Assembly (NCBI GenBank): GCA_927797885.1
Contig: OV696605.1
Coordinates: forward strand, 62,001-126,000
Length of the DNA: 64,000 nucleotides
Direction of reading: 5' to 3'
Origin: Gloeomargaritales cyanobacterium VI4D9
GTDB lineage: Bacteria; Cyanobacteriota; Cyanobacteriia; Gloeomargaritales; Gloeomargaritaceae
Below, piece after piece: positions 1 through 64,000 of the stretch. Positions within the stretch are counted from its first letter, which is position 1, and each line of letters opens with the position of its first letter. Below the pieces are notes generated by a model, which was not told the origin of the DNA, searched no databases, and saw only the letters and a list, made by a program, of their open reading frames with translations. A program made the position numbers and the translations under genes.

Positions 1-15
1 CCAAATCCGGGGGGG

Positions 16-1509
16 TCATGGGGTTTCTTTCTTATAGACTTTGCCCCGGTAGGTGTAGGACTTGCCCTCCTTGGCATCCTTGCCCTCCGGCGGGGGTTGC
101 CCCTCCGCCCGGGTACTGGGATTCATCACCCCCGTTTCATAGGTGCGCCCCCGGTAGTGGAACCGCATCCCCGTCGCCCCCGACAATTCCACCGATTGCG
201 CCACCCGCTCCACCGGCTGGTACACCTGTCCCCGATAGGTGCGTAATTGTGCCACCGATTGCGGCTCATGCAACGTCACTACATCATCTTGATAAAAACG
301 GTACAAAAAATAGCCATCCCGGAAGGCTTGGTCATCGGTAACGTGGTGAATGATGTTGCGTGCCACCAGGGTTTGCCCCAGTTGAATCGCCTGTTGCCGC
401 CCGACCCCCAGGTTTTTCATCAACCAGGTCACCAGTTCGGAACCCACAAAACAGCGGGGATAAACCCGCAAAAGATAGCGGCGGTCCCGAATGTCCAGTC
501 CCCCTTCCCCCCGCAACCGTTGCAGTAATTCATCCCCGTCCAGGGTGGGGAGACCCGTATCGCCCCCCGTTGGTGCCATCAGGGCTTCCAAGTCATTCAG
601 CACCGCATCCGCATCCGGGTACCGTTCATCCAAAGCGGGCAGCAACATCCGGTCAATGATCCGTGCCAACCCATCGCTCACGGTGGTAAAGGAACGCCAT
701 TGCCAGCAGTGGCGACCGGGGTCAATCAGTTTTTGGGGGGGGCAACCGGTCAACAACACCGCACAGGTGGCTCCCAGGGCGTAAATATCCGAAGCAGGCA
801 CCGCCTGCAACCCGTAGGTTTGTTCCGGGGGGGAATAAATCGGACTGCCGATATTGGTCAGGTCAACCTGGGTGTTTGGCGAATGCACCGCCTGCTTCAC
901 CGCCCCAAAATCCAGGAGATACAACGTGCCGTTTTCGTGGCACATGATATTGGCTGGTTTAATATCCCGATGCACCACATTGTGCCGATGAATAAAGGAC
1001 AAAACCCCCAAGATGGAGCGCAAAATTTCCGTCACTTCCGTTTCGTTCAACCGCCCCTGCCGCCGCACCACCTTATCCAAATCTTCCCCCGGAATGTACT
1101 CCTGCACCAGATAAAAATATTCCTCCTCCTGTGCCCCATTGGTTGACGGTACACTCAAGTCAAAAGAAGCAAATAAATAGGGAATTTGCGGGTGGGTTCC
1201 CAGGGCTTCGAGTACCTCCGCTTCCCGATGAAATAATCTCTGCGCCGTTTCCAGGTCGGTACTGTCAAATTTCGCCGTCCGCAATTGTTTCACCACACAG
1301 AGCCGTTGGGCTGGCGTGAATAGGTCTTTCGCCAAATAGGTGCGACCAAATCCCCCCTGGGCAAGCAGTTTTTGGGGTAAATAACGACCCAACAGCACCA
1401 AAGGCATCCCACAACTGGCACAGGTCAGGTTGAGCAGTTCATTGCGCTCCACCGTCTCCAGGCGATTTTGGGGTTGGCTACAGGTGGGGCGGGTGCAATA
1501 GGCATCCAT
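16..1509 (-). CDS. Ser/Thr protein kinase with zinc-finger-like N-terminus, DEP domain and DUF4278-like tail
   Basis: Eukaryotic-type protein kinase, 497 residues, probably cytoplasmic or membrane-associated. The N-terminus carries two Cys pairs (CTRPTC and CASC) typical of a large cyanobacterial kinase group. The kinase core follows: Gly-rich loop (AQGGFGRTY), VVK lysine, catalytic HRDIKPAN and DFGAVK motifs. After the kinase comes a segment around residues 330-410 (GGLDIRDRRYLLRVYPRCF onward) that fits a DEP domain. The last 60 residues contain two YRGxxY motifs (HYRGRTY, TYRGKVY) as in DUF4278. The combination suggests a signalling kinase with a targeting module; substrates cannot be deduced. 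The gene is monocistronic as far as visible, reading toward the left edge. Domain assignment is by motif recognition; kinase certain, DEP likely, DUF4278 likely. Confidence 0.9.
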   Translation of the reverse strand: MDAYCTRPTCSQPQNRLETVERNELLNLTCASCGMPLVLLGRYLPQKLLAQGGFGRTYLAKDLFTPAQRLCVVKQLRTAKFDSTDLETAQRLFHREAEVLEALGTHPQIPYLFASFDLSVPSTNGAQEEEYFYLVQEYIPGEDLDKVVRRQGRLNETEVTEILRSILGVLSFIHRHNVVHRDIKPANIMCHENGTLYLLDFGAVKQAVHSPNTQVDLTNIGSPIYSPPEQTYGLQAVPASDIYALGATCAVLLTGCPPQKLIDPGRHCWQWRSFTTVSDGLARIIDRMLLPALDERYPDADAVLNDLEALMAPTGGDTGLPTLDGDELLQRLRGEGGLDIRDRRYLLRVYPRCFVGSELVTWLMKNLGVGRQQAIQLGQTLVARNIIHHVTDDQAFRDGYFLYRFYQDDVVTLHEPQSVAQLRTYRGQVYQPVERVAQSVELSGATGMRFHYRGRTYETGVMNPSTRAEGQPPPEGKDAKEGKSYTYRGKVYKKETP

Positions 1510-1700
1510 AGGGACGAGACGGCATAAACAATACTTAATTTATTATATTGGATTGTATCGGCTCCTCCATCTCCAGGCTGTAGTAATTACACTTCAATTG
1601 TGAACAAGATTTTATATTTGAAAAACAAGGGTTGCAGGGCAGAATCTTGGTTCCAAATGACCTTATTATTCACATTCTTTACAAGGATTTTCTATGACTG

Positions 1701-1749
1701 CCATGTTTTGGGGTTAGCTACAGGTCGGGCAAGTGCAATGGACATCCAC
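1701..1749 (-). pseudogene. Short decayed duplicate of the kinase gene start
   Basis: About 50 bp on the minus strand closely match the first 16 codons of the neighbouring kinase gene (start at 1509). Translated in register it reads VDVHCTCPTCS, stop, PQNM against MDAYCTRPTCSQPQN. The CAA codon is now TAA and the start is GTG. The rest of the kinase is absent. It is either the relic of a tandem duplication or of a related kinase gene removed by deletion. The 1510-1867 stretch shows nothing else apart from the kinase promoter region, which must lie just right of 1509. Confidence 0.55.
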
Positions 1750-1867
1750 AGGGATAACGACCTCAATCACCTGCTGCGGATAACCCCGAACTGACGACCG
1801 ATAACCTCTCAACGGTTGGGTGCATTGGGTCATGCCACAAGTGAGGATTTGCGCCAAAATGTACATC

Positions 1868-1970
1868 TATAGCAATCCTATTTGATTAAAAAACAGAAAT
1901 TTCCCAGAACCAACGATGGGGGCGGTGCCCCTGCGACCCCTATTCCATTTTGATTTAGGATTACCATATA
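1868..1970. repeat. Repeat A copy (MITE-like palindromic element), abutting the IS630 element
   Basis: Ends are TATAGCAATCCTA and an imperfect TAGGATTACCATATA; the core is the GC-rich GGGGGCGGTGCCCCTGCGACC hairpin shared by all repeat A copies. The IS630-like element begins directly at the TA that closes this copy. Confidence 0.85.
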
Positions 1971-2279
1971 CAGTCTTTTATGCTATTATGGGATACAAAC
2001 CATAGAAATGAGAGGACAAAGAGATGCTTACACATTCCTTAGATTTACGGCAAAGAATTGTAGTTGCATACCAAGCGGGAGAACAATCCGGGAAGTAGCT
2101 AAGCGGTTTATAGCGAAGCGTGGCGAAGCCATTGGTAACTAAAAGGACAGTACATCGCCTGGTACAACAGTATAAACAGACTCAAGACTTAACACCTAGA
2201 AAAGTAGGGACAAAACGAGTTGGAATTTTAGAACAAAATCAAGTTGAGATTTTAGCCATTGTTGAAGAGTATCCAGATA

Positions 2280-2392
2280 CAGTCTATTTATCAATTAAAG
2301 GATACAAAAAGCCTCGATTATCTTAAAAGTTTACCATGATTGACCTACGGCAAGTGGGGTTCAACTGTATCCCATAACCACTCAAAAGACTG
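2280..2392. mobile_element. 113-bp MITE related to IS630, inserted at TA
   Basis: Begins CAGTCTATTTATC and ends ACTCAAAAGACTG, flanked by TA at 2278-2279 and 2393-2394. Read inward from the right (CAGTCTTTTGAGTGGTTATG) it resembles the left end of the surrounding IS630 element, so that transposase family probably mobilised it. It contains no coding sequence. A second copy with a truncated left end lies at 46041-46149. Confidence 0.8.
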
Positions 2393-2596
2393 TAAGTGTT
2401 TGTGGCAATATGTTGAGATAATCGGAGAAAGGCTAGGAAGTGAGTATTAGCACATTGCATTCTTTCTTGAAAAAGCATAAAATCACTCTAAAAAAAAAGA
2501 CATTCCGCAGTGAAAAAGCCAAGAGTGAAGTTGTGCAGAACGCTTAGGATACTGGCATAAGATTGGAAGCGTTCCAGCCGAAGATATAGTTGCCGT

Positions 2597-3704
2597 CAGA
2601 AGTGTTGAAAGGTAGGTAAAGGCAGAAAAAGAGGGGTCAAAATATGGTATTCTAATTCATATAAACCAAAACATGAAACAACTATGAAATTCAATTCTTT
2701 TCCCGGGATTGTCAAATTTTTACTCAAAGACCTGCCAACTAATGATTATCCAGTTCTAAATTCTCGCTTATTTTGTTCAATCTGGTTTGCTGGCATTTTA
2801 GACAAAGGAATCAACAGTTTACGGGACTTATTTTACCAATTAAATCATGCGGGCATTAAGGTTGACTTATCCACGTTTTCTAAGGCGAACAAGACAAGAG
2901 ACCCACAAATTTTTATGCATCTTTATCATAAATTATTGCATTATATTGAGGAAGCTCATCCTGAAAAGAGGTTGGTTTTATGTCCTTTTGATGCTACCGT
3001 AATACCGCTGATGAGTAAGTTATTTTGGCTCCAAGGCTATCGCCAAGTAAAGTTAATAACCACTTTGAATCAAGATACGAAATCTACTGGTCATTTAATT
3101 GTTAGTCCTGGACAGGCACATGAGATTAATTTTGGTGAAGATATTGTGAAAATGCTACCGGAAAATGGAGTCGCAGTCGGGGATAGAGGGTTTTGCAGTC
3201 ACAAAGTATTTGAACAATTTATCGAAAATGATGCCCTTTTTATTATCCGTATTAAGTCGAATTGGAAATGGGATGAAAACTATCATATCACCACAGAACG
3301 AGGTAAGGCGAGAGTAGTTTGTTTTGGCAATGTTCAACAGAAAGTAGACTATTATTTAGCTACCAATATTCCTGAGGATGTAATGAGTAATGAAGAGATA
3401 GGGGAAGCCTATAGACAACGCTGGGCGATAGAGGTACTATGGAAATTTCTAAAGATGAACTTAAAGCTCGATAAAATGATGAGTAAAAATTTGAATGGAA
3501 TTACCATTCAAATTTATGTAATTTTAATAGTTTACTTGATATTGCAACTGTTAAAAGTTCCACGGATGTACGGAAGTAAATTGGCAGATAAGTTCCGATA
3601 TATACAAATCTTAATACGGCAGGAGTGGAATTTTGTCCATTGGCTCAATCGGGTCGTCCCACGCCTAAATATGTAAAGTTTTATTGCAGGATTCAACACT
3701 TGTG
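2597..3704 (+). mobile_element. IS4-family insertion sequence, copy 1 (1108 bp, complete)
   Basis: Ends are CAGAAGTGTTGAA at the left and TTCAACACTTGTG at the right, a 13-bp inverted repeat with one mismatch. A perfect 9-bp target duplication AGTTGCCGT lies at 2588-2596 and 3705-3713. The target is the decayed IS630 transposase, which reads through the site once the IS and one duplication copy are removed. Same length and same transposase as copies 2 and 3. Confidence 0.95.
2684..3676 (+). CDS. IS4-family transposase (copy 1)
   Basis: 330-residue DDE transposase. The family signature Y-x2-R-x3-E-x6-K is exact in YRQRWAIEVLWKFLK near residues 243-257, giving the catalytic Glu. The two Asp residues are most likely in CPFDATVI (about residue 103) and AVGDRGFC (about residue 166). 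It cuts and pastes the surrounding 1108-bp element. The predicted protein is identical to those at 26422-27414 and 39116-40108. The gene is far more AT-rich than the host genes, and the element appears intact. Confidence 0.95.
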   Translation: MKFNSFPGIVKFLLKDLPTNDYPVLNSRLFCSIWFAGILDKGINSLRDLFYQLNHAGIKVDLSTFSKANKTRDPQIFMHLYHKLLHYIEEAHPEKRLVLCPFDATVIPLMSKLFWLQGYRQVKLITTLNQDTKSTGHLIVSPGQAHEINFGEDIVKMLPENGVAVGDRGFCSHKVFEQFIENDALFIIRIKSNWKWDENYHITTERGKARVVCFGNVQQKVDYYLATNIPEDVMSNEEIGEAYRQRWAIEVLWKFLKMNLKLDKMMSKNLNGITIQIYVILIVYLILQLLKVPRMYGSKLADKFRYIQILIRQEWNFVHWLNRVVPRLNM

Positions 3705-4352
3705 AGTTGCCGTAGATGAAACAGCAACCTGGGAGGGCATGGAGAGGAAAGTTGCATGGAGTTTACAAGGGAAAAAAGTTTATAGTTATCGCCAGAAAAA
3801 CAAGGGTCAGAAATACACGTTAATCGGTGCTATATCTGTGGAGGGCGTTGTTTGTCATAAAATCATCAAAGGCTCCATGAAGAAACAGGATTTTTTAGAA
3901 TTTGTGAAAACAGAATTATGCCCAAAATTAAATGAGAAGAAGGTGGTAATTATGGACAACTTGAATAGTCATAAAGCCATAGAAGTACAACAGATGATTA
4001 GCCAGACCGGTGCTCGTCTATTGTATCTCCCTGTGTATTCACCAGAATTTAATCCAATGGAAATGATGTGGTCAGTTCTAAAGAATTTTATTCGACAGTT
4101 TCATGATTCACCAGTAAAGGATATACAGTCAATTATCCAAGCATCTTTGTTATTGATTAATCCTTCTTCTTTTGCAAATTGGTTTACCAAATGTTGCTAC
4201 TGTACCCCATAATAAAGGAAAAGACTGTATTATCTTGTTATTCATGGGGTATGTTAGGGCAATCAGGTGCTGGTGGTGCCAGTCGAGAGAGATACCCCTT
4301 ATTATGGGTTTATGATGCCAAGATAATTCTGAGCAAATGGTGGGGTGAGGGG

Positions 4353-5486
4353 ATGCACATTGCCTGGTTAGGGAAAAAATCCCCTTTTTGTGGGAATGTC
4401 ACCTACAGTCGGGAGGTCACCAATGCCCTGCGGGATCGGGGGTATCAGGTGAGTTTTTTGCATTTTGCTGCCCAGCCGGAAAAAGATGCGAATGTCCCAT
4501 CGGATCAGGAGTTTTCCTTGCCCTGTCTGTACAAATCCCAGATTTACACCCTGCCCAGTCCTGGAGCCAGCCAGACCCTCCTGCGAACCTTGCGGAAACT
4601 GCGCCCGGATGTGGTACACGCTTCCCTAACCCTGTCCCCTTTGGATTTCAGTCTGCCGGAAATCTGCGGGGAATTGGGTCTGCCGTTGGTGGCGACGTTT
4701 CATCCGCCCTTTGCCGCCCGGGGGTTGAATTTCGCCTCCAGCACCCAATTTTTGACCTATCAACTCTACGCCCCCTGCCTGAGCAACTACGACCGGGTGA
4801 TTGTGTTTTCCCGTTTACAGCAGGATTTGCTGGTGCGCTTGGGGGTGCCTGCGGAACGGCTGTGCATCATTCCCAACGGGGTGGATACGGATCGCTACAG
4901 CCCTGGCTGGAGTACGCTCAAACGGGAATTGCATACGGATTGCCTTTTCATTTACCAAGGGCGGATTGCTTTGGAAAAAAATGTGGAAGCCCTCCTGCAA
5001 GCCTGGAAACGGGCGGAAATGGGCAGTCGTGCCAAACTGCTGATGGTGGGGAATGGGCCTTTGGCGGCGAATTTGATGACCCATTATGGGCCGGAGCAGG
5101 GGGTGCTGTGGCTGGGGTTTGTGGCGCAGGAACAGGAGCGGATTCGCCTGCTGCAGGGGGCGGATGTGTTTGTCCTGCCTTCGCTGGTGGAGGGTTTGTC
5201 CCTGTCGCTGTTGGAGGCGATGGCCTGCGGGTTGGCTTGTGTGGCGACGGATGCGGGGGCGGATGGGGAAGTGCTGGAGCACGGGGCGGGGATTGTCCTG
5301 GCGGCGCAGGGGGTGGCGACCCAACTACGCACGCTTTTGCCGATGCTGGCGGAACAGCCGGAATTTCGCCGGATTTTGGGTACGAAAGCCCGCCAACGGG
5401 TGCTGGAACGTTATACCCTGAGCCGCAATTTAGCCCTCCTGGAAGCCCTCTATGCGGAAATTGTCCGCCCCGTCTATTCCCGTTGA
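4353..5486 (+). CDS. GT4-family glycosyltransferase
   Basis: 377-residue retaining GT-B glycosyltransferase. I chose the ATG at 4353 (MHIAWLGKKSPFCGN) because upstream in-frame sequence runs into IS630 DNA. The C-terminal donor-binding half shows the E-x7-E motif in LVEGLSLSLLEAMACG and the IPNGVDTDRY motif before it. The N-terminal half has the Gly-rich acceptor side. Substrate is unknown. Cyanobacterial GT4 enzymes of this size include glycolipid synthases such as DgdA, but I cannot tell whether this is one. The 3' end overlaps rsmB by 35 bp, so the two are probably co-transcribed. Confidence 0.85.
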   Translation: MHIAWLGKKSPFCGNVTYSREVTNALRDRGYQVSFLHFAAQPEKDANVPSDQEFSLPCLYKSQIYTLPSPGASQTLLRTLRKLRPDVVHASLTLSPLDFSLPEICGELGLPLVATFHPPFAARGLNFASSTQFLTYQLYAPCLSNYDRVIVFSRLQQDLLVRLGVPAERLCIIPNGVDTDRYSPGWSTLKRELHTDCLFIYQGRIALEKNVEALLQAWKRAEMGSRAKLLMVGNGPLAANLMTHYGPEQGVLWLGFVAQEQERIRLLQGADVFVLPSLVEGLSLSLLEAMACGLACVATDAGADGEVLEHGAGIVLAAQGVATQLRTLLPMLAEQPEFRRILGTKARQRVLERYTLSRNLALLEALYAEIVRPVYSR

Positions 5487-6834
5487 TCCCCGCTATCTCG
5501 CTTGGCAAGCCCTAGGGGATATTGCCGCAGGACAATTTACGGATCAGGTCTTGGCTAAATATTTAACGGATGACTTGGCGTTGCTTGACCGGCGGTTGTT
5601 GACGGAATTGGTCTGTGGGGTGACCCGCCAGCGGGGTTTTTTGAATGCGGTGATTGACCAATTGGTGCCCCGGTCGCCGCCTTTGCCCGTGCGTCGGTGG
5701 TTGCAGGTAGGGCTGTACCAGTTGCACTTTTGCCAGCAGATTCCCGATTTTGCTGCGGTGGATACGACTGTGGAATGGGTTGGCAATACGGTGGGTCGCC
5801 GCTGGGTGGGTTTGGTGAATGCGGTTTTGCGAAATTATCTCCGCCTAGCGGGTCATCATCCCCGGCAATTTCCCCTCAAGTTACCGGCAGAACCAGCCCT
5901 AGCGCTGGCACGGCAATACAGTTATCCGGTGCGGCTGGTGGCAACGTGGCTAACCCAGGTGGGGGAAACGGAAACGGCGCAGTTGTGCCAATGGTTCAAC
6001 CAAGCCCCTGCGCTCTATCTGCGGGTGAATCCCCTGCGGACAGATGTACATACTTTATTAATACAATTCCAGCGGGCGGGGATCAAAGCGGCGGCGGTGC
6101 CCCATCTACCCCAGGGGGTGAAGGTGACCGATGGCGGGCGGGTGACGGACTGGCCGGGGTTTCGGGAAGGGCATTGGCTAGTACAAGATGCGGCGGCGCA
6201 ATGGGTGAGTCTGATCCTTGACCCGCAACCGGGGGAGACGGTGATCGATGCCTGTGCCGCTCCTGGGGGCAAAACCACCCACATTGCTGAATTGATGGGG
6301 GATCGGGGGGTGGTCTGGGCGGCCGACATCCGTGCCCAACGGTTAGCCCAGGTGCAGGAGAATGTCCAGCGGTTGGGGCTGACCTGTGTGCGCTGTCGCC
6401 TGGGGGATGCTCGCACGTTTACGGATTGGCAGGGGTTGGCCGACCGGGTACTGCTGGATGTGCCCTGTAGTGGCTGGGGAACCCTGCACCGTCATCCCGA
6501 AGCCCGTTGGCGGTGGGAAACCCAGGATGTAACCCCTTTAGTACAAACGCAACAGGAATTATTACAAACGGCGGCCACCTGGGTCAAACCGGGGGGAATT
6601 TTGGTCTATGCCACCTGCACCCTCAACCCCCAGGAGAACCTACAGCAGATGCAAACCTTTTTGGCGCAGTATCCGGGTTGGTCGGTAGTGCCCCCCGTAC
6701 TGCCTGCTGATTTAAGTTCTGCCCTTGACCCCCACACCCACACCGTCACCTTCTGGCCGCAACGGCACGACATGGATGGGTTTTTTGTGGCAAAATTGGT
6801 GCGGGGTTGGGCCGATGCGCCGAAACCGTTATAG
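5452..6834 (+). CDS. rsmB: 16S rRNA (cytosine-967-C5)-methyltransferase RsmB
   Basis: 460 residues. It methylates C967 of 16S rRNA with S-adenosylmethionine. The N-terminal 130 residues form the NusB-like RNA-binding domain (DPRYLAWQALGDIAAGQ). The Rossmann methyltransferase domain follows with motif I DACAAPGGKTTHIAE, motif IV DVPCSGWGTLHRHPE (nucleophile-region Cys) and motif VI YATCTLNPQEN (catalytic Cys). Length matches the family. The start lies inside the end of the upstream glycosyltransferase gene, which suggests translational coupling. Confidence 0.93.
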   Translation: MRKLSAPSIPVDPRYLAWQALGDIAAGQFTDQVLAKYLTDDLALLDRRLLTELVCGVTRQRGFLNAVIDQLVPRSPPLPVRRWLQVGLYQLHFCQQIPDFAAVDTTVEWVGNTVGRRWVGLVNAVLRNYLRLAGHHPRQFPLKLPAEPALALARQYSYPVRLVATWLTQVGETETAQLCQWFNQAPALYLRVNPLRTDVHTLLIQFQRAGIKAAAVPHLPQGVKVTDGGRVTDWPGFREGHWLVQDAAAQWVSLILDPQPGETVIDACAAPGGKTTHIAELMGDRGVVWAADIRAQRLAQVQENVQRLGLTCVRCRLGDARTFTDWQGLADRVLLDVPCSGWGTLHRHPEARWRWETQDVTPLVQTQQELLQTAATWVKPGGILVYATCTLNPQENLQQMQTFLAQYPGWSVVPPVLPADLSSALDPHTHTVTFWPQRHDMDGFFVAKLVRGWADAPKPL

Positions 6835-6861
6835 TACAGGGGCATATCTTAGCCATTTACC

Positions 6862-8067
6862 ATGAGTCCCCAGGTCAACCCAACCCATGCCTCCCACGGG
6901 CCGGGTGCCACGCCCCTGAGTAATGAGGCCGCTTGGGAGGATGCATCCTACATTGATTATTACTACGATGACCCCGGTGATGCCCCCGGCACGCTTACCA
7001 TTGCCCCGGACGCTCCCCCGCCGGAATTGATTTTAATTGATTACACCTCGCAACAGGCCACCCGGCAACCCCTGACCCGCCCCCGGGAATGCGTGCCCTA
7101 CCTGGACAGCCCGTCCGTTTCCTGGTTGGATGTGCGGGGCTTGGGTGCGGAGGACATTTTTCGGGAATTGGGGCAGGTGTTTGGTCTGCATCCCTTGACC
7201 TTGGAAGATGTGGTCAACGTCCCCCAACGCCCCAAAGTGGAACAATATGCGGATCATTTATTGCTCATTACCCGTATGGTTACCCCCAAGGCATCCGGGT
7301 ATGGTTTTGAAACGGAACAGGTGAGTTTTATTGTGGGTCTGCGGGGTTATTTAGTAACTGTCCAAGAGGAGGGAGAACACGATACCTTTCATTCGGTACG
7401 GGAACGGATTCGCACTGGCAAAGGCATGATTCGCAACTATGGGGTGGACTACCTCACCTACGCCCTTTTGGATACGATTGTGGACGGTTTTTTTCCGGTT
7501 TTAGAACTGTACGGGGAACGATTGGAAGAACTAGAAGACGAGGTGGTGATCCAGCCCACCCGGGCGACCTTGGCGGAGATTCACCAACTCAAAAGGGATT
7601 TGCTCAGTTTGCGACGCTTGATTTGGCCCTTGCGGGATGCGATGAACAGTTTGATCCGGGATGCGGGGGATTTTTTTGGGGCGGAAGTGCGGGTGTATTT
7701 GCGGGATTGTTACGACCACACGGTGCAGGTGATGGATATTGTAGAAACCTATCGGGAAGTGGCCTCGAGTTTGATGGATGTGTATCTGTCGGCGATTGGC
7801 AATAAAATGAACGAAATCATGAAATTTCTCACCGTCATTTCCACTATTTTTATTCCTTTAACCTTCATCGCCGGGGTGTATGGGATGAATTTTGACCCGG
7901 ACAAATCCCCCTTCAATATGCCGGAATTGGCTTGGTATTGGGGCTATCCCTTTGCCCTGGGGTTGATGCTGGTGATTGCGGTGGCATTAATTATCTTTTT
8001 CAAACGCTGGGGCTGGTTTGATGATTTTTCCGCCGGTCTTGGGGAAAAGCGGGATGACCCTCGCTAG
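6862..8067 (+). CDS. corA: CorA-family magnesium/cobalt transporter
   Basis: 401 residues; pentameric inner-membrane divalent cation channel. A large acidic cytoplasmic domain (residues 1-335) contains a long charged helix. Two C-terminal membrane segments follow, joined by the signature YGMN at the end of TM1 (FIAGVYGMNFDP). The final basic-aromatic segment (FFKRWGWFDDF) fits the family. The N-terminal 60 residues, rich in Asp, Pro and Tyr, are longer than in E. coli CorA, which is common in cyanobacteria. It starts 27 bp after rsmB and may belong to the same transcript. Confidence 0.93.
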   Translation: MSPQVNPTHASHGPGATPLSNEAAWEDASYIDYYYDDPGDAPGTLTIAPDAPPPELILIDYTSQQATRQPLTRPRECVPYLDSPSVSWLDVRGLGAEDIFRELGQVFGLHPLTLEDVVNVPQRPKVEQYADHLLLITRMVTPKASGYGFETEQVSFIVGLRGYLVTVQEEGEHDTFHSVRERIRTGKGMIRNYGVDYLTYALLDTIVDGFFPVLELYGERLEELEDEVVIQPTRATLAEIHQLKRDLLSLRRLIWPLRDAMNSLIRDAGDFFGAEVRVYLRDCYDHTVQVMDIVETYREVASSLMDVYLSAIGNKMNEIMKFLTVISTIFIPLTFIAGVYGMNFDPDKSPFNMPELAWYWGYPFALGLMLVIAVALIIFFKRWGWFDDFSAGLGEKRDDPR

Positions 8068-8088
8068 GGTTAACCGGATACCATTCAT

Positions 8089-8210
8089 TATGGCAATCCT
8101 AAATGAGAATGGAATGCAGACCGCAGGGGCACCACCCCCGCCCTTAATTCTAGGGAATTTCTCTATGCCTAGGGCACGCAGGCTAACGCTAATCAAGTAG
8201 GATTGCCATA
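8089..8210. repeat. Repeat A copy, long variant
   Basis: Runs from TATGGCAATCCTA to TAGGATTGCCATA, perfectly inverted over 13 bp. It contains the GC-rich core plus the extra segment TATGCCTAGGGCACGCAGGC that defines the long (about 122 bp) variant. It follows the corA stop by 21 bp and could also act as a transcription end. 8211-8370 shows no gene; it should hold the nadA promoter. Confidence 0.85.
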
Positions 8211-8370
8211 AAATCATCCACACTCACAGTTCCGATGAGACGGCCATATCCAAAAGAACCACATCCGGCGGCTGTGCCCCTGTGACCCCGGTTCTCATTC
8301 TGCCGATTTATTTTTGGTAAAATCAACTATAATTAAACAAAGCGTTACAAACTCTCTCAGGAGCGGGTCT

Positions 8371-9336
8371 ATGTTGTTGCCAGTCATGGAAGCGGCGGTT
8401 TTGCCTCGGGACTTGGCGGGGGCGGTGCAGGCACTCAAGCGGGAATTGCGGGCGGTGATTTTGGCGCACTATTATCAGGAACCCCAGGTGCAGGACATTG
8501 CCGATTATGTGGGGGATTCCCTGGGCTTGTCCCGGCAGGCCGCTCAAACCGAGGCGGATGTGATTCTTTTCGCCGGGGTGCATTTCATGGCGGAAACGGC
8601 TAAGATTCTCAATCCTGAGAAGCAGGTTTTGCTCCCGGATTTGGCCGCTGGTTGTTCCTTGGCGGATACCTGTCCCCCTGAAGAATTTGCTGAATTCAAG
8701 GCTCGTTATCCCGACCATTTAGTAATTTCTTATATCAACTGCTCGGCGGCAATTAAGGCCATGAGCGATATTATTTGCACCAGTTCCAATGCGGTAGCGA
8801 TTGTGCAACAAATCCCCCCGGATCAACCCATTTTATTTGCCCCCGATCAAAACTTAGGTCGCTATGTGATGCAACAAACCGGGCGGGAAATGGTACTCTG
8901 GCCGGGGAGTTGTTTGGTGCATGAAACCTTTTCCTATCAACAATTGGTAAAGCTGAAAGTCCGTCATCCCCAAGCCAAAATCATTGCCCACCCGGAATGT
9001 GAAACCCCGGTTTTAGGGCTGGCGGATTATATTGCGTCCACCAGTGGATTACTCAAATATATTCAGCGGGACACAGCCCAGGAATTTATCGTGGTAACAG
9101 AACCGGGAATTATTCACCAAATGCAAAAAGTGGCACCGGAGAAAACATTTATTCCTGCCCCTGCTAACAATGGTTGTGCCTGTAATGAATGCCCATTTAT
9201 GCGCTTGAATACCTTAGAAAAAGTCTATTTAGCTTTGCGGGATCGGCAACCGGAAATTACTTTAACCGAGGAGGTACGCTTGGCGGCGTTGGCACCTTTG
9301 GAACGGATGTTGGCAATGAGTCAGGGGATTCGGTGA
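8371..9336 (+). CDS. nadA: Quinolinate synthase NadA
   Basis: Condenses iminoaspartate with dihydroxyacetone phosphate to quinolinate in NAD biosynthesis, using a 4Fe-4S cluster. The ATG at 8371 has a good ribosome site (AGGAG, 8 nt upstream); an upstream in-frame ATG at 8314 lacks one. From this start the protein has 321 residues. Family motifs: [56 protein letters not shown] and the C-terminal [12 protein letters not shown]. Cluster-ligand cysteines are among the conserved Cys in these motifs. No nadB or nadC neighbour is present. Confidence 0.95.
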
Positions 9337-9413
9337 CATGGGGGTTTCGCCCTAGCCATCCAACAGGGGAAGCCGTAACCTCCCCTGTCCTACCAAATTT
9401 GAATTTCCAGAAC

Positions 9414-10772
9414 CTAATTTCCCACCCCGTACCACTGTTGGGGCGTTTGGGGGGGACGCTGGGATGGCTTGGTCGCCGCCGGGGCGTAGAAACTTCCCAC
9501 ACTGGGTTCCGCCCGCCGTTCTAGCCGAGGGGCTGGCTCGTAAAATACGAGGGTTCGCCAGTGGTACACCGCTTGATACAGGGTGGTTTTCACCCCATTG
9601 ACCCCCTGTAGGGATGGGGCGTGCCAACCCCGCACCGGTTCGTAGATGGCTTCCGTGCCTTGGGGTGTGAGGGCGGGAGCGGGTACCAAGCGTGGCTCGT
9701 ACACCACATCCAGGAGGGCTTGGGGTTCACATTGGAACTGGGGTTGGTACACCGCCTGGGCTTCCGCCCGCCAAGACCGGAACATTTGCCCCACATCCAG
9801 CCCCATCGCCCGCTGGAAATGCCATAGCCCCCCTTGCAGGAAAAAGAAGGCTAGGTAAAAGTGGGCATTTGCCAACCACACCCGGGACGAATAGCCCCCC
9901 GTGCCCGTCGGGTCGAAGTAGTAGGGCGTGAACTGCGACTTGAGTTCCAGAGCAGGGCCGTAAAATTCCACCGGGTAGGCGAGGGTATTAAACCCGCAGT
10001 AGTAGGAAGCGGCAAACCCCGCCAGGGCAATCCCAAACAGGGAATAGCTCAAAATCCCATCGGCGGAAAACAAAAAGCGGTTTTTCACCCAACCAAAAGG
10101 CGGCACCAGGATATGCCACGTCCCCCCCAAAAACAACAGCAATGCCACAAGGATATGCCCACCCACCAGGTCTTCCAGGTTATTCACATCAAACAGATGG
10201 GTGCGGTAATCCCACAGGGCAAATACATCTAAATTTGGCTGGCTCACCACCCGCACCTGCCCCAAGGTGGCATCGTACAAACCACCGAAAAACATGGCTT
10301 TGGCAACCAAAAGAACGGCACCAAACCCCAAAATTAACAGGTGGTGCCCCAAAATGAATCCCAACTTCGCCGCATCATCCCAGCGAAAATGAAATTTGCC
10401 CACCGGCGGTCGGGACATTTCCAAACTAGCGGGTAGTTTTTGCCGATGGAACCAGGCACCCCACGCCAATACCCCGGCGGCTACCAGATGAAAACCCGCC
10501 ACCGCCACCAACGGAAACGTATTGACAATCTGCCCGCCCTTGCCCACGCCCAGCCCCAAGGTCGCCAAGTGGGGGAGCAAAATTAACCCCTGTTTGTACA
10601 TCGGGAGCGTGGGGTTATACTTTGCCAATTCAAACAGGGTAAAGGCACCCGCCCAGAGCATGATCAATGCCCCCTGCGCCACGTGTGCCACAATAAACGT
10701 ATTGGATTGGTGAATAAACCGGGCATTACCCGCCCACCAAGGATAGGGGGACAGGCTGGAATTTCGTTTCAT
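9414..10772 (-). CDS. isiX: CP43-like (Pcb/IsiA family) chlorophyll-binding protein with proline-rich tail, IsiX-like
   Basis: 452 residues from the ATG at 10772, which has AAGG seven bases upstream; an in-frame ATG at 10799 is less likely. The first 340 residues match the six-helix chlorophyll-a antenna family of IsiA/Pcb/CP43: WWAGNARF near the start, FLGGTWHI, NAHFYLAFFFLQGGLWH, and many membrane His residues suited to bind chlorophyll. The large CP43 lumenal loop is absent. The last 110 residues are not a PsaL domain. They are soluble, Pro-rich and repeat an aromatic-Tyr-x-Pro motif (VYQP, VYEP, IYEP, FYEP, FYAP). Position 3' of the far-red-type allophycocyanin pair points to IsiX of the low-light (LoLiP) gene cluster rather than iron-stress IsiA, which normally sits with flavodoxin. 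Family certain, subfamily inferred from context. Confidence 0.8.
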   Translation of the reverse strand: MKRNSSLSPYPWWAGNARFIHQSNTFIVAHVAQGALIMLWAGAFTLFELAKYNPTLPMYKQGLILLPHLATLGLGVGKGGQIVNTFPLVAVAGFHLVAAGVLAWGAWFHRQKLPASLEMSRPPVGKFHFRWDDAAKLGFILGHHLLILGFGAVLLVAKAMFFGGLYDATLGQVRVVSQPNLDVFALWDYRTHLFDVNNLEDLVGGHILVALLLFLGGTWHILVPPFGWVKNRFLFSADGILSYSLFGIALAGFAASYYCGFNTLAYPVEFYGPALELKSQFTPYYFDPTGTGGYSSRVWLANAHFYLAFFFLQGGLWHFQRAMGLDVGQMFRSWRAEAQAVYQPQFQCEPQALLDVVYEPRLVPAPALTPQGTEAIYEPVRGWHAPSLQGVNGVKTTLYQAVYHWRTLVFYEPAPRLERRAEPSVGSFYAPAATKPSQRPPQTPQQWYGVGN

Positions 10773-10803
10773 AACAGCACCTTTTGCATGAATAAACATG
10801 AGT

Positions 10804-10937
10804 TATGGCAATCCCAAATGATTCATCAACATCGCCAATTACCTCAGAATTGCCTCAGCATTAAAGCGGGAACATCCCCGACCACTCTCGACGATTCCAG
10901 GAATTAGCTTTGCTCACGATTCACATGAGATTGCCAT
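10804..10937. repeat. Possible highly diverged repeat A between apcB3 and isiX
   Basis: The gap carries TATGGCAATCCCAAATGA at its isiX side and, inverted, ATTGCCATC at the other. These resemble repeat A ends, but the GC-rich core is missing. It may be an old repeat copy or an unrelated inverted repeat. Because it lies in the 5' leader of isiX it could affect isiX expression separately from the allophycocyanin genes. Confidence 0.3.
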
Positions 10938-10951
10938 CCTTCCCTTGGCGG

Positions 10952-11437
10952 TTAGGTCAAACCGGCGATGATGTGATCCAGATAGACTGCGAGTTCCTGA
11001 CCCGCTTCCGCCCCCACGCTGGCATTGAGCACTTCTTTCATCGCATTTAGGGCTTCCACCACCCGGTCAATGGGCACCCCCAGCGCCGTGTAGGTTTCTT
11101 TCAAGCCATTCAATACCCGCTCATCCAGAATGGACGCATCCGCCGCCAACATGGCATAGGTGGCATAGCGCAAAAAGTAGCTCAAATCCCGCAAACAAGC
11201 CGCATAGCGACGGGTCGGGTACATATTTCCCCCCGGCAGGGTAATGTCGCCGTAGAGCAAACTTTTCGCCACCGTCTTGCTAATAATGTCACTGGCGGTC
11301 GCACTAATGATACCGGCGGCTTTGACCCGCATAGTACCCCGTTGGAAGTATTTATTGAGTTGATCCAAGGCGGCACTATTGAGATATTGCCCCTGCTCAT
11401 CGGCGGGGTTAATCAGGGCAGTAATCGTATCTTGCAT
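10952..11437 (-). CDS. apcB3: Allophycocyanin beta-type subunit, ApcB3-like
   Basis: 161-residue phycobiliprotein, the normal ApcB length. The chromophore site is intact: [16 protein letters not shown] places Cys at position 81 and the usually methylated Asn at 71. Compared with core ApcB the sequence is clearly diverged ([36 protein letters not shown]). A good ribosome site (GAGGAG) precedes the ATG. Immediately upstream on the same strand is an ApcD-like gene and downstream a Pcb-like gene. This order fits apcD4-apcB3-isiX, whose ApcD4/ApcB3 products are reported to form low-light allophycocyanin nanotubes. That it is the special paralogue, not the housekeeping ApcB, is inferred from divergence and context. 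Confidence 0.8.
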
Positions 11438-11557
11438 GATGTCTCCTCTAGGTAAATCATTGGGCTAAGATTATCCATCGGCATCCTGGCAACTAACCCC
11501 GTAAAATTCACCATTGATTGGCTGGAGAGTGGGGTTTGATTACAGGAATTTTGGAAC

Positions 11558-12031
11558 TTAAAATGCACGAATCAAACGGTCAAAATAGGGAGCGGCTAAC
11601 GCCATTTCTTCCGCAGACATCAGACCAGCGGCTACTTCCTTGAGACTCGCCATCGCCATCCGCAAATTGGCTAAAGGCACCCCCAAAGATACATACATTT
11701 CCCGCATCCCATTCAAGCCAATATCTTCCAAAGGTTTATCATTCCCAGCCAAGACACAATAGCTCACCAAACGGATGTACCACCCCTGATCCCGTTGGCA
11801 GAGGGCGGTTTTTTGAGCATTGCCCCGATTGCTGGGAGTATTGGGACATTTTGCCCAAAAACGCTTGCTCCCTTCCTCCACAATCTTCTTTTCGTTGGCG
11901 GCGAGTTTTTCTGCCACCCGAATCCGCAATGCCCCCTTACTGAAAAACTCTTCCAATTTGTTCAATTCGGTACTGCTGAGGAACCGTTCAGCAGCGTCCG
12001 ACTGGGCGATCACCTGCGCGACAAGACTCAT
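11558..12031 (-). CDS. apcD4: Allophycocyanin alpha-type subunit of the far-red ApcD clade, ApcD4-like
   Basis: 157-residue alpha-type phycobiliprotein. Chromophore-region sequence CPNTPSNRGNAQKTALCQRD gives the bilin-binding Cys at position 78, aligned to Cys81 of core subunits. The short indel and the following QGWYIRLVSYCVLAGN stretch are typical of the ApcD2/3/4 paralogues that bind phycocyanobilin in red-shifted form. Ordinary ApcA and ApcD have GGNAYG at the same place. It is the first gene of apcD4-apcB3-isiX, 120 bp before apcB3. I see no clear ribosome site before the ATG. The subgroup number is inferred from its partners; the far-red-type clade is fairly sure from the motif. Confidence 0.82.
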   Translation of the reverse strand: MSLVAQVIAQSDAAERFLSSTELNKLEEFFSKGALRIRVAEKLAANEKKIVEEGSKRFWAKCPNTPSNRGNAQKTALCQRDQGWYIRLVSYCVLAGNDKPLEDIGLNGMREMYVSLGVPLANLRMAMASLKEVAAGLMSAEEMALAAPYFDRLIRAF

Positions 12032-12060
12032 GGGTTTTGATTAAGATAATTGGACTACAG

Positions 12061-12089
12061 ATAACACAATAAAATGAAGCCTAAAGCAA
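12061..12089 (-). promoter_or_regulatory. Candidate promoter of apcD4-apcB3-isiX
   Basis: On the minus strand TTGCTT (12089-12084) and TGTTAT (12066-12061) are 17 bp apart, an acceptable sigma-70-type pair placed 30-58 bp before the apcD4 start. This is pattern matching only. Confidence 0.3.
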
Positions 12090-12165
12090 CGGAACACATT
12101 ATGAAGAAAAAGTTGTGATTTGAAATAAATGTGCAACAAACAAACGGCGGTTCATGTATTACGAA

Positions 12166-12203
12166 TTGTGTGACAAATCTGTGTGACAAAATTGTGTGAC
12201 GAA
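12166..12203 (-). promoter_or_regulatory. Three direct 13-bp repeats upstream of the apcD4 operon, candidate operator
   Basis: Read on the minus strand the units are TTCGTCACACAAT, TTTGTCACACAGA and TTTGTCACACAA, end to end with a 13-bp period. They lie about 135-170 bp before the apcD4 start and 77 bp or more upstream of the candidate -35 box. Tandem sites this far upstream suit an activator. The factor is unknown. Confidence 0.5.
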
Positions 12204-12242
12204 CACTTCAGGGGTTGCTTCGTTAATCGCGGCAATGGCTCC

Positions 12243-12330
12243 TATAACAATCCCGAAGATTTGTGTGAGCAACCAGGTTCCTGAGAAGGATAGGGCGGTG
12301 CCCTGCCACCCTTGACGTTCTGAGTAGAAA
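12243..12330. repeat. Degenerate repeat A remnant
   Basis: TATAACAATCCC at the left and a GGGCGGTGCCCTGCCACCC core at 12287-12310 resemble repeat A; the right end is not recognisable. The stretch 12032-12670 between apcD4 and the cysteine desulfurase holds no gene. It contains the operator-like repeats, this remnant, a repeat B copy and a complete repeat A copy. Confidence 0.4.
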
Positions 12331-12383
12331 AGTTTCTCTCACAATTTAAGTGTGATTTCTATATTTACTGCCCTAAAGGAAAC

Positions 12384-12491
12384 GTCTGTTAATTCATAAC
12401 TGTTGAGAATACGCCATAGATTCCTGACAATTACTAACGAAGGAGTGGGGCTTTCAAGCTGACTACGTAAGTACGAAAATCAACAAGTATA
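12384..12491. repeat. Repeat B copy 1
   Basis: Shares with 29480-29603 and 49796-49919 the string of short blocks TTAATTCATAACT, TTGAGAAT, ATAATT/ACAATT, GGGGCTT and TAAGTAC-AAAATCAA. It has diverged more than the other two. It is followed directly by repeat A. Confidence 0.6.
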
Positions 12492-12504
12492 GGTAGTCTA
12501 AAAC

Positions 12505-12605
12505 TATAGCAATCCTAAATGAAAATAGAATAGGGGTCGCAGGGGCACCGCCCCCGTCCTTGGTTCTGGAAAATTCTTGTTTGTAAATCAAGTAGGATTG
12601 CTATA
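12505..12605. repeat. Repeat A copy, short variant (101 bp)
   Basis: A clean example with perfect 13-bp terminal inverted repeats TATAGCAATCCTA/TAGGATTGCTATA and the GGGGTCGCAGGGGCACCGCC core. Confidence 0.9.
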
Positions 12606-12670
12606 TAACATTATAACTTTTAAACCCCCTTCTATTTTGGCTAATGCAGGGTTCATGGCAGAATGAAACT

Positions 12671-13840
12671 ATGATTTACCTGGATTACAGTGCCACCACG
12701 CCCCCCCATCCCCAGGTGATCGCCCGGGTCAGCGAGGTTTTGGCGCAGGAGTGGGGCAACCCCAACAGTATTCACCAGTACGGGCAACGGGCGGCTTTGG
12801 CGGTGGAACGGGCACGGCTGGCAGTGGCGGCTTTAGTGGGGGTTACGCCGGAGGAAGTTATTTTCACATCCGGGGGCACCGAAGCCAACCACCTCGCCAT
12901 TTTTGGCATCGCCCAGCAGTACACCTATCCCCAACACATCATGACTTCGGCGGTCGAACATCCGGCCACAAGTGCCCCTTTGGCAGCGCTGGCGCAACGG
13001 GGTTGGCAGATTACCATCTTGCCGGTGGATGCGTGGGGACGGGTTGACCCGGAAACCCTGCGGGCACACTTGCAACCTAACACAGTTCTTGTCAGTATTA
13101 TTTATGGACAAAGTGAAGTAGGGACGTTGCAACCCATTGCGGAAATTGCTCAGATTTGCCGTACCCGGGGTATTGTGTTCCACACCGATGCCGTTCAGGT
13201 GGTGGGGCGTTTGCCGGTGGATGTCCCCAGTTTGGGCGTGGATTTACTTTCTTTATCTGGGCACAAATTTTATGCGCCCCAGGGGTGTGGGGCGTTGGTG
13301 GTGCGGCGGAGTGTGGATGTGAGGCCCTGGTTGTATGGCGGGGGGCAGGAAGGGGGCAAGCGTTCGGGAACGCCGCCGGTGGCTCTATTGGCGGGTTTGG
13401 GGGTGGCGGCGCAGTTAGCCCAGACGGAATTTTTGCCCCAAGTGTCCCAGGTGCGGGCGTTACGAGATTATCTGTGCGCTCGGTTGCAGGAATTGCCGGG
13501 GTTGCGCCTCACCGGCTCCTGGGTGCACCGTTTACCCCACCATGTCAGCGTGGTCTGGACTGGTGGTGATGGGAACCACACGGGCAAAACGTTAGTACAC
13601 TATCTCAGCCAACGGGGGGTCTGCGTAAGTTCCGGTTCCGCCTGCGCCAGTGGCAAAACCCAACCCAGTCCGGTGTTGCAGGCGATGGGTTATGATGACC
13701 ATCTGGCTCGTTGCGGGTTGCGGTTTAGTCTCAGCCATGGAACCACTTATGCCGAAATTGACCAAGCTGTTACTGTTTTGGGGGAAGTGTTACAGCAGTT
13801 GACCCCTGCCCTATCCTGCATCCATAGTAGTTTTAGTTAA
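12671..13840 (+). CDS. Cysteine desulfurase (IscS/NifS type)
   Basis: PLP enzyme that takes sulfur from cysteine for Fe-S clusters and thio-modification. I start it at the ATG at 12671 (MIYLDYSATTPPHPQV), the usual family N-terminus; an upstream ATG at 12644 adds nine residues. From 12671 it is 389 residues. The PLP lysine is in SLSGHKFYAPQGCG, the His that stacks on PLP in TSAVEHPATSAP, and the catalytic Cys in SSGSACASGKTQPS. The active-site segment is of the IscS/NifS class I type. Cyanobacteria carry several paralogues; which one this is cannot be told from the sequence alone. Confidence 0.9.
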   Translation: MIYLDYSATTPPHPQVIARVSEVLAQEWGNPNSIHQYGQRAALAVERARLAVAALVGVTPEEVIFTSGGTEANHLAIFGIAQQYTYPQHIMTSAVEHPATSAPLAALAQRGWQITILPVDAWGRVDPETLRAHLQPNTVLVSIIYGQSEVGTLQPIAEIAQICRTRGIVFHTDAVQVVGRLPVDVPSLGVDLLSLSGHKFYAPQGCGALVVRRSVDVRPWLYGGGQEGGKRSGTPPVALLAGLGVAAQLAQTEFLPQVSQVRALRDYLCARLQELPGLRLTGSWVHRLPHHVSVVWTGGDGNHTGKTLVHYLSQRGVCVSSGSACASGKTQPSPVLQAMGYDDHLARCGLRFSLSHGTTYAEIDQAVTVLGEVLQQLTPALSCIHSSFS

Positions 13841-13975
13841 TCTTGAGCCATATACTTTCGAGGAGCTAGCGGGAGCGCAATATGGGATAATAAATTGCTC
13901 CAATGCCCATGAGATAAAGTTTTTTGGGAGTTGGTGACACCGACTTCACGAGCGACCGGTAGTGCTATCCATACA

Positions 13976-14077
13976 TATAGCAATCCTACTTGATTTTCAA
14001 ACAAAAATTTTTTAGAACCAAATGCGGGGGCGGTGCCCCTGCGACCCCTTGTTTCATTCTCATTTAGGATTGCTATA
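13976..14077. repeat. Repeat A copy, short variant, reverse orientation
   Basis: TATAGCAATCCTACTTGATT to ATTTAGGATTGCTATA with the GC-rich core in reverse orientation. The rest of 13841-14094 holds no recognisable feature. The truncated ABC permease begins about 18 bp after this element. Confidence 0.88.
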
Positions 14078-14094
14078 TAAATAAAGATCAACAC

Positions 14095-14514
14095 GACCTA
14101 GGGGGTGGTCTGCCGGGGGTCGGCGGCTTTTTCCTGGTGGTGGGGATTGTGATGCTGTTGGTCTTGGGCATGACCGCTTTGAGTTTGGGGCTGACCTTTA
14201 CCCTGCCGGGGCACGTGGAATTGCTGGCGGTGATTTTTGTGGTGAATCTGCCCCTTTTGTTTGCCAGTACGGCGTTGGCTCCCCTGGCGTTTATGCCGAA
14301 GTGGTTGCAGGCGATTGCCAGTATCAATCCCCTCAGCTACGCCATCGAGCCGATTCGTTACCTCTATTTGCACCCGGATTGGCAGTGGTCGGGGACGGTG
14401 ATGGCGACCCCCTGGGGGAATTTGTCCCTGGGCGGCTGTTTGCTGATTTTGACCCTGTTTGACGGGTTGATTATCCTGAGCGTTCGCAAATCATTGCACC
14501 GGAAATTGAGTTAG
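14095..14514 (+). pseudogene. ABC-2 type permease, 5'-truncated
   Basis: In-frame coding runs from about 14095 to a stop at 14514 and covers only the last 140 residues of an ABC-2 (NodJ/DrrB-like) exporter permease, a family usually near 260-280 residues. Three hydrophobic helices and the family-typical stretch PLAFMPKWLQAIASINPLSY are present. The N-terminal half, the cognate ATPase and any credible start are missing, and a repeat A copy lies just upstream. It is probably the relic of a deletion. The 3' end overlaps the convergent receiver gene by 44 bp. Confidence 0.7.
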
Positions 14515-15517
14515 GCGGGGGCAGGTGGGATTGGCGTTGTCCCCCCACCACGCTGGCACCAATGGCAGCACCGATAAAGGCTCCCAGGGCGACGGCACCG
14601 ATTAACAACAGCAGGTTCGGGGGTGGGGATGGGGTCTTGGTTTCCAGCTTGGCTTCCAGGGCGGTCAACCGTTCCAGAACGGCATCGGTGCGGGGTAGGT
14701 TCACGATATTTTCGTTCAGACCTTGCAAACTGGTCACCAACTGGGTGAGGGTGTCTTGGCTGAGGCGGCTGTCTTGACCTTGGGCTTCCAGGGCGGCGAC
14801 CTTTTCCCCCAGGTGGCGCAGCTCCTGAACCAGGGGTTCCAACTGCAGGGCGGTTTGCAACCGGGTAAGCCCCACGCTCAATTCCTGCAAATGCCCAGAC
14901 AGGGTATCCGCCGGGGGGCGTTGTTCCAGGGCTTGGATTTGGGCTTCCAGGTTTTGCAGTTGGTTGAGAATGGCAGTGTCGTTTCGGTCGCCGGTGGGCA
15001 ATTCCGGCAACCAAACCGGTTTTTCCTGCAATTTTTGGCTAATTTCCGCCAACTGGGCTTGGATGTGGCTGAGTACCCCGTCGGGTTCGCTGGGGGCTGG
15101 CGTTTCACCGGTGACGGCAATCCCCACGTGTTCCGGGGAAGAAGCAATCATCGGCAGTACCGCATTGATCCGCTCCTCCAACTGGTCTTTGGTGAATTGT
15201 TTGGCTAAAAAATCAAACCCAACAAAGGGATACCCAAACTTATTCACCACCTCATCGTAACTGCTGGAAATGACAATGACCGGCGTATCAGCAAACTTGG
15301 GATTTGCCCGCAGAGCTTGATAAACTTCATAGCCATTCATCCCCGGCATGACAAAATCCAGCAAAATCACATCCGGGTTCACCTCTTCTGCCTTCGCTAA
15401 ACCGGTAGGGCCATCCTTGGCTTCATACACCTCAAACCGTTCCCCGGCTAATTGATCCACTAGGGATTTGCGGATCAAAAAACTGTCGTCAATGACCAAA
15501 ATTTTATTTTTAGGCAT
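14471..15517 (-). CDS. Receiver-domain protein with coiled coil and C-terminal membrane anchor
   Basis: 348 residues. Residues 1-125 are a complete CheY-like receiver: acidic pair D10-D11, phospho-acceptor D54 in VILLDFVMPG, the Ser motif VISSS and the conserved Lys in DFLAKQF. No DNA-binding or enzymatic output domain follows. Residues 140-290 are rich in Leu, Gln and Glu and look like long coiled coils. Residues 298-325 (NLLLLIGAVALGAFIGAAIG and on) form a hydrophobic, Gly/Ala-rich membrane segment near the C-terminus. It could localise a phospho-signal at the membrane, or oligomerise when phosphorylated. No kinase partner is adjacent. Receiver certain, function unknown. Confidence 0.85.
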   Translation of the reverse strand: MPKNKILVIDDSFLIRKSLVDQLAGERFEVYEAKDGPTGLAKAEEVNPDVILLDFVMPGMNGYEVYQALRANPKFADTPVIVISSSYDEVVNKFGYPFVGFDFLAKQFTKDQLEERINAVLPMIASSPEHVGIAVTGETPAPSEPDGVLSHIQAQLAEISQKLQEKPVWLPELPTGDRNDTAILNQLQNLEAQIQALEQRPPADTLSGHLQELSVGLTRLQTALQLEPLVQELRHLGEKVAALEAQGQDSRLSQDTLTQLVTSLQGLNENIVNLPRTDAVLERLTALEAKLETKTPSPPPNLLLLIGAVALGAFIGAAIGASVVGGQRQSHLPPPNSISGAMICERSG

Positions 15518-15584
15518 GGCGAACCCCCTGAAACAGCCCTGGTATAGTTGTACCAGAGATCACCCAATTTGGGGGTTATCTGCA

Positions 15585-16349
15585 TTACCCTAGGGTGTGG
15601 CGCACCGGAATCCCCCGGTCGGTCAAATACTGTTTGATCTGGCTCACGGTCACTTCCCCGTAATGCAGTAAGGAAGCCAAAAGTGCCGCCCCGGCTTGCC
15701 CCTGGGTCAAAACCTCCCCAATATGCTCACAGGTTCCCGCTCCCCCGGAAGCAATCACCGGCACGGACACCCGTTGGGCAATTGTCTGGATTAAATCCAG
15801 ATCATAGCCTGCTTTTGTACCATCAGTATCCATACTGGTGACTAACAATTCCCCAGCTCCCCGCTCTACCACTTCCTCCGCCCAGGTGATGGCATCTTTG
15901 CCCGTGTCCTGCCGTCCCCCCCGCACCCAAACCGTCCAGCGCTCCCCCACCCGGCGGGCATCAATGGCGACCACAATACATTGACGACCGAAGCGTTCGC
16001 TGGCCTGGTTGACCAAATCCGGGTGGCGCACGGCGGCGGAATTGAGGCTCACCTTGTCTGCCCCCGCCCGCAAAATGGCTTTGATGGTGTCCAAATCCCC
16101 GATGCCCCCCCCCACCGTGAGCGGGATAAACACCTGGCTGGCGGTACGCTCAATGATGTCAAGCAACACGCCCCGGTCCTCGTGGGTAGCGGTAATATCC
16201 AGAAAAACCAACTCATCCGCCCCGGCTTGGTTGTAGGCTTGGGCGAGGCAAACGGGGTCACCGGCATCCCGCAGGTTGACAAAATTCACCCCTTTGACCA
16301 CCCGTCCCCCATGCACATCCAGGCAGGGAATGATCCGTTTGGCTAACAT
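15585..16349 (-). CDS. hisF: Imidazole glycerol phosphate synthase cyclase subunit HisF
   Basis: 254 residues from the ATG at 16349 ([20 protein letters not shown]); an upstream ATG at 16382 would add an atypical 11 residues. It makes IGP and AICAR in histidine and purine metabolism together with HisH. It is a (beta/alpha)8 barrel with catalytic D11 in CLDVHGG and the second Asp in VVAIDARR; phosphate-binding loops TVGGGIG and ASGGAGT are present. hisH is not adjacent. hisIE lies far away at 44.7 kb, so histidine genes are dispersed as usual in cyanobacteria. Confidence 0.96.
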
Positions 16350-16451
16350 AGTTCGCCCCGACGGATGGGGATTTTTGCCCAATTCCGGCTCATTTTGGGA
16401 TTGGTTGGTTTGCAGACTGCTTTAATTATAAGGTATCCATATAACTGAGAA

Positions 16452-19400
16452 TCAATCAGACAATGGACAGGTGGGGAAATCACCCATTTGCCATCGGGTA
16501 TTTATGGTGGGAAGGCTCTTAGTTCGTAAAACTAAGGGGTTAGTTAAGGTGGGTGATTCTGAAGTTTGATTGCCTGGCACATTCAGACACAAAAGAGCTT
16601 TAGAGAATAGAACCGCTTCACCCAAATCGGATAAATCTCGCCATTGTCGGTCATTAAAATTAAGCGTAAACGTCACGGGTTCAGTGGCAAGTAAATTAGT
16701 TGAACCCGGGACAAACGGTGCCCCCACTTTGTATAAGAATCCATTGCCTGTAAACAAAGCAATTTGGGGGTAAGTGGTATTAAATTGTTGAGAGCCGCCC
16801 AACACCGTCCAGCCGTTCACATTCCCTTGGGGGCTAGTGGCATAGACTAAAAACCTACCAGTTGTTGTAGTTAAAGCTCCAGCACCTACATTATTCACAA
16901 AATTACTATCCGCCACAAGCGTAATATCGCCAGTCGCATTAATCGCTTGATTCAAGACAATATCGCCCGCAAGTGATTGCAATAATACATTATTGGCATT
17001 CTCAATGCCGTCAGGGTTTACCCTATCCACAGTTAAAGTGTCTTTGTTAACAACCGTCAAGTTACCAGTGGTATCAGCGGCAATTTTCTCAATGGCATTG
17101 TTTGGGTTAGTAAGTTTGGTATCCCCCGTACCCAAAATTGCGAGGTTTTTCACGGTAATAGGGGCAGACTGGGTGATGAGTCCCCCCACAGTCAAGATAG
17201 CGGTCGGGCTTTCTAATGCCATAATTTCAAAGCCATTATTATCAGTGTACTGAATCCGAAGGTCAGCATTGCCAACCAGAAAGTCAATATCATTTTTTGA
17301 TTGATCTAAGGTGAATAAAACACCAGTTAAATTTAGTTTGTTTGCTTGGATAAAACCACCAGTTTGCACCACAAGATCACTCAAGGGGTCGGCAGAAATA
17401 GGCTGTTGCAGGAGAACCTGACGACCACTTATCACTCCTCCTAGCTCCATCGCTTCGCTGATTAATGTGATGTCGCCACTGGTACCTTCCCCAATTGTGC
17501 TGGTGTCCTTCACAATCAGGCCAATGGCAGAACCCGTCCCTTCCGCATTGTAAAGGATATTGCCACTGATGGTTTTAACCGCTGTATTGTCTTGGAAAAT
17601 GCCTGTATTACCTTTTAGGCTTAGACCTCCCGTACCTGCGAGGTCAATAGCACCTGTATTGTTGCTCAGGTTACTATTATCAACGAAGCGGAGTCCCACA
17701 TTATTTTTGCCTAGCAGACTATTACCGCCAATACCAAGGATTTTAATGGTACCAGTACTGTTAATGAGTTCACTCTGAGAAACATTCACCCCGTCATTGT
17801 TTGTGATCAAGTTGGTTAAGCTATTGCCACCAATGCCAAAGAGGTAAATATCACCATCGGTATTTTTGATCGCACTATTGTTGATGATACTAATGCCGAT
17901 ATTACTAGCACCCAAGAGGCTATTGCCCCCAGAACCAGACAGATCGATGTGTCCCCGTTGATTGTTAATTTCACTTCCTGAAACCGTAATACCAGTATTG
18001 TTATTTAGGGTTCCCAACAAGGCATTTCCGGCTGTACCAGTAATCAAGATATTGCCATCTAAATTAATAATAGAACTATCTGTGAGGATAACGCCGGAGT
18101 TGTTTGCACCAATAGGACTACTGCCGCCAATTCCCTCTAAAGAAATCAGGCCAGAATCACTCTGAATTTGACTATCGGTAATACTAATGCCACTGTTGTT
18201 GTCAATAATTCCCAGGAGGCGGTCGCCACCATCACCAACGAGTGTAATATTACCGCTAGTGGTTTTAATGATGCTATCATTTGTGAGGCGGATGCCCTGG
18301 CTATTGGCGGCAACTGTATTGCGTCCTTGACCCATTAAGAGAATATCGCCGCTGTCTGCTTCTAAACGGCTATTATCAAGCCAAATGCCATTATTAAACC
18401 CAATTGTTCCAATCGCCATGAATAAGGCATCTTTTCCACCACCAAGAGTTATATTTCCACCCTTACTGATAATCGTGGTTTCAGTCAGTTGAATGGCTCC
18501 GCCTTTGGTGGCATCTTGGTCGGAGTTAAGAATAATATTTTTACCTTGGGTGGTGATGCTACTACCAGAATTACCAATGATATTGCGCCCAGCCTGTAGG
18601 GTGATGGTGCCTACGGTTGAAGCAATGGGGGTATTAGAATTTAGGGTTATGTCACCGGATATGGAATTGAGAATAATGTCCAAACCACTAGTTAAGCCAA
18701 TTGTATTAACCGTTCCAACCTGAAAACTATTTGCATCAGTATAACTGATTTTGTTAGTAGTATTCCCCGCCAAGATTTTGATGTCATTATTAGGATTGGT
18801 GAGGGTATATGCCCCTGCGCCTAATAGTTCTAAGCCATCGGCAAAGAGACCGCCCGCATTGTTTTGCGTGACACTTCCGGGAGAGTTGATAATAATGTTG
18901 TTGGTGGTTTTTACCGTAACATCATTTAAGGTAATGGGATTGTTGGTGGAAGTCAGCTTAATTGTGCCACTGGTATTATTGCCAATGATATTACTACCAG
19001 ATTCTGTACGAATCGCATCTGCCCCATTCCCACCTGTCCCTGTGTAGGTGATGTTGCCTGTGGTGGTGGAGACTTTTGCCCCATTCAATTGATAAATGCC
19101 GTAGTTATTAGAACCTGAATCAAATCCTCTGCCTATCAGGTTTATCTTCCCTGTCCCTGCGGTGAGGTTTGCACCGTTCAATTCAATTCCACGGGTTAGA
19201 GTGCTGTTACCTTTGGCTGGATCATTCAGGGGATCGTTTCCACCTCCTAAGATGATATTGCCGTTGTTGCTGGTGATATTAGTACCTGTGAGTTGAATGG
19301 CTCCGCCGTTGGTACTATCACGATCAGAATTGAGCGTAATATCTTTGCCATGAGTGGTGATGCTACTGCCAGAATTGCCAATGATATTGCGCCCAGCCTG

Positions 19401-22400
19401 TAGCGTGATGGTGCCTGTTTCTGTTCCTGAGCCAGTAGATAATGCACCGTTGAGGTTGATATTGCCTGCACCTAGGGGAGTGCGAATGATTACATTGTCT
19501 TTGAATTGAGCGGTACGAATATCAATGTTGCCAGTGCCATCATCCCGGCCAATGGTAATCAAACTAAATCCATCCGCTAAACGACCAATTTCAGCATTAT
19601 CCAGATTAAGTGTTCCCGTTGCGCCTGTGCCAATGCCAATGGTGGTCGCAGAATTTAAGGGCTGAATGAGTAACTGTCCCGTGCTTCCGATAGTGCCTGA
19701 AATGAGTTCCATTTTGTCGGCAGTGATGGTGATATTACCTCCATTTGCCCCTACGCCAGAAGTAGCACCGCTATCTAAACGAAAAGTCTGACCAACTTTG
19801 ATATTGATGGGCGCAGAACCACCATTACTATTGAGAAGTGAACCACTAGCAATTACACTAGAAATCTTAAAGTCTCGCCCTGCAAACAGATCGATCCCTG
19901 CGCTACCATCCGATTGGACATAGGTAGTTTTGTCAATAATGATGTCTCGACCCGCTGTGAAAACCAGCTTTTGTCCACGGACATCACCAAAATTGGAAGC
20001 TGTACCCAAAATAATGTCATTGGTAGCCTTGAGGTTAACCGTGCCTGTGGTGCTCTTGAGTCCATCTATCCCTGCTGATACCGTTAGGGTGTCCCCACTC
20101 TCAAGCGTGATATTGCCAGAGGTCTGTAGCCCAGTAGTAGAATTAACGCTAGTCACGCTAAAACTGTTTGAGTCAGTATAGCTGATGTCATTGGTAGTAT
20201 TCCCCGCCAAGATGTTGATATTGTTGCCAGTATTGGTGAGGGTAAACTCACCACTGCCCAAAAGCTCTAAACCATTGGCAGTAATTTTTTGAGTTTGAGA
20301 GACGGTTCCACCGCTTTTTAGGGTGAGATTGTTTGTCCCCACACTTAAAGCACCAGTAATAGAAATGCCTCCACCATTCGGGTTTTGCAAGATCAGATTG
20401 TCAGAAAAGGTGTGCGCCCCAACGGTAATCGCCCCACTGCTATCGGTGCGCCCAATGGTGATGGAACTAAATCCATCTTGAAGGTTGTTGAGTTCAGTTG
20501 TACTCAGATTCAGAGTGCCACTAGCACCACCTAAGCCAATGGTTGTGCTGGCGGTCAAAGGCTGAATGAGTAATTTACCTATGCTTTGGATTTTGCCATT
20601 GTCCAACTGCATGGTGTCGGCGGTTAGGGTGATATTGCCCGTAGTGCTGGTGATGGGGGTGGTGGTTCCTGTGAGTACGATTCCGGGATTGGTTGTTCCA
20701 GTGCCCAGATAAGTAATATCGCCTGAAACTGTGCTTACCTCTGCTTTGTTTTGCTGATAAATGCCAAATCCGCCTGTGCCAGTTAAACTGATGGAGCCAT
20801 TCCCTGCCGTAACCGCAATTTGAGAGTTTGTATCTGAAAAGAAAATACCTGCCTCAGAGCCAGTTCCAGTAATCTGAATGTTACCGCCAGCGGTTGTAAC
20901 TTTAGCACCATTTTGCAGACCGATTCCCCGATTATCTGAGCCAACTCCCCCTGTTGTTCCGCCAGTTCCTACCAGTTCTATTGAGCCAGTTGTACTGGTA
21001 ATACTAGAATTGTTTAATATGATACCTACATTATTTGTCCCTATATTCCCTGCTTTCCCAGTGAGTCGGATATTACCGCCTTGAGTCGCTAAGGTGGCAT
21101 TGCCTATCTGAATTCCTGGGAAAGTGCCTGTGGTTGTCCCTGTGGTATTGGCATTAAAAACAATGGCATTAAATCCCGTAGTGGTATTGGTATTTTTGAT
21201 GACTGTACCGGAATTGACAAAGATACTTTGACCTGCATTCAAAGTTAAGGTGGTTGCTGTATTCCACTCAATGTTGGTATTTCCAAAAATCGTGATTGTT
21301 TCAGGATTTCCATTCGTTGCCGCTGAGGTTGCCACTGTAACATTCGCCAGACCCAGTTGAGTTATTAAGAAGGCATCATCAAAGCTATTTGGTCCAGTAT
21401 TTACTCCCGTACCATCTTGAATGGTGATACTACCGGGGTCTAGTAAAAGCGTCCCGAATTTGCCATTCTTGGCACTCAAATCTGCAAATCCAATCATCAA
21501 TAGGTTTTCTTTGCCCGATACTTCCGCAAAACCCCCATCCCCGGAGATGATTCCACCTTTGGCACTAATCAATCCCGCAAATTTTGTCGTCCCGTCCGCC
21601 CACACAATCACTTCCCCACCATTGCCAGAGGTGAGGGCATCCGCCTTGATTTGGGCACCTGCATTCACCGTCGTTTCTAACGCATTGGGGAGTGTTCCTT
21701 TGCCTTGATAATTCCCGCCAATATTAACAATTCCACCGCCTTGATTTCCCGACGCATCAATGAGTGCATTTCCATTTAAGGCGATTTTTTCCCCCGTAAT
21801 TTCAACCCTACCGCCCCGTTCTCCCGATACATTTAATTCCCCATTTACCGCTACCGTCCCACTGGAACCACCGGATAATACAATCACCCCATTACGATTT
21901 TCGGCGTACTTCGCTTCGATAATTCCGCCCGTATTGATCACACGATCCACAATCTGTCCGGCGGCCTGAGCCGTTAACGTAACAATGCCTCCCGGTGCGG
22001 TGATATTCCCTTGGTTATCAATCAAAGCATTGAGTTTGTTCCCATAAATATCCGTGATTTGTCCTGCCAATTGGGGGTCAACGGTGACACTTAATAATCC
22101 ATCTCCATAAAAATCCAAGCTTACGGTGGTTCCTGAAGCCAAAACCACCTTTCCCAACCGGGCAGAAATCACCCCGCTATTTTGCACCGCCGGAGCCACC
22201 AAAGCCGCAAAACCCGCCTCTTTGACCGTAATCAAACCTTGATTGACCACACTGGCGGGCGGTTTCCCTGGCATTTGTTCAAAGCGCAACATCCCCTGCA
22301 TGAAATCGCTGTCTTTAATATTCAACGTACTGGCAACCAGACCCGCCACATCCACCCGGGCGGTGGGCAAAAACATGATGCCATTCGGGTTAATCAAAAA

Positions 22401-22727
22401 GATTTGTCCATTGGCGGTTAATTTGCCAGCAATTGAAGAAGGCGTGTTGCCGGTGACCCGATTTAAGGTAGCCGATGTACTGCTGGGCTGTTGGAAATTC
22501 ACCCACTCCGGCGCACCGATGCTAAAACTATTCCAATTGATAACCGCCCGGTCGGAGGACTGGTTGATATTGAGCTTGGTGGCATTCTCCTGCTGAATTG
22601 TCGCCTGCCCTTGCGTCACTTGACCGCCTTCGGGTAGAGCCATCCCTGGCATCTGCCAAAGGAACAACATCGCCAATATCTTGAGGGGAAGACAGACAAA
22701 ATGACGCAAAGAAGATAGGGTTGTCAT
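16452..22727 (-). CDS. Giant filamentous-hemagglutinin-like exoprotein (two-partner secretion, TpsA type), paralogue 1
   Basis: About 2091 residues from the ATG at 22727; a further in-frame ATG lies at 22766. A signal peptide (MTTLSSLRHFVCLPLKILAM onward, likely cut near GMA-LPEGG) is followed by a TPS secretion domain with NINQSSDRAVINWNSFSIG and LINPNGIMF. The rest is a long run of degenerate beta-helix repeats rich in Gly, Asn, Thr and Ser. Residues around 1500-1800 form about eight loose repeats of roughly 40 residues (GGNSLLG...NNSGI). The end shares a C-terminal domain with the second exoprotein (GNVNGW.VLGGSQQF, GFLYKVGAPFVPG, NFNDRQWRD) and a Cys pair. Probably exported by an outer-membrane TpsB pore not encoded here. 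Role unknown; adhesion or cell-surface structure is an inference. Confidence 0.88.
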   Translation of the reverse strand: MTTLSSLRHFVCLPLKILAMLFLWQMPGMALPEGGQVTQGQATIQQENATKLNINQSSDRAVINWNSFSIGAPEWVNFQQPSSTSATLNRVTGNTPSSIAGKLTANGQIFLINPNGIMFLPTARVDVAGLVASTLNIKDSDFMQGMLRFEQMPGKPPASVVNQGLITVKEAGFAALVAPAVQNSGVISARLGKVVLASGTTVSLDFYGDGLLSVTVDPQLAGQITDIYGNKLNALIDNQGNITAPGGIVTLTAQAAGQIVDRVINTGGIIEAKYAENRNGVIVLSGGSSGTVAVNGELNVSGERGGRVEITGEKIALNGNALIDASGNQGGGIVNIGGNYQGKGTLPNALETTVNAGAQIKADALTSGNGGEVIVWADGTTKFAGLISAKGGIISGDGGFAEVSGKENLLMIGFADLSAKNGKFGTLLLDPGSITIQDGTGVNTGPNSFDDAFLITQLGLANVTVATSAATNGNPETITIFGNTNIEWNTATTLTLNAGQSIFVNSGTVIKNTNTTTGFNAIVFNANTTGTTTGTFPGIQIGNATLATQGGNIRLTGKAGNIGTNNVGIILNNSSITSTTGSIELVGTGGTTGGVGSDNRGIGLQNGAKVTTAGGNIQITGTGSEAGIFFSDTNSQIAVTAGNGSISLTGTGGFGIYQQNKAEVSTVSGDITYLGTGTTNPGIVLTGTTTPITSTTGNITLTADTMQLDNGKIQSIGKLLIQPLTASTTIGLGGASGTLNLSTTELNNLQDGFSSITIGRTDSSGAITVGAHTFSDNLILQNPNGGGISITGALSVGTNNLTLKSGGTVSQTQKITANGLELLGSGEFTLTNTGNNINILAGNTTNDISYTDSNSFSVTSVNSTTGLQTSGNITLESGDTLTVSAGIDGLKSTTGTVNLKATNDIILGTASNFGDVRGQKLVFTAGRDIIIDKTTYVQSDGSAGIDLFAGRDFKISSVIASGSLLNSNGGSAPINIKVGQTFRLDSGATSGVGANGGNITITADKMELISGTIGSTGQLLIQPLNSATTIGIGTGATGTLNLDNAEIGRLADGFSLITIGRDDGTGNIDIRTAQFKDNVIIRTPLGAGNINLNGALSTGSGTETGTITLQAGRNIIGNSGSSITTHGKDITLNSDRDSTNGGAIQLTGTNITSNNGNIILGGGNDPLNDPAKGNSTLTRGIELNGANLTAGTGKINLIGRGFDSGSNNYGIYQLNGAKVSTTTGNITYTGTGGNGADAIRTESGSNIIGNNTSGTIKLTSTNNPITLNDVTVKTTNNIIINSPGSVTQNNAGGLFADGLELLGAGAYTLTNPNNDIKILAGNTTNKISYTDANSFQVGTVNTIGLTSGLDIILNSISGDITLNSNTPIASTVGTITLQAGRNIIGNSGSSITTQGKNIILNSDQDATKGGAIQLTETTIISKGGNITLGGGKDALFMAIGTIGFNNGIWLDNSRLEADSGDILLMGQGRNTVAANSQGIRLTNDSIIKTTSGNITLVGDGGDRLLGIIDNNSGISITDSQIQSDSGLISLEGIGGSSPIGANNSGVILTDSSIINLDGNILITGTAGNALLGTLNNNTGITVSGSEINNQRGHIDLSGSGGNSLLGASNIGISIINNSAIKNTDGDIYLFGIGGNSLTNLITNNDGVNVSQSELINSTGTIKILGIGGNSLLGKNNVGLRFVDNSNLSNNTGAIDLAGTGGLSLKGNTGIFQDNTAVKTISGNILYNAEGTGSAIGLIVKDTSTIGEGTSGDITLISEAMELGGVISGRQVLLQQPISADPLSDLVVQTGGFIQANKLNLTGVLFTLDQSKNDIDFLVGNADLRIQYTDNNGFEIMALESPTAILTVGGLITQSAPITVKNLAILGTGDTKLTNPNNAIEKIAADTTGNLTVVNKDTLTVDRVNPDGIENANNVLLQSLAGDIVLNQAINATGDITLVADSNFVNNVGAGALTTTTGRFLVYATSPQGNVNGWTVLGGSQQFNTTYPQIALFTGNGFLYKVGAPFVPGSTNLLATEPVTFTLNFNDRQWRDLSDLGEAVLFSKALLCLNVPGNQTSESPTLTNPLVLRTKSLPTINTRWQMGDFPTCPLSD

Positions 22728-22789
22728 GAACGTACCTGAAAAACATAGTTTGATAACTTTAACCAATTATTTGCGCTTATGAGCACTTC

Positions 22790-22913
22790 TATAGCAATCT
22801 TAACTAAGAATGGAATAGGGGTCGCGGGGACACCGCCCCTGTCCTTGGTTCTAGGAAATTAATTTCTGTATGCCTACGGCACGCAAGCTAATGTTAATCA
22901 AACAGGATTACAG
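22790..22913. repeat. Repeat A copy, long variant, degenerate right end
   Basis: TATAGCAATCTTAACTAAGA at the left, the GGGTCGCGGGGACACCGCCC core, the TATGCCTACGGCACGCAAGC segment of the long variant, and a worn right end. It lies between the divergent exoprotein and pgeF genes, so it sits in the promoter region of both. Confidence 0.75.
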
Positions 22914-22939
22914 ATGAATCCCGTTACCGGTGAGGGGCG

Positions 22940-23662
22940 GTGGCAATGATGGCCGGATCATGGCATTGGCATGGAGAGACGCACCTCACCTGTGACCTGT
23001 TGGCGGGTTGGCGGCATCAGTTTGGCGGGCGGTTGGGGAGCCAAGAGTTCCCAGGGGTGAAAAATTACCGGTTGCGGCAAATTCACAGTGGCCTGGTGTT
23101 GTCCACAACGGATGTGCAGTTGGAGAGTGCTGGGGATGGGCTGATGGCGACCCAACCCGGTCAAGCCCTGTGGGTGTGCAGTGCGGATTGTGTGCCGGTG
23201 CTGATTGGCTGTCTGCACACGGGGACGGTGGCGGCACTCCATGCGGGGTGGCGGGGGACGGCGGCTAAGATTATTCCTACCGCAGTGCAGAAGTTACTCC
23301 ACCAGGGTAGTACCTTGAGCAGTTTACGCATTGCCCTCGGTCCGGCCATTAGCGGCAGTAATTATCAGGTGCAGAACGATGTGGTGGCGGCGCTGGCGGC
23401 TACGTTGGTGACTCCAGACCAACCCACTGTGGCGGCTGTGATTGGGCAATGGCAAGAGCAACCCCAATTGCTCCGACCGGATGGGGAACGGTGGCGATTG
23501 GATTTGCGCCAGGTGCAGGTACAACAGTTATTGCAGTTGGGCGTCGAGCTTGACCAGATCGCCGTGTCCCCCCATTGTACTTACGCTGACCCGGAACGGT
23601 TTTATTCCTACCGCCGGGACGGCAAAACCCAGGTGCAATGGTCGGGGATTCTGAGCCGCTAG
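22940..23662 (+). CDS. pgeF: Peptidoglycan editing factor PgeF (polyphenol oxidase/laccase-domain family)
   Basis: 240 residues. Members remove mis-incorporated residues from peptidoglycan precursors and show purine nucleoside phosphorylase-type activity on a metal site. The signature residues are all present: CSADCVPVLIG, LHAGWRGTAAK and SPHCTYADPERFYSYRRDG, supplying the His-Cys-His site. The reading frame opens with GTG at 22940; the ATGs at 22946 and 22949 are equally likely starts. Length is near the family norm of about 240-260. Confidence 0.88.
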   Translation: MAMMAGSWHWHGETHLTCDLLAGWRHQFGGRLGSQEFPGVKNYRLRQIHSGLVLSTTDVQLESAGDGLMATQPGQALWVCSADCVPVLIGCLHTGTVAALHAGWRGTAAKIIPTAVQKLLHQGSTLSSLRIALGPAISGSNYQVQNDVVAALAATLVTPDQPTVAAVIGQWQEQPQLLRPDGERWRLDLRQVQVQQLLQLGVELDQIAVSPHCTYADPERFYSYRRDGKTQVQWSGILSR

Positions 23663-23820
23663 GAGTTACGGGTGCCTGGACTTTTAGCAGATGATGCTGG
23701 TAAACCCAAGAAATTGTGAAAATTATTTACCCACGGCTACAAAGTTTAATATTTAGCTAGGGTTCCCGGTTTTCTTGCCCCTGATAGACTGGAACAGGGG
23801 ACATCCGTTGAGGGAACTTT

Positions 23821-24861
23821 GTGGATAGCACGATTGGGTTAGAGATTATCGAGGTGGTCGAGCAGGCGGCCATTGCTTCGGCCAAGTACATGGGCAAAGG
23901 GGACAAGGATGGGGCGGATCAAGCGGCGGTGGAGGCGATGCGCGCCCGGATGAACCAGATTTATATGCGGGGGCGGATTGTCATCGGGGAGGGGGAACGG
24001 GATGAAGCCCCCATGCTCTACATCGGCGAAGAGGTGGGGATTTGTACCCAGCCCAATGCCGCTGAGATATGCTCGGTGGAAGAATTGATGGAAATTGATA
24101 TTGCCGTGGACCCCTGTGAGGGCACCAACCTGGTGGCCAAGGGGCAAAATGGCTCGATGGCGGTGTTGGCGATTTCGGAAAAAGGGGGATTGTTTGCCGC
24201 CCCGGATTTTTATATGAATAAGCTGGCGGCTCCCCCGGCGGCCCGCAACCATGTGGATATTCGCAAAACGCCCACGGAAAATTTACGCATCCTCTCGGAA
24301 TGTCTGGGGCGGGCGATAGAGGATTTGAATGTGGTGGTGATGGATCGTCCACGGCACAAGGATTTGATTGCAGAAATTCGGGCGGCGGGGGCGCGGGTGC
24401 GCTTGATCAGCGATGGGGACGTGTCGGCGGCTCTGTGCTGTGCCTTTGCGGGGACAAATATCCATGCCCTGATGGGGATTGGGGCGGCACCAGAGGGGGT
24501 GATTTCGGCGGCGGCCATGCGTTGTTTGGGCGGCCATTTCCAGGGGCAGTTGGTCTATGACCCGCAGGTGGTGAAAACCCCAGAAAGCGAGAAATGGACT
24601 CGGGAGGGGAATATCCAGCGGCTCAAAGAAATGGGGATTACCGACCCGGATAAGGTCTATAACGCCGAAGAATTGGCCAGCGGTCAGACGGTGCTGTTTG
24701 CCGCTACGGGGATTACGCCGGGGGTACTGATGGAGGGGGTGCGCTTTTTCACGGGCGGGGTGCGGACTTCTACCCTGGTGATTTCTACCCAGTCCCGGAC
24801 GGCGCGCTTTGTGGACACGATCCATCTGACGGGGCAACCCAAGGTCATTCAACTACGTTAG
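23821..24861 (+). CDS. glpX: Class II fructose-1,6-/sedoheptulose-1,7-bisphosphatase
   Basis: 346 residues starting at GTG 23821. In cyanobacteria this GlpX-type enzyme dephosphorylates both FBP and SBP in the Calvin cycle and is redox and AMP controlled. Motifs: [35 protein letters not shown] (metal and phosphate site), and [11 protein letters not shown]. Only 11 bp separate it from hemA, so the two are very likely co-transcribed, linking carbon fixation with tetrapyrrole supply. 23663-23820 upstream holds no gene and should contain the promoter. Confidence 0.96.
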
Positions 24862-24872
24862 GGGGTGGGACA

Positions 24873-26165
24873 ATGCCGGTAGTGGTGGTCGGGTTGAGCC
24901 ATAAAACCGCACCCGTGGCCGTGCGGGAAAAGTTGAGCATCCCGGAGGAGCGACGGGTGGCGGCGATTCAGCAACTGTGTAGCTATCCGCACATCCAGGA
25001 GGCCACGGTTCTCAGCACCTGCAACCGGCTGGAGGTGTATCTGGTCACGCCGGATACCTATCAGGGGATTCGGGAGGTGACGGTTTTTTTGGCGGAACAC
25101 AGCGGCATTCCCCTGGCTCAGTTGCGCCCCTATCTGTTCACTCTCTTGCACCAGGATGCGGTGATGCACCTTTTGCGGGTGGCCGCCGGGTTGGACAGTT
25201 TGGTGTTGGGGGAGGGGCAAATTCTGGCGCAGGTGAAGCATTGCCATAAACTCGGCCAGGATGCCAAGGGTACTGGGACGGTGCTGAACCGTTTGCTACG
25301 GGGAGCCCTGGAGGCCGGGAAACGGGTGCGGGCGCAGACCAGCATCAGTAGCGGTGCCATGTCCATTTCCTCGGCGGCGGTGGAGTTGGCCTACCTGCGG
25401 GTGCCCCATCTGCACCGAGCCCGGGTAACGGTGGTGGGGGCAGGCAAAATGGCACGGCTGTTGCTCACCCATCTGGTGGCCAAGGGGGTGAATCGGTTGA
25501 CTCTGGTGAACCGTTCGGCGGAGCGGGCGATGGAATTGGTCAGCCAATTTCCCGAGACCCAAATCCACATGGTTGCCCTGGAGGATTTGGCCAAAACCAT
25601 CCCGGAATCGGATGTGATGTTTACCAGTACGGCGGCAACTGAACCTTTGGTGCATCGGGGTTTATTGCAATCCTGGCTGGCACCGAACCAATCCCTGATG
25701 CTGTTTGACATTTCCGTCCCGCGCAATGTGGCTCCCGATGTGAACGAATTGCCCCATGTCCATACCTACAATGTGGACGACCTGCGGGAGGTGGTCAACC
25801 GCAACCAGGAGCGGCGGCGGCAGTTGGTTTTGGAGGCGGAAGCGATTTTGGAGGAAGAACTGGAAGCCTTTGATACCTGGTGGCAATCCTTAGAAACCGT
25901 GCCCACCTTAAATCAACTGCGGGACAAGGTGGAAGCCATCCGGGCACAGGAATTGGAAAAGGCTCTTTCCCGGCTAGGGGCGGATTTAACCGGCAAACAC
26001 CGGGAAGTGGTCGAAGCCCTCACCAAAGGAATTGTCAATAAAATTCTGCACGACCCGATGGTGCAACTGCGGGCACAACGGGATATTGCCGCCCGTAAAC
26101 GGGCGTTACAAACCTTACACACCCTATTTAATCTCAATCCCGAAGAATCCCTCTCCCAGGGCTGA
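24873..26165 (+). CDS. hemA: Glutamyl-tRNA reductase HemA
   Basis: 430 residues; NADPH-dependent reduction of Glu-tRNA(Glu) to glutamate-1-semialdehyde, the committed step to chlorophyll, heme and bilins. The catalytic Cys50 is in [10 protein letters not shown]. The Rossmann domain shows [12 protein letters not shown] substrate-recognition helix segment GQILAQVK follows the catalytic domain. The C-terminal dimerisation domain is long and helical. It sits directly behind glpX. Downstream lies IS4 debris, beginning 24 bp after the stop. Confidence 0.97.
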
Positions 26166-26189
26166 ATCATTCCCGATAGCCCTGGTACC

Positions 26190-26310
26190 CACAAGTGTTG
26201 AATCCTACAACAGAACTTTACATATTCAGGCGTGGGACAACCCGCTTGAGCCAATGGACAAAATTCCACTCCTGCCCTATTAATTTTAACAGTTGTAATG
26301 TCAAATAAAC
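26190..26310 (-). mobile_element. Remnant of an older IS4-family insertion
   Basis: Starts with the IS4 right terminus CACAAGTGTTGAATCCT and follows the 3' end of the transposase gene with scattered substitutions to about 26283, then jumps across about 65 bp to TTTTAACAGTTGTAATGTCA. The remainder of the element is gone. It differs from the three intact copies, so it predates them. It lies 83 bp from intact copy 2, separated by the left part of a repeat A. Confidence 0.8.
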
Positions 26311-26393
26311 TATAGCAATCCTACTTGATTTACAAATAAGAATTTTCCAGAACCAAGGACGGGGCGGTGCCCCTGCGACCCCTATTCTATTCT

Positions 26394-27501
26394 CACAAGT
26401 GTTGAATCCTGCAATAAAACTTTACATATTTAGGCGTGGGACGACCCGATTGAGCCAATGGACAAAATTCCACTCCTGCCGTATTAAGATTTGTATATAT
26501 CGGAACTTATCTGCCAATTTACTTCCGTACATCCGTGGAACTTTTAACAGTTGCAATATCAAGTAAACTATTAAAATTACATAAATTTGAATGGTAATTC
26601 CATTCAAATTTTTACTCATCATTTTATCGAGCTTTAAGTTCATCTTTAGAAATTTCCATAGTACCTCTATCGCCCAGCGTTGTCTATAGGCTTCCCCTAT
26701 CTCTTCATTACTCATTACATCCTCAGGAATATTGGTAGCTAAATAATAGTCTACTTTCTGTTGAACATTGCCAAAACAAACTACTCTCGCCTTACCTCGT
26801 TCTGTGGTGATATGATAGTTTTCATCCCATTTCCAATTCGACTTAATACGGATAATAAAAAGGGCATCATTTTCGATAAATTGTTCAAATACTTTGTGAC
26901 TGCAAAACCCTCTATCCCCGACTGCGACTCCATTTTCCGGTAGCATTTTCACAATATCTTCACCAAAATTAATCTCATGTGCCTGTCCAGGACTAACAAT
27001 TAAATGACCAGTAGATTTCGTATCTTGATTCAAAGTGGTTATTAACTTTACTTGGCGATAGCCTTGGAGCCAAAATAACTTACTCATCAGCGGTATTACG
27101 GTAGCATCAAAAGGACATAAAACCAACCTCTTTTCAGGATGAGCTTCCTCAATATAATGCAATAATTTATGATAAAGATGCATAAAAATTTGTGGGTCTC
27201 TTGTCTTGTTCGCCTTAGAAAACGTGGATAAGTCAACCTTAATGCCCGCATGATTTAATTGGTAAAATAAGTCCCGTAAACTGTTGATTCCTTTGTCTAA
27301 AATGCCAGCAAACCAGATTGAACAAAATAAGCGAGAATTTAGAACTGGATAATCATTAGTTGGCAGGTCTTTGAGTAAAAATTTGACAATCCCGGGAAAA
27401 GAATTGAATTTCATAGTTGTTTCATGTTTTGGTTTATATGAATTAGAATACCATATTTTGACCCCTCTTTTTCTGCCTTTACCTACCTTTCAACACTTCT
27501 G
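26394..27501 (-). mobile_element. IS4-family insertion sequence, copy 2 (1108 bp, complete)
   Basis: Same ends as copy 1 in opposite orientation (CACAAGTGTTGAA at the left, TTCAACACTTCTG at the right). The perfect 9-bp target duplication TTCTATTCT lies at 26385-26393 and 27502-27510. The target is a repeat A element in the hemA-pstS gap, about 250 bp upstream of pstS. Confidence 0.95.
26422..27414 (-). CDS. IS4-family transposase (copy 2)
   Basis: 330 residues, identical in predicted protein to copies 1 and 3, with the YRQRWAIEVLWKFLK signature and the same presumed Asp residues. It is transcribed away from pstS, so it is unlikely to drive the downstream gene. Confidence 0.95.
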   Translation of the reverse strand: MKFNSFPGIVKFLLKDLPTNDYPVLNSRLFCSIWFAGILDKGINSLRDLFYQLNHAGIKVDLSTFSKANKTRDPQIFMHLYHKLLHYIEEAHPEKRLVLCPFDATVIPLMSKLFWLQGYRQVKLITTLNQDTKSTGHLIVSPGQAHEINFGEDIVKMLPENGVAVGDRGFCSHKVFEQFIENDALFIIRIKSNWKWDENYHITTERGKARVVCFGNVQQKVDYYLATNIPEDVMSNEEIGEAYRQRWAIEVLWKFLKMNLKLDKMMSKNLNGITIQIYVILIVYLILQLLKVPRMYGSKLADKFRYIQILIRQEWNFVHWLNRVVPRLNM

Positions 27502-27755
27502 TTCTATTCTCATTTAGGATTGCTATATTTTCATCGAAAACCACAACACTCATCTTTTGCCCTTCGTAAATAGTCCTCTCTATTTTTTTACATAAGATCA
27601 ACACAACCCAGTGCGGGGAGTGTCAACTCTTGTCGCCTTACCCTCATTTGCAGGGGCGATGGAGTGTGCAGGGGAAAATCACGACCTCCAAGAGTTTTGT
27701 AGTTCCCCCGCCAGGAATGGGGTATCATCAAAGGCGAAGCTTGTTGCATCATTAT

Positions 27756-28823
27756 ATGCGCCGTCGCCGTTATCTCTATCTCAGTGCCTTGGCCGGATTG
27801 GGTGCAGTAGCGTGCCAGTCCAAACCAGTTCCCCCGCCGGAAACCACACCCACACCAGGACAACCAGTATTTTTAAATGGGGCAGGAGCTACGTTTCCCT
27901 CATTTTTATACCTGAAATGGTTTGTTGAGTACCAGAAACTCTATCCCGAAGTCCAGATTTCCTATCAACCCATTGGCAGTGCCGCCGGGATTCAACAATT
28001 TCTTACCGGCACAGTGGATTTTGCGGGCAGTGATGTGGCGATGACCGATGAGGAAGCGGCTAAAGTCCAACGGGGTGCCCTGTTCGTCCCCATGACGGCG
28101 GGGAGTGTGGCGGTGGTCTACAACATTCCAGGGGTGCCTACGGGTTTGAAACTTTCCCGGCAAGTATTACCGGCCATTTTCCTAGGGCAAATCACCCGTT
28201 GGAATGACCCGGAACTAGCAGCCTTAAATCCCGAACTAACCCTACCCAATTTACCGATTACGGTGGTGCATCGGTCTGATGGTAGCGGCACTACAGCCAT
28301 TTTTACCAGTCATTTGAGTGCCATTGACCCCCTATGGAAAAATCAGGTGGGGAGTGGTTTAACTGTAAACTGGCCGGTGGGGACGGGCATCAAAGATAAT
28401 GCGGGAATCAGCGCCCAAATTCAGCAAGGGGAAGGGGTCATTGGCTATGTGGAAACGGCCTACGCTCAGCAGTTGAAGTTAACAACGGCGGCTCTGGAAA
28501 ATCAAAGTGGTAAGTTTCTCCTGCCCACAGAAAATTCAGTGGAAAAGGGCGTAGCCGATGTGAAATTAGATGCTCAATTACGAGGATTTGTTCCCGATCC
28601 AGCCAGCCCGGAAGCCTATCCAATTGTGAGTTATTCTTGGTTTTTGATTTACCAAAAATATGAGGACAAAAATAAGGGTGAAACCCTGAGAAAGTTCATC
28701 AAATGGGCTTTGGTCGAGGGGCAGAAATTTAGTTTAGGATTGGGCTATGTACCTCTGCCGGGGCCGGTGGTGGCGCAGGCGCAAAATCTGATGCAACAAC
28801 ATACCCTGGTGGCATCCCCTTGA
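27756..28823 (+). CDS. pstS: Phosphate ABC transporter substrate-binding lipoprotein PstS
   Basis: 355 residues from the ATG at 27756; the frame stays open upstream to 27630, but MRRRRYLYLSALAGLGAVAC gives a proper basic-hydrophobic-lipobox signal, with Cys20 as the lipid anchor. It binds inorganic phosphate in the periplasm for the PstCAB importer. Motifs: NGAGATFPSFLY (phosphate contact), GSAAGIQQF, VHRSDGSGTTAIF, and EGVIGYVE. No pstC, pstA or pstB follows, so it is a stand-alone paralogue. I found no convincing Pho box between the IS (end 27501) and the start. Confidence 0.93.
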   Translation: MRRRRYLYLSALAGLGAVACQSKPVPPPETTPTPGQPVFLNGAGATFPSFLYLKWFVEYQKLYPEVQISYQPIGSAAGIQQFLTGTVDFAGSDVAMTDEEAAKVQRGALFVPMTAGSVAVVYNIPGVPTGLKLSRQVLPAIFLGQITRWNDPELAALNPELTLPNLPITVVHRSDGSGTTAIFTSHLSAIDPLWKNQVGSGLTVNWPVGTGIKDNAGISAQIQQGEGVIGYVETAYAQQLKLTTAALENQSGKFLLPTENSVEKGVADVKLDAQLRGFVPDPASPEAYPIVSYSWFLIYQKYEDKNKGETLRKFIKWALVEGQKFSLGLGYVPLPGPVVAQAQNLMQQHTLVASP

Positions 28824-28847
28824 GGTTGGAGACGAAAAGGTAAAGCG

Positions 28848-29372
28848 ATGGTACTACGGCTCCATATTGGTGGCACCTGCCCCCACCCGGATTGGAAGAT
28901 TCTGGACGTGGAACCCCGGCCAGAGGTGGATTATGTAATGAATGCCGCTGATCTGAGTGCTTTTGCGGATGAATCGGTGGATGTGATTTACGCCAGCCAT
29001 GTTTTGGAACATTTTCATCACAGCTTAAATGATGAATTACTTCAGGTGTTGGTCGAGTGGCGACGGGTGCTGAAACCCGGGGGAAGGTTGTTAATTAGCG
29101 TGCCGGATTTGCGTATTCTTTGTTGGCTGTATGGGAATCCCAATTTACTCCCGGAAGAACGGATGCATTTGATGCGAATTATGTTTGGTGGACAAACGGA
29201 TGAATATGATGTACATAAGGCAGGTTTAGATTTTGAAATTCTGGGGATGTATGTGGAACAGGCGGGGTTTAGTGACTATGAGCAGGTGAGTGAATTTAAT
29301 TTATTTCCCGACTGTAGCCGAATTAGAATTCTGGACACTTTGATTAGTTTGAATGTAATCGCCACCCGCTAA
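28848..29372 (+). CDS. Class I SAM-dependent methyltransferase (small, type 11)
   Basis: 174 residues. Motif I is reduced to LHIGGTCPHPDWKILDVEP, followed by the acidic motif II region; SVDVIYASHVLEHF and EWRRVLKPGGRLLISVPDL are motifs III-V of class I methyltransferases. The short N-terminus and HWKxLD-like opening are typical of methyltransferases found in glycan or surface-polymer gene sets, but nothing nearby proves that role. It follows pstS by 24 bp and may be on the same transcript. Substrate unknown. Confidence 0.8.
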   Translation: MVLRLHIGGTCPHPDWKILDVEPRPEVDYVMNAADLSAFADESVDVIYASHVLEHFHHSLNDELLQVLVEWRRVLKPGGRLLISVPDLRILCWLYGNPNLLPEERMHLMRIMFGGQTDEYDVHKAGLDFEILGMYVEQAGFSDYEQVSEFNLFPDCSRIRILDTLISLNVIATR

Positions 29373-29479
29373 GGCCAAAAACAGATTCATTTAGGGCAAA
29401 ACTAATAGTTCTTGGGCATGAACAACTTGGTCTTAGAGACGGTTTAAGAACAAATATCGAGCGTCTCAAGTAGATCCTG

Positions 29480-29603
29480 ATGGGCACCTCTGGTAATTCA
29501 TGGCTATTGAGAATGACCCCTGCGTTATTGATAATTGTGATGATTACCAAGGAGAGGACGGGGCTTGTGGGTCTGCCGTGTAAGTACAAAAATCAATAAA
29601 TAT
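29480..29603. repeat. Repeat B copy 2
   Basis: Begins TGGGCACCTCTGGTAATTCA, contains ATTGAGAATGACCCCTGCG, TTATTGATAATTGTGATG and GGACGGGGCTT, and ends TAAGTACAAAAATCAATAAA. Best match is the copy at 49796-49919. It runs directly into repeat A. The remainder of 29373-29856 is repeat sequence only. Confidence 0.75.
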
Positions 29604-29701
29604 AGCAATCCTAAATAAGAATGGAACAGGGGTCGCAGGGGCACCGCCCCCGTCCCTGGTTCTGGGAAATTTGTGTTCGTTAATCAAATAGGATTGCTAT
29701 A
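29601..29701. repeat. Repeat A copy, short variant
   Basis: TATAGCAATCCTAAATAAGA to AATAGGATTGCTATA with the intact core GGGGTCGCAGGGGCACCGCC. Confidence 0.9.
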
Positions 29702-29817
29702 GAGCCATCCTGAATGAGTAGGGTTACGCCACGCTATCCCTGTGCAAGGGGGCAGGGGCAATGCCCTCGTAATGCCTACGGCACGTAGGCTGACGTTAAT
29801 CAAGTAGGATTGCTATA
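29698..29817. repeat. Repeat A copy, long variant, tandem with the previous copy
   Basis: Shares the TATA with the preceding copy, starts TATAGAGCCATCCTGAATGA, has a worn core, the long-variant segment AATGCCTACGGCACGTAGGC and the end AGTAGGATTGCTATA. Confidence 0.75.
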
Positions 29818-29856
29818 GGTATTCGCTAATTTATTCTATTACGATTTCCTGGTCAA

Positions 29857-30291
29857 TCAGCGGGTTAAATACTGGCTAAACCCCTTTGGATAAAGGGTCA
29901 ACTCCCCGTTTAATAGAGGTTCTATAGCCACCCAGCGGGCGATTTTAGTCCGTTGACCCTCCTGGAATTGTAGGGATTCACATTCATAAAATTTGGGGTC
30001 AACAAAACCACAGCGATAAAGCTGGATAATTTCATGTCCCGGCTTGCCATTGTAGGTAAAAATATTCTCCAAACAGCCCAGATATTCAATATCCCGCAGT
30101 TCCGCCTGCAATTCCTCCCGAAATTCCCGCTCTAGGGCAAGGGCACTGGGTTCCCCAAACTCCACCCCGCCCCCCAACGCTCGGTAAAAAGTAAGTTGGC
30201 GAGCCGGGTCATAGCCTTGGGACAAAAACACCCGGTTATCCCGTTGGATTAACCCCAAGGCCAGCACCCGAATCCGCTCGCTCCAGCCCAT
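29857..30291 (-). CDS. Nudix hydrolase
   Basis: 144 residues. Hydrolyses a nucleoside diphosphate linked to some other moiety. The Nudix box is GGGVEFGEPSALALEREF followed by REELQAEL; the metal-binding REFREE core is intact, while the usual Gly after it is Ala. It is the last gene of a tight minus-strand cluster lipB-acpP-fabF-nudix, one base after fabF, so probably co-transcribed. Substrate unknown; CoA or acyl-CoA type substrates would suit the neighbourhood but that is speculation. Confidence 0.88.
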   Translation of the reverse strand: MGWSERIRVLALGLIQRDNRVFLSQGYDPARQLTFYRALGGGVEFGEPSALALEREFREELQAELRDIEYLGCLENIFTYNGKPGHEIIQLYRCGFVDPKFYECESLQFQEGQRTKIARWVAIEPLLNGELTLYPKGFSQYLTR

Positions 30292-30292
30292 A

Positions 30293-31540
30293 CTAGGTAC
30301 GAAATTTGCGAAACGCTAGGGTGACATTGTGCCCCCCAAAACCAAAGGAATTGGACAAGGCCACCTCGATAGGTAGGTGACGGGCGTGGTGGGGCACATA
30401 ATCCAGGTCGCATTCCGGGTCGGGATGGTCAAGGTTGATCGTCGGCGGCACCTGGTCATGATAGACGGCCAACACCGTCGCCACCGCTTCAATCCCCCCG
30501 GAACCCCCCAATAAATGACCGGTCATGGATTTCGTGGAACTTACGGCAACCCGGTAGGCGTAATCCCCCAGGGCTTTTTTGATCGCTTTGGTTTCCGTCA
30601 CATCGTTGGCGGGGGTGCTGGTGCCGTGGGCATTGATGTAACTCACCTGGTCGGGGCGGAGATGCCCATCCTTGAGGGCGAGTTCGATGGCACGGATGGC
30701 TCCCTCCCCCTCCGGCGCTGGTGCCGTAATGTGGTACGCATCGCAGGTGGAACCATACCCCACCAATTCCGCATAAATCCGGGCCCCCCGCCGCTGGGCA
30801 TGGCTGAGGGTTTCCAAAACCAACACCCCTGCCCCTTCCCCCAGCACAAACCCATCCCGGTCACGGTCAAAGGGACGGGAAGCCCGGGTCGGTTCCTCAT
30901 TCCGCAGGGAAATCGCCTTACACGCCGCAAAAGCCGCCACCCCCAACGGCGTAATCGCCCCCTCCGTGCCCCCACAAATCATGGCCTGCACATACCCCTG
31001 TTGCAACAGACGCAGGGCATCCCCGATGGCGTTGGCACCGGCGGCACAGGCGGTCACGGGACAGGAATTGGGGCCTTTAGCCCCCGTGTGAATCGCAGTC
31101 AACCCGGCGGCCATATTGCAAATCATCATCGGCACCGTAAACGGACTGCAACGGCCAGGGCCTTTGGTCAGCAACACCTGTTCCTGCTCCTCCATCATCT
31201 TCAAGCCCCCCGTGCCCGTCCCCAGCATCACCCCCACTTGGGAGGCATTTGCCGCCGTAATCTGGAGTCCCGCATCCGCCACCGCCTGCAAACTGGCACA
31301 CACCCCAAACTGGGCAAAGCGATCCATCCGTTTGGCATCCCGCCGCTCCAGGTAGGCACAGGGGTCAAAATCTTTCACCTCCCCGGCAATCCGGCAGTCG
31401 TGTTGGGACGCATCAAACAACGTCACCGGGCCAATGCCACTGCGACCCGCCACCAGCCCCGCCCAATAGTCCGCCACCGTATTCCCCAGGGGCGTAATCG
31501 CCCCCAGCCCCGTGACGACCACCCGCTCCCGACTTGTCAT
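30293..31540 (-). CDS. fabF: 3-oxoacyl-ACP synthase II FabF
   Basis: 415 residues; elongating condensing enzyme of type II fatty acid synthesis, joining malonyl-ACP to acyl-ACP. The catalytic Cys is in PVTACAAGANAIGDALR, the two His in NAHGTSTPANDVTE and TGHLLGGSGGIE, and a conserved Lys in SSTKSMTGH. The N-terminus VVVTGLGAITPLGNTV is canonical. It starts 4 bp after acpP, the conserved acpP-fabF arrangement. Length is normal. Confidence 0.97.
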   Translation of the reverse strand: MTSRERVVVTGLGAITPLGNTVADYWAGLVAGRSGIGPVTLFDASQHDCRIAGEVKDFDPCAYLERRDAKRMDRFAQFGVCASLQAVADAGLQITAANASQVGVMLGTGTGGLKMMEEQEQVLLTKGPGRCSPFTVPMMICNMAAGLTAIHTGAKGPNSCPVTACAAGANAIGDALRLLQQGYVQAMICGGTEGAITPLGVAAFAACKAISLRNEEPTRASRPFDRDRDGFVLGEGAGVLVLETLSHAQRRGARIYAELVGYGSTCDAYHITAPAPEGEGAIRAIELALKDGHLRPDQVSYINAHGTSTPANDVTETKAIKKALGDYAYRVAVSSTKSMTGHLLGGSGGIEAVATVLAVYHDQVPPTINLDHPDPECDLDYVPHHARHLPIEVALSNSFGFGGHNVTLAFRKFRT

Positions 31541-31544
31541 GAAC

Positions 31545-31793
31545 CTACGCCGCTACCTTTTGTTGGGCAATATAGTCCACCGCCTGTTGCACCGTCGTAA
31601 TCTGCTCAGCGGCACTGTCGGGAATTTCAATATCAAAGGATTCTTCCAACTTCATCACCAAGTCCACCGTCGCCAGGGAATCTGCCCCCAAATCATTGGC
31701 AAAACTGGCCTCTGGAGTCACTTTTTCTAATTCCACATCCAGGGTGTCCGCCACAATTTTTTGGACTTCAGTGAGAATTTCCTGCTTATCCAT
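31545..31793 (-). CDS. acpP: Acyl carrier protein AcpP
   Basis: 82 residues, acidic, four-helix carrier of fatty acyl chains. The 4'-phosphopantetheine Ser is residue 39 in the [18 protein letters not shown] motif. It lies between lipB (22 bp upstream) and fabF (4 bp downstream) on the minus strand. Octanoyl-ACP made by this system is the substrate of LipB encoded just before it. Confidence 0.97.
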
Positions 31794-31815
31794 GCCAAAA
31801 CTCCATTGGGTATCT

Positions 31816-32478
31816 TTAGCATCTTATCGAAATTGGGCCCCCCTGCTCCATGTCTGCTCCCAAAACTGCCCCAAAAGTCTCAATCAACCCCTGCCGCACC
31901 CCTTCCAGGTCAATATCGGGGCAAAATTGCGCCACATTCCCCACCCCATACCCCCGAATCCCACAGGGCACAATCCGCTCAAAGGCGGTTAAATCCGTAC
32001 ACACATTCAGGGCAAACCCGTGCATCGTCACCCCCCGCCGCACCTTAATGCCAATCGCCGCCACCTTGCTGTCCCCCACCCACACCCCGGTGTAGCCAGG
32101 TTTCCGTTCCCCAGAAATATGATATTTTTTCAGTACATTAATAATAATTTGCTCCAGACAACGTAAATACTGATGCACATCCAACCCATAATTTCTCAAG
32201 CGCAAAATCGGGTACCCCACCACCTGCCCCGGCCCATGATAGGTCACTTCGCCGCCCCGTTCCGTGCGATAGACGGGAATGCCGATCCTGCCGATGGGAA
32301 AACGTAGAAAATCCAAAGATGCCCCCTGCCCGAGGGTATAAACCGGCTCATGTTCCAGCAGAGCCAGCACATCTGGGAGTTCCGGGTGATCCAGCCGTTG
32401 TTGCACCTGTTCCTTCTGCCATGCCCACGCCTGTAGGTAGGGCACCTGTCCAGCCTGAATCACCTGAATTTTTCCCAT
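31816..32478 (-). CDS. lipB: Lipoyl(octanoyl) transferase LipB
   Basis: 220 residues from the ATG at 32478 ([18 protein letters not shown]); an upstream in-frame ATG at 32523 is less family-like. It transfers octanoyl from octanoyl-ACP to lipoyl domains, the first step of protein lipoylation. Motifs: [17 protein letters not shown], the Lys in [21 protein letters not shown], and the catalytic Cys in IVPCGI. It is the first gene of the lipB-acpP-fabF-nudix cluster. The divergent 2Fe-2S protein gene starts about 120 bp away. Confidence 0.95.
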
Positions 32479-32597
32479 ACCAGCGGCGGAGCGCATCCAT
32501 GCTTTTTTCAGGGTAAGATACAATTGGGAGAAAGGTTTTGCTCCCCCTGCGACCTGAGCCTATACTAGAGACAAAGTTATTGCACATAAATATCATT

Positions 32598-33155
32598 ATG
32601 CAAATTTTGACCGGAGTGTTTGTGGGGTTTTGGCCTTCGGGTAAGGGTAAGCTAAAGTTTATCCGCATTCAGGATGGTCAGCAGGAGTATCAGGTAAAAC
32701 TGCCTAAATATATGCGGGCGGGGCTAATGCGGGAATTGGTGGTGGGGATGGGGGTAAAAGTGGCGGTACGCTGGCATGACCACGCTTGGCAAGCCACCGA
32801 TATTGTTTTATTTTCTGGTGCGGAGTCCCTGGTTTCCCCACCCACCCTCGCCCAAAGTATGGCCGCCACCCATCCCCCTTGTCGGGTGGAAATCTGTCAA
32901 AAGGGCAACTGTCGCAAGCAGGGGGGAGTACAGTTATTGCAAGAACTTGGCGACATCGTGCGGGCACAGGGTTGGGAAGAATGGGTTTTCGTGGAAGGGA
33001 GTGGTTGCCAGAAAGCCTGCAAATCCGCCCCCAATGTGCGAATCAATGGCCAACCTTACCACCGGGCGCAGGTTCATACCCTGATCCCTGAGTTGAGGGT
33101 ACAGGTACAGCAAACGACCAACCATCGCCTGGGTTGTGGGGATAATTCAACATAG
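32598..33155 (+). CDS. Thioredoxin-like 2Fe-2S protein with an N-terminal beta-rich domain
   Basis: 185 residues from the ATG at 32598. The C-terminal half is a thioredoxin-like 2Fe-2S ferredoxin: CQKGNC gives C-x4-C and GSGCQKACKSAP gives C-x3-C, the spacing of NuoE/HoxE-like and clostridial-type 2Fe-2S folds. The N-terminal 75 residues (GVFVGFWPSGKGKLKFIRIQ) look like a small beta barrel, possibly OB-like, of unknown role. No hydrogenase or diaphorase genes are nearby. It probably acts as a single-electron carrier; the partner is unknown. Confidence 0.8.
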   Translation: MQILTGVFVGFWPSGKGKLKFIRIQDGQQEYQVKLPKYMRAGLMRELVVGMGVKVAVRWHDHAWQATDIVLFSGAESLVSPPTLAQSMAATHPPCRVEICQKGNCRKQGGVQLLQELGDIVRAQGWEEWVFVEGSGCQKACKSAPNVRINGQPYHRAQVHTLIPELRVQVQQTTNHRLGCGDNST

Positions 33156-33307
33156 CCATCTCACCTACAATCGTGAAGAGAAGTTGGCGTCGCTGAATCA
33201 GTGTATGGTCGCTAAAAAGCTTGTATTCATTGCAAATAAGTTTGAGACATTTGGGGGGAGGAGGATTAAGAATGCCCAAAAAGTGTCTCACTTTTTTGTG
33301 AAATGAC

Positions 33308-33409
33308 TATAGCAATCCTAAATAAGAATGGAACAGGGAGTCGCAGGGGCACCGCCCCCGTCCTTGGTTCTGGGAAATTCTTGTTTGTAAATCGAGTAGG
33401 ATTGCTATA
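33308..33409. repeat. Repeat A copy, short variant
   Basis: TATAGCAATCCTAAATAAGA to AGTAGGATTGCTATA with the canonical core. It sits between the stop of the 2Fe-2S protein and the convergent nuclease-like gene, ending 8 bp from the latter's stop. Confidence 0.9.
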
Positions 33410-33416
33410 GTAGTTT

Positions 33417-34145
33417 TCACACTAATTTATGAAACAGGTTACCATCACTCAAGTCAAAAACGTATGACCCAGACGAGTGACCTTTGGGGTAGCGAATGTC
33501 GTTGTGCAAAATATATCCATTGGACGTTATATTCCTTGCTTGATTTGTGCCTACTTTCAGCCGTTCATCAAATTCTACAAGTTCCCTAGCCCATTCATCC
33601 TGGGCGTATGATCTTGGCTGTCTAAATTTTTCTTTGTACCAATGGATAGGGGGAGGTAATCTCAATTCCCATTTGCGCAACTTGGAGAAATCAACGACCC
33701 AAACACCTTCCATCGGTTCGACGGAATAAACAGACCCGTTCCATTCCATCTTATGAGCTTCCCACTTCACCCATAAGAATACCTTGATGTCAACCCTTCT
33801 TGCCAGCCAACGACAATAATTAAATGAATCCTTCAGATCCATGGTCAATGCATATTGTGGATTCACGCCATAACGTCTGGCCATAAAGAGCGGGGAGTTC
33901 TTGATCTTTACCTCCCCGATATGGTTATTGTTGACCAACAAATCTGGATGATAGGGATTACTTCGTTTTTCGGGATGAATTTGGATGGAATACCCTGGTA
34001 AAGTTTTCTCTCTCACAAAAGCCACAAAAGCCTCTTCTTTCTTATTACCTAGATTGCACCAGAAGGCCTTATTATCTAAGTCATCAAAAGATGTCTCGAC
34101 ATACTTACTACCTTCAAGACGAAAAAGCTTATAGGTCATCTCCAA
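33417..34145 (-). CDS. Unknown protein with a PD-(D/E)xK nuclease-like motif
   Basis: 242 residues, AT-rich compared with neighbouring host genes. I do not recognise the family. A likely nuclease core is visible: a Glu-containing helix (NKKEEAFVAFVREK), then HPDLLVNNNHIGEVKIKNSP, which matches P-D-x(n)-E-x-K of restriction-like endonucleases (Asp about residue 69, E-V-K about 78-80). Aromatic-rich later segments (VKWEAHKMEWNG, RLPPPIHWYKEKF) are unclassified. No methyltransferase or other defence gene is adjacent. It could be an orphan restriction-type or repair nuclease, or a PD-(D/E)xK domain of other use. The gene is flanked by repeat A elements, consistent with acquired DNA. Confidence 0.6.
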   Translation of the reverse strand: MEMTYKLFRLEGSKYVETSFDDLDNKAFWCNLGNKKEEAFVAFVREKTLPGYSIQIHPEKRSNPYHPDLLVNNNHIGEVKIKNSPLFMARRYGVNPQYALTMDLKDSFNYCRWLARRVDIKVFLWVKWEAHKMEWNGSVYSVEPMEGVWVVDFSKLRKWELRLPPPIHWYKEKFRQPRSYAQDEWARELVEFDERLKVGTNQARNITSNGYILHNDIRYPKGHSSGSYVFDLSDGNLFHKLV

Positions 34146-34197
34146 CCTTTTTAATCTAAATTAATCTGAAATACGAATCATTCTAAATTAGCACATC

Positions 34198-34265
34198 TAT
34201 AGCAATCCTAACTGAATTCAGAACATGGGCCGTAGGGCAATGCCCCATCTTTACAGCTAGGGGTT
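34198..34265. repeat. Partial repeat A copy
   Basis: TATAGCAATCCTAACTGAAT followed by a shortened core (GGGCCGTAGGGCAATGCCCC); the right end is not recognisable. 34266-34447 shows no further feature. Confidence 0.5.
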
Positions 34266-34447
34266 ACGGGATACGGTTGTCAACCCACTTGCTCTAAACT
34301 TCGTTAAGGCTCAGCTTTGGAAACACGATTGTTTGTATCCTTTAATCTGTGAACAGGCTGTAGTTCTAAGTAATCTTTGTGATTCATAAAAATCCTCTGA
34401 AATTGCCATGAAGTTGCCCTTATGCGTAAATTACTCCCGCAAACAAC

Positions 34448-35527
34448 CTACCCAGGAAACAATTCCTGTAGCACCGCCGGAATCAGTCGTCCCCCCTGGG
34501 TATTCACCCCCCGTCCCAAAGGGGTGTTGGGTTGCAGGGCGGCTCGCCCCCGTTCCGCTAAGTCCAACAGGTACGGCCAGATACTCTGGTTCAACGCTTG
34601 CGTCGCCGTCCAGGGCACTGCCCCCGGCATATTCGGGACACCGTAATGTAATATACCATATTTTGTATAAACTGGTTCCGTGTGGCTCGTTGGTCGCAAA
34701 GTTTCTACGCATCCCCCCTGATCCACCGCCACATCAATAATCACGCTTCCGGGGGTCATGGATTTCACCAGGGATTCTGGGACGAGGATTGGGGTGCGCC
34801 GTCCGGGTAGGAGTACCGCCCCGATGAGTAAATCCGCCTGGGGTACCATTTCGGCAATGTGGGAGCTATTGCTGTGGAGTAACTGCACCCGGAAGCCAAA
34901 CAAATCCCCCAAGGCGTGCAACCGATCCAGGTTGAGTTCAATAATCGTCACCTGCGCCCCCAAGCCCACCGCCATCCGTGCCGCTTCCGTGCCTACGACC
35001 CCGCCCCCCAAAATGACCACCTGCGCCGGTTTCACCCCTGGGACACCCCCCAGTAAGACGCCCCTGCCGCCGGACTGCCGTTGCAAAAAATGACTGCCAA
35101 ACTGCACCGCCAATCGCCCCGCAATCACGCTCATGGGATGCAACAGCGGCAAACGCCCGTCGTTCAATTCCACCATTTCGTAGGCAATCGCAGTCGTTCC
35201 CGCATTCAGGAGGGCTTTGACCAAATCCGGTTGCGCCGCCAGATGCAGATAGGTAAAGAGCAGTAAATCTTCCCGCAAAAACCCATATTCCTGGGGTAAG
35301 GGTTCCTTCACCTTAACGACCAAATCCTGCGCCCAAGCGGTCGCCGCCTCCGCCACAATGGTTGCCCCCGCCTGTTCATAGAGTTCATCGCCGAACCCCG
35401 CCCCTGCCCCCGCCTGAGTTTCCACCACTACCGGATGCCCCTGAGCCACCAACGCCGCCACACTGGCCGGACTCAACCCCACCCGAAATTCCTGGTCTTT
35501 AATTTCCTTCGGTACCCCGATCCGCAT
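34448..35527 (-). CDS. ald: Alanine dehydrogenase
   Basis: 359 residues from the ATG at 35527 ([20 protein letters not shown]), an N-terminus diagnostic of the Ald/transhydrogenase family; the ORF opens four codons earlier. NAD-dependent interconversion of L-alanine and pyruvate. Active-site Lys and His lie in [12 protein letters not shown] and [15 protein letters not shown]. The Rossmann motif is [20 protein letters not shown]. The C-terminus (VLQELFPG) is normal length. Monocistronic; cysW upstream on the same strand ends 38 bp before the start. Confidence 0.95.
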
Positions 35528-35565
35528 CCTGGCTCCCATCCCATGGTTGGGATTTAGGATTTAGT

Positions 35566-36399
35566 TTATCCCTTTTGTCCCTGCTCTGACTGCCCCAGGA
35601 GGGCTTGTCCCGCCACCGTGCCCAGGGCAATTAGGGTCAGTAGGGAAGCCCCGGCAAACGCCGCTACGGTTTGATATTCCATATAGACCCGTTCGATGTG
35701 CAGGGTGAGGGTATTGGTCTGGCCAATCACTTTGCCGGAGACCACCGCCACCGCCCCAAATTCCCCCAACCCCCGAGCCGTCGTCAAAATCACCCCGTAC
35801 AACAACGCCCAACGAATCTGGGGCAAGGTCACCCGCCAGAAAATCTGCCACCCCTGCGCCCCCAACGTACACGCCGCTTCCTCCTCCTCCCGCCCGGTGC
35901 TTGCCAAAACCGGCAGTACCTCCCGCACCACAAACGGCAGGGTAATGAACAAAGTCGTCAGGATAATTCCCGGCGGCGCAAAAATAATTTTCAGCCCCAG
36001 CCACGTCACCCATTCCCGAAACATCCCCACCGTCGTGCTGTAGAGCAGGATAAACATCAGCCCCACAATCACCGGCGAAATCGCCAAAGGCGCATCAATC
36101 AAGGCCAAAATTAAGCCTTTACCAGGAAGCGGATAACGGGCCAACACCCAAGCCGTCACCAGCCCCAAGGCCGTATTCACCGGCACCGCCACCCCCACCA
36201 CCAACAGGGTGAGGCCAATGGCATGGCGAGCCTCCGGTGTGGTCAACCCCTCCACATACGCCCCCCAACCCGACCGGAACGCCTGGTAAAACACATTTCC
36301 CAAGGGCAAAGCCACCATCAGGAGCAGGTACATCGCCCCCACCCCAATCAGTAACCAAGCCACCCACCCCTGGGGTACTGCCAGACGGGTCACCGCCAT
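35566..36399 (-). CDS. cysW: Sulfate ABC transporter permease CysW
   Basis: 277 residues, six hydrophobic segments, inner-membrane permease of the sulfate/thiosulfate importer. The EAA loop that docks the ATPase is EEEEAACTLGAQGWQIFWRV. TARGLGEFGAVAVVSGKVIG is characteristic of CysW/CysT proteins, and the HIERVYMEY segment favours CysW. The usual partners sbpA, cysT and cysA are not in the window, which is unusual because they normally form one operon. It is divergent from arsA, with 81 bp between the starts. Confidence 0.9.
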   Translation of the reverse strand: MAVTRLAVPQGWVAWLLIGVGAMYLLLMVALPLGNVFYQAFRSGWGAYVEGLTTPEARHAIGLTLLVVGVAVPVNTALGLVTAWVLARYPLPGKGLILALIDAPLAISPVIVGLMFILLYSTTVGMFREWVTWLGLKIIFAPPGIILTTLFITLPFVVREVLPVLASTGREEEEAACTLGAQGWQIFWRVTLPQIRWALLYGVILTTARGLGEFGAVAVVSGKVIGQTNTLTLHIERVYMEYQTVAAFAGASLLTLIALGTVAGQALLGQSEQGQKG

Positions 36400-36480
36400 T
36401 GCCCTTCCCTTTTGGTGAAAACGTTATCTTAAAGTTAATAAAATCATAAAATTGCGCCCAGTAGGGGCTAAGGTGAACCC

Positions 36481-37677
36481 ATGCGGCTTTTGTTAATGAC
36501 CGGTAAGGGGGGGGTCGGCAAAACCTCCGTAGCGGCGGCGACTGGCCTCCGTTGTGCGGAACTGGGCTACCGCACCCTAGTCCTCAGCACCGACCCGGCT
36601 CATTCCCTGGCGGACAGTTTCGACCAACCCCTCGACCACGAACCCCGCCTGGTACAACCCAACCTCTGGGGTGCGGAATTGGATGCCCTGCGGGAATTGG
36701 AATTGAACTGGGGGTCGGTCAAACGCTACGTCACGGAAGTCCTGCAAGCCCGGGGCTTAGACGGGGTACAAGCCGAAGAATTGGCCGTCCTGCCGGGGAT
36801 GGACGAAATTTTTGGACTGGTGCGGGTCAAACGTCATTACGATGAAAATACCTATGATGTACTGATTATTGATTCGGCTCCCACCGGCACAGCTTTGCGC
36901 TTGTTGAGCATTCCCGAAGTGGCGGGCTGGTATATGCGGAGGTTTTACAAACCCCTGCAAGGCATGGCTCAGGTGCTCACCCCCGTCTTTGAGCCAATTT
37001 TCAAACGGGTGATGGGCTTTTCCCTGCCCAACCGGGAGGTGATGGATGCCCCTTATGAATTTTATGAACAGATTGAACAGTTGGAACGGGTTTTGACCGA
37101 CAATACCCGCACCTCAGTTCGCCTGGTCACCAACCCGGAAAAAATGGTGATTAAAGAATCCCTGCGGGCACACGCCTACTTAAGTTTATACAACGTCGCT
37201 ACGGATTTAGTGATTACCAACCGGATTTTACCCGCCGATGTCACCGACCCCTTTTTCCGAAAATGGCAGACCAGCCAAAACCAATACCGCCAGGAAATTC
37301 AAAGTAGTTTCCATCCTCTACCTGTCAAAGAAGTGCCTTTGTACCCGGAGGAATTATGCGGTTTGGCGGCTTTAGAACGGTTAAAAAACACCCTTTACCC
37401 CGATGAAGACCCCACCCAAATTTATTACCAGGAACAGACGGTGAAAGTGACGGAAATACCCCAGGGATATTGTTTAGGATTGTATTTACCGGGGATTCCC
37501 AAAGAGCAAATTCAACTCACCAAAACCGGGGATGAATTGAACATTCGCATTGGCAACCACCGCCGCAATATGGTCTTACCCCAAGCCTTAGCCGGTCTGC
37601 AACCCCAAAAAGCCAGTATGGAAAACGATTACTTAAAAATTGAATTTCCGCTTGTTGAATTGGTCACGACCCCATGA
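36481..37677 (+). CDS. ArsA/Get3-family ATPase with C-terminal HSP20-like domain
   Basis: 398 residues. The N-terminal deviant P-loop is [16 protein letters not shown], followed by [12 protein letters not shown] (switch I) and [14 protein letters not shown] (switch II), as in ArsA and Get3. Residues 320-395 form a small beta-sandwich resembling alpha-crystallin ([24 protein letters not shown]), the ArsA_HSP20 domain known from cyanobacterial and plastid Get3-like proteins. Such proteins probably act in membrane-protein targeting or as chaperones rather than arsenite export; no ars genes are nearby. Overlaps the next gene by 4 bp (ATGA). Confidence 0.9.
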
Positions 37678-38636
37678 TTTCCCAAATACCCCTCGGTCAC
37701 ACGGATATTCACATCACCCCCCTGATCCTTGGCACTTGGCAGGCGGGCAAACGGGGCTGGGTAGGAATTGACGACGAGGATATTATCACAGCCATTCAAA
37801 CCGCTTTAGAGCAGGGGATTACCACCATTGATACAGCGGAAATTTATGGGGATGGCTATAGCGAAGAATTGGTAGGCAAAGCAATTAAAAATTATCGGGG
37901 TCAGGCAGTCATTGCGACTAAAGTCTTTGCCAATCATTTAGCCTATGACCAGGTGCTTTTAGCCTGTGAAAACTCCCTCAAACGGTTGCAAATTGATGTG
38001 ATTGATCTCTATCAAATTCACTGGCCGAGTGGTAGCTGGAAAAGTCCGGTCATACCGATTGACGAAACCATGAGTGCCTTGGTCAAACTGCAAGAACAGG
38101 GTAAAATTCGTGCGATTGGGGTTTCTAATTTTAATTTGACACAACTCAAAGAAGCCCAACCGCATGGGGTGATTAGTAGCCTGCAACCGCCCTATTCTCT
38201 CTTTTGGCGTGTACCGGAACGGGAGTTAATTCCCTACTGTGTTGCTCAAGGAATTTCCATCTTGGCCTATTCCCCCCTGGCGCAGGGATTGTTGACCGGC
38301 AAATTCTCCCCCGACCAGCAATTTCCCCCGGAGGATGTGCGCTCCAAAAATATCCTTTTTCAAGGGGAATTGTACCAGCGAGCCCAATCTGCCCTTGCCC
38401 AACTGCGTCCGATTGCCTCAGCGTACCAAGTTTCCCTGGGAACTCTTGCGCTTGCATGGCTACTGCACCAACCCCGAACCCACGCCATCATTGGGGTACG
38501 CAACCGGGAACAGGTTTTGGCGAATTTACCCGCGATAACCTTGCAACTGAGGGCAGAGACCTTAGCGGCAATGGATCAAATTAGCCGTTCAGTCAATGAT
38601 TTAATTCCTGCCGATGCCCTGTTGTGGAAGTTTTAG
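37674..38636 (+). CDS. Aldo/keto reductase
   Basis: 320 residues; NADPH-dependent (alpha/beta)8-barrel oxidoreductase. The catalytic tetrad is visible: Asp and Tyr in [15 protein letters not shown], Lys in [10 protein letters not shown], His in [10 protein letters not shown]. The cofactor phosphate site appears as [11 protein letters not shown] near the C-terminus. The start overlaps the arsA stop as ATGA, which indicates translational coupling to the ArsA-like ATPase. Substrate unknown; a detoxification role is possible. Confidence 0.92.
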
Positions 38637-38759
38637 CTATCATAATCCGACTGGTTAGCCTGCGTGCCGGAGGCATTTAACGAACAGAGATTTCTAAGAA
38701 TTAAATATGAGGAAAGTGCCCCTGCAACCCCTGTTCTATTCTCATTTAGTATTGCCATA
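38637..38759. repeat. Degenerate repeat A copy
   Basis: The right half is clear (AGTGCCCCTGCAACCCC, TTCTATTCTCATTTAGTATT, GCCATA); the left half is worn (ATCATAATCCGACTGGTTAG) and includes the GCCTGCGTGCCGGAGGC segment of the long variant. It lies directly after the AKR stop. 38760-38855 shows nothing else. Confidence 0.6.
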
Positions 38760-39028
38760 TAACAATCTCAGACGATTTATTTAAATAGTGGATGCAAGAC
38801 CACTCAGAACTAATATGGGGCAGTGTTTTTTCAGAATTGTAGCCTATTTGTTAAATCAAAACAATTTACCTCTGGCTGTCAAGGGATAAAAGCGAACTAC
38901 TGATAACAACATAGCCCACAAAGTTTGAATTTCGGGAACTTTTACTTCCTGCCATTGATGCGGCTGGCAATATAAATAGGGGATTAACCAGCGCATGGTT
39001 GCAATATCCCACTGGGTAAATTTTAGAC

Positions 39029-40136
39029 CAGAAGTGTTGAAAGGTAGGTAAAGGCAGAAAAAGAGGGGTCAAAATATGGTATTCTAATTCATATAAACCA
39101 AAACATGAAACAACTATGAAATTCAATTCTTTTCCCGGGATTGTCAAATTTTTACTCAAAGACCTGCCAACTAATGATTATCCAGTTCTAAATTCTCGCT
39201 TATTTTGTTCAATCTGGTTTGCTGGCATTTTAGACAAAGGAATCAACAGTTTACGGGACTTATTTTACCAATTAAATCATGCGGGCATTAAGGTTGACTT
39301 ATCCACGTTTTCTAAGGCGAACAAGACAAGAGACCCACAAATTTTTATGCATCTTTATCATAAATTATTGCATTATATTGAGGAAGCTCATCCTGAAAAG
39401 AGGTTGGTTTTATGTCCTTTTGATGCTACCGTAATACCGCTGATGAGTAAGTTATTTTGGCTCCAAGGCTATCGCCAAGTAAAGTTAATAACCACTTTGA
39501 ATCAAGATACGAAATCTACTGGTCATTTAATTGTTAGTCCTGGACAGGCACATGAGATTAATTTTGGTGAAGATATTGTGAAAATGCTACCGGAAAATGG
39601 AGTCGCAGTCGGGGATAGAGGGTTTTGCAGTCACAAAGTATTTGAACAATTTATCGAAAATGATGCCCTTTTTATTATCCGTATTAAGTCGAATTGGAAA
39701 TGGGATGAAAACTATCATATCACCACAGAACGAGGTAAGGCGAGAGTAGTTTGTTTTGGCAATGTTCAACAGAAAGTAGACTATTATTTAGCTACCAATA
39801 TTCCTGAGGATGTAATGAGTAATGAAGAGATAGGGGAAGCCTATAGACAACGCTGGGCGATAGAGGTACTATGGAAATTTCTAAAGATGAACTTAAAGCT
39901 CGATAAAATGATGAGTAAAAATTTGAATGGAATTACCATTCAAATTTATGTAATTTTAATAGTTTACTTGATATTGCAACTGTTAAAAGTTCCACGGATG
40001 TACGGAAGTAAATTGGCAGATAAGTTCCGATATATACAAATCTTAATACGGCAGGAGTGGAATTTTGTCCATTGGCTCAATCGGGTCGTCCCACGCCTAA
40101 ATATGTAAAGTTTTATTGCAGGATTCAACACTTGTG
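39029..40136 (+). mobile_element. IS4-family insertion sequence, copy 3 (1108 bp, complete)
   Basis: Same ends and length as copies 1 and 2; perfect 9-bp target duplication ATTTTAGAC at 39020-39028 and 40137-40145. It lies inside the 3' part of the cellulose synthase gene, in opposite orientation to that gene. Confidence 0.95.
39116..40108 (+). CDS. IS4-family transposase (copy 3)
   Basis: 330 residues, predicted protein identical to the other two copies, with an intact YRQRWAIEVLWKFLK motif. The lack of divergence between copies points to recent movement. Confidence 0.95.
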   Translation: MKFNSFPGIVKFLLKDLPTNDYPVLNSRLFCSIWFAGILDKGINSLRDLFYQLNHAGIKVDLSTFSKANKTRDPQIFMHLYHKLLHYIEEAHPEKRLVLCPFDATVIPLMSKLFWLQGYRQVKLITTLNQDTKSTGHLIVSPGQAHEINFGEDIVKMLPENGVAVGDRGFCSHKVFEQFIENDALFIIRIKSNWKWDENYHITTERGKARVVCFGNVQQKVDYYLATNIPEDVMSNEEIGEAYRQRWAIEVLWKFLKMNLKLDKMMSKNLNGITIQIYVILIVYLILQLLKVPRMYGSKLADKFRYIQILIRQEWNFVHWLNRVVPRLNM

Positions 40137-42143
40137 ATTTTAGACCTATTTTAGCTCTGCCTGCACTGTCATGATGAATACGTAAAAGTTTAACCGTGAA
40201 ACGGAGACCTGCAATGGGGCTGGGCTGAATGAACTCTAATCTTCCATAGGAAAAATAACGATAGGGAAAATGCTCTACAAAAATTAAAGCTCCACCTTCA
40301 GAAATATCCATCGTCATGCCTAAAAACATTTCATCGTTGATGATTAACCGACAAGGCTCTTGCCGAGGGAAACGAACATGAACTTTTTGGGGAACATCAA
40401 TGGCTGACATAATACAAATCATCAATAGTAGTGAGTTGTATGTAACCCAAACAATATTAATCGCTAAACTGTCTGGATTAACATTGGTATCTCTAAAATT
40501 CATGATATGTCTAAGCAGACCCAGAACCGATAGAATGATTACGGCTAGAAGAGGACGGATCAAAATCCAGTTAATGCGTATTTTATTGGGATCAGTATTG
40601 CCTTTTGGGGTCACCTTAAACGGCTTATTATAGGGATTGATTAAAGTCGTAACAATAGTAATTGCTAAGGGCAGACATATTAAGGTTTCATAGACATCTG
40701 ACCAGAACACAGACCGGCGATTTTCAGTCAGCCAAGAAAAACACATCACCCCGCTAATCCAGTAGGGTAAATAAAAGAACAAAATTTCATTAATCGTAGC
40801 CCGTAGAGGGGCAATATCAAATAATAAGTAAGCTAAAGGGAAAAAGAGAAACATCACCCGGGGGATGGAGAGTAACCAATAGATAATGCCCAGGGAGTGG
40901 GAGATTCTTTGCCACCATTTTAGGTTGGGGATTGTAAAAAAATTCCACCGAGAAAATGTCAACTGCAAAGTGCCCTGACACCAGCGCAATCTCTGACTAA
41001 CAAATGCCCCAATTGTTTCAGGAGCTAAACCCGCTGAAAGAGCTTCATTCAAGTACTTTACTTTGTACCCAAGTGCCTGCATTTTCAAACCCGTAAAATA
41101 ATCCTCGGTAATGCTATCCGTAGGAATGCCACCAATTTCATCCAAAGCAGAGCGACGTACTACAAAGCAACTACCACAGCAAACCACAGAATCAAGAAAA
41201 TCTCGACTGGGTTGGATATAGCGAAAAAATAAGGTTTGCTCATTGTTGACAATTCCCTCTAAGCCAAGATTGACCGAAATGGGGTCTTCATTAAAAAAAT
41301 TCTGGGGAGTTTGTAACAAGGCGGTCTTGGGGTCTTGGAAAAAGCCAACAGTGCGTTGTAAAAAATTCGTACAAGGCACAAAATCCGCATCAAATACAGC
41401 GACTAGCTCACCATGAACACTCGGAAGTGCATGATTGATATTGCCAGCTTTGGCATGACGATTATCAGGGCGGTCACGATACCCGCAACCTAAATCCTTA
41501 GCCAATTGCCGAACCTCTGGTCGCCTGGTATCATCAAGTAAATAAATTTTTTTATTCGGATAATCCATTGCCTGACAACCAATCACGGTTCTTCTTAAAA
41601 TTTCTACCCCTTCATTATAAGTGGGGATCAATACATCCACTGAAGGTAAATAACGACCTTCTAAAACGGCTTTGCTCCACTGATCGGCTTCCTGGGAGCG
41701 GTCAATTTGGAAGATGTTGTGTAGGTAAAAAAAGATGGAATTGAGCAGTGATAAACATTCACCAAAAAATAGAGTAATGGAGAGGGATGTGGTCAGAGCA
41801 TCATCCAGATTCAAGCTCCCAAAGAATCGCCAGAGTAAGTAACGTAAGCCCCAAAAAGCTGTTACCAAACTAACGATGGCTCTACTGAGAGTATTGGGCT
41901 TAGGAAATAGCTCTTTTAATAAAAAAGTAAAAGATAGCCATACTAGAGCGGGCAGTAATAGTGATTCTAGAGCAGAGCTACTCGGACGAAAAATGATCAT
42001 CCCTCCATGCCAAATATCAAGCCATTTTGATAAAAGGATATTGAAGTCAAAACTGAAAAGTAATACGGCTACCAGACTGATGAAACCGAGAAGTAGTAAA
42101 TAACTATCCAACTTATCTAAATTAAAGATATTTTTCATGGTCG

Positions 42144-43394
42144 CTAAGGGAAAATCACCTCAACACTCTGCCCCACACTACAAAACCTACCCCCGGCAAG
42201 TGCTTCACCACGGTCATCTAAAGTGACTTGTACTTCTATCTCATTTCTCACCAATTCGTCTGGCGGTACAGCCACATCCGCACCTGCCGTAATCCTGCCG
42301 ACCCCGCCCCGAATCGAGCGCACCCGTCCCCGATAAATCCTATTGGAACCGTCCAAAAGTCTTACTTCTGCAGGCTGTCCTAAGCGTAGTTTGCGATTCG
42401 CTCGTTCGGTAACCAAGGCAGTTGCCCAAATCTCATGACAATCGAGTAACTGCAAAATAGCTGTTCCCCCGTGTACAGGCACGCCCAATTCTCCGGTACG
42501 AATATTTACAGACCAAACGACTGAGTTAACTGGGCTTTCCAATTTGGCTTCCCGTTGCAAATTTAATTGCAGTTGAGCCTTGCGTAATTCTTGTTCCAAA
42601 GTCAGGACAGAAACTTCTAGTTGACGCTTTTCTTGGATTAAATCCGTAATTTCCTGTTGCAGGTCTAATAAGCGAATCTGGGGAAAACTAAACGTGCGGG
42701 CGGAATCGAGTTGTAAACCCTGCTGTATTGCGGTGAGGGCACTTAGGCTTCGATCTACCTCAGCTTGGCGACTGGCGACTAGGGCTTCAGCGGCTTTCAT
42801 TTCGGCAAGGGCTTGGTCGGCTCTTTGTTGGGAAACCGCCCCTTCTTCAGCCAGACGGATAAATCTTTGGGCTTCTTTACGGGCTAGTTCTAAATTAGCC
42901 TGCGCTTGCTTTAGTTCACTACGGGCACGCTCTACATTGGCACGAAAAAAATCAATGTCTAAGCTGATTTGACTCTGAGTTTTTTTAGTTAAAAAATCAG
43001 CAAGTCTTTGGCGGGCGTTCAGGCGCTCATTCACAGATTTCAGTTGATTTTGAGTGAGTCGTAATCTGCTGTTTAAGTTCTCCACATCAATGGCGATTTG
43101 GGGATTCCGTTCATTGGTAATTGAGCCAATTAAGAAACCCTTGGGTAGTACGCTACCTACATTAATTCGCTCTAAATGGAGGGTGCCAGTAATCGGCGCA
43201 TAGATGGTAATCAGTTCAGCGTTGATATAACCGACACGACTAATGACTCTGGTTTGTCTCTGCCAGAATAAATAACCGGCAAATATCATCAGTCCCGCAC
43301 CAAAGAGGATGCGAAACCAACGAAAAAATCTACGCCGTAGATTGTTTTCGACAGCAGTTTCTTGCGGTTTATTCTGAAACAGGGTTAGTGGCAT
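42144..43394 (-). CDS. xcsB: HlyD-like membrane fusion protein, XcsB-like partner of cellulose synthase
   Basis: 416 residues. A short cytoplasmic N-terminus and one membrane helix (ILFGAGLMIFAGYLF) are followed by a lipoyl/barrel-sandwich half-motif (IYAPITGTLHLERINVGSVL), a long coiled-coil hairpin (residues 110-280, rich in Gln, Arg, Leu, Ala), the returning lipoyl half and a beta-barrel end. This is the periplasmic adaptor architecture. It lies 5 bp before the cellulose synthase gene. In Thermosynechococcus cellulose export is reported to use an HlyD-like XcsB and a TolC-like XcsC with synthase XcsA; the same pairing is inferred here. No TolC-like gene is in the window. Confidence 0.75.
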   Translation of the reverse strand: MPLTLFQNKPQETAVENNLRRRFFRWFRILFGAGLMIFAGYLFWQRQTRVISRVGYINAELITIYAPITGTLHLERINVGSVLPKGFLIGSITNERNPQIAIDVENLNSRLRLTQNQLKSVNERLNARQRLADFLTKKTQSQISLDIDFFRANVERARSELKQAQANLELARKEAQRFIRLAEEGAVSQQRADQALAEMKAAEALVASRQAEVDRSLSALTAIQQGLQLDSARTFSFPQIRLLDLQQEITDLIQEKRQLEVSVLTLEQELRKAQLQLNLQREAKLESPVNSVVWSVNIRTGELGVPVHGGTAILQLLDCHEIWATALVTERANRKLRLGQPAEVRLLDGSNRIYRGRVRSIRGGVGRITAGADVAVPPDELVRNEIEVQVTLDDRGEALAGGRFCSVGQSVEVIFP

Positions 43395-43667
43395 CTGATG
43401 TTAATACTTTTAGAGAGGACACAATCGAAACGATGAAAACAAACAAAACTCTGGAACTGTTGCTCAGTACAGGACTAAAAATAAGCGAACCGCTGATCAA
43501 TTCGTTTATACTAGCCCATTTCGTTCAAGGTGACAACCCGTATAGGGATTACAGATGATTCATGTGATTCAAAGGGTTATTAACAACCAGAATAAAGTTA
43601 TTATTCCCCTAACCAATAACTCCTTAAACATAAAGTTTTTCTCACAATTCATATAAAAATTTAATGA
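43395..43667. other. Intergenic region between xcsB and ridA without recognised genes
   Basis: AT-rich 273 bp. It must contain the xcsBA promoter near its left side; I see no strong promoter pair, hairpin or repeat A/B copy. Confidence 0.4.
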
Positions 43668-44060
43668 CTAACTTGAAGGAAGTATGGCAATTGCATCAAT
43701 TTCGACCCGGGCATCCTTAGGCAAACGGGCGACCTGCACACAGGCTCTGGCGGGGGCATATCCATCAGAAAAATATTCCCCGTACACTTGATTCACGGCA
43801 CTAAAATCCCCTAAATCTACTAAATAAATCGTGGTTTTTACCACCTGTTGCCAACCACAACCCGCCGCTTTCAAGACCGCCCCTAAATTTTCCATCACCT
43901 GTCGGGTTTGCAGGGTAATATCATCCCCCACCATTTGCCCCTGGCTATTGAGGGGAATTTGCCCCGATAGAAATACGAACGTTCCCTGGGCTTGAATCGC
44001 CTGGTGATAGGGACCAATGGGTAGGGGGGCAGTAGGGGTTTGGATGGGTTGGGGATTCAT
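43668..44060 (-). CDS. ridA: RidA/YjgF family enamine/imine deaminase
   Basis: 130 residues; trimeric protein that hydrolyses reactive 2-aminoacrylate and related enamines released by PLP enzymes. [20 protein letters not shown] is the conserved N-terminal block, and the key Arg is R105 in [14 protein letters not shown]. Length is typical. Its start overlaps the Nudix gene stop by 4 bp, placing it third in a minus-strand set: small acidic protein, Nudix, RidA. Confidence 0.94.
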
Positions 44061-44488
44061 GGTTGGGGGGCAATACCGTAGTAACGAAATTGCAAATAAT
44101 CGTGTAGGATTTGGCTGTGGTCAAAGCACAGGGGATGGGGTATCTCCCAGGGTAAAAAAATCCCCACGTTTTTGGCATCGTCTCCCGCTTGGGGCGCACC
44201 GGTGGCAGTGGCAATAAATACGGTGGCAATCGTGTGTTGGCGGGGGTCCCGTTGGGGGTCAGAATAGGTGTGAAATTGGCGAACCAACTGCACTGTTAAA
44301 CCCGTTTCCTCCTGGGCTTCCCGCCGAGCCGCCTGCGCTAGGGTTTCCCCGTAGTCCACAAATCCGCCGGGGATGGCCCAACCCAAAGGTTCGTAGTGCC
44401 GTTCCACCAACACCAGGGGACGGTGGGGGCGGTCCAGCAATTCAATCAGGATGTCCACCGTGGGGGCAGGGTTACGGGGTGGGGTCAC
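44057..44488 (-). CDS. Nudix hydrolase (ADP-ribose pyrophosphatase-like)
   Basis: 143 residues with a perfect Nudix box: [18 protein letters not shown] followed by [18 protein letters not shown] before it and the aromatic VFIATATG core after it fit housekeeping Nudix enzymes acting on NDP-sugars or oxidised nucleotides. It overlaps ridA by 4 bp and follows the 68-residue gene by 2 bp, so the three are translationally linked. Substrate unknown. Confidence 0.9.
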
Positions 44489-44490
44489 GC

Positions 44491-44697
44491 CTATTCCTCC
44501 TGCATATCCATATAAAGCTGGCGCAGTTGGTCGGTCAATTCTTGCCCCATCTGGTCAATAAATTCCCCGGCTTGGTTTTCGTCCATCCCATACCGTTCGC
44601 TCACATCCGGGTCGAGGAGATAGTCCCGCAGGCTTTCTAGCATAATTTCCGCCATTTCCTCCGCAAATTGATCCGCTGTGTTGGTATAGGGTGCCAT
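44491..44697 (-). CDS. Small acidic hypothetical protein (68 residues)
   Basis: Highly acidic, helical by composition ([38 protein letters not shown]), no membrane segment, no Cys. I do not recognise a named family. The 2-bp spacing to the downstream Nudix gene and the clean coding frame support it being real. It starts 38 bp from the divergent hisIE start, so the two promoters overlap. Function unknown. Confidence 0.7.
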
Positions 44698-44735
44698 ATC
44701 CTAGAAAGAGTAAACATCATCTTTTTATTGTTACC

Positions 44736-45377
44736 ATGACCCAGCAGTTCCGCCTATCCTTGGATGTGATTAAGTTTAATGAACAGGGCTTGGTGCCAGC
44801 GATTATCCAGGATTACTTGGACGGGGTGGTGCTGATGTTCGCCTGGATGAACCGGGAATCGTTGCAAAAAACCCTGGAAACGGGGCGCACTTGGTTCTAC
44901 AGCCGTTCCCGCCAAGAACTTTGGCCCAAGGGGGAAACCTCCGGTCATGTCCAATGGGTGCGGTGGTGGCGGTATGACTGTGACCACGATGCCCTGTTAA
45001 TTGGTGTCGAACAGGTGGGGGATATTGCCTGCCACAAGGGGGAACGCAGTTGTTTTCATCTGATTGACGAACCCAATGCGCCTGCCCATCTGCCGCCGGG
45101 GGATATGGTTGCCCAACTGTACGAGGTGATTTGCCAGCGGCGGGATGCACCCCAGGAGGGTTCCTACACCAGTCATTTGCTCGAGGGGGGGGACAACCGG
45201 ATTTTGAAAAAACTGGGTGAAGAAACCGCCGAACTGATCATGGCGTGTAAAGACCAGGAACCAGAAGCCATTGCCAGTGAATGTGCTGATTTGCTGTACC
45301 ATACTCTAGTGGCTTTAGCGGCGTATCATGTCCCCTGGCGGGCGGTTTTGCAGGAATTGCAGCGGCGCCGTCGTTGA
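44736..45377 (+). CDS. hisI: Bifunctional phosphoribosyl-AMP cyclohydrolase / phosphoribosyl-ATP pyrophosphatase HisIE
   Basis: 213 residues from the ATG at 44736 ([20 protein letters not shown]); the ORF opens 15 codons earlier without family support. Catalyses the second and third steps of histidine synthesis. The HisI half shows [16 protein letters not shown], the metal site [12 protein letters not shown] and CHKGERSCF. The HisE half is [20 protein letters not shown] with [14 protein letters not shown]. The fused order is standard in cyanobacteria. Confidence 0.95.
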
Positions 45378-45420
45378 TACCGTAAGCAAGTCATTTCCCT
45401 TTTTTGCTGAGGAGTGTCCC

Positions 45421-45798
45421 ATGTTGCGTCATCTGCTTCCCCTGATGCCCATTGTTCTCACCAGTACCGTAGCTGTTGCCCAACCCCGCACCTTTAACGT
45501 ACCTGTCCAACGGGGCATCACCGTGAGCTTGACGAACAACACGGGTCAGCCGGTGAGCATTGAGGTGCCTGGTCGGATTGGTGCCCGTACCCTGCCTAAC
45601 CGTGCCGCCCTCACCCTGCTCCTCAAGCCCAATGAGAGTATCCTCTACACGCCCACGGGTAACTTCCTGATCCGTGCCGCCGCCAGTTTCAATGCCCCTC
45701 GCAACACGTTGAATTTGGTTCTAACCGAAACCCGTTCAATTGGGCAGGACACCCGCAGTGTGTTCATTGACCCCAGGAACCAGATATTGATTTTCTAA
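45421..45798 (+). CDS. Small exported hypothetical protein
   Basis: 125 residues from the ATG at 45421, preceded by GAGGAG. A signal peptide (MLRHLLPLMPIVLTSTVAVA, cut before QPRTF) predicts periplasmic or surface location. The mature part is beta-rich (GITVSLTNNTGQPVSIEVPG), lacks Cys and resembles small cyanobacterial periplasmic proteins of unknown role. It follows hisIE by 43 bp. No family name can be supported. Confidence 0.7.
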   Translation: MLRHLLPLMPIVLTSTVAVAQPRTFNVPVQRGITVSLTNNTGQPVSIEVPGRIGARTLPNRAALTLLLKPNESILYTPTGNFLIRAAASFNAPRNTLNLVLTETRSIGQDTRSVFIDPRNQILIF

Positions 45799-45885
45799 TG
45801 GACACTTTTGAGATTCAACAGTCACAGGGGAAGTGCCTCCGTTCCTGATTGTCAATAAATATAGGCATTCCAGGGAGATACAGTC

Positions 45886-45985
45886 TATAGCCATCCTAAA
45901 TAAAAATGGAACAGGGTCGCAGGGGCACCGCCCCCGTACTTGGTTCTGGGAAATTTTTGTTGGTTAATCAAATAGGATTGCTATA
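45886..45985. repeat. Repeat A copy, short variant
   Basis: TATAGCCATCCTAAATAAAA to AATAGGATTGCTATA with the canonical core. It is the first of a chain of mobile debris filling 45886-46151. Confidence 0.88.
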
Positions 45986-46043
45986 GGAAATTTCTGTATG
46001 CCTACGGCACGCAGGCTAACGCTAATCAAATCGGATTGCTATA
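45986..46043. repeat. Right half of a long-variant repeat A
   Basis: Only GGAAATTTCTGTATGCCTAC through AATCGGATTGCTATA remains, directly fused to the preceding copy at its TATA. Suggests recombination between a short and a long copy. Confidence 0.7.
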
Positions 46044-46149
46044 TTTATCAATTAAAGGATACAAAAAGCCTCGATTATCCCAAAGACTTAGCATGATTGA
46101 CCTACAGCAAGTGGGGTTCAATTGTATGCCATAACCACTCAAAAGACTG
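46041..46149. mobile_element. Second copy of the IS630-related MITE, left end truncated
   Basis: TATTTATCAATTAAAGGATA through CCACTCAAAAGACTG matches the MITE at 2280-2392 with few differences; the first bases (CAGTC) are missing and replaced by a repeat A end. TA follows at 46150-46151. Confidence 0.75.
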
Positions 46150-46151
46150 TA

Positions 46152-46361
46152 ACCTTCACTTGGTGCAAATAAGTAGTAGAGGTGCCCATTAAGTATCTTA
46201 CCGGCCTCAAATTTATGAACTTTTGTTGCAGGGTTCAACATTTCTGCCCAAGACCATCCTCTTGCTGTTAGACTAGCTTTCTTAAAGTAATCCTCTGAGC
46301 CGCAGTTGTCTTTTGCTGAGTACCTGTGAAAAATTGTTAAGCGGAGAAGTCTGTGGTACAA
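46152..46361 (-). pseudogene. Possible gene fragment truncated by the MITE
   Basis: An open minus-strand frame gives protein-like sequence (DNCGSEDYFKKASLTARGWS, EAGKILNGHLYYLFAPSEG) and runs into the MITE at 46150. It may be the remnant of a small gene, unknown family. Its MLNPATKV stretch resembles an IS4 terminus, so part may instead be old IS sequence. It overlaps the DUF1648 gene start by 9 bp. Confidence 0.3.
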
Positions 46362-46850
46362 CGACCAAAGTTGGTTTTACCTCTTAGAAGTCTCGACAAA
46401 ATAGTTGAGGGCGTTTGTGTTTTTATGTTGGTCAGTGCATGGATTCTCGCAACATACTACTGGCCAAGGGTGCCTGCTGAGATTCCGGTTCACTTCAATA
46501 TTTTCGGTGAAGCGGACGCTTATGGGCAGAAAAGTATGATTTTCCTATTGCCTATCGTCTGTACTGCTTTATATGTCCTGTTGACCATAGTCAATCAATT
46601 TCCACACGCCTTTAATTATCCTGTTCCAATTACTCAGGCGAATGTAGAGTACCAATATCGTTTGGCAACTCGAATGATTCGCATATTAAAGATGCTGTTG
46701 ATCGGTATTTTTGCAGTTGGTTTTGTCATAACGTCGCAAACAGCACTCGGAAGAAATGTTGTAGGGCTAAAGCTTGTCATTCTGATATTTATGGCGGGAA
46801 TTGTTGGCGTTTTATCTTATACTGTCTTCGCTTCACAACGCCGGAGATGA
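46353..46850 (+). CDS. DUF1648-domain membrane protein
   Basis: 165 residues starting at GTG 46353 with GGAGAAG upstream. Four hydrophobic segments. The motif VPAEIPVHFNIFGEADAYGQKS is the DUF1648 signature found in SdpI-like immunity and regulatory membrane proteins, but the partner SdpI domain is not obvious. The gene is AT-rich and lies in repeat debris, so it may be acquired. Function unknown. Confidence 0.8.
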   Translation: MVQRPKLVLPLRSLDKIVEGVCVFMLVSAWILATYYWPRVPAEIPVHFNIFGEADAYGQKSMIFLLPIVCTALYVLLTIVNQFPHAFNYPVPITQANVEYQYRLATRMIRILKMLLIGIFAVGFVITSQTALGRNVVGLKLVILIFMAGIVGVLSYTVFASQRRR

Positions 46851-47009
46851 AGTTGGCAATACCCTCACAAAACTTGCACCATTGCTGAATGGGTTGCTTG
46901 AGCGGATCAGTCATCAATTGTTTGGCTAACCTGCGGTTTGTGGGAAAAAGAGAGTCACCGGAGGAGAAAATCCGTAGAATTAAGATATTTGAGCGTTCCC
47001 CCAGTTCCT

Positions 47010-49643
47010 ATGCCCCTTAGCGGTGATGCCATCCGGCAGAAGTTCCTCAATTTTTATGCCCAGCGCCAGCATCAGGTGTTGCCCAGTGCGTCCTTGATCC
47101 CCAGCGACCCTACCGTACTGTTGACCATTGCCGGGATGTTGCCATTTAAGCCGGTGTTTTTGGGACAGCAACCCGCCCCTGCCCCCCGGGTCACTACGGC
47201 GCAACGGTGTTTACGCACCAACGATATTGACAATGTGGGACGCACCCGCCGCCACCACACCTTCTTTGAAATGTTGGGAAATTTCAGCTTTGGGGACTAT
47301 TTCAAAGCCGAAGCCATCGCCTGGGCGTGGGAATTGGTCACGCAGGGGTTTGGTCTGCCCCCAGAACATCTAGCGGTGAGTGTGTTTGAACAGGATACGG
47401 AAACCGTGACCCTGTGGCAGGAAGTGGTGGGGTTGCCGCCGGAGCGCATCCAAAAAATGGGTGCGGAGGATAATTTTTGGGCGGCGGGTCCGACGGGTCC
47501 CTGTGGTCCTTGCTCGGAAATTTATTACGATTTTGCCCCCCAACCGGGTGCGGTTGACCTCACGGATGAGGAACGGTTTGTGGAAATTTACAACCTGGTG
47601 TTCATGGAATTAAACCGGGATGCCAGTGGCAAAATCACCCCCCTGGCGCATAAAAACATTGATACGGGCATGGGGTTGGAACGGTTAGCCCGCATCCTGC
47701 AAAATGTGCCGAGCAATTATGAAACCGATTTGATTTTTCCCCTGATTGAACAGATGGCAGAATGGGTGCATATTGATTACCCAAAAGCCACTTTTGAACA
47801 GCAATTATCCCTGAAAATTATTGGGGATCACATCCGGGCAGTGGTGCATTTGATTGCCGATGGGGTGATTCCCAGCAATGTCCGGCGGGGTTACATTTTG
47901 CGGCGGTTGATCCGCAGGTTGGTGCGGCATGGGCGTTTGTTGGGATTGCGTCGTCCGTTTACAGCGGAATTAGCCGTCACTGCTATTAATTTAGCTGGCT
48001 CTGCCTATCCCCATATAGCCGGACGGGCAACGACCATTCAAAATGAATTGCACCGGGAAGAACAGCAATTTTTGAAAACCCTAGAAGTGGGGGAACAATT
48101 ACTTTTTGATGTCATGGCACAAAAACCGACGGGGATCAGTGGCAAAGTAGCATTTGATTTGGCGGCTACCTACGGCTTCCCGGTGGAATTGACCGCCGAA
48201 ATTGCCGCCGAACAGGGACTCACCGTGGATATGGCGGGTTACGAACAGGAAATGACCAAACACCGGGAATTGTCTCGGGAAGGGCAGGAAATGGTGGATG
48301 TCTTGGCGGCGAATCAATGGGTGGAATTAGCCGAGGAATTGGGGAAAACCGTATTTACAGGGTACTTAAACATTACCGGTACAACCACAGTACAAGGGAT
48401 TTTACAAGCTGGGGAGCGGGTCAGTCGGTGTGATGCCACGGCTGGCGATGTGTTGGTGATTTTGGCGGCTACCCCCTTCTATGCGGAATCCGGCGGTCAG
48501 GTCGCAGATACCGGCATCCTGGCAAGTCCCGACGGCACATTGCAATTCCGGGTGACGGATGTGCAAAAAAAAGCCGACCTGTGGGTGCATTACGGGCGGG
48601 TGGAACAGGGGGAATTAGTCGTCGGAATGTCGGTACAGGCGCAGGTGGATCGGTGGCGGCGGTATCGCACCCAAGCCCATCACACGGCTACCCATTTACT
48701 GCAAGCCGCATTACAAAAGCTGATTGACCCCCACATTGCCCAGGCGGGTTCTTTGGTAACGGCGGAACGGTTGCGGTTTGATTTCAATTGCTCTCGTCCC
48801 CTCACCCCGGCGGAATTGCACCAATTGGAATGGCAAATCAACGTTTGGATTGCGGAAGCCCATCCGGCGCAGGTGTTGACCCTGCCCTTGGCGGAGGCGA
48901 AGGCACGGGGGGCGATTGCCATGTTTGGGGAAAAGTACAGCGACCCGGTGCGGGTGATTGATATTCCCGGCGTTTCGATGGAACTGTGCGGCGGCACCCA
49001 TGTCACCAACACGGCGGCAATTGGCTTATTTAAGATCGTGGCGGAAACAGGCATTGCCAGTGGTATTCGTCGGATTGAAGCGGTGGCGGGTTTAGGGGTT
49101 TTAGACTATTTGAACCAGCGGGATACGGTGGTGAAAGAGTTAACCGATTTATTCAAAATTAAGCCAGAAGAAATTACTCAGAGGGTGCGGGAATGGCAAC
49201 AGGAATTGAAAGCCAAAACCAAACACATTGAGCAATTAAACACCCAATTAGCCCGTTATCAAGCCCTGCAATTGCTCAACCAAACGGAAACGATTAATGG
49301 CTATCAATTACTCGTCGGTCAGTTGGGGCAGGTGGAAGGAGAAGCCCTGAAAAATGCCGCCCAAGAATTATTGCAAAAATTGGGCAAAGGGGCGGTGGTG
49401 CTGGGGGCGGTTCCCGCTGAAGATAAGGTGACGTTGGTCGCCGCTTTTAGTCCCGAAGTCGTGCAGTTGGGGTTGCAAGCCGGACGGTTGGTGGGGGATT
49501 TGGCAAAACGCTGTGGCGGTGGGGGTGGTGGCCGACCCAATTTCGCCCAAGCTGGGGGCAAAGACCCGCAAGGACTCCCGCAAGCTCTGGAGCAAGCCCG
49601 GCGGGAATTGCGGCAAAAACTGGCCGATTTCCCCGATAACTAA
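47010..49643 (+). CDS. alaS: Alanyl-tRNA synthetase
   Basis: 877 residues from the ATG at 47010 (MPLSGDAIRQKFLNFYAQR); the ORF opens 24 codons earlier without family support. Charges tRNA-Ala. Class II catalytic motifs: RTRRHHTFFEMLGNFSFGDY and GPTGPCGPCSEIYYD. Editing-domain zinc ligands are HHTATH and CGGTHV. The C-terminal C-Ala domain with glycine loop GGGGGGRPNFAQAGG completes a full-length enzyme. Confidence 0.97.
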   Translation: MPLSGDAIRQKFLNFYAQRQHQVLPSASLIPSDPTVLLTIAGMLPFKPVFLGQQPAPAPRVTTAQRCLRTNDIDNVGRTRRHHTFFEMLGNFSFGDYFKAEAIAWAWELVTQGFGLPPEHLAVSVFEQDTETVTLWQEVVGLPPERIQKMGAEDNFWAAGPTGPCGPCSEIYYDFAPQPGAVDLTDEERFVEIYNLVFMELNRDASGKITPLAHKNIDTGMGLERLARILQNVPSNYETDLIFPLIEQMAEWVHIDYPKATFEQQLSLKIIGDHIRAVVHLIADGVIPSNVRRGYILRRLIRRLVRHGRLLGLRRPFTAELAVTAINLAGSAYPHIAGRATTIQNELHREEQQFLKTLEVGEQLLFDVMAQKPTGISGKVAFDLAATYGFPVELTAEIAAEQGLTVDMAGYEQEMTKHRELSREGQEMVDVLAANQWVELAEELGKTVFTGYLNITGTTTVQGILQAGERVSRCDATAGDVLVILAATPFYAESGGQVADTGILASPDGTLQFRVTDVQKKADLWVHYGRVEQGELVVGMSVQAQVDRWRRYRTQAHHTATHLLQAALQKLIDPHIAQAGSLVTAERLRFDFNCSRPLTPAELHQLEWQINVWIAEAHPAQVLTLPLAEAKARGAIAMFGEKYSDPVRVIDIPGVSMELCGGTHVTNTAAIGLFKIVAETGIASGIRRIEAVAGLGVLDYLNQRDTVVKELTDLFKIKPEEITQRVREWQQELKAKTKHIEQLNTQLARYQALQLLNQTETINGYQLLVGQLGQVEGEALKNAAQELLQKLGKGAVVLGAVPAEDKVTLVAAFSPEVVQLGLQAGRLVGDLAKRCGGGGGGRPNFAQAGGKDPQGLPQALEQARRELRQKLADFPDN

Positions 49644-49651
49644 ATACCGTC

Positions 49652-49752
49652 TATAGCAGTCCTAAATGAGAATAGAACAAGGGTCGCAGGGGCACCGCCC
49701 CCGTATTGGGTTCTGGGAAATTTTTGTTGGTTAATCAAATAGGATTGCTATA
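49652..49752. repeat. Repeat A copy, short variant
   Basis: TATAGCAGTCCTAAATGAGA to AATAGGATTGCTATA with the canonical core, 8 bp after the alaS stop. Confidence 0.88.
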
Positions 49753-49795
49753 TATTTGCAAAGGCGTAGAGGTGTCTTAGATAAAAGAAAATTAT

Positions 49796-49919
49796 GGGCA
49801 CCTCATATTAATTCATGACTATTGAGAATGACCCCTAGGTTATTGATAATTGCCAACGAGAGAATGGGGCTTCCGAGCCTGTCATATAAGTACAAAAAGT
49901 ACAAAAATCAATAAATATG
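49796..49919. repeat. Repeat B copy 3
   Basis: TGGGCACCTCATATTAATTC, ATTGAGAATGACCCCTAGG, TTATTGATAATTGCCAACGA, AATGGGGCTT and TAAGTACAAAAAGTACAAAA-ATCAATAAATAT. It contains a small internal duplication (AAGTACAAA). It lies in the leader region of the second giant exoprotein. Confidence 0.75.
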
Positions 49920-50022
49920 AGGTTCCCTTATGATTTCTTCCCCTTGCCCTATAGCCTACTGCAAGGTTCTACATTAAATATGGGTAAGTTATAACCACAA
50001 ACTCAACAATTCATCGGTTCCC

Positions 50023-53000
50023 ATGCACTCCATGCCTCAAGACTGGCGCATCCTGGTTTTGCCCTTCAAATTACTGCTGGCGGTGATTCTCTACCAGCCC
50101 TCCGTCCTTGCCCTACCCCAAGGCGGGGTGGTCACCCAGGGACAGGCGGTCATTCAGCAGGAAAGTGCCACAAAACTTAATATCAACCAGTCCTCCGACC
50201 GGGCAGTAATCAATTGGAATAGCTTTAGCATCGGTGCGCCGGAGTGGGTGAATTTCCAACAGCCCAGCAGTACCTCCGCTACGCTGAACCGGGTCACAGG
50301 CAATACCCCCTCTTCAATTGCTGGAAAATTAACCGCCAATGGACAAATCTTTTTGATTAACCCCAACGGCATCGCCTTTTTGCCCACTGCACAGGTGGAT
50401 GTGGCGGGTCTGGTCGCCAGTACATTGAATATCAAAGACAGCGATTTCATGCAGGGGATTCTGCGCTTTGAACAAATGCCAGGGAAACCGCCTGCCAGTG
50501 TGGTTAATGAAGGGTTGATCACCGTCAAAGAAGCAGGTTTTGCGGCTTTAGTGGCTCCGGCAGTACACAATAGCGGCGTGATTTCTGCCCGGTTGGGGAA
50601 AGTGGTTTTAGCATCAGGAACCACGGTCAGTTTAGATTTTTATGGGGATGGCTTATTAAGTGTAACGGTTGACCCCCAATTAGCAGGGCAAATTACGGAT
50701 ATTTATGGTAATAAATTAAGTTCACTCATTAACAATCAGGGCATTATTACTGCGCCGGGAGGCATTGTCACGTTAAGTGCGCAAGCCGCTGGTCAAATTG
50801 TGGACAGGGTGATTAACACCGGGGGAATTATTGAAGCAAAGTATGCGGAAAATCGGAATGGTGTCATTGTCTTATCCGGTGGTTCTAAAGGCACCATTGC
50901 AGTTAATGGTGTATTAGATGTGTCGGGTGAAAAGGGCGGTAAAATTCAAATCACTGGGGAGAATGTAGGGCTATTTGGGTCAGCAAAAGTAGATGCTTCT
51001 GGGGATAAAAGTGGTGGGTTGGTTTTCATCGGTGGGGATTATTTAGGGGGGCAAGCGGATAAGCAGAGAATTGACCCCAGTTTGAACGCCCAAAATACCT
51101 ATGTGAGTAGCGGCAGTGTGATTAATGCAGATGCCAAAGTCACAGGTAATGGTGGGGAAGTGATTGTTTGGGCGGATAATTTCACCCGTTTTGATGGGAC
51201 GATAACCGCTAGAGGGGATAATGGTGGTTTTGTTGAAACTTCGGGTAAAAACATATTAGAAATAGGTGACACTGCCCAAGTAGATACCACCGGACGAATT
51301 GGCGAAACTGGCACTTGGTTACTTGACCCATTAGACTTAACCATCAGCGGCACAGGGACAAATAATAATGTTACAGGCGTAAGTCCATTTCAACCAACTG
51401 GAACAGGGTCAATTTTAAGAGACACCACAATTAACACTGCTTTAGGTACAAATAATGTCGTGGTAAAAACCGTTGGTACAACTGGTACTGCTCGGGGAGA
51501 TATTACTTTTGCCAATAATGCCAATGTGAATTGGGCAACCAATAAAACCTTCACGGTGCAAGCCGCTGGGCAGATTGTGATGACCCCTGGATCAAAAGTT
51601 GAAAGCACGAATACTGGCACATTTAATGCGATTATTTTTCAAGCAAATACAGCTGGTACCACAACAGGAAACTTTAATGGTATTGAACTACAGAATAATA
51701 CACAACTCAGCACTAAAGGCGGCAGTATTCAACTTACAGGTGTAGGTGGTACAAGTTTAGGAAATACAGGCATTCTCATATCGGGAAGTAACACATCTAT
51801 TACCACCGCAGGGGCAGGCACAATCACTATTACTGGTACAGGCAAAGGAACATCTGGAAATAATGCTGGTATTGTCCAAGAATTGGGTGCTCAAGTAAGT
51901 ACGGTCAATGGGGCGATTAGTTACACTGGCACTGGTAGCAATGCAACCAATAACAACTATGGGATTTATTTGGATGGGACTAATACTTCAGTCACCACAA
52001 CGGGTACAGGAACCATCACGCTTACGGGCAAAGGACAAGGTACGGGAACTAATAATTACGGCATTTTGCAAAAAGACAGTGCCAAAGTCACAACAGCAAA
52101 CGGCATCATTACTTATAAAGGTACTGGTGCAAGTACAGCCGATGGGATTCGCATTGAATCGGGCAATAATATCATCGGTGGAAATAGTAATAAAAGTGTC
52201 GTCTTAACTTCACTGAACAATGGCATTACCTTGAATGATGTCAAAATCCAAACAAAAGAGAATATCATTATCACTTCTCCCGGAAATGTCATCCAAAATA
52301 ATAATGGTGGATTATTTGCTACTACTGCGGGGAAAGGTTTACAGCTTAATGGAGCGGGGAATTACACCCTTACCAATCCTAATAATGATATAGCCACTTT
52401 AGCGGCTAAAAATACCGGTAATATCAGCTATCGGGATGCCAATGGTTTTGTAGTCGGTACGGTAGGAACAGTAAACGGAATCAGCATTGGCACTAAGAAT
52501 ATCACCCTATCAGCAGAGGGAGCCGTTACCCAAACCCAAGCCATAATCGCTAATGGGTTAGAACTCACAGGAACAAATGCAACCTACACCTTAACTAATA
52601 CGGGAAATAATGTCACCACTCTTGCCGCTAATACCAATAACAATCTCAGTTTCACAGATAGTAATGCTTTAATTATCGGCACGGTTGGGGCAACCAATGG
52701 GATTAACGCCCCTGGCAAAAATGTGACGTTAAAGGTGAATGCTGGTACTGTTACCCAAACCCAAGCTATTATAGCAGGCGGTTTAGAATTAAAAGGTAAT
52801 GCGACTTACACACTCACTAATGTCAATAATGATGTTACTACCCTAGCCGCTAATGTGGACAATCCCCTTAGTTTCACTGATAAAAATACTTTAATAATTG
52901 GTACAGTCAATACTACCAACGGCATTACTACAATCAATGATTTAGTCACACTGCAAACTGGCGGTTTATTAACTATTAACAAAGCAATAGCCGTAGGAAC

Positions 53001-56000
53001 TGAAAAAGTTAGTATTAATAGTGTGGATGGTGTGATACAGGGAACGGCTGGCGTAATTACTGGAACTGGTTTGCGTTTACTCGGTACAGGTACTTTTAAT
53101 CTTAATAATACAAGTAATAACATCGCTCTTTTGGCGGCTGATGTAAATGGTTCCCTAACCTATGTAGATTCTAATGTCATGGCAATTGATACGGTTTTAG
53201 GAACAACTGGTGTAAAAACTAAGAATAACCCTATCAATATCAGCACCGTTAATGGCAATTTAACTGTAGTGAATACTGCCGCAGTTAATGATGTTGATGC
53301 TGGTAGTAGTACGGTAAATTTAACTGCTGGTGGCAATAACATTTTTACTAACAATGCTAACGCCAAAATTACTGGTACTGGTGGGGTTACGATTACCGCC
53401 AATAGCATGACCTTGAATGGAGGTAGTGTAATCAATAGCGGTACGAATATCACAACCTTACAACCCAACACCGCTGGGCGTTTAATTAATTTAGGCGGGG
53501 CAGATATCGCCGCTACCACATTAGGACTGACCTCAGCAGAATTAAATACCGTCACCGCTGGAACATTACGGGTGGGGAAAAATGATTCTGGTAATATCAC
53601 TGTTTCAACCGCTATCGCCCCTTCTGGCACAAATACTCTCTCTCTAATTACTGGTGGTGCTGTTTCACAAAATGCTGGTGCAACTATTACTGAAACCAAT
53701 TTAGCTATCAAATCTGGTAGCGCTATCACTCTTAATCAAAGCAATCAAATCACTAATTTTGCCGCCAATGCTACTACTGGTAATGTTACCTTAAATGACC
53801 TAGGTGGATTGAATATTGATACTGTTGATGGTGTGAACGGTATTAATGCTCCCAACTTTAATCTAACTACAACAGGAAACATCACTCAATCCGCTGGTGC
53901 TAATATCCTCACTTCTGGAATTACGACTCTTAATGCCGGGACAAATACTATCACTTTGACAAACTCTGGTAATAGCTTTACCAACTTAAATGTTTTGAAT
54001 GCGAGTAATGCCAGTTTAACCAATTCAGTTGGCTTCAATATCCAAGGCATCAATGCCACAGGTAATGTTAGTTTGAATGCGGGAGGTGCAGTTACCCAAA
54101 CAGGTCAGATTTTAGCAAATACATTGGATTTACAAGGCGCAGGTAGCTACACTTTGAATGATTCTGCTAACAATATCACCACCTTAACTGGTAATACTAC
54201 AGGAGCGATTTCCTACACTGATGCTAATGATTTCACTGTAGGCAATTTAACCACCAACAATTCTAATATCACCCTCAACGCTCCCAATATAAATACAATT
54301 TCTTTTGCAGGAAATGTTAATACAGGTAGTGGTAATTTAACCGTCACCAGTGGCACTATCAATCAAACTGCTGGTGGTATCACAGTTAATGGCACAGCTA
54401 ATTTTACGAGCACCAAAGCCAATACTGGCAATGTAACAGTAAATAACAACACAGCCACACAGTTAGGTGGTTCGATTATTGGTGGTGATTTCACGCTGAC
54501 GTCAACAGGAAATGTAACCCAGTCGGGTTCACTAAAAGTAGCTGGAACAACTACAATTACTGCTCCCAACGGTCTAAGCGGTTTAACTGATCCAAATAAT
54601 GTATTGCCTAATGCCTTTTCACCGACTACGGGTGATTTAATCATTACTGGAGTAGGAACAGTAAATTTGCCCGCAAACACCATCACGGGTAATTTAACCG
54701 TAACATCCTTGGCTTCTGGAACTGGATTTGCAGGTACTTTTGGTGGTAGTGCCATCACATTAGATAAAGCCAATAATTTTGGCGGTACGGTTAGTTTTAA
54801 TACCCAAACAGCGGGTTTAGTTTCCTTATCGGGCACGCCTAAAATCATTCAATCTGGTGTGCAAACAGTAGGGCAAACAAGTACATTTAATGCTATCGGC
54901 GGCACAATTGATCTGAATTTGAATAATCAATTAACTGGTGCGATTACTCTCAACACAGGTGCTACTGGCGGGAATATCAATTTGATAAATAACCAACCTA
55001 CGGTCATCGCTGGTGCTACAACTGGGGCTAATTTGGCAATTACCAGTAATGGTAATCTCACCCAAACTGGTGCTGTTAATGTGAGCGGTGGTACTACAAC
55101 CTTAAACGCTGGAGGCAATGATATTACTTTCAACAATGCTGGGAATGACTTCAATACCCTGTTGTTAACTGCCAAAAATGCCACTATCACTGATAGCAAT
55201 GCGTTAGTTCTGGGCACTTCTAATCTGACCAATAATTTAAGCATCACAACCACTGGGGATTTAACTCAAACCGGAGCGGTCACAGCTGGTGGAACCACGA
55301 CGATTAACACCAATGGCAATGATGTGACTTTGAATAACCCTGGGAATGACTTTAATACCCTATTGTTAACTGCCAAAAATGCCACTATCACTGATAGCAA
55401 TGCGCTAATTCTTGGTGCTTCTAACTTGACCAATAATTTAAGCATCACAACTACTGGGGATTTAACTCAAACCGGGGCGGTCACAGCTGGTGGAACCACG
55501 ACGATTAACACCAATGGCAATGATGTTACGCTAAATAACGCCGGGAATGACTTTAACAGCCTACTGTTAACTGCCAAAAATGCCACCATCACTGATAGCA
55601 ATGCGTTAGTTCTGGGCACTTCTAATCTGACCAATAATTTAAGCATCACAACCACTGGGGATTTAACTCAAACCGGAGCGGTCACAGCTGGTGGAACCAC
55701 GACGATTAACACCAATGGCAATGATGTGACTTTGAATAACCCTGGGAATGACTTTAATACCCTATTGTTAACCGCTAAAAATGCCACTATCACTGATAGC
55801 AATGCGCTAATTCTTGGTGCTTCTAACTTGACCAATAATTTAAGCATCACAACTACTGGGGATTTAACTCAAACCGGGGCGGTCACAGCTGGTGGAACCA
55901 CGACGATTAACACCAATGGCAATGATGTTACGCTAAATAACGCCGGGAATGACTTTAACAGCCTACTGTTAACTGCCAAAAATGCCACCATCACTGATAG

Positions 56001-58836
56001 CAATGCGTTAGTTCTGGGCACTTCTAACTTGACCAATAATTTAACCATCACAACCAATGGTGATTTAACTCAAACCGGAGCGGTCACGGCTGGTGGAACC
56101 ACAACGATTAACACCAATGGCAATGATGTGACTTTGAATAATGCCGGGAATGACTTTAACACCCTGTTGTTAACCGCCAAAAATGCGACTATCACCGATA
56201 GCAATGCGCTAGTTCTGGGCACTTCTAATCTGACCAATAATTTAAGCATCACAACCAATGGTGATTTAACTCAAACCGGAGCGGTCACGGCTGGCGGAAC
56301 CACGACGATTAACACCAATGGCAATGATGTGACTTTGAATAACGCCGGGAATGACTTTAACAGCCTACTGTTAACTGCCAAAAATGCCACCATCACTGAT
56401 AGCAATGCGTTAGTTCTCGGTGCCTCGAATATCACGACAGATTTGACTGTTGTTACCAATGGTGATTTAACTCAAACCGGGGCGGTCACGGCTGGTGGAA
56501 CCACGACGATTAACACCAATGGCAATGATGTTACGCTAAATAACGCCGGGAATGACTTCAATACCCTGTTGTTAACTGCCAAAAATGCCACTATCACTGA
56601 TAGCAATGCGTTAGTTCTGGGCACTTCTAACTTGACCAATAATTTAACCATCACAACTACTGGTGATTTAACTCAAACCGGGGCGGTCACGGTTGGTGGA
56701 ACCACGACGATTAACACCAATGGCAATGATGTGACTTTGAATAATGCCGGGAATGACTTTAACACCCTGTTGTTAACCGCCAAAAATGCGACTATCACCG
56801 ATAGCAATGCGCTAGTTCTTGGCACTTCTAATCTGACCAATAATTTAAGCATCACAACCAATGGTGATTTAACTCAAACCGGAGCGGTCACGGCTGGCGG
56901 AACCACGACGATTAACACCAATGGCAATGATGTGACTTTGAATAACCCTGGGAATGACTTCAATACCCTGTTGTTAACCGCCAAAAATGCCACCATCACT
57001 GATAGCAATGCGTTAGTTCTGGGCACTTCTAATCTGACCAATGATTTAACCATCACAACCACTGGTGATTTAACTCAAACCGGGGCGGTCACGGCTGGTG
57101 GAACCACGACGATTAACACCAATGGCAATGATGTTACGCTAAATAACGCCGGGAATGACTTTAACAGCCTACTGTTAACTGCCAAAAATGCCACCATCAC
57201 TGATAGCAATGCGTTAGTTCTGGGCACTTCTAACTTGACCAATAATTTAACCATCACAACTACTGGTGATTTAACTCAAACCGGAGCGGTCACAGCTGGT
57301 GGAACCACGACGATTAACACCAATGGCGATGATGTGACTTTGAATAACCCTGGGAATGACTTTAACACCCTATTGTTAACCGCTAAAAATGCCACTATCA
57401 CTGATAGCAATGCGCTAGTTCTGGGCACTTCTAACTTGACTAATAATTTAACCATCACAACCACTGGGGATTTAACTCAAACCGGGGCGGTCACGGCTGG
57501 TGGAACCACGACGATTAACACCAATGGCAATGATGTTACGCTAAATAACGCCGGGAATGACTTTAACAGCCTACTGTTAACTGCCAAAAATGCCACTATC
57601 ACTGATAGCAATGCGTTAGTTCTGGGCACTTCTAACTTGACCAATAATTTAACCATCACAACTACTGGTGATTTAACTCAAACCGGGGCGGTCACGGTTG
57701 GTGGAACCACGACGATTAACACCAATGGCAATGATGTGACTTTGAATAACCCTGGGAATGACTTTAATACCCTATTGTTAACTGCCAAAAATGCCACCAT
57801 CACTGATAGCAATGCGTTAGTTCTGGGCACTTCTAATCTGACCAATAATTTAACCATCACAACCACTGGTGATTTAACTCAAACCGGGGCGGTCACGGCT
57901 GGTGGAACCACGACGATTAACACCAATGGCAATGATGTTACGCTAAATAACGCCGGGAATGACTTTAACCTAATTAATTTAACTGCAAAAAATGCAAAAA
58001 TTACTGACACAAATGGCTTGACAATCACTGGGACTTCTATTACTAAGGATTTGATTTTAACTGCTAATGGAGCTGTTACTCAAACTGGAGCAATTCTTGC
58101 GGATGGCTTAGCCCTACTTGGAAGCGGTAATTTTAACTTGCAAAATCCAGGTAATAGCATTAATACTCTCGCCGCTAATACCACGAATGATATTAGCTTT
58201 GTGAATAGCAAAACCTTAACAGTAGGCATAGTCAATCACACCGGCATTACCACCACGGGTACTGTATTTTTACAAACGATTGACGGGGATATTATTCTCG
58301 ATAACTCTGTAAATTCAACCGCTACTGGAAACGCAATTACGCTAGTGGCTGATGATAACTTTATTAACAACGCAGGTGCAACGGCTTTATCGGCAACTAA
58401 TGGCCGTTGGCTCGTCTATGCTACCAGTCCCACAGGAAACGTGAATGGCTGGCCGGTACTCGGAGGTTCTCAACAATTCAGCACTACCTTCCCTGCTGGT
58501 GCCTTATTCACTGGCAATGGCTTTTTATACAAAGTAGGGGCACCTTTTGTGCCGGGAGTACCCAATTTATTCACCACTGAACCCGTGACATTCACCCTGA
58601 ATTTCAATGACCGACAATGGCGAGACTTTGCCCAGTTTTCGGAGCAATCTGCGTTAATTGAATCGCTCGTTTGTACCAGCGATACAGCATTAGCTGATGC
58701 ACCAGTTAATAATTCCGATGAAACCCTGATTATTCTCGACCGTTCCATCAATCCTTTGGCGTTAACCCAGCGGGTATTTTTCCTTGATAATGGCTTGCCG
58801 AAGTGCGAAACAGACAGTCAAGCATCTAACTTTTAG
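50023..58836 (+). CDS. Giant filamentous-hemagglutinin-like exoprotein (two-partner secretion, TpsA type), paralogue 2
   Basis: 2937 residues; ATG at 50023 or 50032. A signal peptide (likely cut after PSVLA) precedes a TPS domain nearly identical to that of the 16.5-22.7 kb paralogue over about 300 residues (NINQSSDRAVINWNSFSIG, LINPNGIAF, DSDFMQGILRFEQMPGKPP). The middle has diverse beta-helix repeats, then fifteen nearly identical 67-68-residue repeats at about residues 1670-2675. The last 170 residues again match the paralogue (GNVNGW.VLGGSQQF, GFLYKVGAPFVPG, NFNDRQWRD) and end with two Cys about 50 residues apart. Export by a TpsB partner elsewhere is expected. Function unknown; adhesin or surface fibre is an inference. 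Confidence 0.9.
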   Translation: MHSMPQDWRILVLPFKLLLAVILYQPSVLALPQGGVVTQGQAVIQQESATKLNINQSSDRAVINWNSFSIGAPEWVNFQQPSSTSATLNRVTGNTPSSIAGKLTANGQIFLINPNGIAFLPTAQVDVAGLVASTLNIKDSDFMQGILRFEQMPGKPPASVVNEGLITVKEAGFAALVAPAVHNSGVISARLGKVVLASGTTVSLDFYGDGLLSVTVDPQLAGQITDIYGNKLSSLINNQGIITAPGGIVTLSAQAAGQIVDRVINTGGIIEAKYAENRNGVIVLSGGSKGTIAVNGVLDVSGEKGGKIQITGENVGLFGSAKVDASGDKSGGLVFIGGDYLGGQADKQRIDPSLNAQNTYVSSGSVINADAKVTGNGGEVIVWADNFTRFDGTITARGDNGGFVETSGKNILEIGDTAQVDTTGRIGETGTWLLDPLDLTISGTGTNNNVTGVSPFQPTGTGSILRDTTINTALGTNNVVVKTVGTTGTARGDITFANNANVNWATNKTFTVQAAGQIVMTPGSKVESTNTGTFNAIIFQANTAGTTTGNFNGIELQNNTQLSTKGGSIQLTGVGGTSLGNTGILISGSNTSITTAGAGTITITGTGKGTSGNNAGIVQELGAQVSTVNGAISYTGTGSNATNNNYGIYLDGTNTSVTTTGTGTITLTGKGQGTGTNNYGILQKDSAKVTTANGIITYKGTGASTADGIRIESGNNIIGGNSNKSVVLTSLNNGITLNDVKIQTKENIIITSPGNVIQNNNGGLFATTAGKGLQLNGAGNYTLTNPNNDIATLAAKNTGNISYRDANGFVVGTVGTVNGISIGTKNITLSAEGAVTQTQAIIANGLELTGTNATYTLTNTGNNVTTLAANTNNNLSFTDSNALIIGTVGATNGINAPGKNVTLKVNAGTVTQTQAIIAGGLELKGNATYTLTNVNNDVTTLAANVDNPLSFTDKNTLIIGTVNTTNGITTINDLVTLQTGGLLTINKAIAVGTEKVSINSVDGVIQGTAGVITGTGLRLLGTGTFNLNNTSNNIALLAADVNGSLTYVDSNVMAIDTVLGTTGVKTKNNPINISTVNGNLTVVNTAAVNDVDAGSSTVNLTAGGNNIFTNNANAKITGTGGVTITANSMTLNGGSVINSGTNITTLQPNTAGRLINLGGADIAATTLGLTSAELNTVTAGTLRVGKNDSGNITVSTAIAPSGTNTLSLITGGAVSQNAGATITETNLAIKSGSAITLNQSNQITNFAANATTGNVTLNDLGGLNIDTVDGVNGINAPNFNLTTTGNITQSAGANILTSGITTLNAGTNTITLTNSGNSFTNLNVLNASNASLTNSVGFNIQGINATGNVSLNAGGAVTQTGQILANTLDLQGAGSYTLNDSANNITTLTGNTTGAISYTDANDFTVGNLTTNNSNITLNAPNINTISFAGNVNTGSGNLTVTSGTINQTAGGITVNGTANFTSTKANTGNVTVNNNTATQLGGSIIGGDFTLTSTGNVTQSGSLKVAGTTTITAPNGLSGLTDPNNVLPNAFSPTTGDLIITGVGTVNLPANTITGNLTVTSLASGTGFAGTFGGSAITLDKANNFGGTVSFNTQTAGLVSLSGTPKIIQSGVQTVGQTSTFNAIGGTIDLNLNNQLTGAITLNTGATGGNINLINNQPTVIAGATTGANLAITSNGNLTQTGAVNVSGGTTTLNAGGNDITFNNAGNDFNTLLLTAKNATITDSNALVLGTSNLTNNLSITTTGDLTQTGAVTAGGTTTINTNGNDVTLNNPGNDFNTLLLTAKNATITDSNALILGASNLTNNLSITTTGDLTQTGAVTAGGTTTINTNGNDVTLNNAGNDFNSLLLTAKNATITDSNALVLGTSNLTNNLSITTTGDLTQTGAVTAGGTTTINTNGNDVTLNNPGNDFNTLLLTAKNATITDSNALILGASNLTNNLSITTTGDLTQTGAVTAGGTTTINTNGNDVTLNNAGNDFNSLLLTAKNATITDSNALVLGTSNLTNNLTITTNGDLTQTGAVTAGGTTTINTNGNDVTLNNAGNDFNTLLLTAKNATITDSNALVLGTSNLTNNLSITTNGDLTQTGAVTAGGTTTINTNGNDVTLNNAGNDFNSLLLTAKNATITDSNALVLGASNITTDLTVVTNGDLTQTGAVTAGGTTTINTNGNDVTLNNAGNDFNTLLLTAKNATITDSNALVLGTSNLTNNLTITTTGDLTQTGAVTVGGTTTINTNGNDVTLNNAGNDFNTLLLTAKNATITDSNALVLGTSNLTNNLSITTNGDLTQTGAVTAGGTTTINTNGNDVTLNNPGNDFNTLLLTAKNATITDSNALVLGTSNLTNDLTITTTGDLTQTGAVTAGGTTTINTNGNDVTLNNAGNDFNSLLLTAKNATITDSNALVLGTSNLTNNLTITTTGDLTQTGAVTAGGTTTINTNGDDVTLNNPGNDFNTLLLTAKNATITDSNALVLGTSNLTNNLTITTTGDLTQTGAVTAGGTTTINTNGNDVTLNNAGNDFNSLLLTAKNATITDSNALVLGTSNLTNNLTITTTGDLTQTGAVTVGGTTTINTNGNDVTLNNPGNDFNTLLLTAKNATITDSNALVLGTSNLTNNLTITTTGDLTQTGAVTAGGTTTINTNGNDVTLNNAGNDFNLINLTAKNAKITDTNGLTITGTSITKDLILTANGAVTQTGAILADGLALLGSGNFNLQNPGNSINTLAANTTNDISFVNSKTLTVGIVNHTGITTTGTVFLQTIDGDIILDNSVNSTATGNAITLVADDNFINNAGATALSATNGRWLVYATSPTGNVNGWPVLGGSQQFSTTFPAGALFTGNGFLYKVGAPFVPGVPNLFTTEPVTFTLNFNDRQWRDFAQFSEQSALIESLVCTSDTALADAPVNNSDETLIILDRSINPLALTQRVFFLDNGLPKCETDSQASNF
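55030..58047 (+). repeat. Fifteen tandem 201-bp repeats within the second exoprotein gene
   Basis: One 204-bp unit is followed by fourteen 201-bp units, each encoding N-L-x-I-T-T-x-G-D-L-T-Q-T-G-A-V and a fixed remainder ending L-G-T-S-N-L-T-N. Units alternate between NNPGNDFNTLL and NNAGNDFNSLL forms; units 2-3 and 4-5 are almost the same 402 bp. First and last units are the most diverged. Confidence 0.93.
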
Positions 58837-58923
58837 TCGTTCAACCAGTCCAGGATAATGCCCACGTTATGTGCACTGGGAAGGCTGAGATTGCTCCCGT
58901 CACAACCGGGTTGACCATTGTGG

Positions 58924-60171
58924 TTACGATGCCGCTGGACACCTCTGCCGATTTTGTGCCACTGCCCGCTCCGGGGTTTGTCCCAACAACGTCGCCTCAA
59001 TCGTCCGCCCCAAACAGTTCGACAACCGGTTATAATCCGCTCCATTCGGGCGGGAATAGGCAACTTGGGTCTGGGTTAAAAACACCTGCAAAAGGGGATG
59101 GTCAGCCAAAAAAGCCTGGTATTCCGGGTTTTGACGGGCAGATAGGGTCACGGGCAATGCCCCGGTTTGACGCGCCCAAGCCACTTGAAATTCATCCCCC
59201 AAAATGTAATCCAAAAACCGCAGTGCCGCCTGCTGTCGCCGGGAATCCGTCCGCATCAAAAATACATTGGCACCCCCCACAATCGTCGCCGGTCGTACCG
59301 CCTGGGGGATGGGCATGACGCTGAAGGGCACCCCCGTTTGACTCAGATACCCCAAGGTCCACGGTCCCGTAATCTGCATCGCCACCCGCCCCTGGATAAA
59401 CCCCTCCTGCTCATAACCCCGCTCCGGTGCCGAGAGTAGCGCTACCCCCATGTGCAGTAATTTTTGCCAAAATTGTAATGCACTCAGACTCGCCTCGGTC
59501 AACAACGGCACCGTGCCATTCACCACCTCCCCCCCCGCACTAAACCAAAAGGGCAACCAGGAAAACACCGTCCATTCCCCCTTACCCAACGGCAACAGCA
59601 AACCGTACTGGTCGGGGCGACCATCCCCATCCCCATCCCGGGTTAATTTCTGTGCCACCTGCGCCAATTCCTCCCACGTCCGGGGCAATTGGGTAATCCC
59701 CGCCGCCGCAAACAGGTCAGGGCGATAAAAAATGCCTAAATTACTGGTCGTAAACGGTACCGACCACAATTCCCCTTCCAAGGTCATACCGGGGAGCAAC
59801 GATGGGTCTAAATTTGCCAGACGACCCCCTTGATTTAACCAATCCGTCAAAGGGACAATGCCCTGCAAATCTACCAATCTACCCGTCAATAAACTATCAA
59901 ACCAAAGCAAATCCGGGGGGCTATTCCCCACAATCGCCGTGAGAATTTTCGGAAACTGTTGATCCGCCTGACCCACATAAATAGGTTGCACCTTTATATC
60001 TGTTTGTTGGGCATTAAATTGGGCGACTAATTCCTCAAAAATCACCCGATTGGTAGGGGGATTAATCCCATGCCATAGCGTTAACGTTAATGGGGTAATA
60101 TCTGAGGAATTTGCCCCTTGACAACCTAAGAGTAGAATACTGAGTAATAAACTTATTAATAGCCGTTTCAT
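58924..60171 (-). CDS. ABC transporter sugar-binding lipoprotein (family 1 solute-binding)
   Basis: 415 residues from the ATG at 60171; the frame stays open further upstream but MKRLLISLLLSILLLGCQG is a clear lipoprotein signal with lipobox LLGC. The mature part has family-1 sugar-binding features: LTLWHGINPPTNRVIFEELV, PDLLWFDS, WSVPFTTSNLGIFYR, GRVAMQITGPWTLGYL. It captures a sugar or sugar-like solute for import. No permease or ATPase gene is adjacent. The start overlaps the upstream methyltransferase stop by 4 bp (ATGA). Confidence 0.9.
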   Translation of the reverse strand: MKRLLISLLLSILLLGCQGANSSDITPLTLTLWHGINPPTNRVIFEELVAQFNAQQTDIKVQPIYVGQADQQFPKILTAIVGNSPPDLLWFDSLLTGRLVDLQGIVPLTDWLNQGGRLANLDPSLLPGMTLEGELWSVPFTTSNLGIFYRPDLFAAAGITQLPRTWEELAQVAQKLTRDGDGDGRPDQYGLLLPLGKGEWTVFSWLPFWFSAGGEVVNGTVPLLTEASLSALQFWQKLLHMGVALLSAPERGYEQEGFIQGRVAMQITGPWTLGYLSQTGVPFSVMPIPQAVRPATIVGGANVFLMRTDSRRQQAALRFLDYILGDEFQVAWARQTGALPVTLSARQNPEYQAFLADHPLLQVFLTQTQVAYSRPNGADYNRLSNCLGRTIEATLLGQTPERAVAQNRQRCPAAS

Positions 60172-61211
60172 TTCTGCGCCCCCACACAAGCAATCACTGG
60201 GTAATCCGGGTGTTTCATGTCCAATTCTGCGGGGGTTAATTCTTCTGCCGCTATCCCTAAAAAGGTTGCCAAAACCGTTAACGTATTCCCGTAGGTGTAT
60301 AAATGACATTGGGCATACTTGCGAAATAAATAATTCAAGCCATCGGGCAACAATCGCCAATAGTCCGCCGGTCGGTCGTGCAATCGTTGCGCCGTCGGTA
60401 CTAAAGCCAGACACCAACCCCCCGGTTTCAGCCACTGGTAGATATTGCGGATCACCAGCCCCGGGTCGTAACAATGTTCTAGCACGTTAAAAATTAAAAT
60501 CGTATCCACAGAAGCCGCTGGGATTACTTCCGTATCATGGGCATCCCCCACAAAATCTACCCCCGCTCCCGGCGCAATATTCATACAGCGATAGGACGTG
60601 ATTTTTGACGCATCTAATTCATAAAATTCCCGGTCTTTGGCGACCCCCCCTACTTCTAAAACATTACCCGTGATTTTATCCCCAACTGCTTGCAAAAATT
60701 GCCTTTGGTAATAGCGGTCAATGGGTGTCCCCCGGGAAAATCCCGTAATCCCACACAATGGAATACTCCGGCGCAAATCCCCCCAGTTCACCTGCCCCAC
60801 CGCCGGGACAATTAACCCTAGAGTGTAAAGTTCTTGAAATTCTCGTTGAAATTCCTGAAATTCTATTGCTGGATAGGGGGTAAACAATGGTTTTTTAGCA
60901 GTCAAATTCACCTGTTCCTGTAGTTCTAAATAACTGGCAAATCCTTGGGTCAAATAAACGATTTCCTGTTGCATGATTTTGATTGAAATATCATCGCCCA
61001 ATTCTGTTAGCTGAATGCCCGGTAATTTGGTTCGTAATTCCTGATAAATCCTGTAGCCTGATTCTAAAGTTTGGGGATGCAAAAAACACTCTAAAATGGC
61101 ACATTGCTTGGGCGTTAGGGGCACCGCAGACCGTTGACTCCAGCCAAACACCGCCTGGGTATTTGCGCCCGACCACCGGATAAATGTACTGGTACAATAC
61201 TGCGGCTTCAT
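60168..61211 (-). CDS. SAM-dependent methyltransferase-domain protein
   Basis: 347 residues from the ATG at 61211, which overlaps the HAD gene stop as ATGA. Residues 1-160 are an unassigned helical region (CAILECFLHPQTLESGYRIY). The class I methyltransferase domain follows: ITGNVLEVGGVAKDREFYEL (motif I), VDFVGDAHD, SVDTILIFNVLEHCYDPG and YQWLKPGGWCLALVPTA. This architecture occurs in methyltransferases of glycan synthesis. Translational coupling on both sides ties it to a HAD phosphatase and a sugar-binding lipoprotein. Substrate unknown. Confidence 0.82.
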   Translation of the reverse strand: MKPQYCTSTFIRWSGANTQAVFGWSQRSAVPLTPKQCAILECFLHPQTLESGYRIYQELRTKLPGIQLTELGDDISIKIMQQEIVYLTQGFASYLELQEQVNLTAKKPLFTPYPAIEFQEFQREFQELYTLGLIVPAVGQVNWGDLRRSIPLCGITGFSRGTPIDRYYQRQFLQAVGDKITGNVLEVGGVAKDREFYELDASKITSYRCMNIAPGAGVDFVGDAHDTEVIPAASVDTILIFNVLEHCYDPGLVIRNIYQWLKPGGWCLALVPTAQRLHDRPADYWRLLPDGLNYLFRKYAQCHLYTYGNTLTVLATFLGIAAEELTPAELDMKHPDYPVIACVGAQK

Positions 61212-62047
61212 TCCCCCAAAACCCAGGTTTTGATCGCCGTCACCACCCCATCTTCTTCCACCGTTGGTGCCACCCAATCCGCCTGCTTTTGTACTTCTAA
61301 AGGTGCATTCCCCATCGCAATCCCCACCCCAGCGTACTGCAACATTTCCAGGTCGTTGTAATTGTCCCCAATCGCCACCACCTGCGCCCGGGTAATACCC
61401 AATAATTCCTCAGCTAAATACTGCACCGCCACCCCTTTGTTGACCTGGGGGTTCGCCGCTTCAAAGTAAATGGGGGCGGAACGGGTTAAGTACAATTCAC
61501 TTTTATCGTACCGCTTTTGTAAGGTATCAATCATCTCATCCACAATCCGGGGGTCCTCACTCACCGCCAGGACTTTGGTGGGGGCAATGCCTACTTCCGC
61601 CAGGGTTACGCGCAAATCATCCACCAAAATTGGCTCAATCAAGGTGCGTTTGGCGTACTGGTCCGTATCGGGACGCATTTCCTGCACATACAACTGGTCA
61701 TCGAGATAAAAATGGATGGATAAATGGGGACTCAAATCCGCCTGTTCAAAATAATCCAGCAGTTCCACAGCCCGTTGAGGGTCAATCGGGCAATGGCGAT
61801 GACGCTCTCCGGTGTGGGGGTCCTGAATCCACGCCCCCTGGTAGCTCAAGAGGGGCAAAGTTAAATCCAATTCCCGATAAAATCGTAGGGCAGAACGGTA
61901 CATCCGTCCGGTGGCAATCGCCACTTTAATCCCCCTTTGTCGTACCAATTGTACAGCATTATGTACCGCCGGGGTAATGCAATTGTCATCCCCCACGACC
62001 GTACCATCTAAGTCAAGCACCAGCAAACGCACATCAAAAATCGGCAT
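61208..62047 (-). CDS. Cof-type HAD-superfamily phosphatase
   Basis: 279 residues from the ATG at 62047 (MPIFDVRLLVLDLDGTVVGD). The nucleophile motif is DLDGT, motif II is IATGR, the Lys is in PQVNKGVAVQYL, and motif IV is IGDNYNDLEML. The type C2 cap lies between motifs II and III. Cof-type enzymes dephosphorylate sugar phosphates, FMN or PLP. First of three overlapping genes (HAD, methyltransferase, sugar-binding protein), 34 bp after DUF445. A sugar-phosphate substrate is plausible from context. Confidence 0.9.
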   Translation of the reverse strand: MPIFDVRLLVLDLDGTVVGDDNCITPAVHNAVQLVRQRGIKVAIATGRMYRSALRFYRELDLTLPLLSYQGAWIQDPHTGERHRHCPIDPQRAVELLDYFEQADLSPHLSIHFYLDDQLYVQEMRPDTDQYAKRTLIEPILVDDLRVTLAEVGIAPTKVLAVSEDPRIVDEMIDTLQKRYDKSELYLTRSAPIYFEAANPQVNKGVAVQYLAEELLGITRAQVVAIGDNYNDLEMLQYAGVGIAMGNAPLEVQKQADWVAPTVEEDGVVTAIKTWVLGE

Positions 62048-62081
62048 GGTGGCGAAAAATGCGGGTTCGCCTGTCACTATA

Positions 62082-63323
62082 TCAGGTTTGCCCCCAGAGC
62101 CAGAGGGATTGCCCCAAACCCACCAACAGCCCCAGGATGCCCCCTAGGTTGACAATCGCCTGCAATTCACTGCGTACAATACCCTGAATCCCGGCTTCTA
62201 AATCCGCTGGGGATGTGGCATTCACCCGGTCAATAATGGCTTGGTCAATATCTAATATGGGGATCACTTGGGCAATCACTTGTTCCAGGTCTTTTTCTAA
62301 GTAACGCTCAATAATTAACGCCAATTCTTCGCTGATTAAACTCAGGGAGCTATTCATAACAGATGAACTGCGTAAACGGGTGAGAATTAAATGGGCAATT
62401 TCATCCCAGTTGAGGGAGTCACTCAGGTTTTGAATCAGGGCTGGACCATCAGTTTGCAGGTATTCCCGCACCAGTTCCCGCAGTTGTTTTCTCAGTTTGT
62501 GCATGGTGAGTACGGGCAAATTTTGTAGGGATAATTCCTTGATGAGTTCAGTAAGGCGGGATTTTAACCCCAGGGATTGCATCAATTCTGCCAGCCGTTG
62601 ATTCGCCGTTTCCGGTTCTTCAATACAAAACCGCCGCAGACGCATCAAGCCATTCCGCACCCCAAAAAAGTTCGCCACGACCCAATAGGTACCGGTGGTT
62701 TGTTCCCGTAAATCCTGGTCAATCACATCAATGGTTTCATCGGTTAGAAAATCCACCAAGGCTCGCCGTAGCAGATCAGGGGTTAACACCAATTCCAAGA
62801 GCCAATCCGCCACCTGTTCCGCTTGGGTAGCCGAAAGGCGAAATTCCAGTAAAAAGCGGTCAAAAATTTGGTTGATTTGCTCAGCTAAAAAGTCTTCCTG
62901 GCGGGCTAAAATTCGCAATAACCGGGGTAACGACTGCCCGAGGAAATCGTGTAAAATTCCCGCTAAAATTTTGGCGGTGCGGGCTTTGTATTCCTCCAGT
63001 TTGACTTGGTTTAAGGCAGTTTGGAGTAACCAATAAATTGCCGCTTGGGTGCGTTCCAATTGCAATAGCCTGCGGGCGATATTTTGTAACTCTTCCGGGG
63101 TGAGCAGGGAGCGGGTGATCGTATCGGCAATGCGGGCGGCGAGTCGTCCTTGGTTGCTGGGGATCAGACCGGGGGTAAAGGGCACCCGGTAGCGACCCAC
63201 GTAGAGGGGGCGGTAGGGACGAAAGAGCATCCGAATGGCAATATCATTGGTGAAATAACCAATCAGCGTGCCCAGAATGGGGGGTAAAACCAGGTTCAGG
63301 GGCAAGGACACAAGCAATTCCAC
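62082..63323 (-). CDS. DUF445-family membrane protein
   Basis: 413 residues. An N-terminal membrane helix ([20 protein letters not shown]) with the family motif [18 protein letters not shown] is followed by [17 protein letters not shown], also diagnostic of DUF445/YheB proteins. A long helical middle region precedes a C-terminal hydrophobic segment ([20 protein letters not shown]). Function is not established. It may be the first gene of the transcript containing the HAD phosphatase. Confidence 0.9.
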
Positions 63324-63431
63324 CCAAAGTTAGCGATGATGGGACGGCACCCTCGGTCAGGGGATTCATTCCGATCATAAACTGTGGGCTGGGCTGGTTA
63401 TCCTAGAAGGTGGAGGTTTCCTGCGGTTGCC

Positions 63432-64000
63432 GTGATCCAACACCCGTTGATTGCCCAGTTGAGCGAGGTGATTCGCCAGATATGGCAGGGGAGTTTGTCC
63501 CTCCAGCCCTACTCCCTCCCGGCGGATTTGGGCTATGTGGAAGGGCACTTGGAAGGGGAACGGGTGCGTATCCACAATCTGTGTTACCAAACGCCCCATT
63601 TTCGCAAATTGCATCTGGAACTGGCGCAGGTGGGGGATAATCTGGACATTCTGCACTGTGTGATGTTCCCCCGCACTTGTTATGATTTGCCCGTGTTTGG
63701 CACGGATATTGTGGCGGGACGGGGACAGGTGAGTGCGGCGATTGTGGATTTGTCCCCCACCCGGGTGGATCATTCCCTGCCCCCTGCCTACGTGCGGGAC
63801 TTGACCGCCCTGACCCCTGCCCCGTTTCAACAACCCCGCCCCCTGCCGCCCTGGGGGGATATTTTCTCGGAGTTTTGTCTGTTTGTCCGCCCGGTGGATG
63901 AATTGGAACAGCAAAAATTTCTGGACTATGTGGGGCAGATATTAAAATTACATTGTCAACACGCTTTGACCAGTCAGCCCCTTTCCCCCGCCTTGGCGCA
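63432..64000 (+). CDS. pcyA: Phycocyanobilin:ferredoxin oxidoreductase PcyA, truncated by the window edge
   Basis: The first 189 codons from GTG 63432 (VIQHPLIAQLSEVIRQIWQG); the 3' end is outside the window. PcyA reduces biliverdin IXalpha to phycocyanobilin with four electrons from ferredoxin, supplying the chromophore for allophycocyanin, including ApcD4/ApcB3 here. Residues H75 (LDILHCVMFPR) and D92 (LPVFGTD) correspond by offset to the catalytic His88 and Asp105 of Synechocystis PcyA. GRGQVSAAIVDLSP is the family core. The GTG start is chosen because no in-frame ATG precedes the conserved N-terminus; the GGAGG at 63412-63416 is somewhat far. Confidence 0.93.
   Translation, partial: MIQHPLIAQLSEVIRQIWQGSLSLQPYSLPADLGYVEGHLEGERVRIHNLCYQTPHFRKLHLELAQVGDNLDILHCVMFPRTCYDLPVFGTDIVAGRGQVSAAIVDLSPTRVDHSLPPAYVRDLTALTPAPFQQPRPLPPWGDIFSEFCLFVRPVDELEQQKFLDYVGQILKLHCQHALTSQPLSPALA

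Follow-up and report, generated by a model that had tools for sequence, protein, structure and literature searches.

The locus described here raises the question of what is done by the long soluble tail of IsiX, an antenna protein that is encoded beside far-red allophycocyanin genes. The window analyzed, the whole stretch of 64,000 nucleotides from a 3.16-Mb cyanobacterial genome (Gloeomargaritales cyanobacterium VI4D9), holds apcD4, apcB3 and isiX as one operon on the minus strand (Table 1). The 461-residue product of the isiX ORF (10799..9414) matches TIGR03041 at 396 bits (cut-off 335 bits), the IsiA chains of the PDB match its residues 18-339 (E 1e-125, ~55-60% identity), and six helices are present in its AF2 model. 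An in-frame ATG nine codons downstream (10772-10799, minus strand) fits the start in relatives better, and the protein may be 452 residues long. The best PDB match of ApcD4 is the helical far-red allophycocyanin nanotube (8DDY; E 3.5e-88), and ApcD4 of Gloeomargarita sp. SKYG116 is 92% identical to the window ApcD4. The operon lies between a nadA-like gene (8314-9336) and a cysteine-desulfurase-like gene (12644-13840), both named from their translations; elsewhere in the window, an ORF at 3739-4212 (plus strand) resembles an IS630-type transposase, as judged by eye from its translation. Immediately 5' of apcD4 is a non-coding block in which the window has three copies of GTCACACA at 13-nt spacing, compared with one or two in relatives; it is possibly a low-light promoter with a regulator site.

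Proteins of this kind have been described before, and the window IsiX shares with the LoLiP IsiX of Synechococcus/Thermostichus A4, A14 and A1463 (the last compared by description) the IsiA-like six-helix domain, the apcD4-apcB3 neighbors and the size of the extension, which is 115 residues here and ~100-127 there (PMC4477158, PMC10038336). Unlike the Thermostichus LoLiP cluster, which includes the photoreceptor gene lcyA, the window operon has no LcyA gene among the neighboring genes inspected; as LcyA is reported to be missing in H. hongdechloris too, we treat it as non-essential for membership of the IsiX group. Olsen et al. (2015) reported that IsiX is longer at its C terminus by nearly 100 residues (PMC4477158). 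Gisriel et al. (2023), who gave the length of this extension as 127 residues and regarded it as what chiefly sets IsiX apart from IsiA, proposed that it either runs through the FRL-AP (ApcD4-ApcB3) nanotube and acts as a ruler or is wrapped around the tube (PMC10038336). IsiX and FRL-AP copurify, and tubes produced recombinantly in the absence of IsiX vary in length (PMC10038336). The central idea of the original prediction, that the tail could bind the phycobiliprotein assembly or photosystem I (PSI) at several points, is therefore not new. We found no mention of a Tyr repeat in the papers on IsiX and FRL-AP that were consulted, and the LoLiP IsiX papers mention neither such a repeat nor tail-only genes.

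The tail begins where IsiA (CP43', 342-358 residues), which has the six-helix domain in common with IsiX, comes to an end. Whereas an extra membrane helix was suggested for the LoLiP extension (PMC4477158), the sequence and the AF2 prediction of IsiX (27 sequences), in which residues 349-461 have pLDDT below 50, point to a disordered soluble tail. It is found once in the host genome, whose second IsiA-type antenna (a 346-residue frame at G000:C1:1685920) lacks it, and its profile has no match in the PDB. The IsiA-PsaL fusions (7Y3F, 9ZJT) also carry a C-terminal addition on an IsiA-type domain, but in them it is a folded membrane subunit without similarity to the tail; their chains align over the antenna domain only, with matches ending at residue 341, and a PsaL domain is absent from the IsiX C terminus, in agreement with the original prediction.

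Table 1. Features of the isiX operon in the window (minus strand) and positions of the tail-only isiX genes in their own loci (L numbers). Fractions refer to the non-redundant set of 34 full-length IsiX sequences.
Feature	Position	Strand	Remarks
apcD4, far-red allophycocyanin alpha subunit	11558..12031	-	best PDB match is nanotube structure 8DDY
apcB3, far-red allophycocyanin beta subunit	10952..11437	-	
Operon upstream block, 1-3 copies of GTCACACA	12035..12205	-	conserved over six Gloeomargarita-genus loci
isiX, CP43/IsiA-type six-helix chlorophyll antenna domain (residues ~18-339) plus tail	9414..10799	-	TIGR03041, PDB IsiA matches
C-terminal tail, residues 347-461, predicted disordered, Tyr ladder	9414..9760	-	AF2, alignment
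VYQP, Y351	9741..9752	-	Tyr 34/34; Q next in 33/34
VYEP, Y367	9693..9704	-	Tyr 34/34; Y351 exactly 16 residues earlier in 34/34
IYEP, Y386	9636..9647	-	Tyr 34/34; +2 Pro 28/34
LYQAVY, Y408 and Y412	9564..9581	-	Y408 34/34, Y386 22 residues earlier in 32/34; Y412 31/34
FYEP, Y420	9534..9545	-	Tyr 34/34; Y408 12 residues earlier in 32/34
FYAP, Y438	9480..9491	-	Tyr 34/34
WYG, Y457	9426..9434	-	C-terminal Tyr 29/34; mostly VYEP or FYEP in relatives
Tail-only isiX genes	L118:7407-7940, L119:7179-7700, L120:7179-7700, L091:7621-8142		six-helix domain lost in frame

The 115 tail residues contain five aromatic/aliphatic-Tyr-x-Pro motifs (at Y351, Y367, Y386, Y420 and Y438, with successive spacings of 16, 19, 34 and 18), just as the original prediction had them, where 0.25 hydrophobic-Y-x-P motifs would be expected (p = 5e-6 for at least five, from 200,000 shuffles of the tail). 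Three further Tyr that had escaped it, in LYQ (Y408), VYH (Y412) and the C-terminal WYG (Y457), belong to the same ladder, and each of the eight tail Tyr has a V, I, L, F or W directly before it, where 1.8 such cases would be expected.

When this tail is compared across apcD4 loci, 31 of them taken from whole genomes and 32 named ones from a species collection, it becomes apparent that the repeat is real and that the family feature is the Tyr itself. Every isiX gene that is readable to its end beside apcD4 has a tail, and Tyr residues are the most conserved positions within it (Table 1). The common context is hydrophobic-Y-(Q/E)-x-P, in which the Pro shifts between +2 and +3 or disappears; the Pro part of the predicted motif is thus not conserved. 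Strict hydrophobic-Y-x-P was rejected as a family-wide motif, since 5 of 41 tails have none and the rest have one to six, while the Tyr persists, and the count of five is restricted to a few Gloeomargarita-type sequences. Even the most divergent tails, those of Gloeocapsopsis and Chlorogloeopsis, keep the same Tyr; in these two loci (L097:7424-8803 and L126:7438-8838) isiX is encoded on the other strand and runs toward apcD4-apcB3. In the complete genome of Synechococcus sp. SynAce01 (L124:7182-8701) a frameshift in the antenna domain splits isiX, with the tail frame open and its Tyr kept.

Three of the distances between Tyr are conserved more strictly than the residues that fill them. The Y351-Y367 interval never departs from 16, its 15 intervening residues being on average 30% identical, and the intervals Y386-Y408 (22) and Y408-Y420 (12) are each kept in 32 of the 34 sequences; spacer identity within these three near-fixed intervals is 0.30-0.45. 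Other distances vary (Y367-Y386, 19-23; Y420-Y438, 17-29; 4-39 residues after the last Tyr). The tail of full-length relatives evolves with a dN/dS of ~0.2 (0.20-0.25). One tail (L085:8998-9351) carries a 177-nt tandem duplication in exact register, 95% identical, by which 59 residues are repeated along with their Tyr, and that of L096 has an older, partial duplication; tail length is therefore evolvable by units.

We then asked which genomes carry the tail. Among 390 genomes of the class, the tail profile matches 32 and ApcD4 proper (at least 67% identity, E <= 4e-67) is found in 32, with 31 common to both. The two exceptions are contig ends: in G612 the tail is present and apcB3 runs off the contig, and in G617 the contig ends just past apcB3 of an apcD4-apcB3 pair. 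Tail and apcD4-apcB3 thus coincide in 31 of 31 decidable genomes. Where the best match is another far-red type of ApcD (~50-57% identity, E 1e-48 to 1e-56; for example G491, G519 and G591) the tail is absent, and no genome among the 390 that has IsiA without apcD4 has a tail. The prediction that the tail is limited to apcD4-apcB3 genomes is borne out, and neither of the patterns that speak against it, a tailless apcD4-linked IsiX or a tail in a genome without apcD4, was seen. The tail is functionally linked to FRL-AP.

The tail also occurs without the antenna. In the Myxosarcina MAG GA_180221 (L091/L119), Pleurocapsa sp. CCALA 161 (L120) and Pleurocapsales LEGE 10410 (L118), the first 28 residues of IsiX are fused to the region after helix 6, giving a protein of 173-177 residues that has no match in Pfam. 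These genes adjoin apcD4-apcB3, downstream of genes for phycocyanin, linker proteins and a ferredoxin-dependent bilin reductase, and no full-length isiX was found elsewhere in the three genomes. The Myxosarcina MAG contains an IsiA-like antenna fragment with an internal stop (G070:C76:114625-115140). Whole IsiX is kept in a relative of the same genus (G655) and in Hyella, and in the ApcB3 tree the three tail-only genomes cluster, nested among bearers of full-length IsiX (support 98/90); on this tree the tail-only gene has a single origin. An assembly artefact was rejected, given the identical deletion in three separately assembled genomes and this single origin.

Nor is it likely that these genes are neutral relics. 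L118 and L119 differ by 35 substitutions and by three indels, each of a length divisible by three, with no stop, and in a neutral simulation the combination of this small number of amino-acid changes with the lack of a stop has P = 0.004. All 13 tail Tyr are kept in this pair, and both Tyr of the L119 N-terminal stub are changed in L118. The tail dN/dS of 0.43 in this pair is above that of full-length relatives, which indicates that constraint is relaxed here but present. Because the antenna was deleted and the tail kept beside apcD4-apcB3, the partner of the tail can be argued to be the phycobiliprotein; the tail-only genes favor phycobiliprotein binding over PSI binding via the antenna.

We therefore consider it probable that the tail serves the far-red allophycocyanin assembly as a linker that is both disordered and multivalent; its direct binding to ApcD4-ApcB3, like a position inside the tube or a role in tube length, is what we infer. 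In such an arrangement ~8 Tyr at fixed spacing, all with hydrophobic-Tyr-Q/E surroundings, would anchor the tail to successive ApcD4-ApcB3 subunits, and the anchored tail would connect the far-red phycobiliprotein with the IsiX antenna in the membrane and, by extension, with PSI. A disordered region intolerant of insertions between its anchors would fit a chain that runs along a regular surface. The tail is dispensable for nanotube assembly, since tubes also form when IsiX is missing (PMC10038336). When ApcD4, ApcB3 and IsiX of Nodosilinea P-1105 were modeled with AF2 as a single in-frame read-through chain (pTM 0.38), the tail was predicted to stay disordered and undocked, a result that counts against a linker but comes from a weak and uninformative test.

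The ruler proposed by Gisriel et al. (2023; PMC10038336) is a stricter form of the linker explanation: the tail would occupy the lumen of the tube, and the protomer count would be determined either by how long the tail is or by how many anchors it has. The near-fixed Tyr-Tyr spacings suit it, and so does a simple calculation. The 105-124 residues that span Y351-Y457 would extend over ~350-410 Å, which exceeds the 104-135 Å of a tube of 10-13 protomers and, for a straight tail, is ~3 times the length of the 13-protomer tube (135 Å). In the published helix seven protomers occupy 72.6 Å (10.4 Å rise, 103 degrees, 36.3 Å pitch), and a tail wound on a wall of 15-18 Å radius, a value that is assumed, would use 26-30 Å per protomer and reach ~12-16 protomers, compared with the 10-13 seen. 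This geometry, on the assumed radius, is compatible with threading of the lumen or with wrapping around the outside. However, most intervals past Y420 differ in length, and the authors themselves state that particle selection influenced the tube lengths they observed (PMC10038336). We regard the ruler as possible but somewhat doubtful.

Three other explanations are less probable. The tail might bind PSI or another thylakoid partner so as to position IsiX, with the phycobiliprotein link no more than regulatory co-occurrence; IsiX is, after all, related to IsiA, which rings PSI. However, IsiA sits in the solved PSI supercomplexes without any tail, IsiA-bearing genomes that lack apcD4 have none either, and three genomes keep tail and apcD4-apcB3 in the absence of the antenna domain, which together make this explanation unlikely. 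A role in assembly, in which the tail brings in freshly synthesized ApcD4/ApcB3 or the bilin lyase that acts on them, and not the mature tube, would be served by the same apcD4-apcB3 linkage and by the bilin reductase and phycocyanin linker genes that adjoin the tail-only operons, but in a heterologous host FRL-AP acquires its full complement of chromophores even when IsiX is missing (PMC10038336), and we think this less likely still. Finally, if the tail were an inconsequential Pro-rich extension that spread as operons were transferred, it could well be disordered and variable at its very end, as it is, yet it would hardly keep its Tyr in all lineages, its spacing fixed and its dN/dS at ~0.2; this is very improbable.

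A linker of this kind would resemble the phycobilisome linkers (PF00427, PF01383) and CpcL in being a linear organizer of stacked phycobiliprotein, and an analogy to CpcL-like attachment to PSI has been drawn (PMC10038336). The phycobilisome linkers, in contrast, are folded domains, to which the disordered repeat has no sequence similarity, and neither linker domain was matched in the window proteins or the tail-only protein. We can therefore suggest, as an idea with slightly less than an even chance of being correct, that the tail represents a separate class of phycobiliprotein linker: a disordered ladder of ~8 Tyr at fixed spacing that organizes helical far-red allophycocyanin, usually fused to an antenna, duplicable by units, and freed as a soluble protein in Pleurocapsales by in-frame loss of the antenna.

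What is new here is the Tyr ladder with its fixed spacing, the duplication of the tail and the tail-only genes, which make the published tether or ruler model testable. The discoverers of the far-red nanotubes asked how these are attached in vivo and what limits their length there; the invariant Tyr are defined targets for mutation, the tail-only proteins provide naturally occurring soluble constructs for binding studies and cryo-EM, and the naturally duplicated tail of L085 is a ready test of length for the ruler. IsiX is an antenna used in dim far-red light, and some species have dropped that antenna yet kept its tail.
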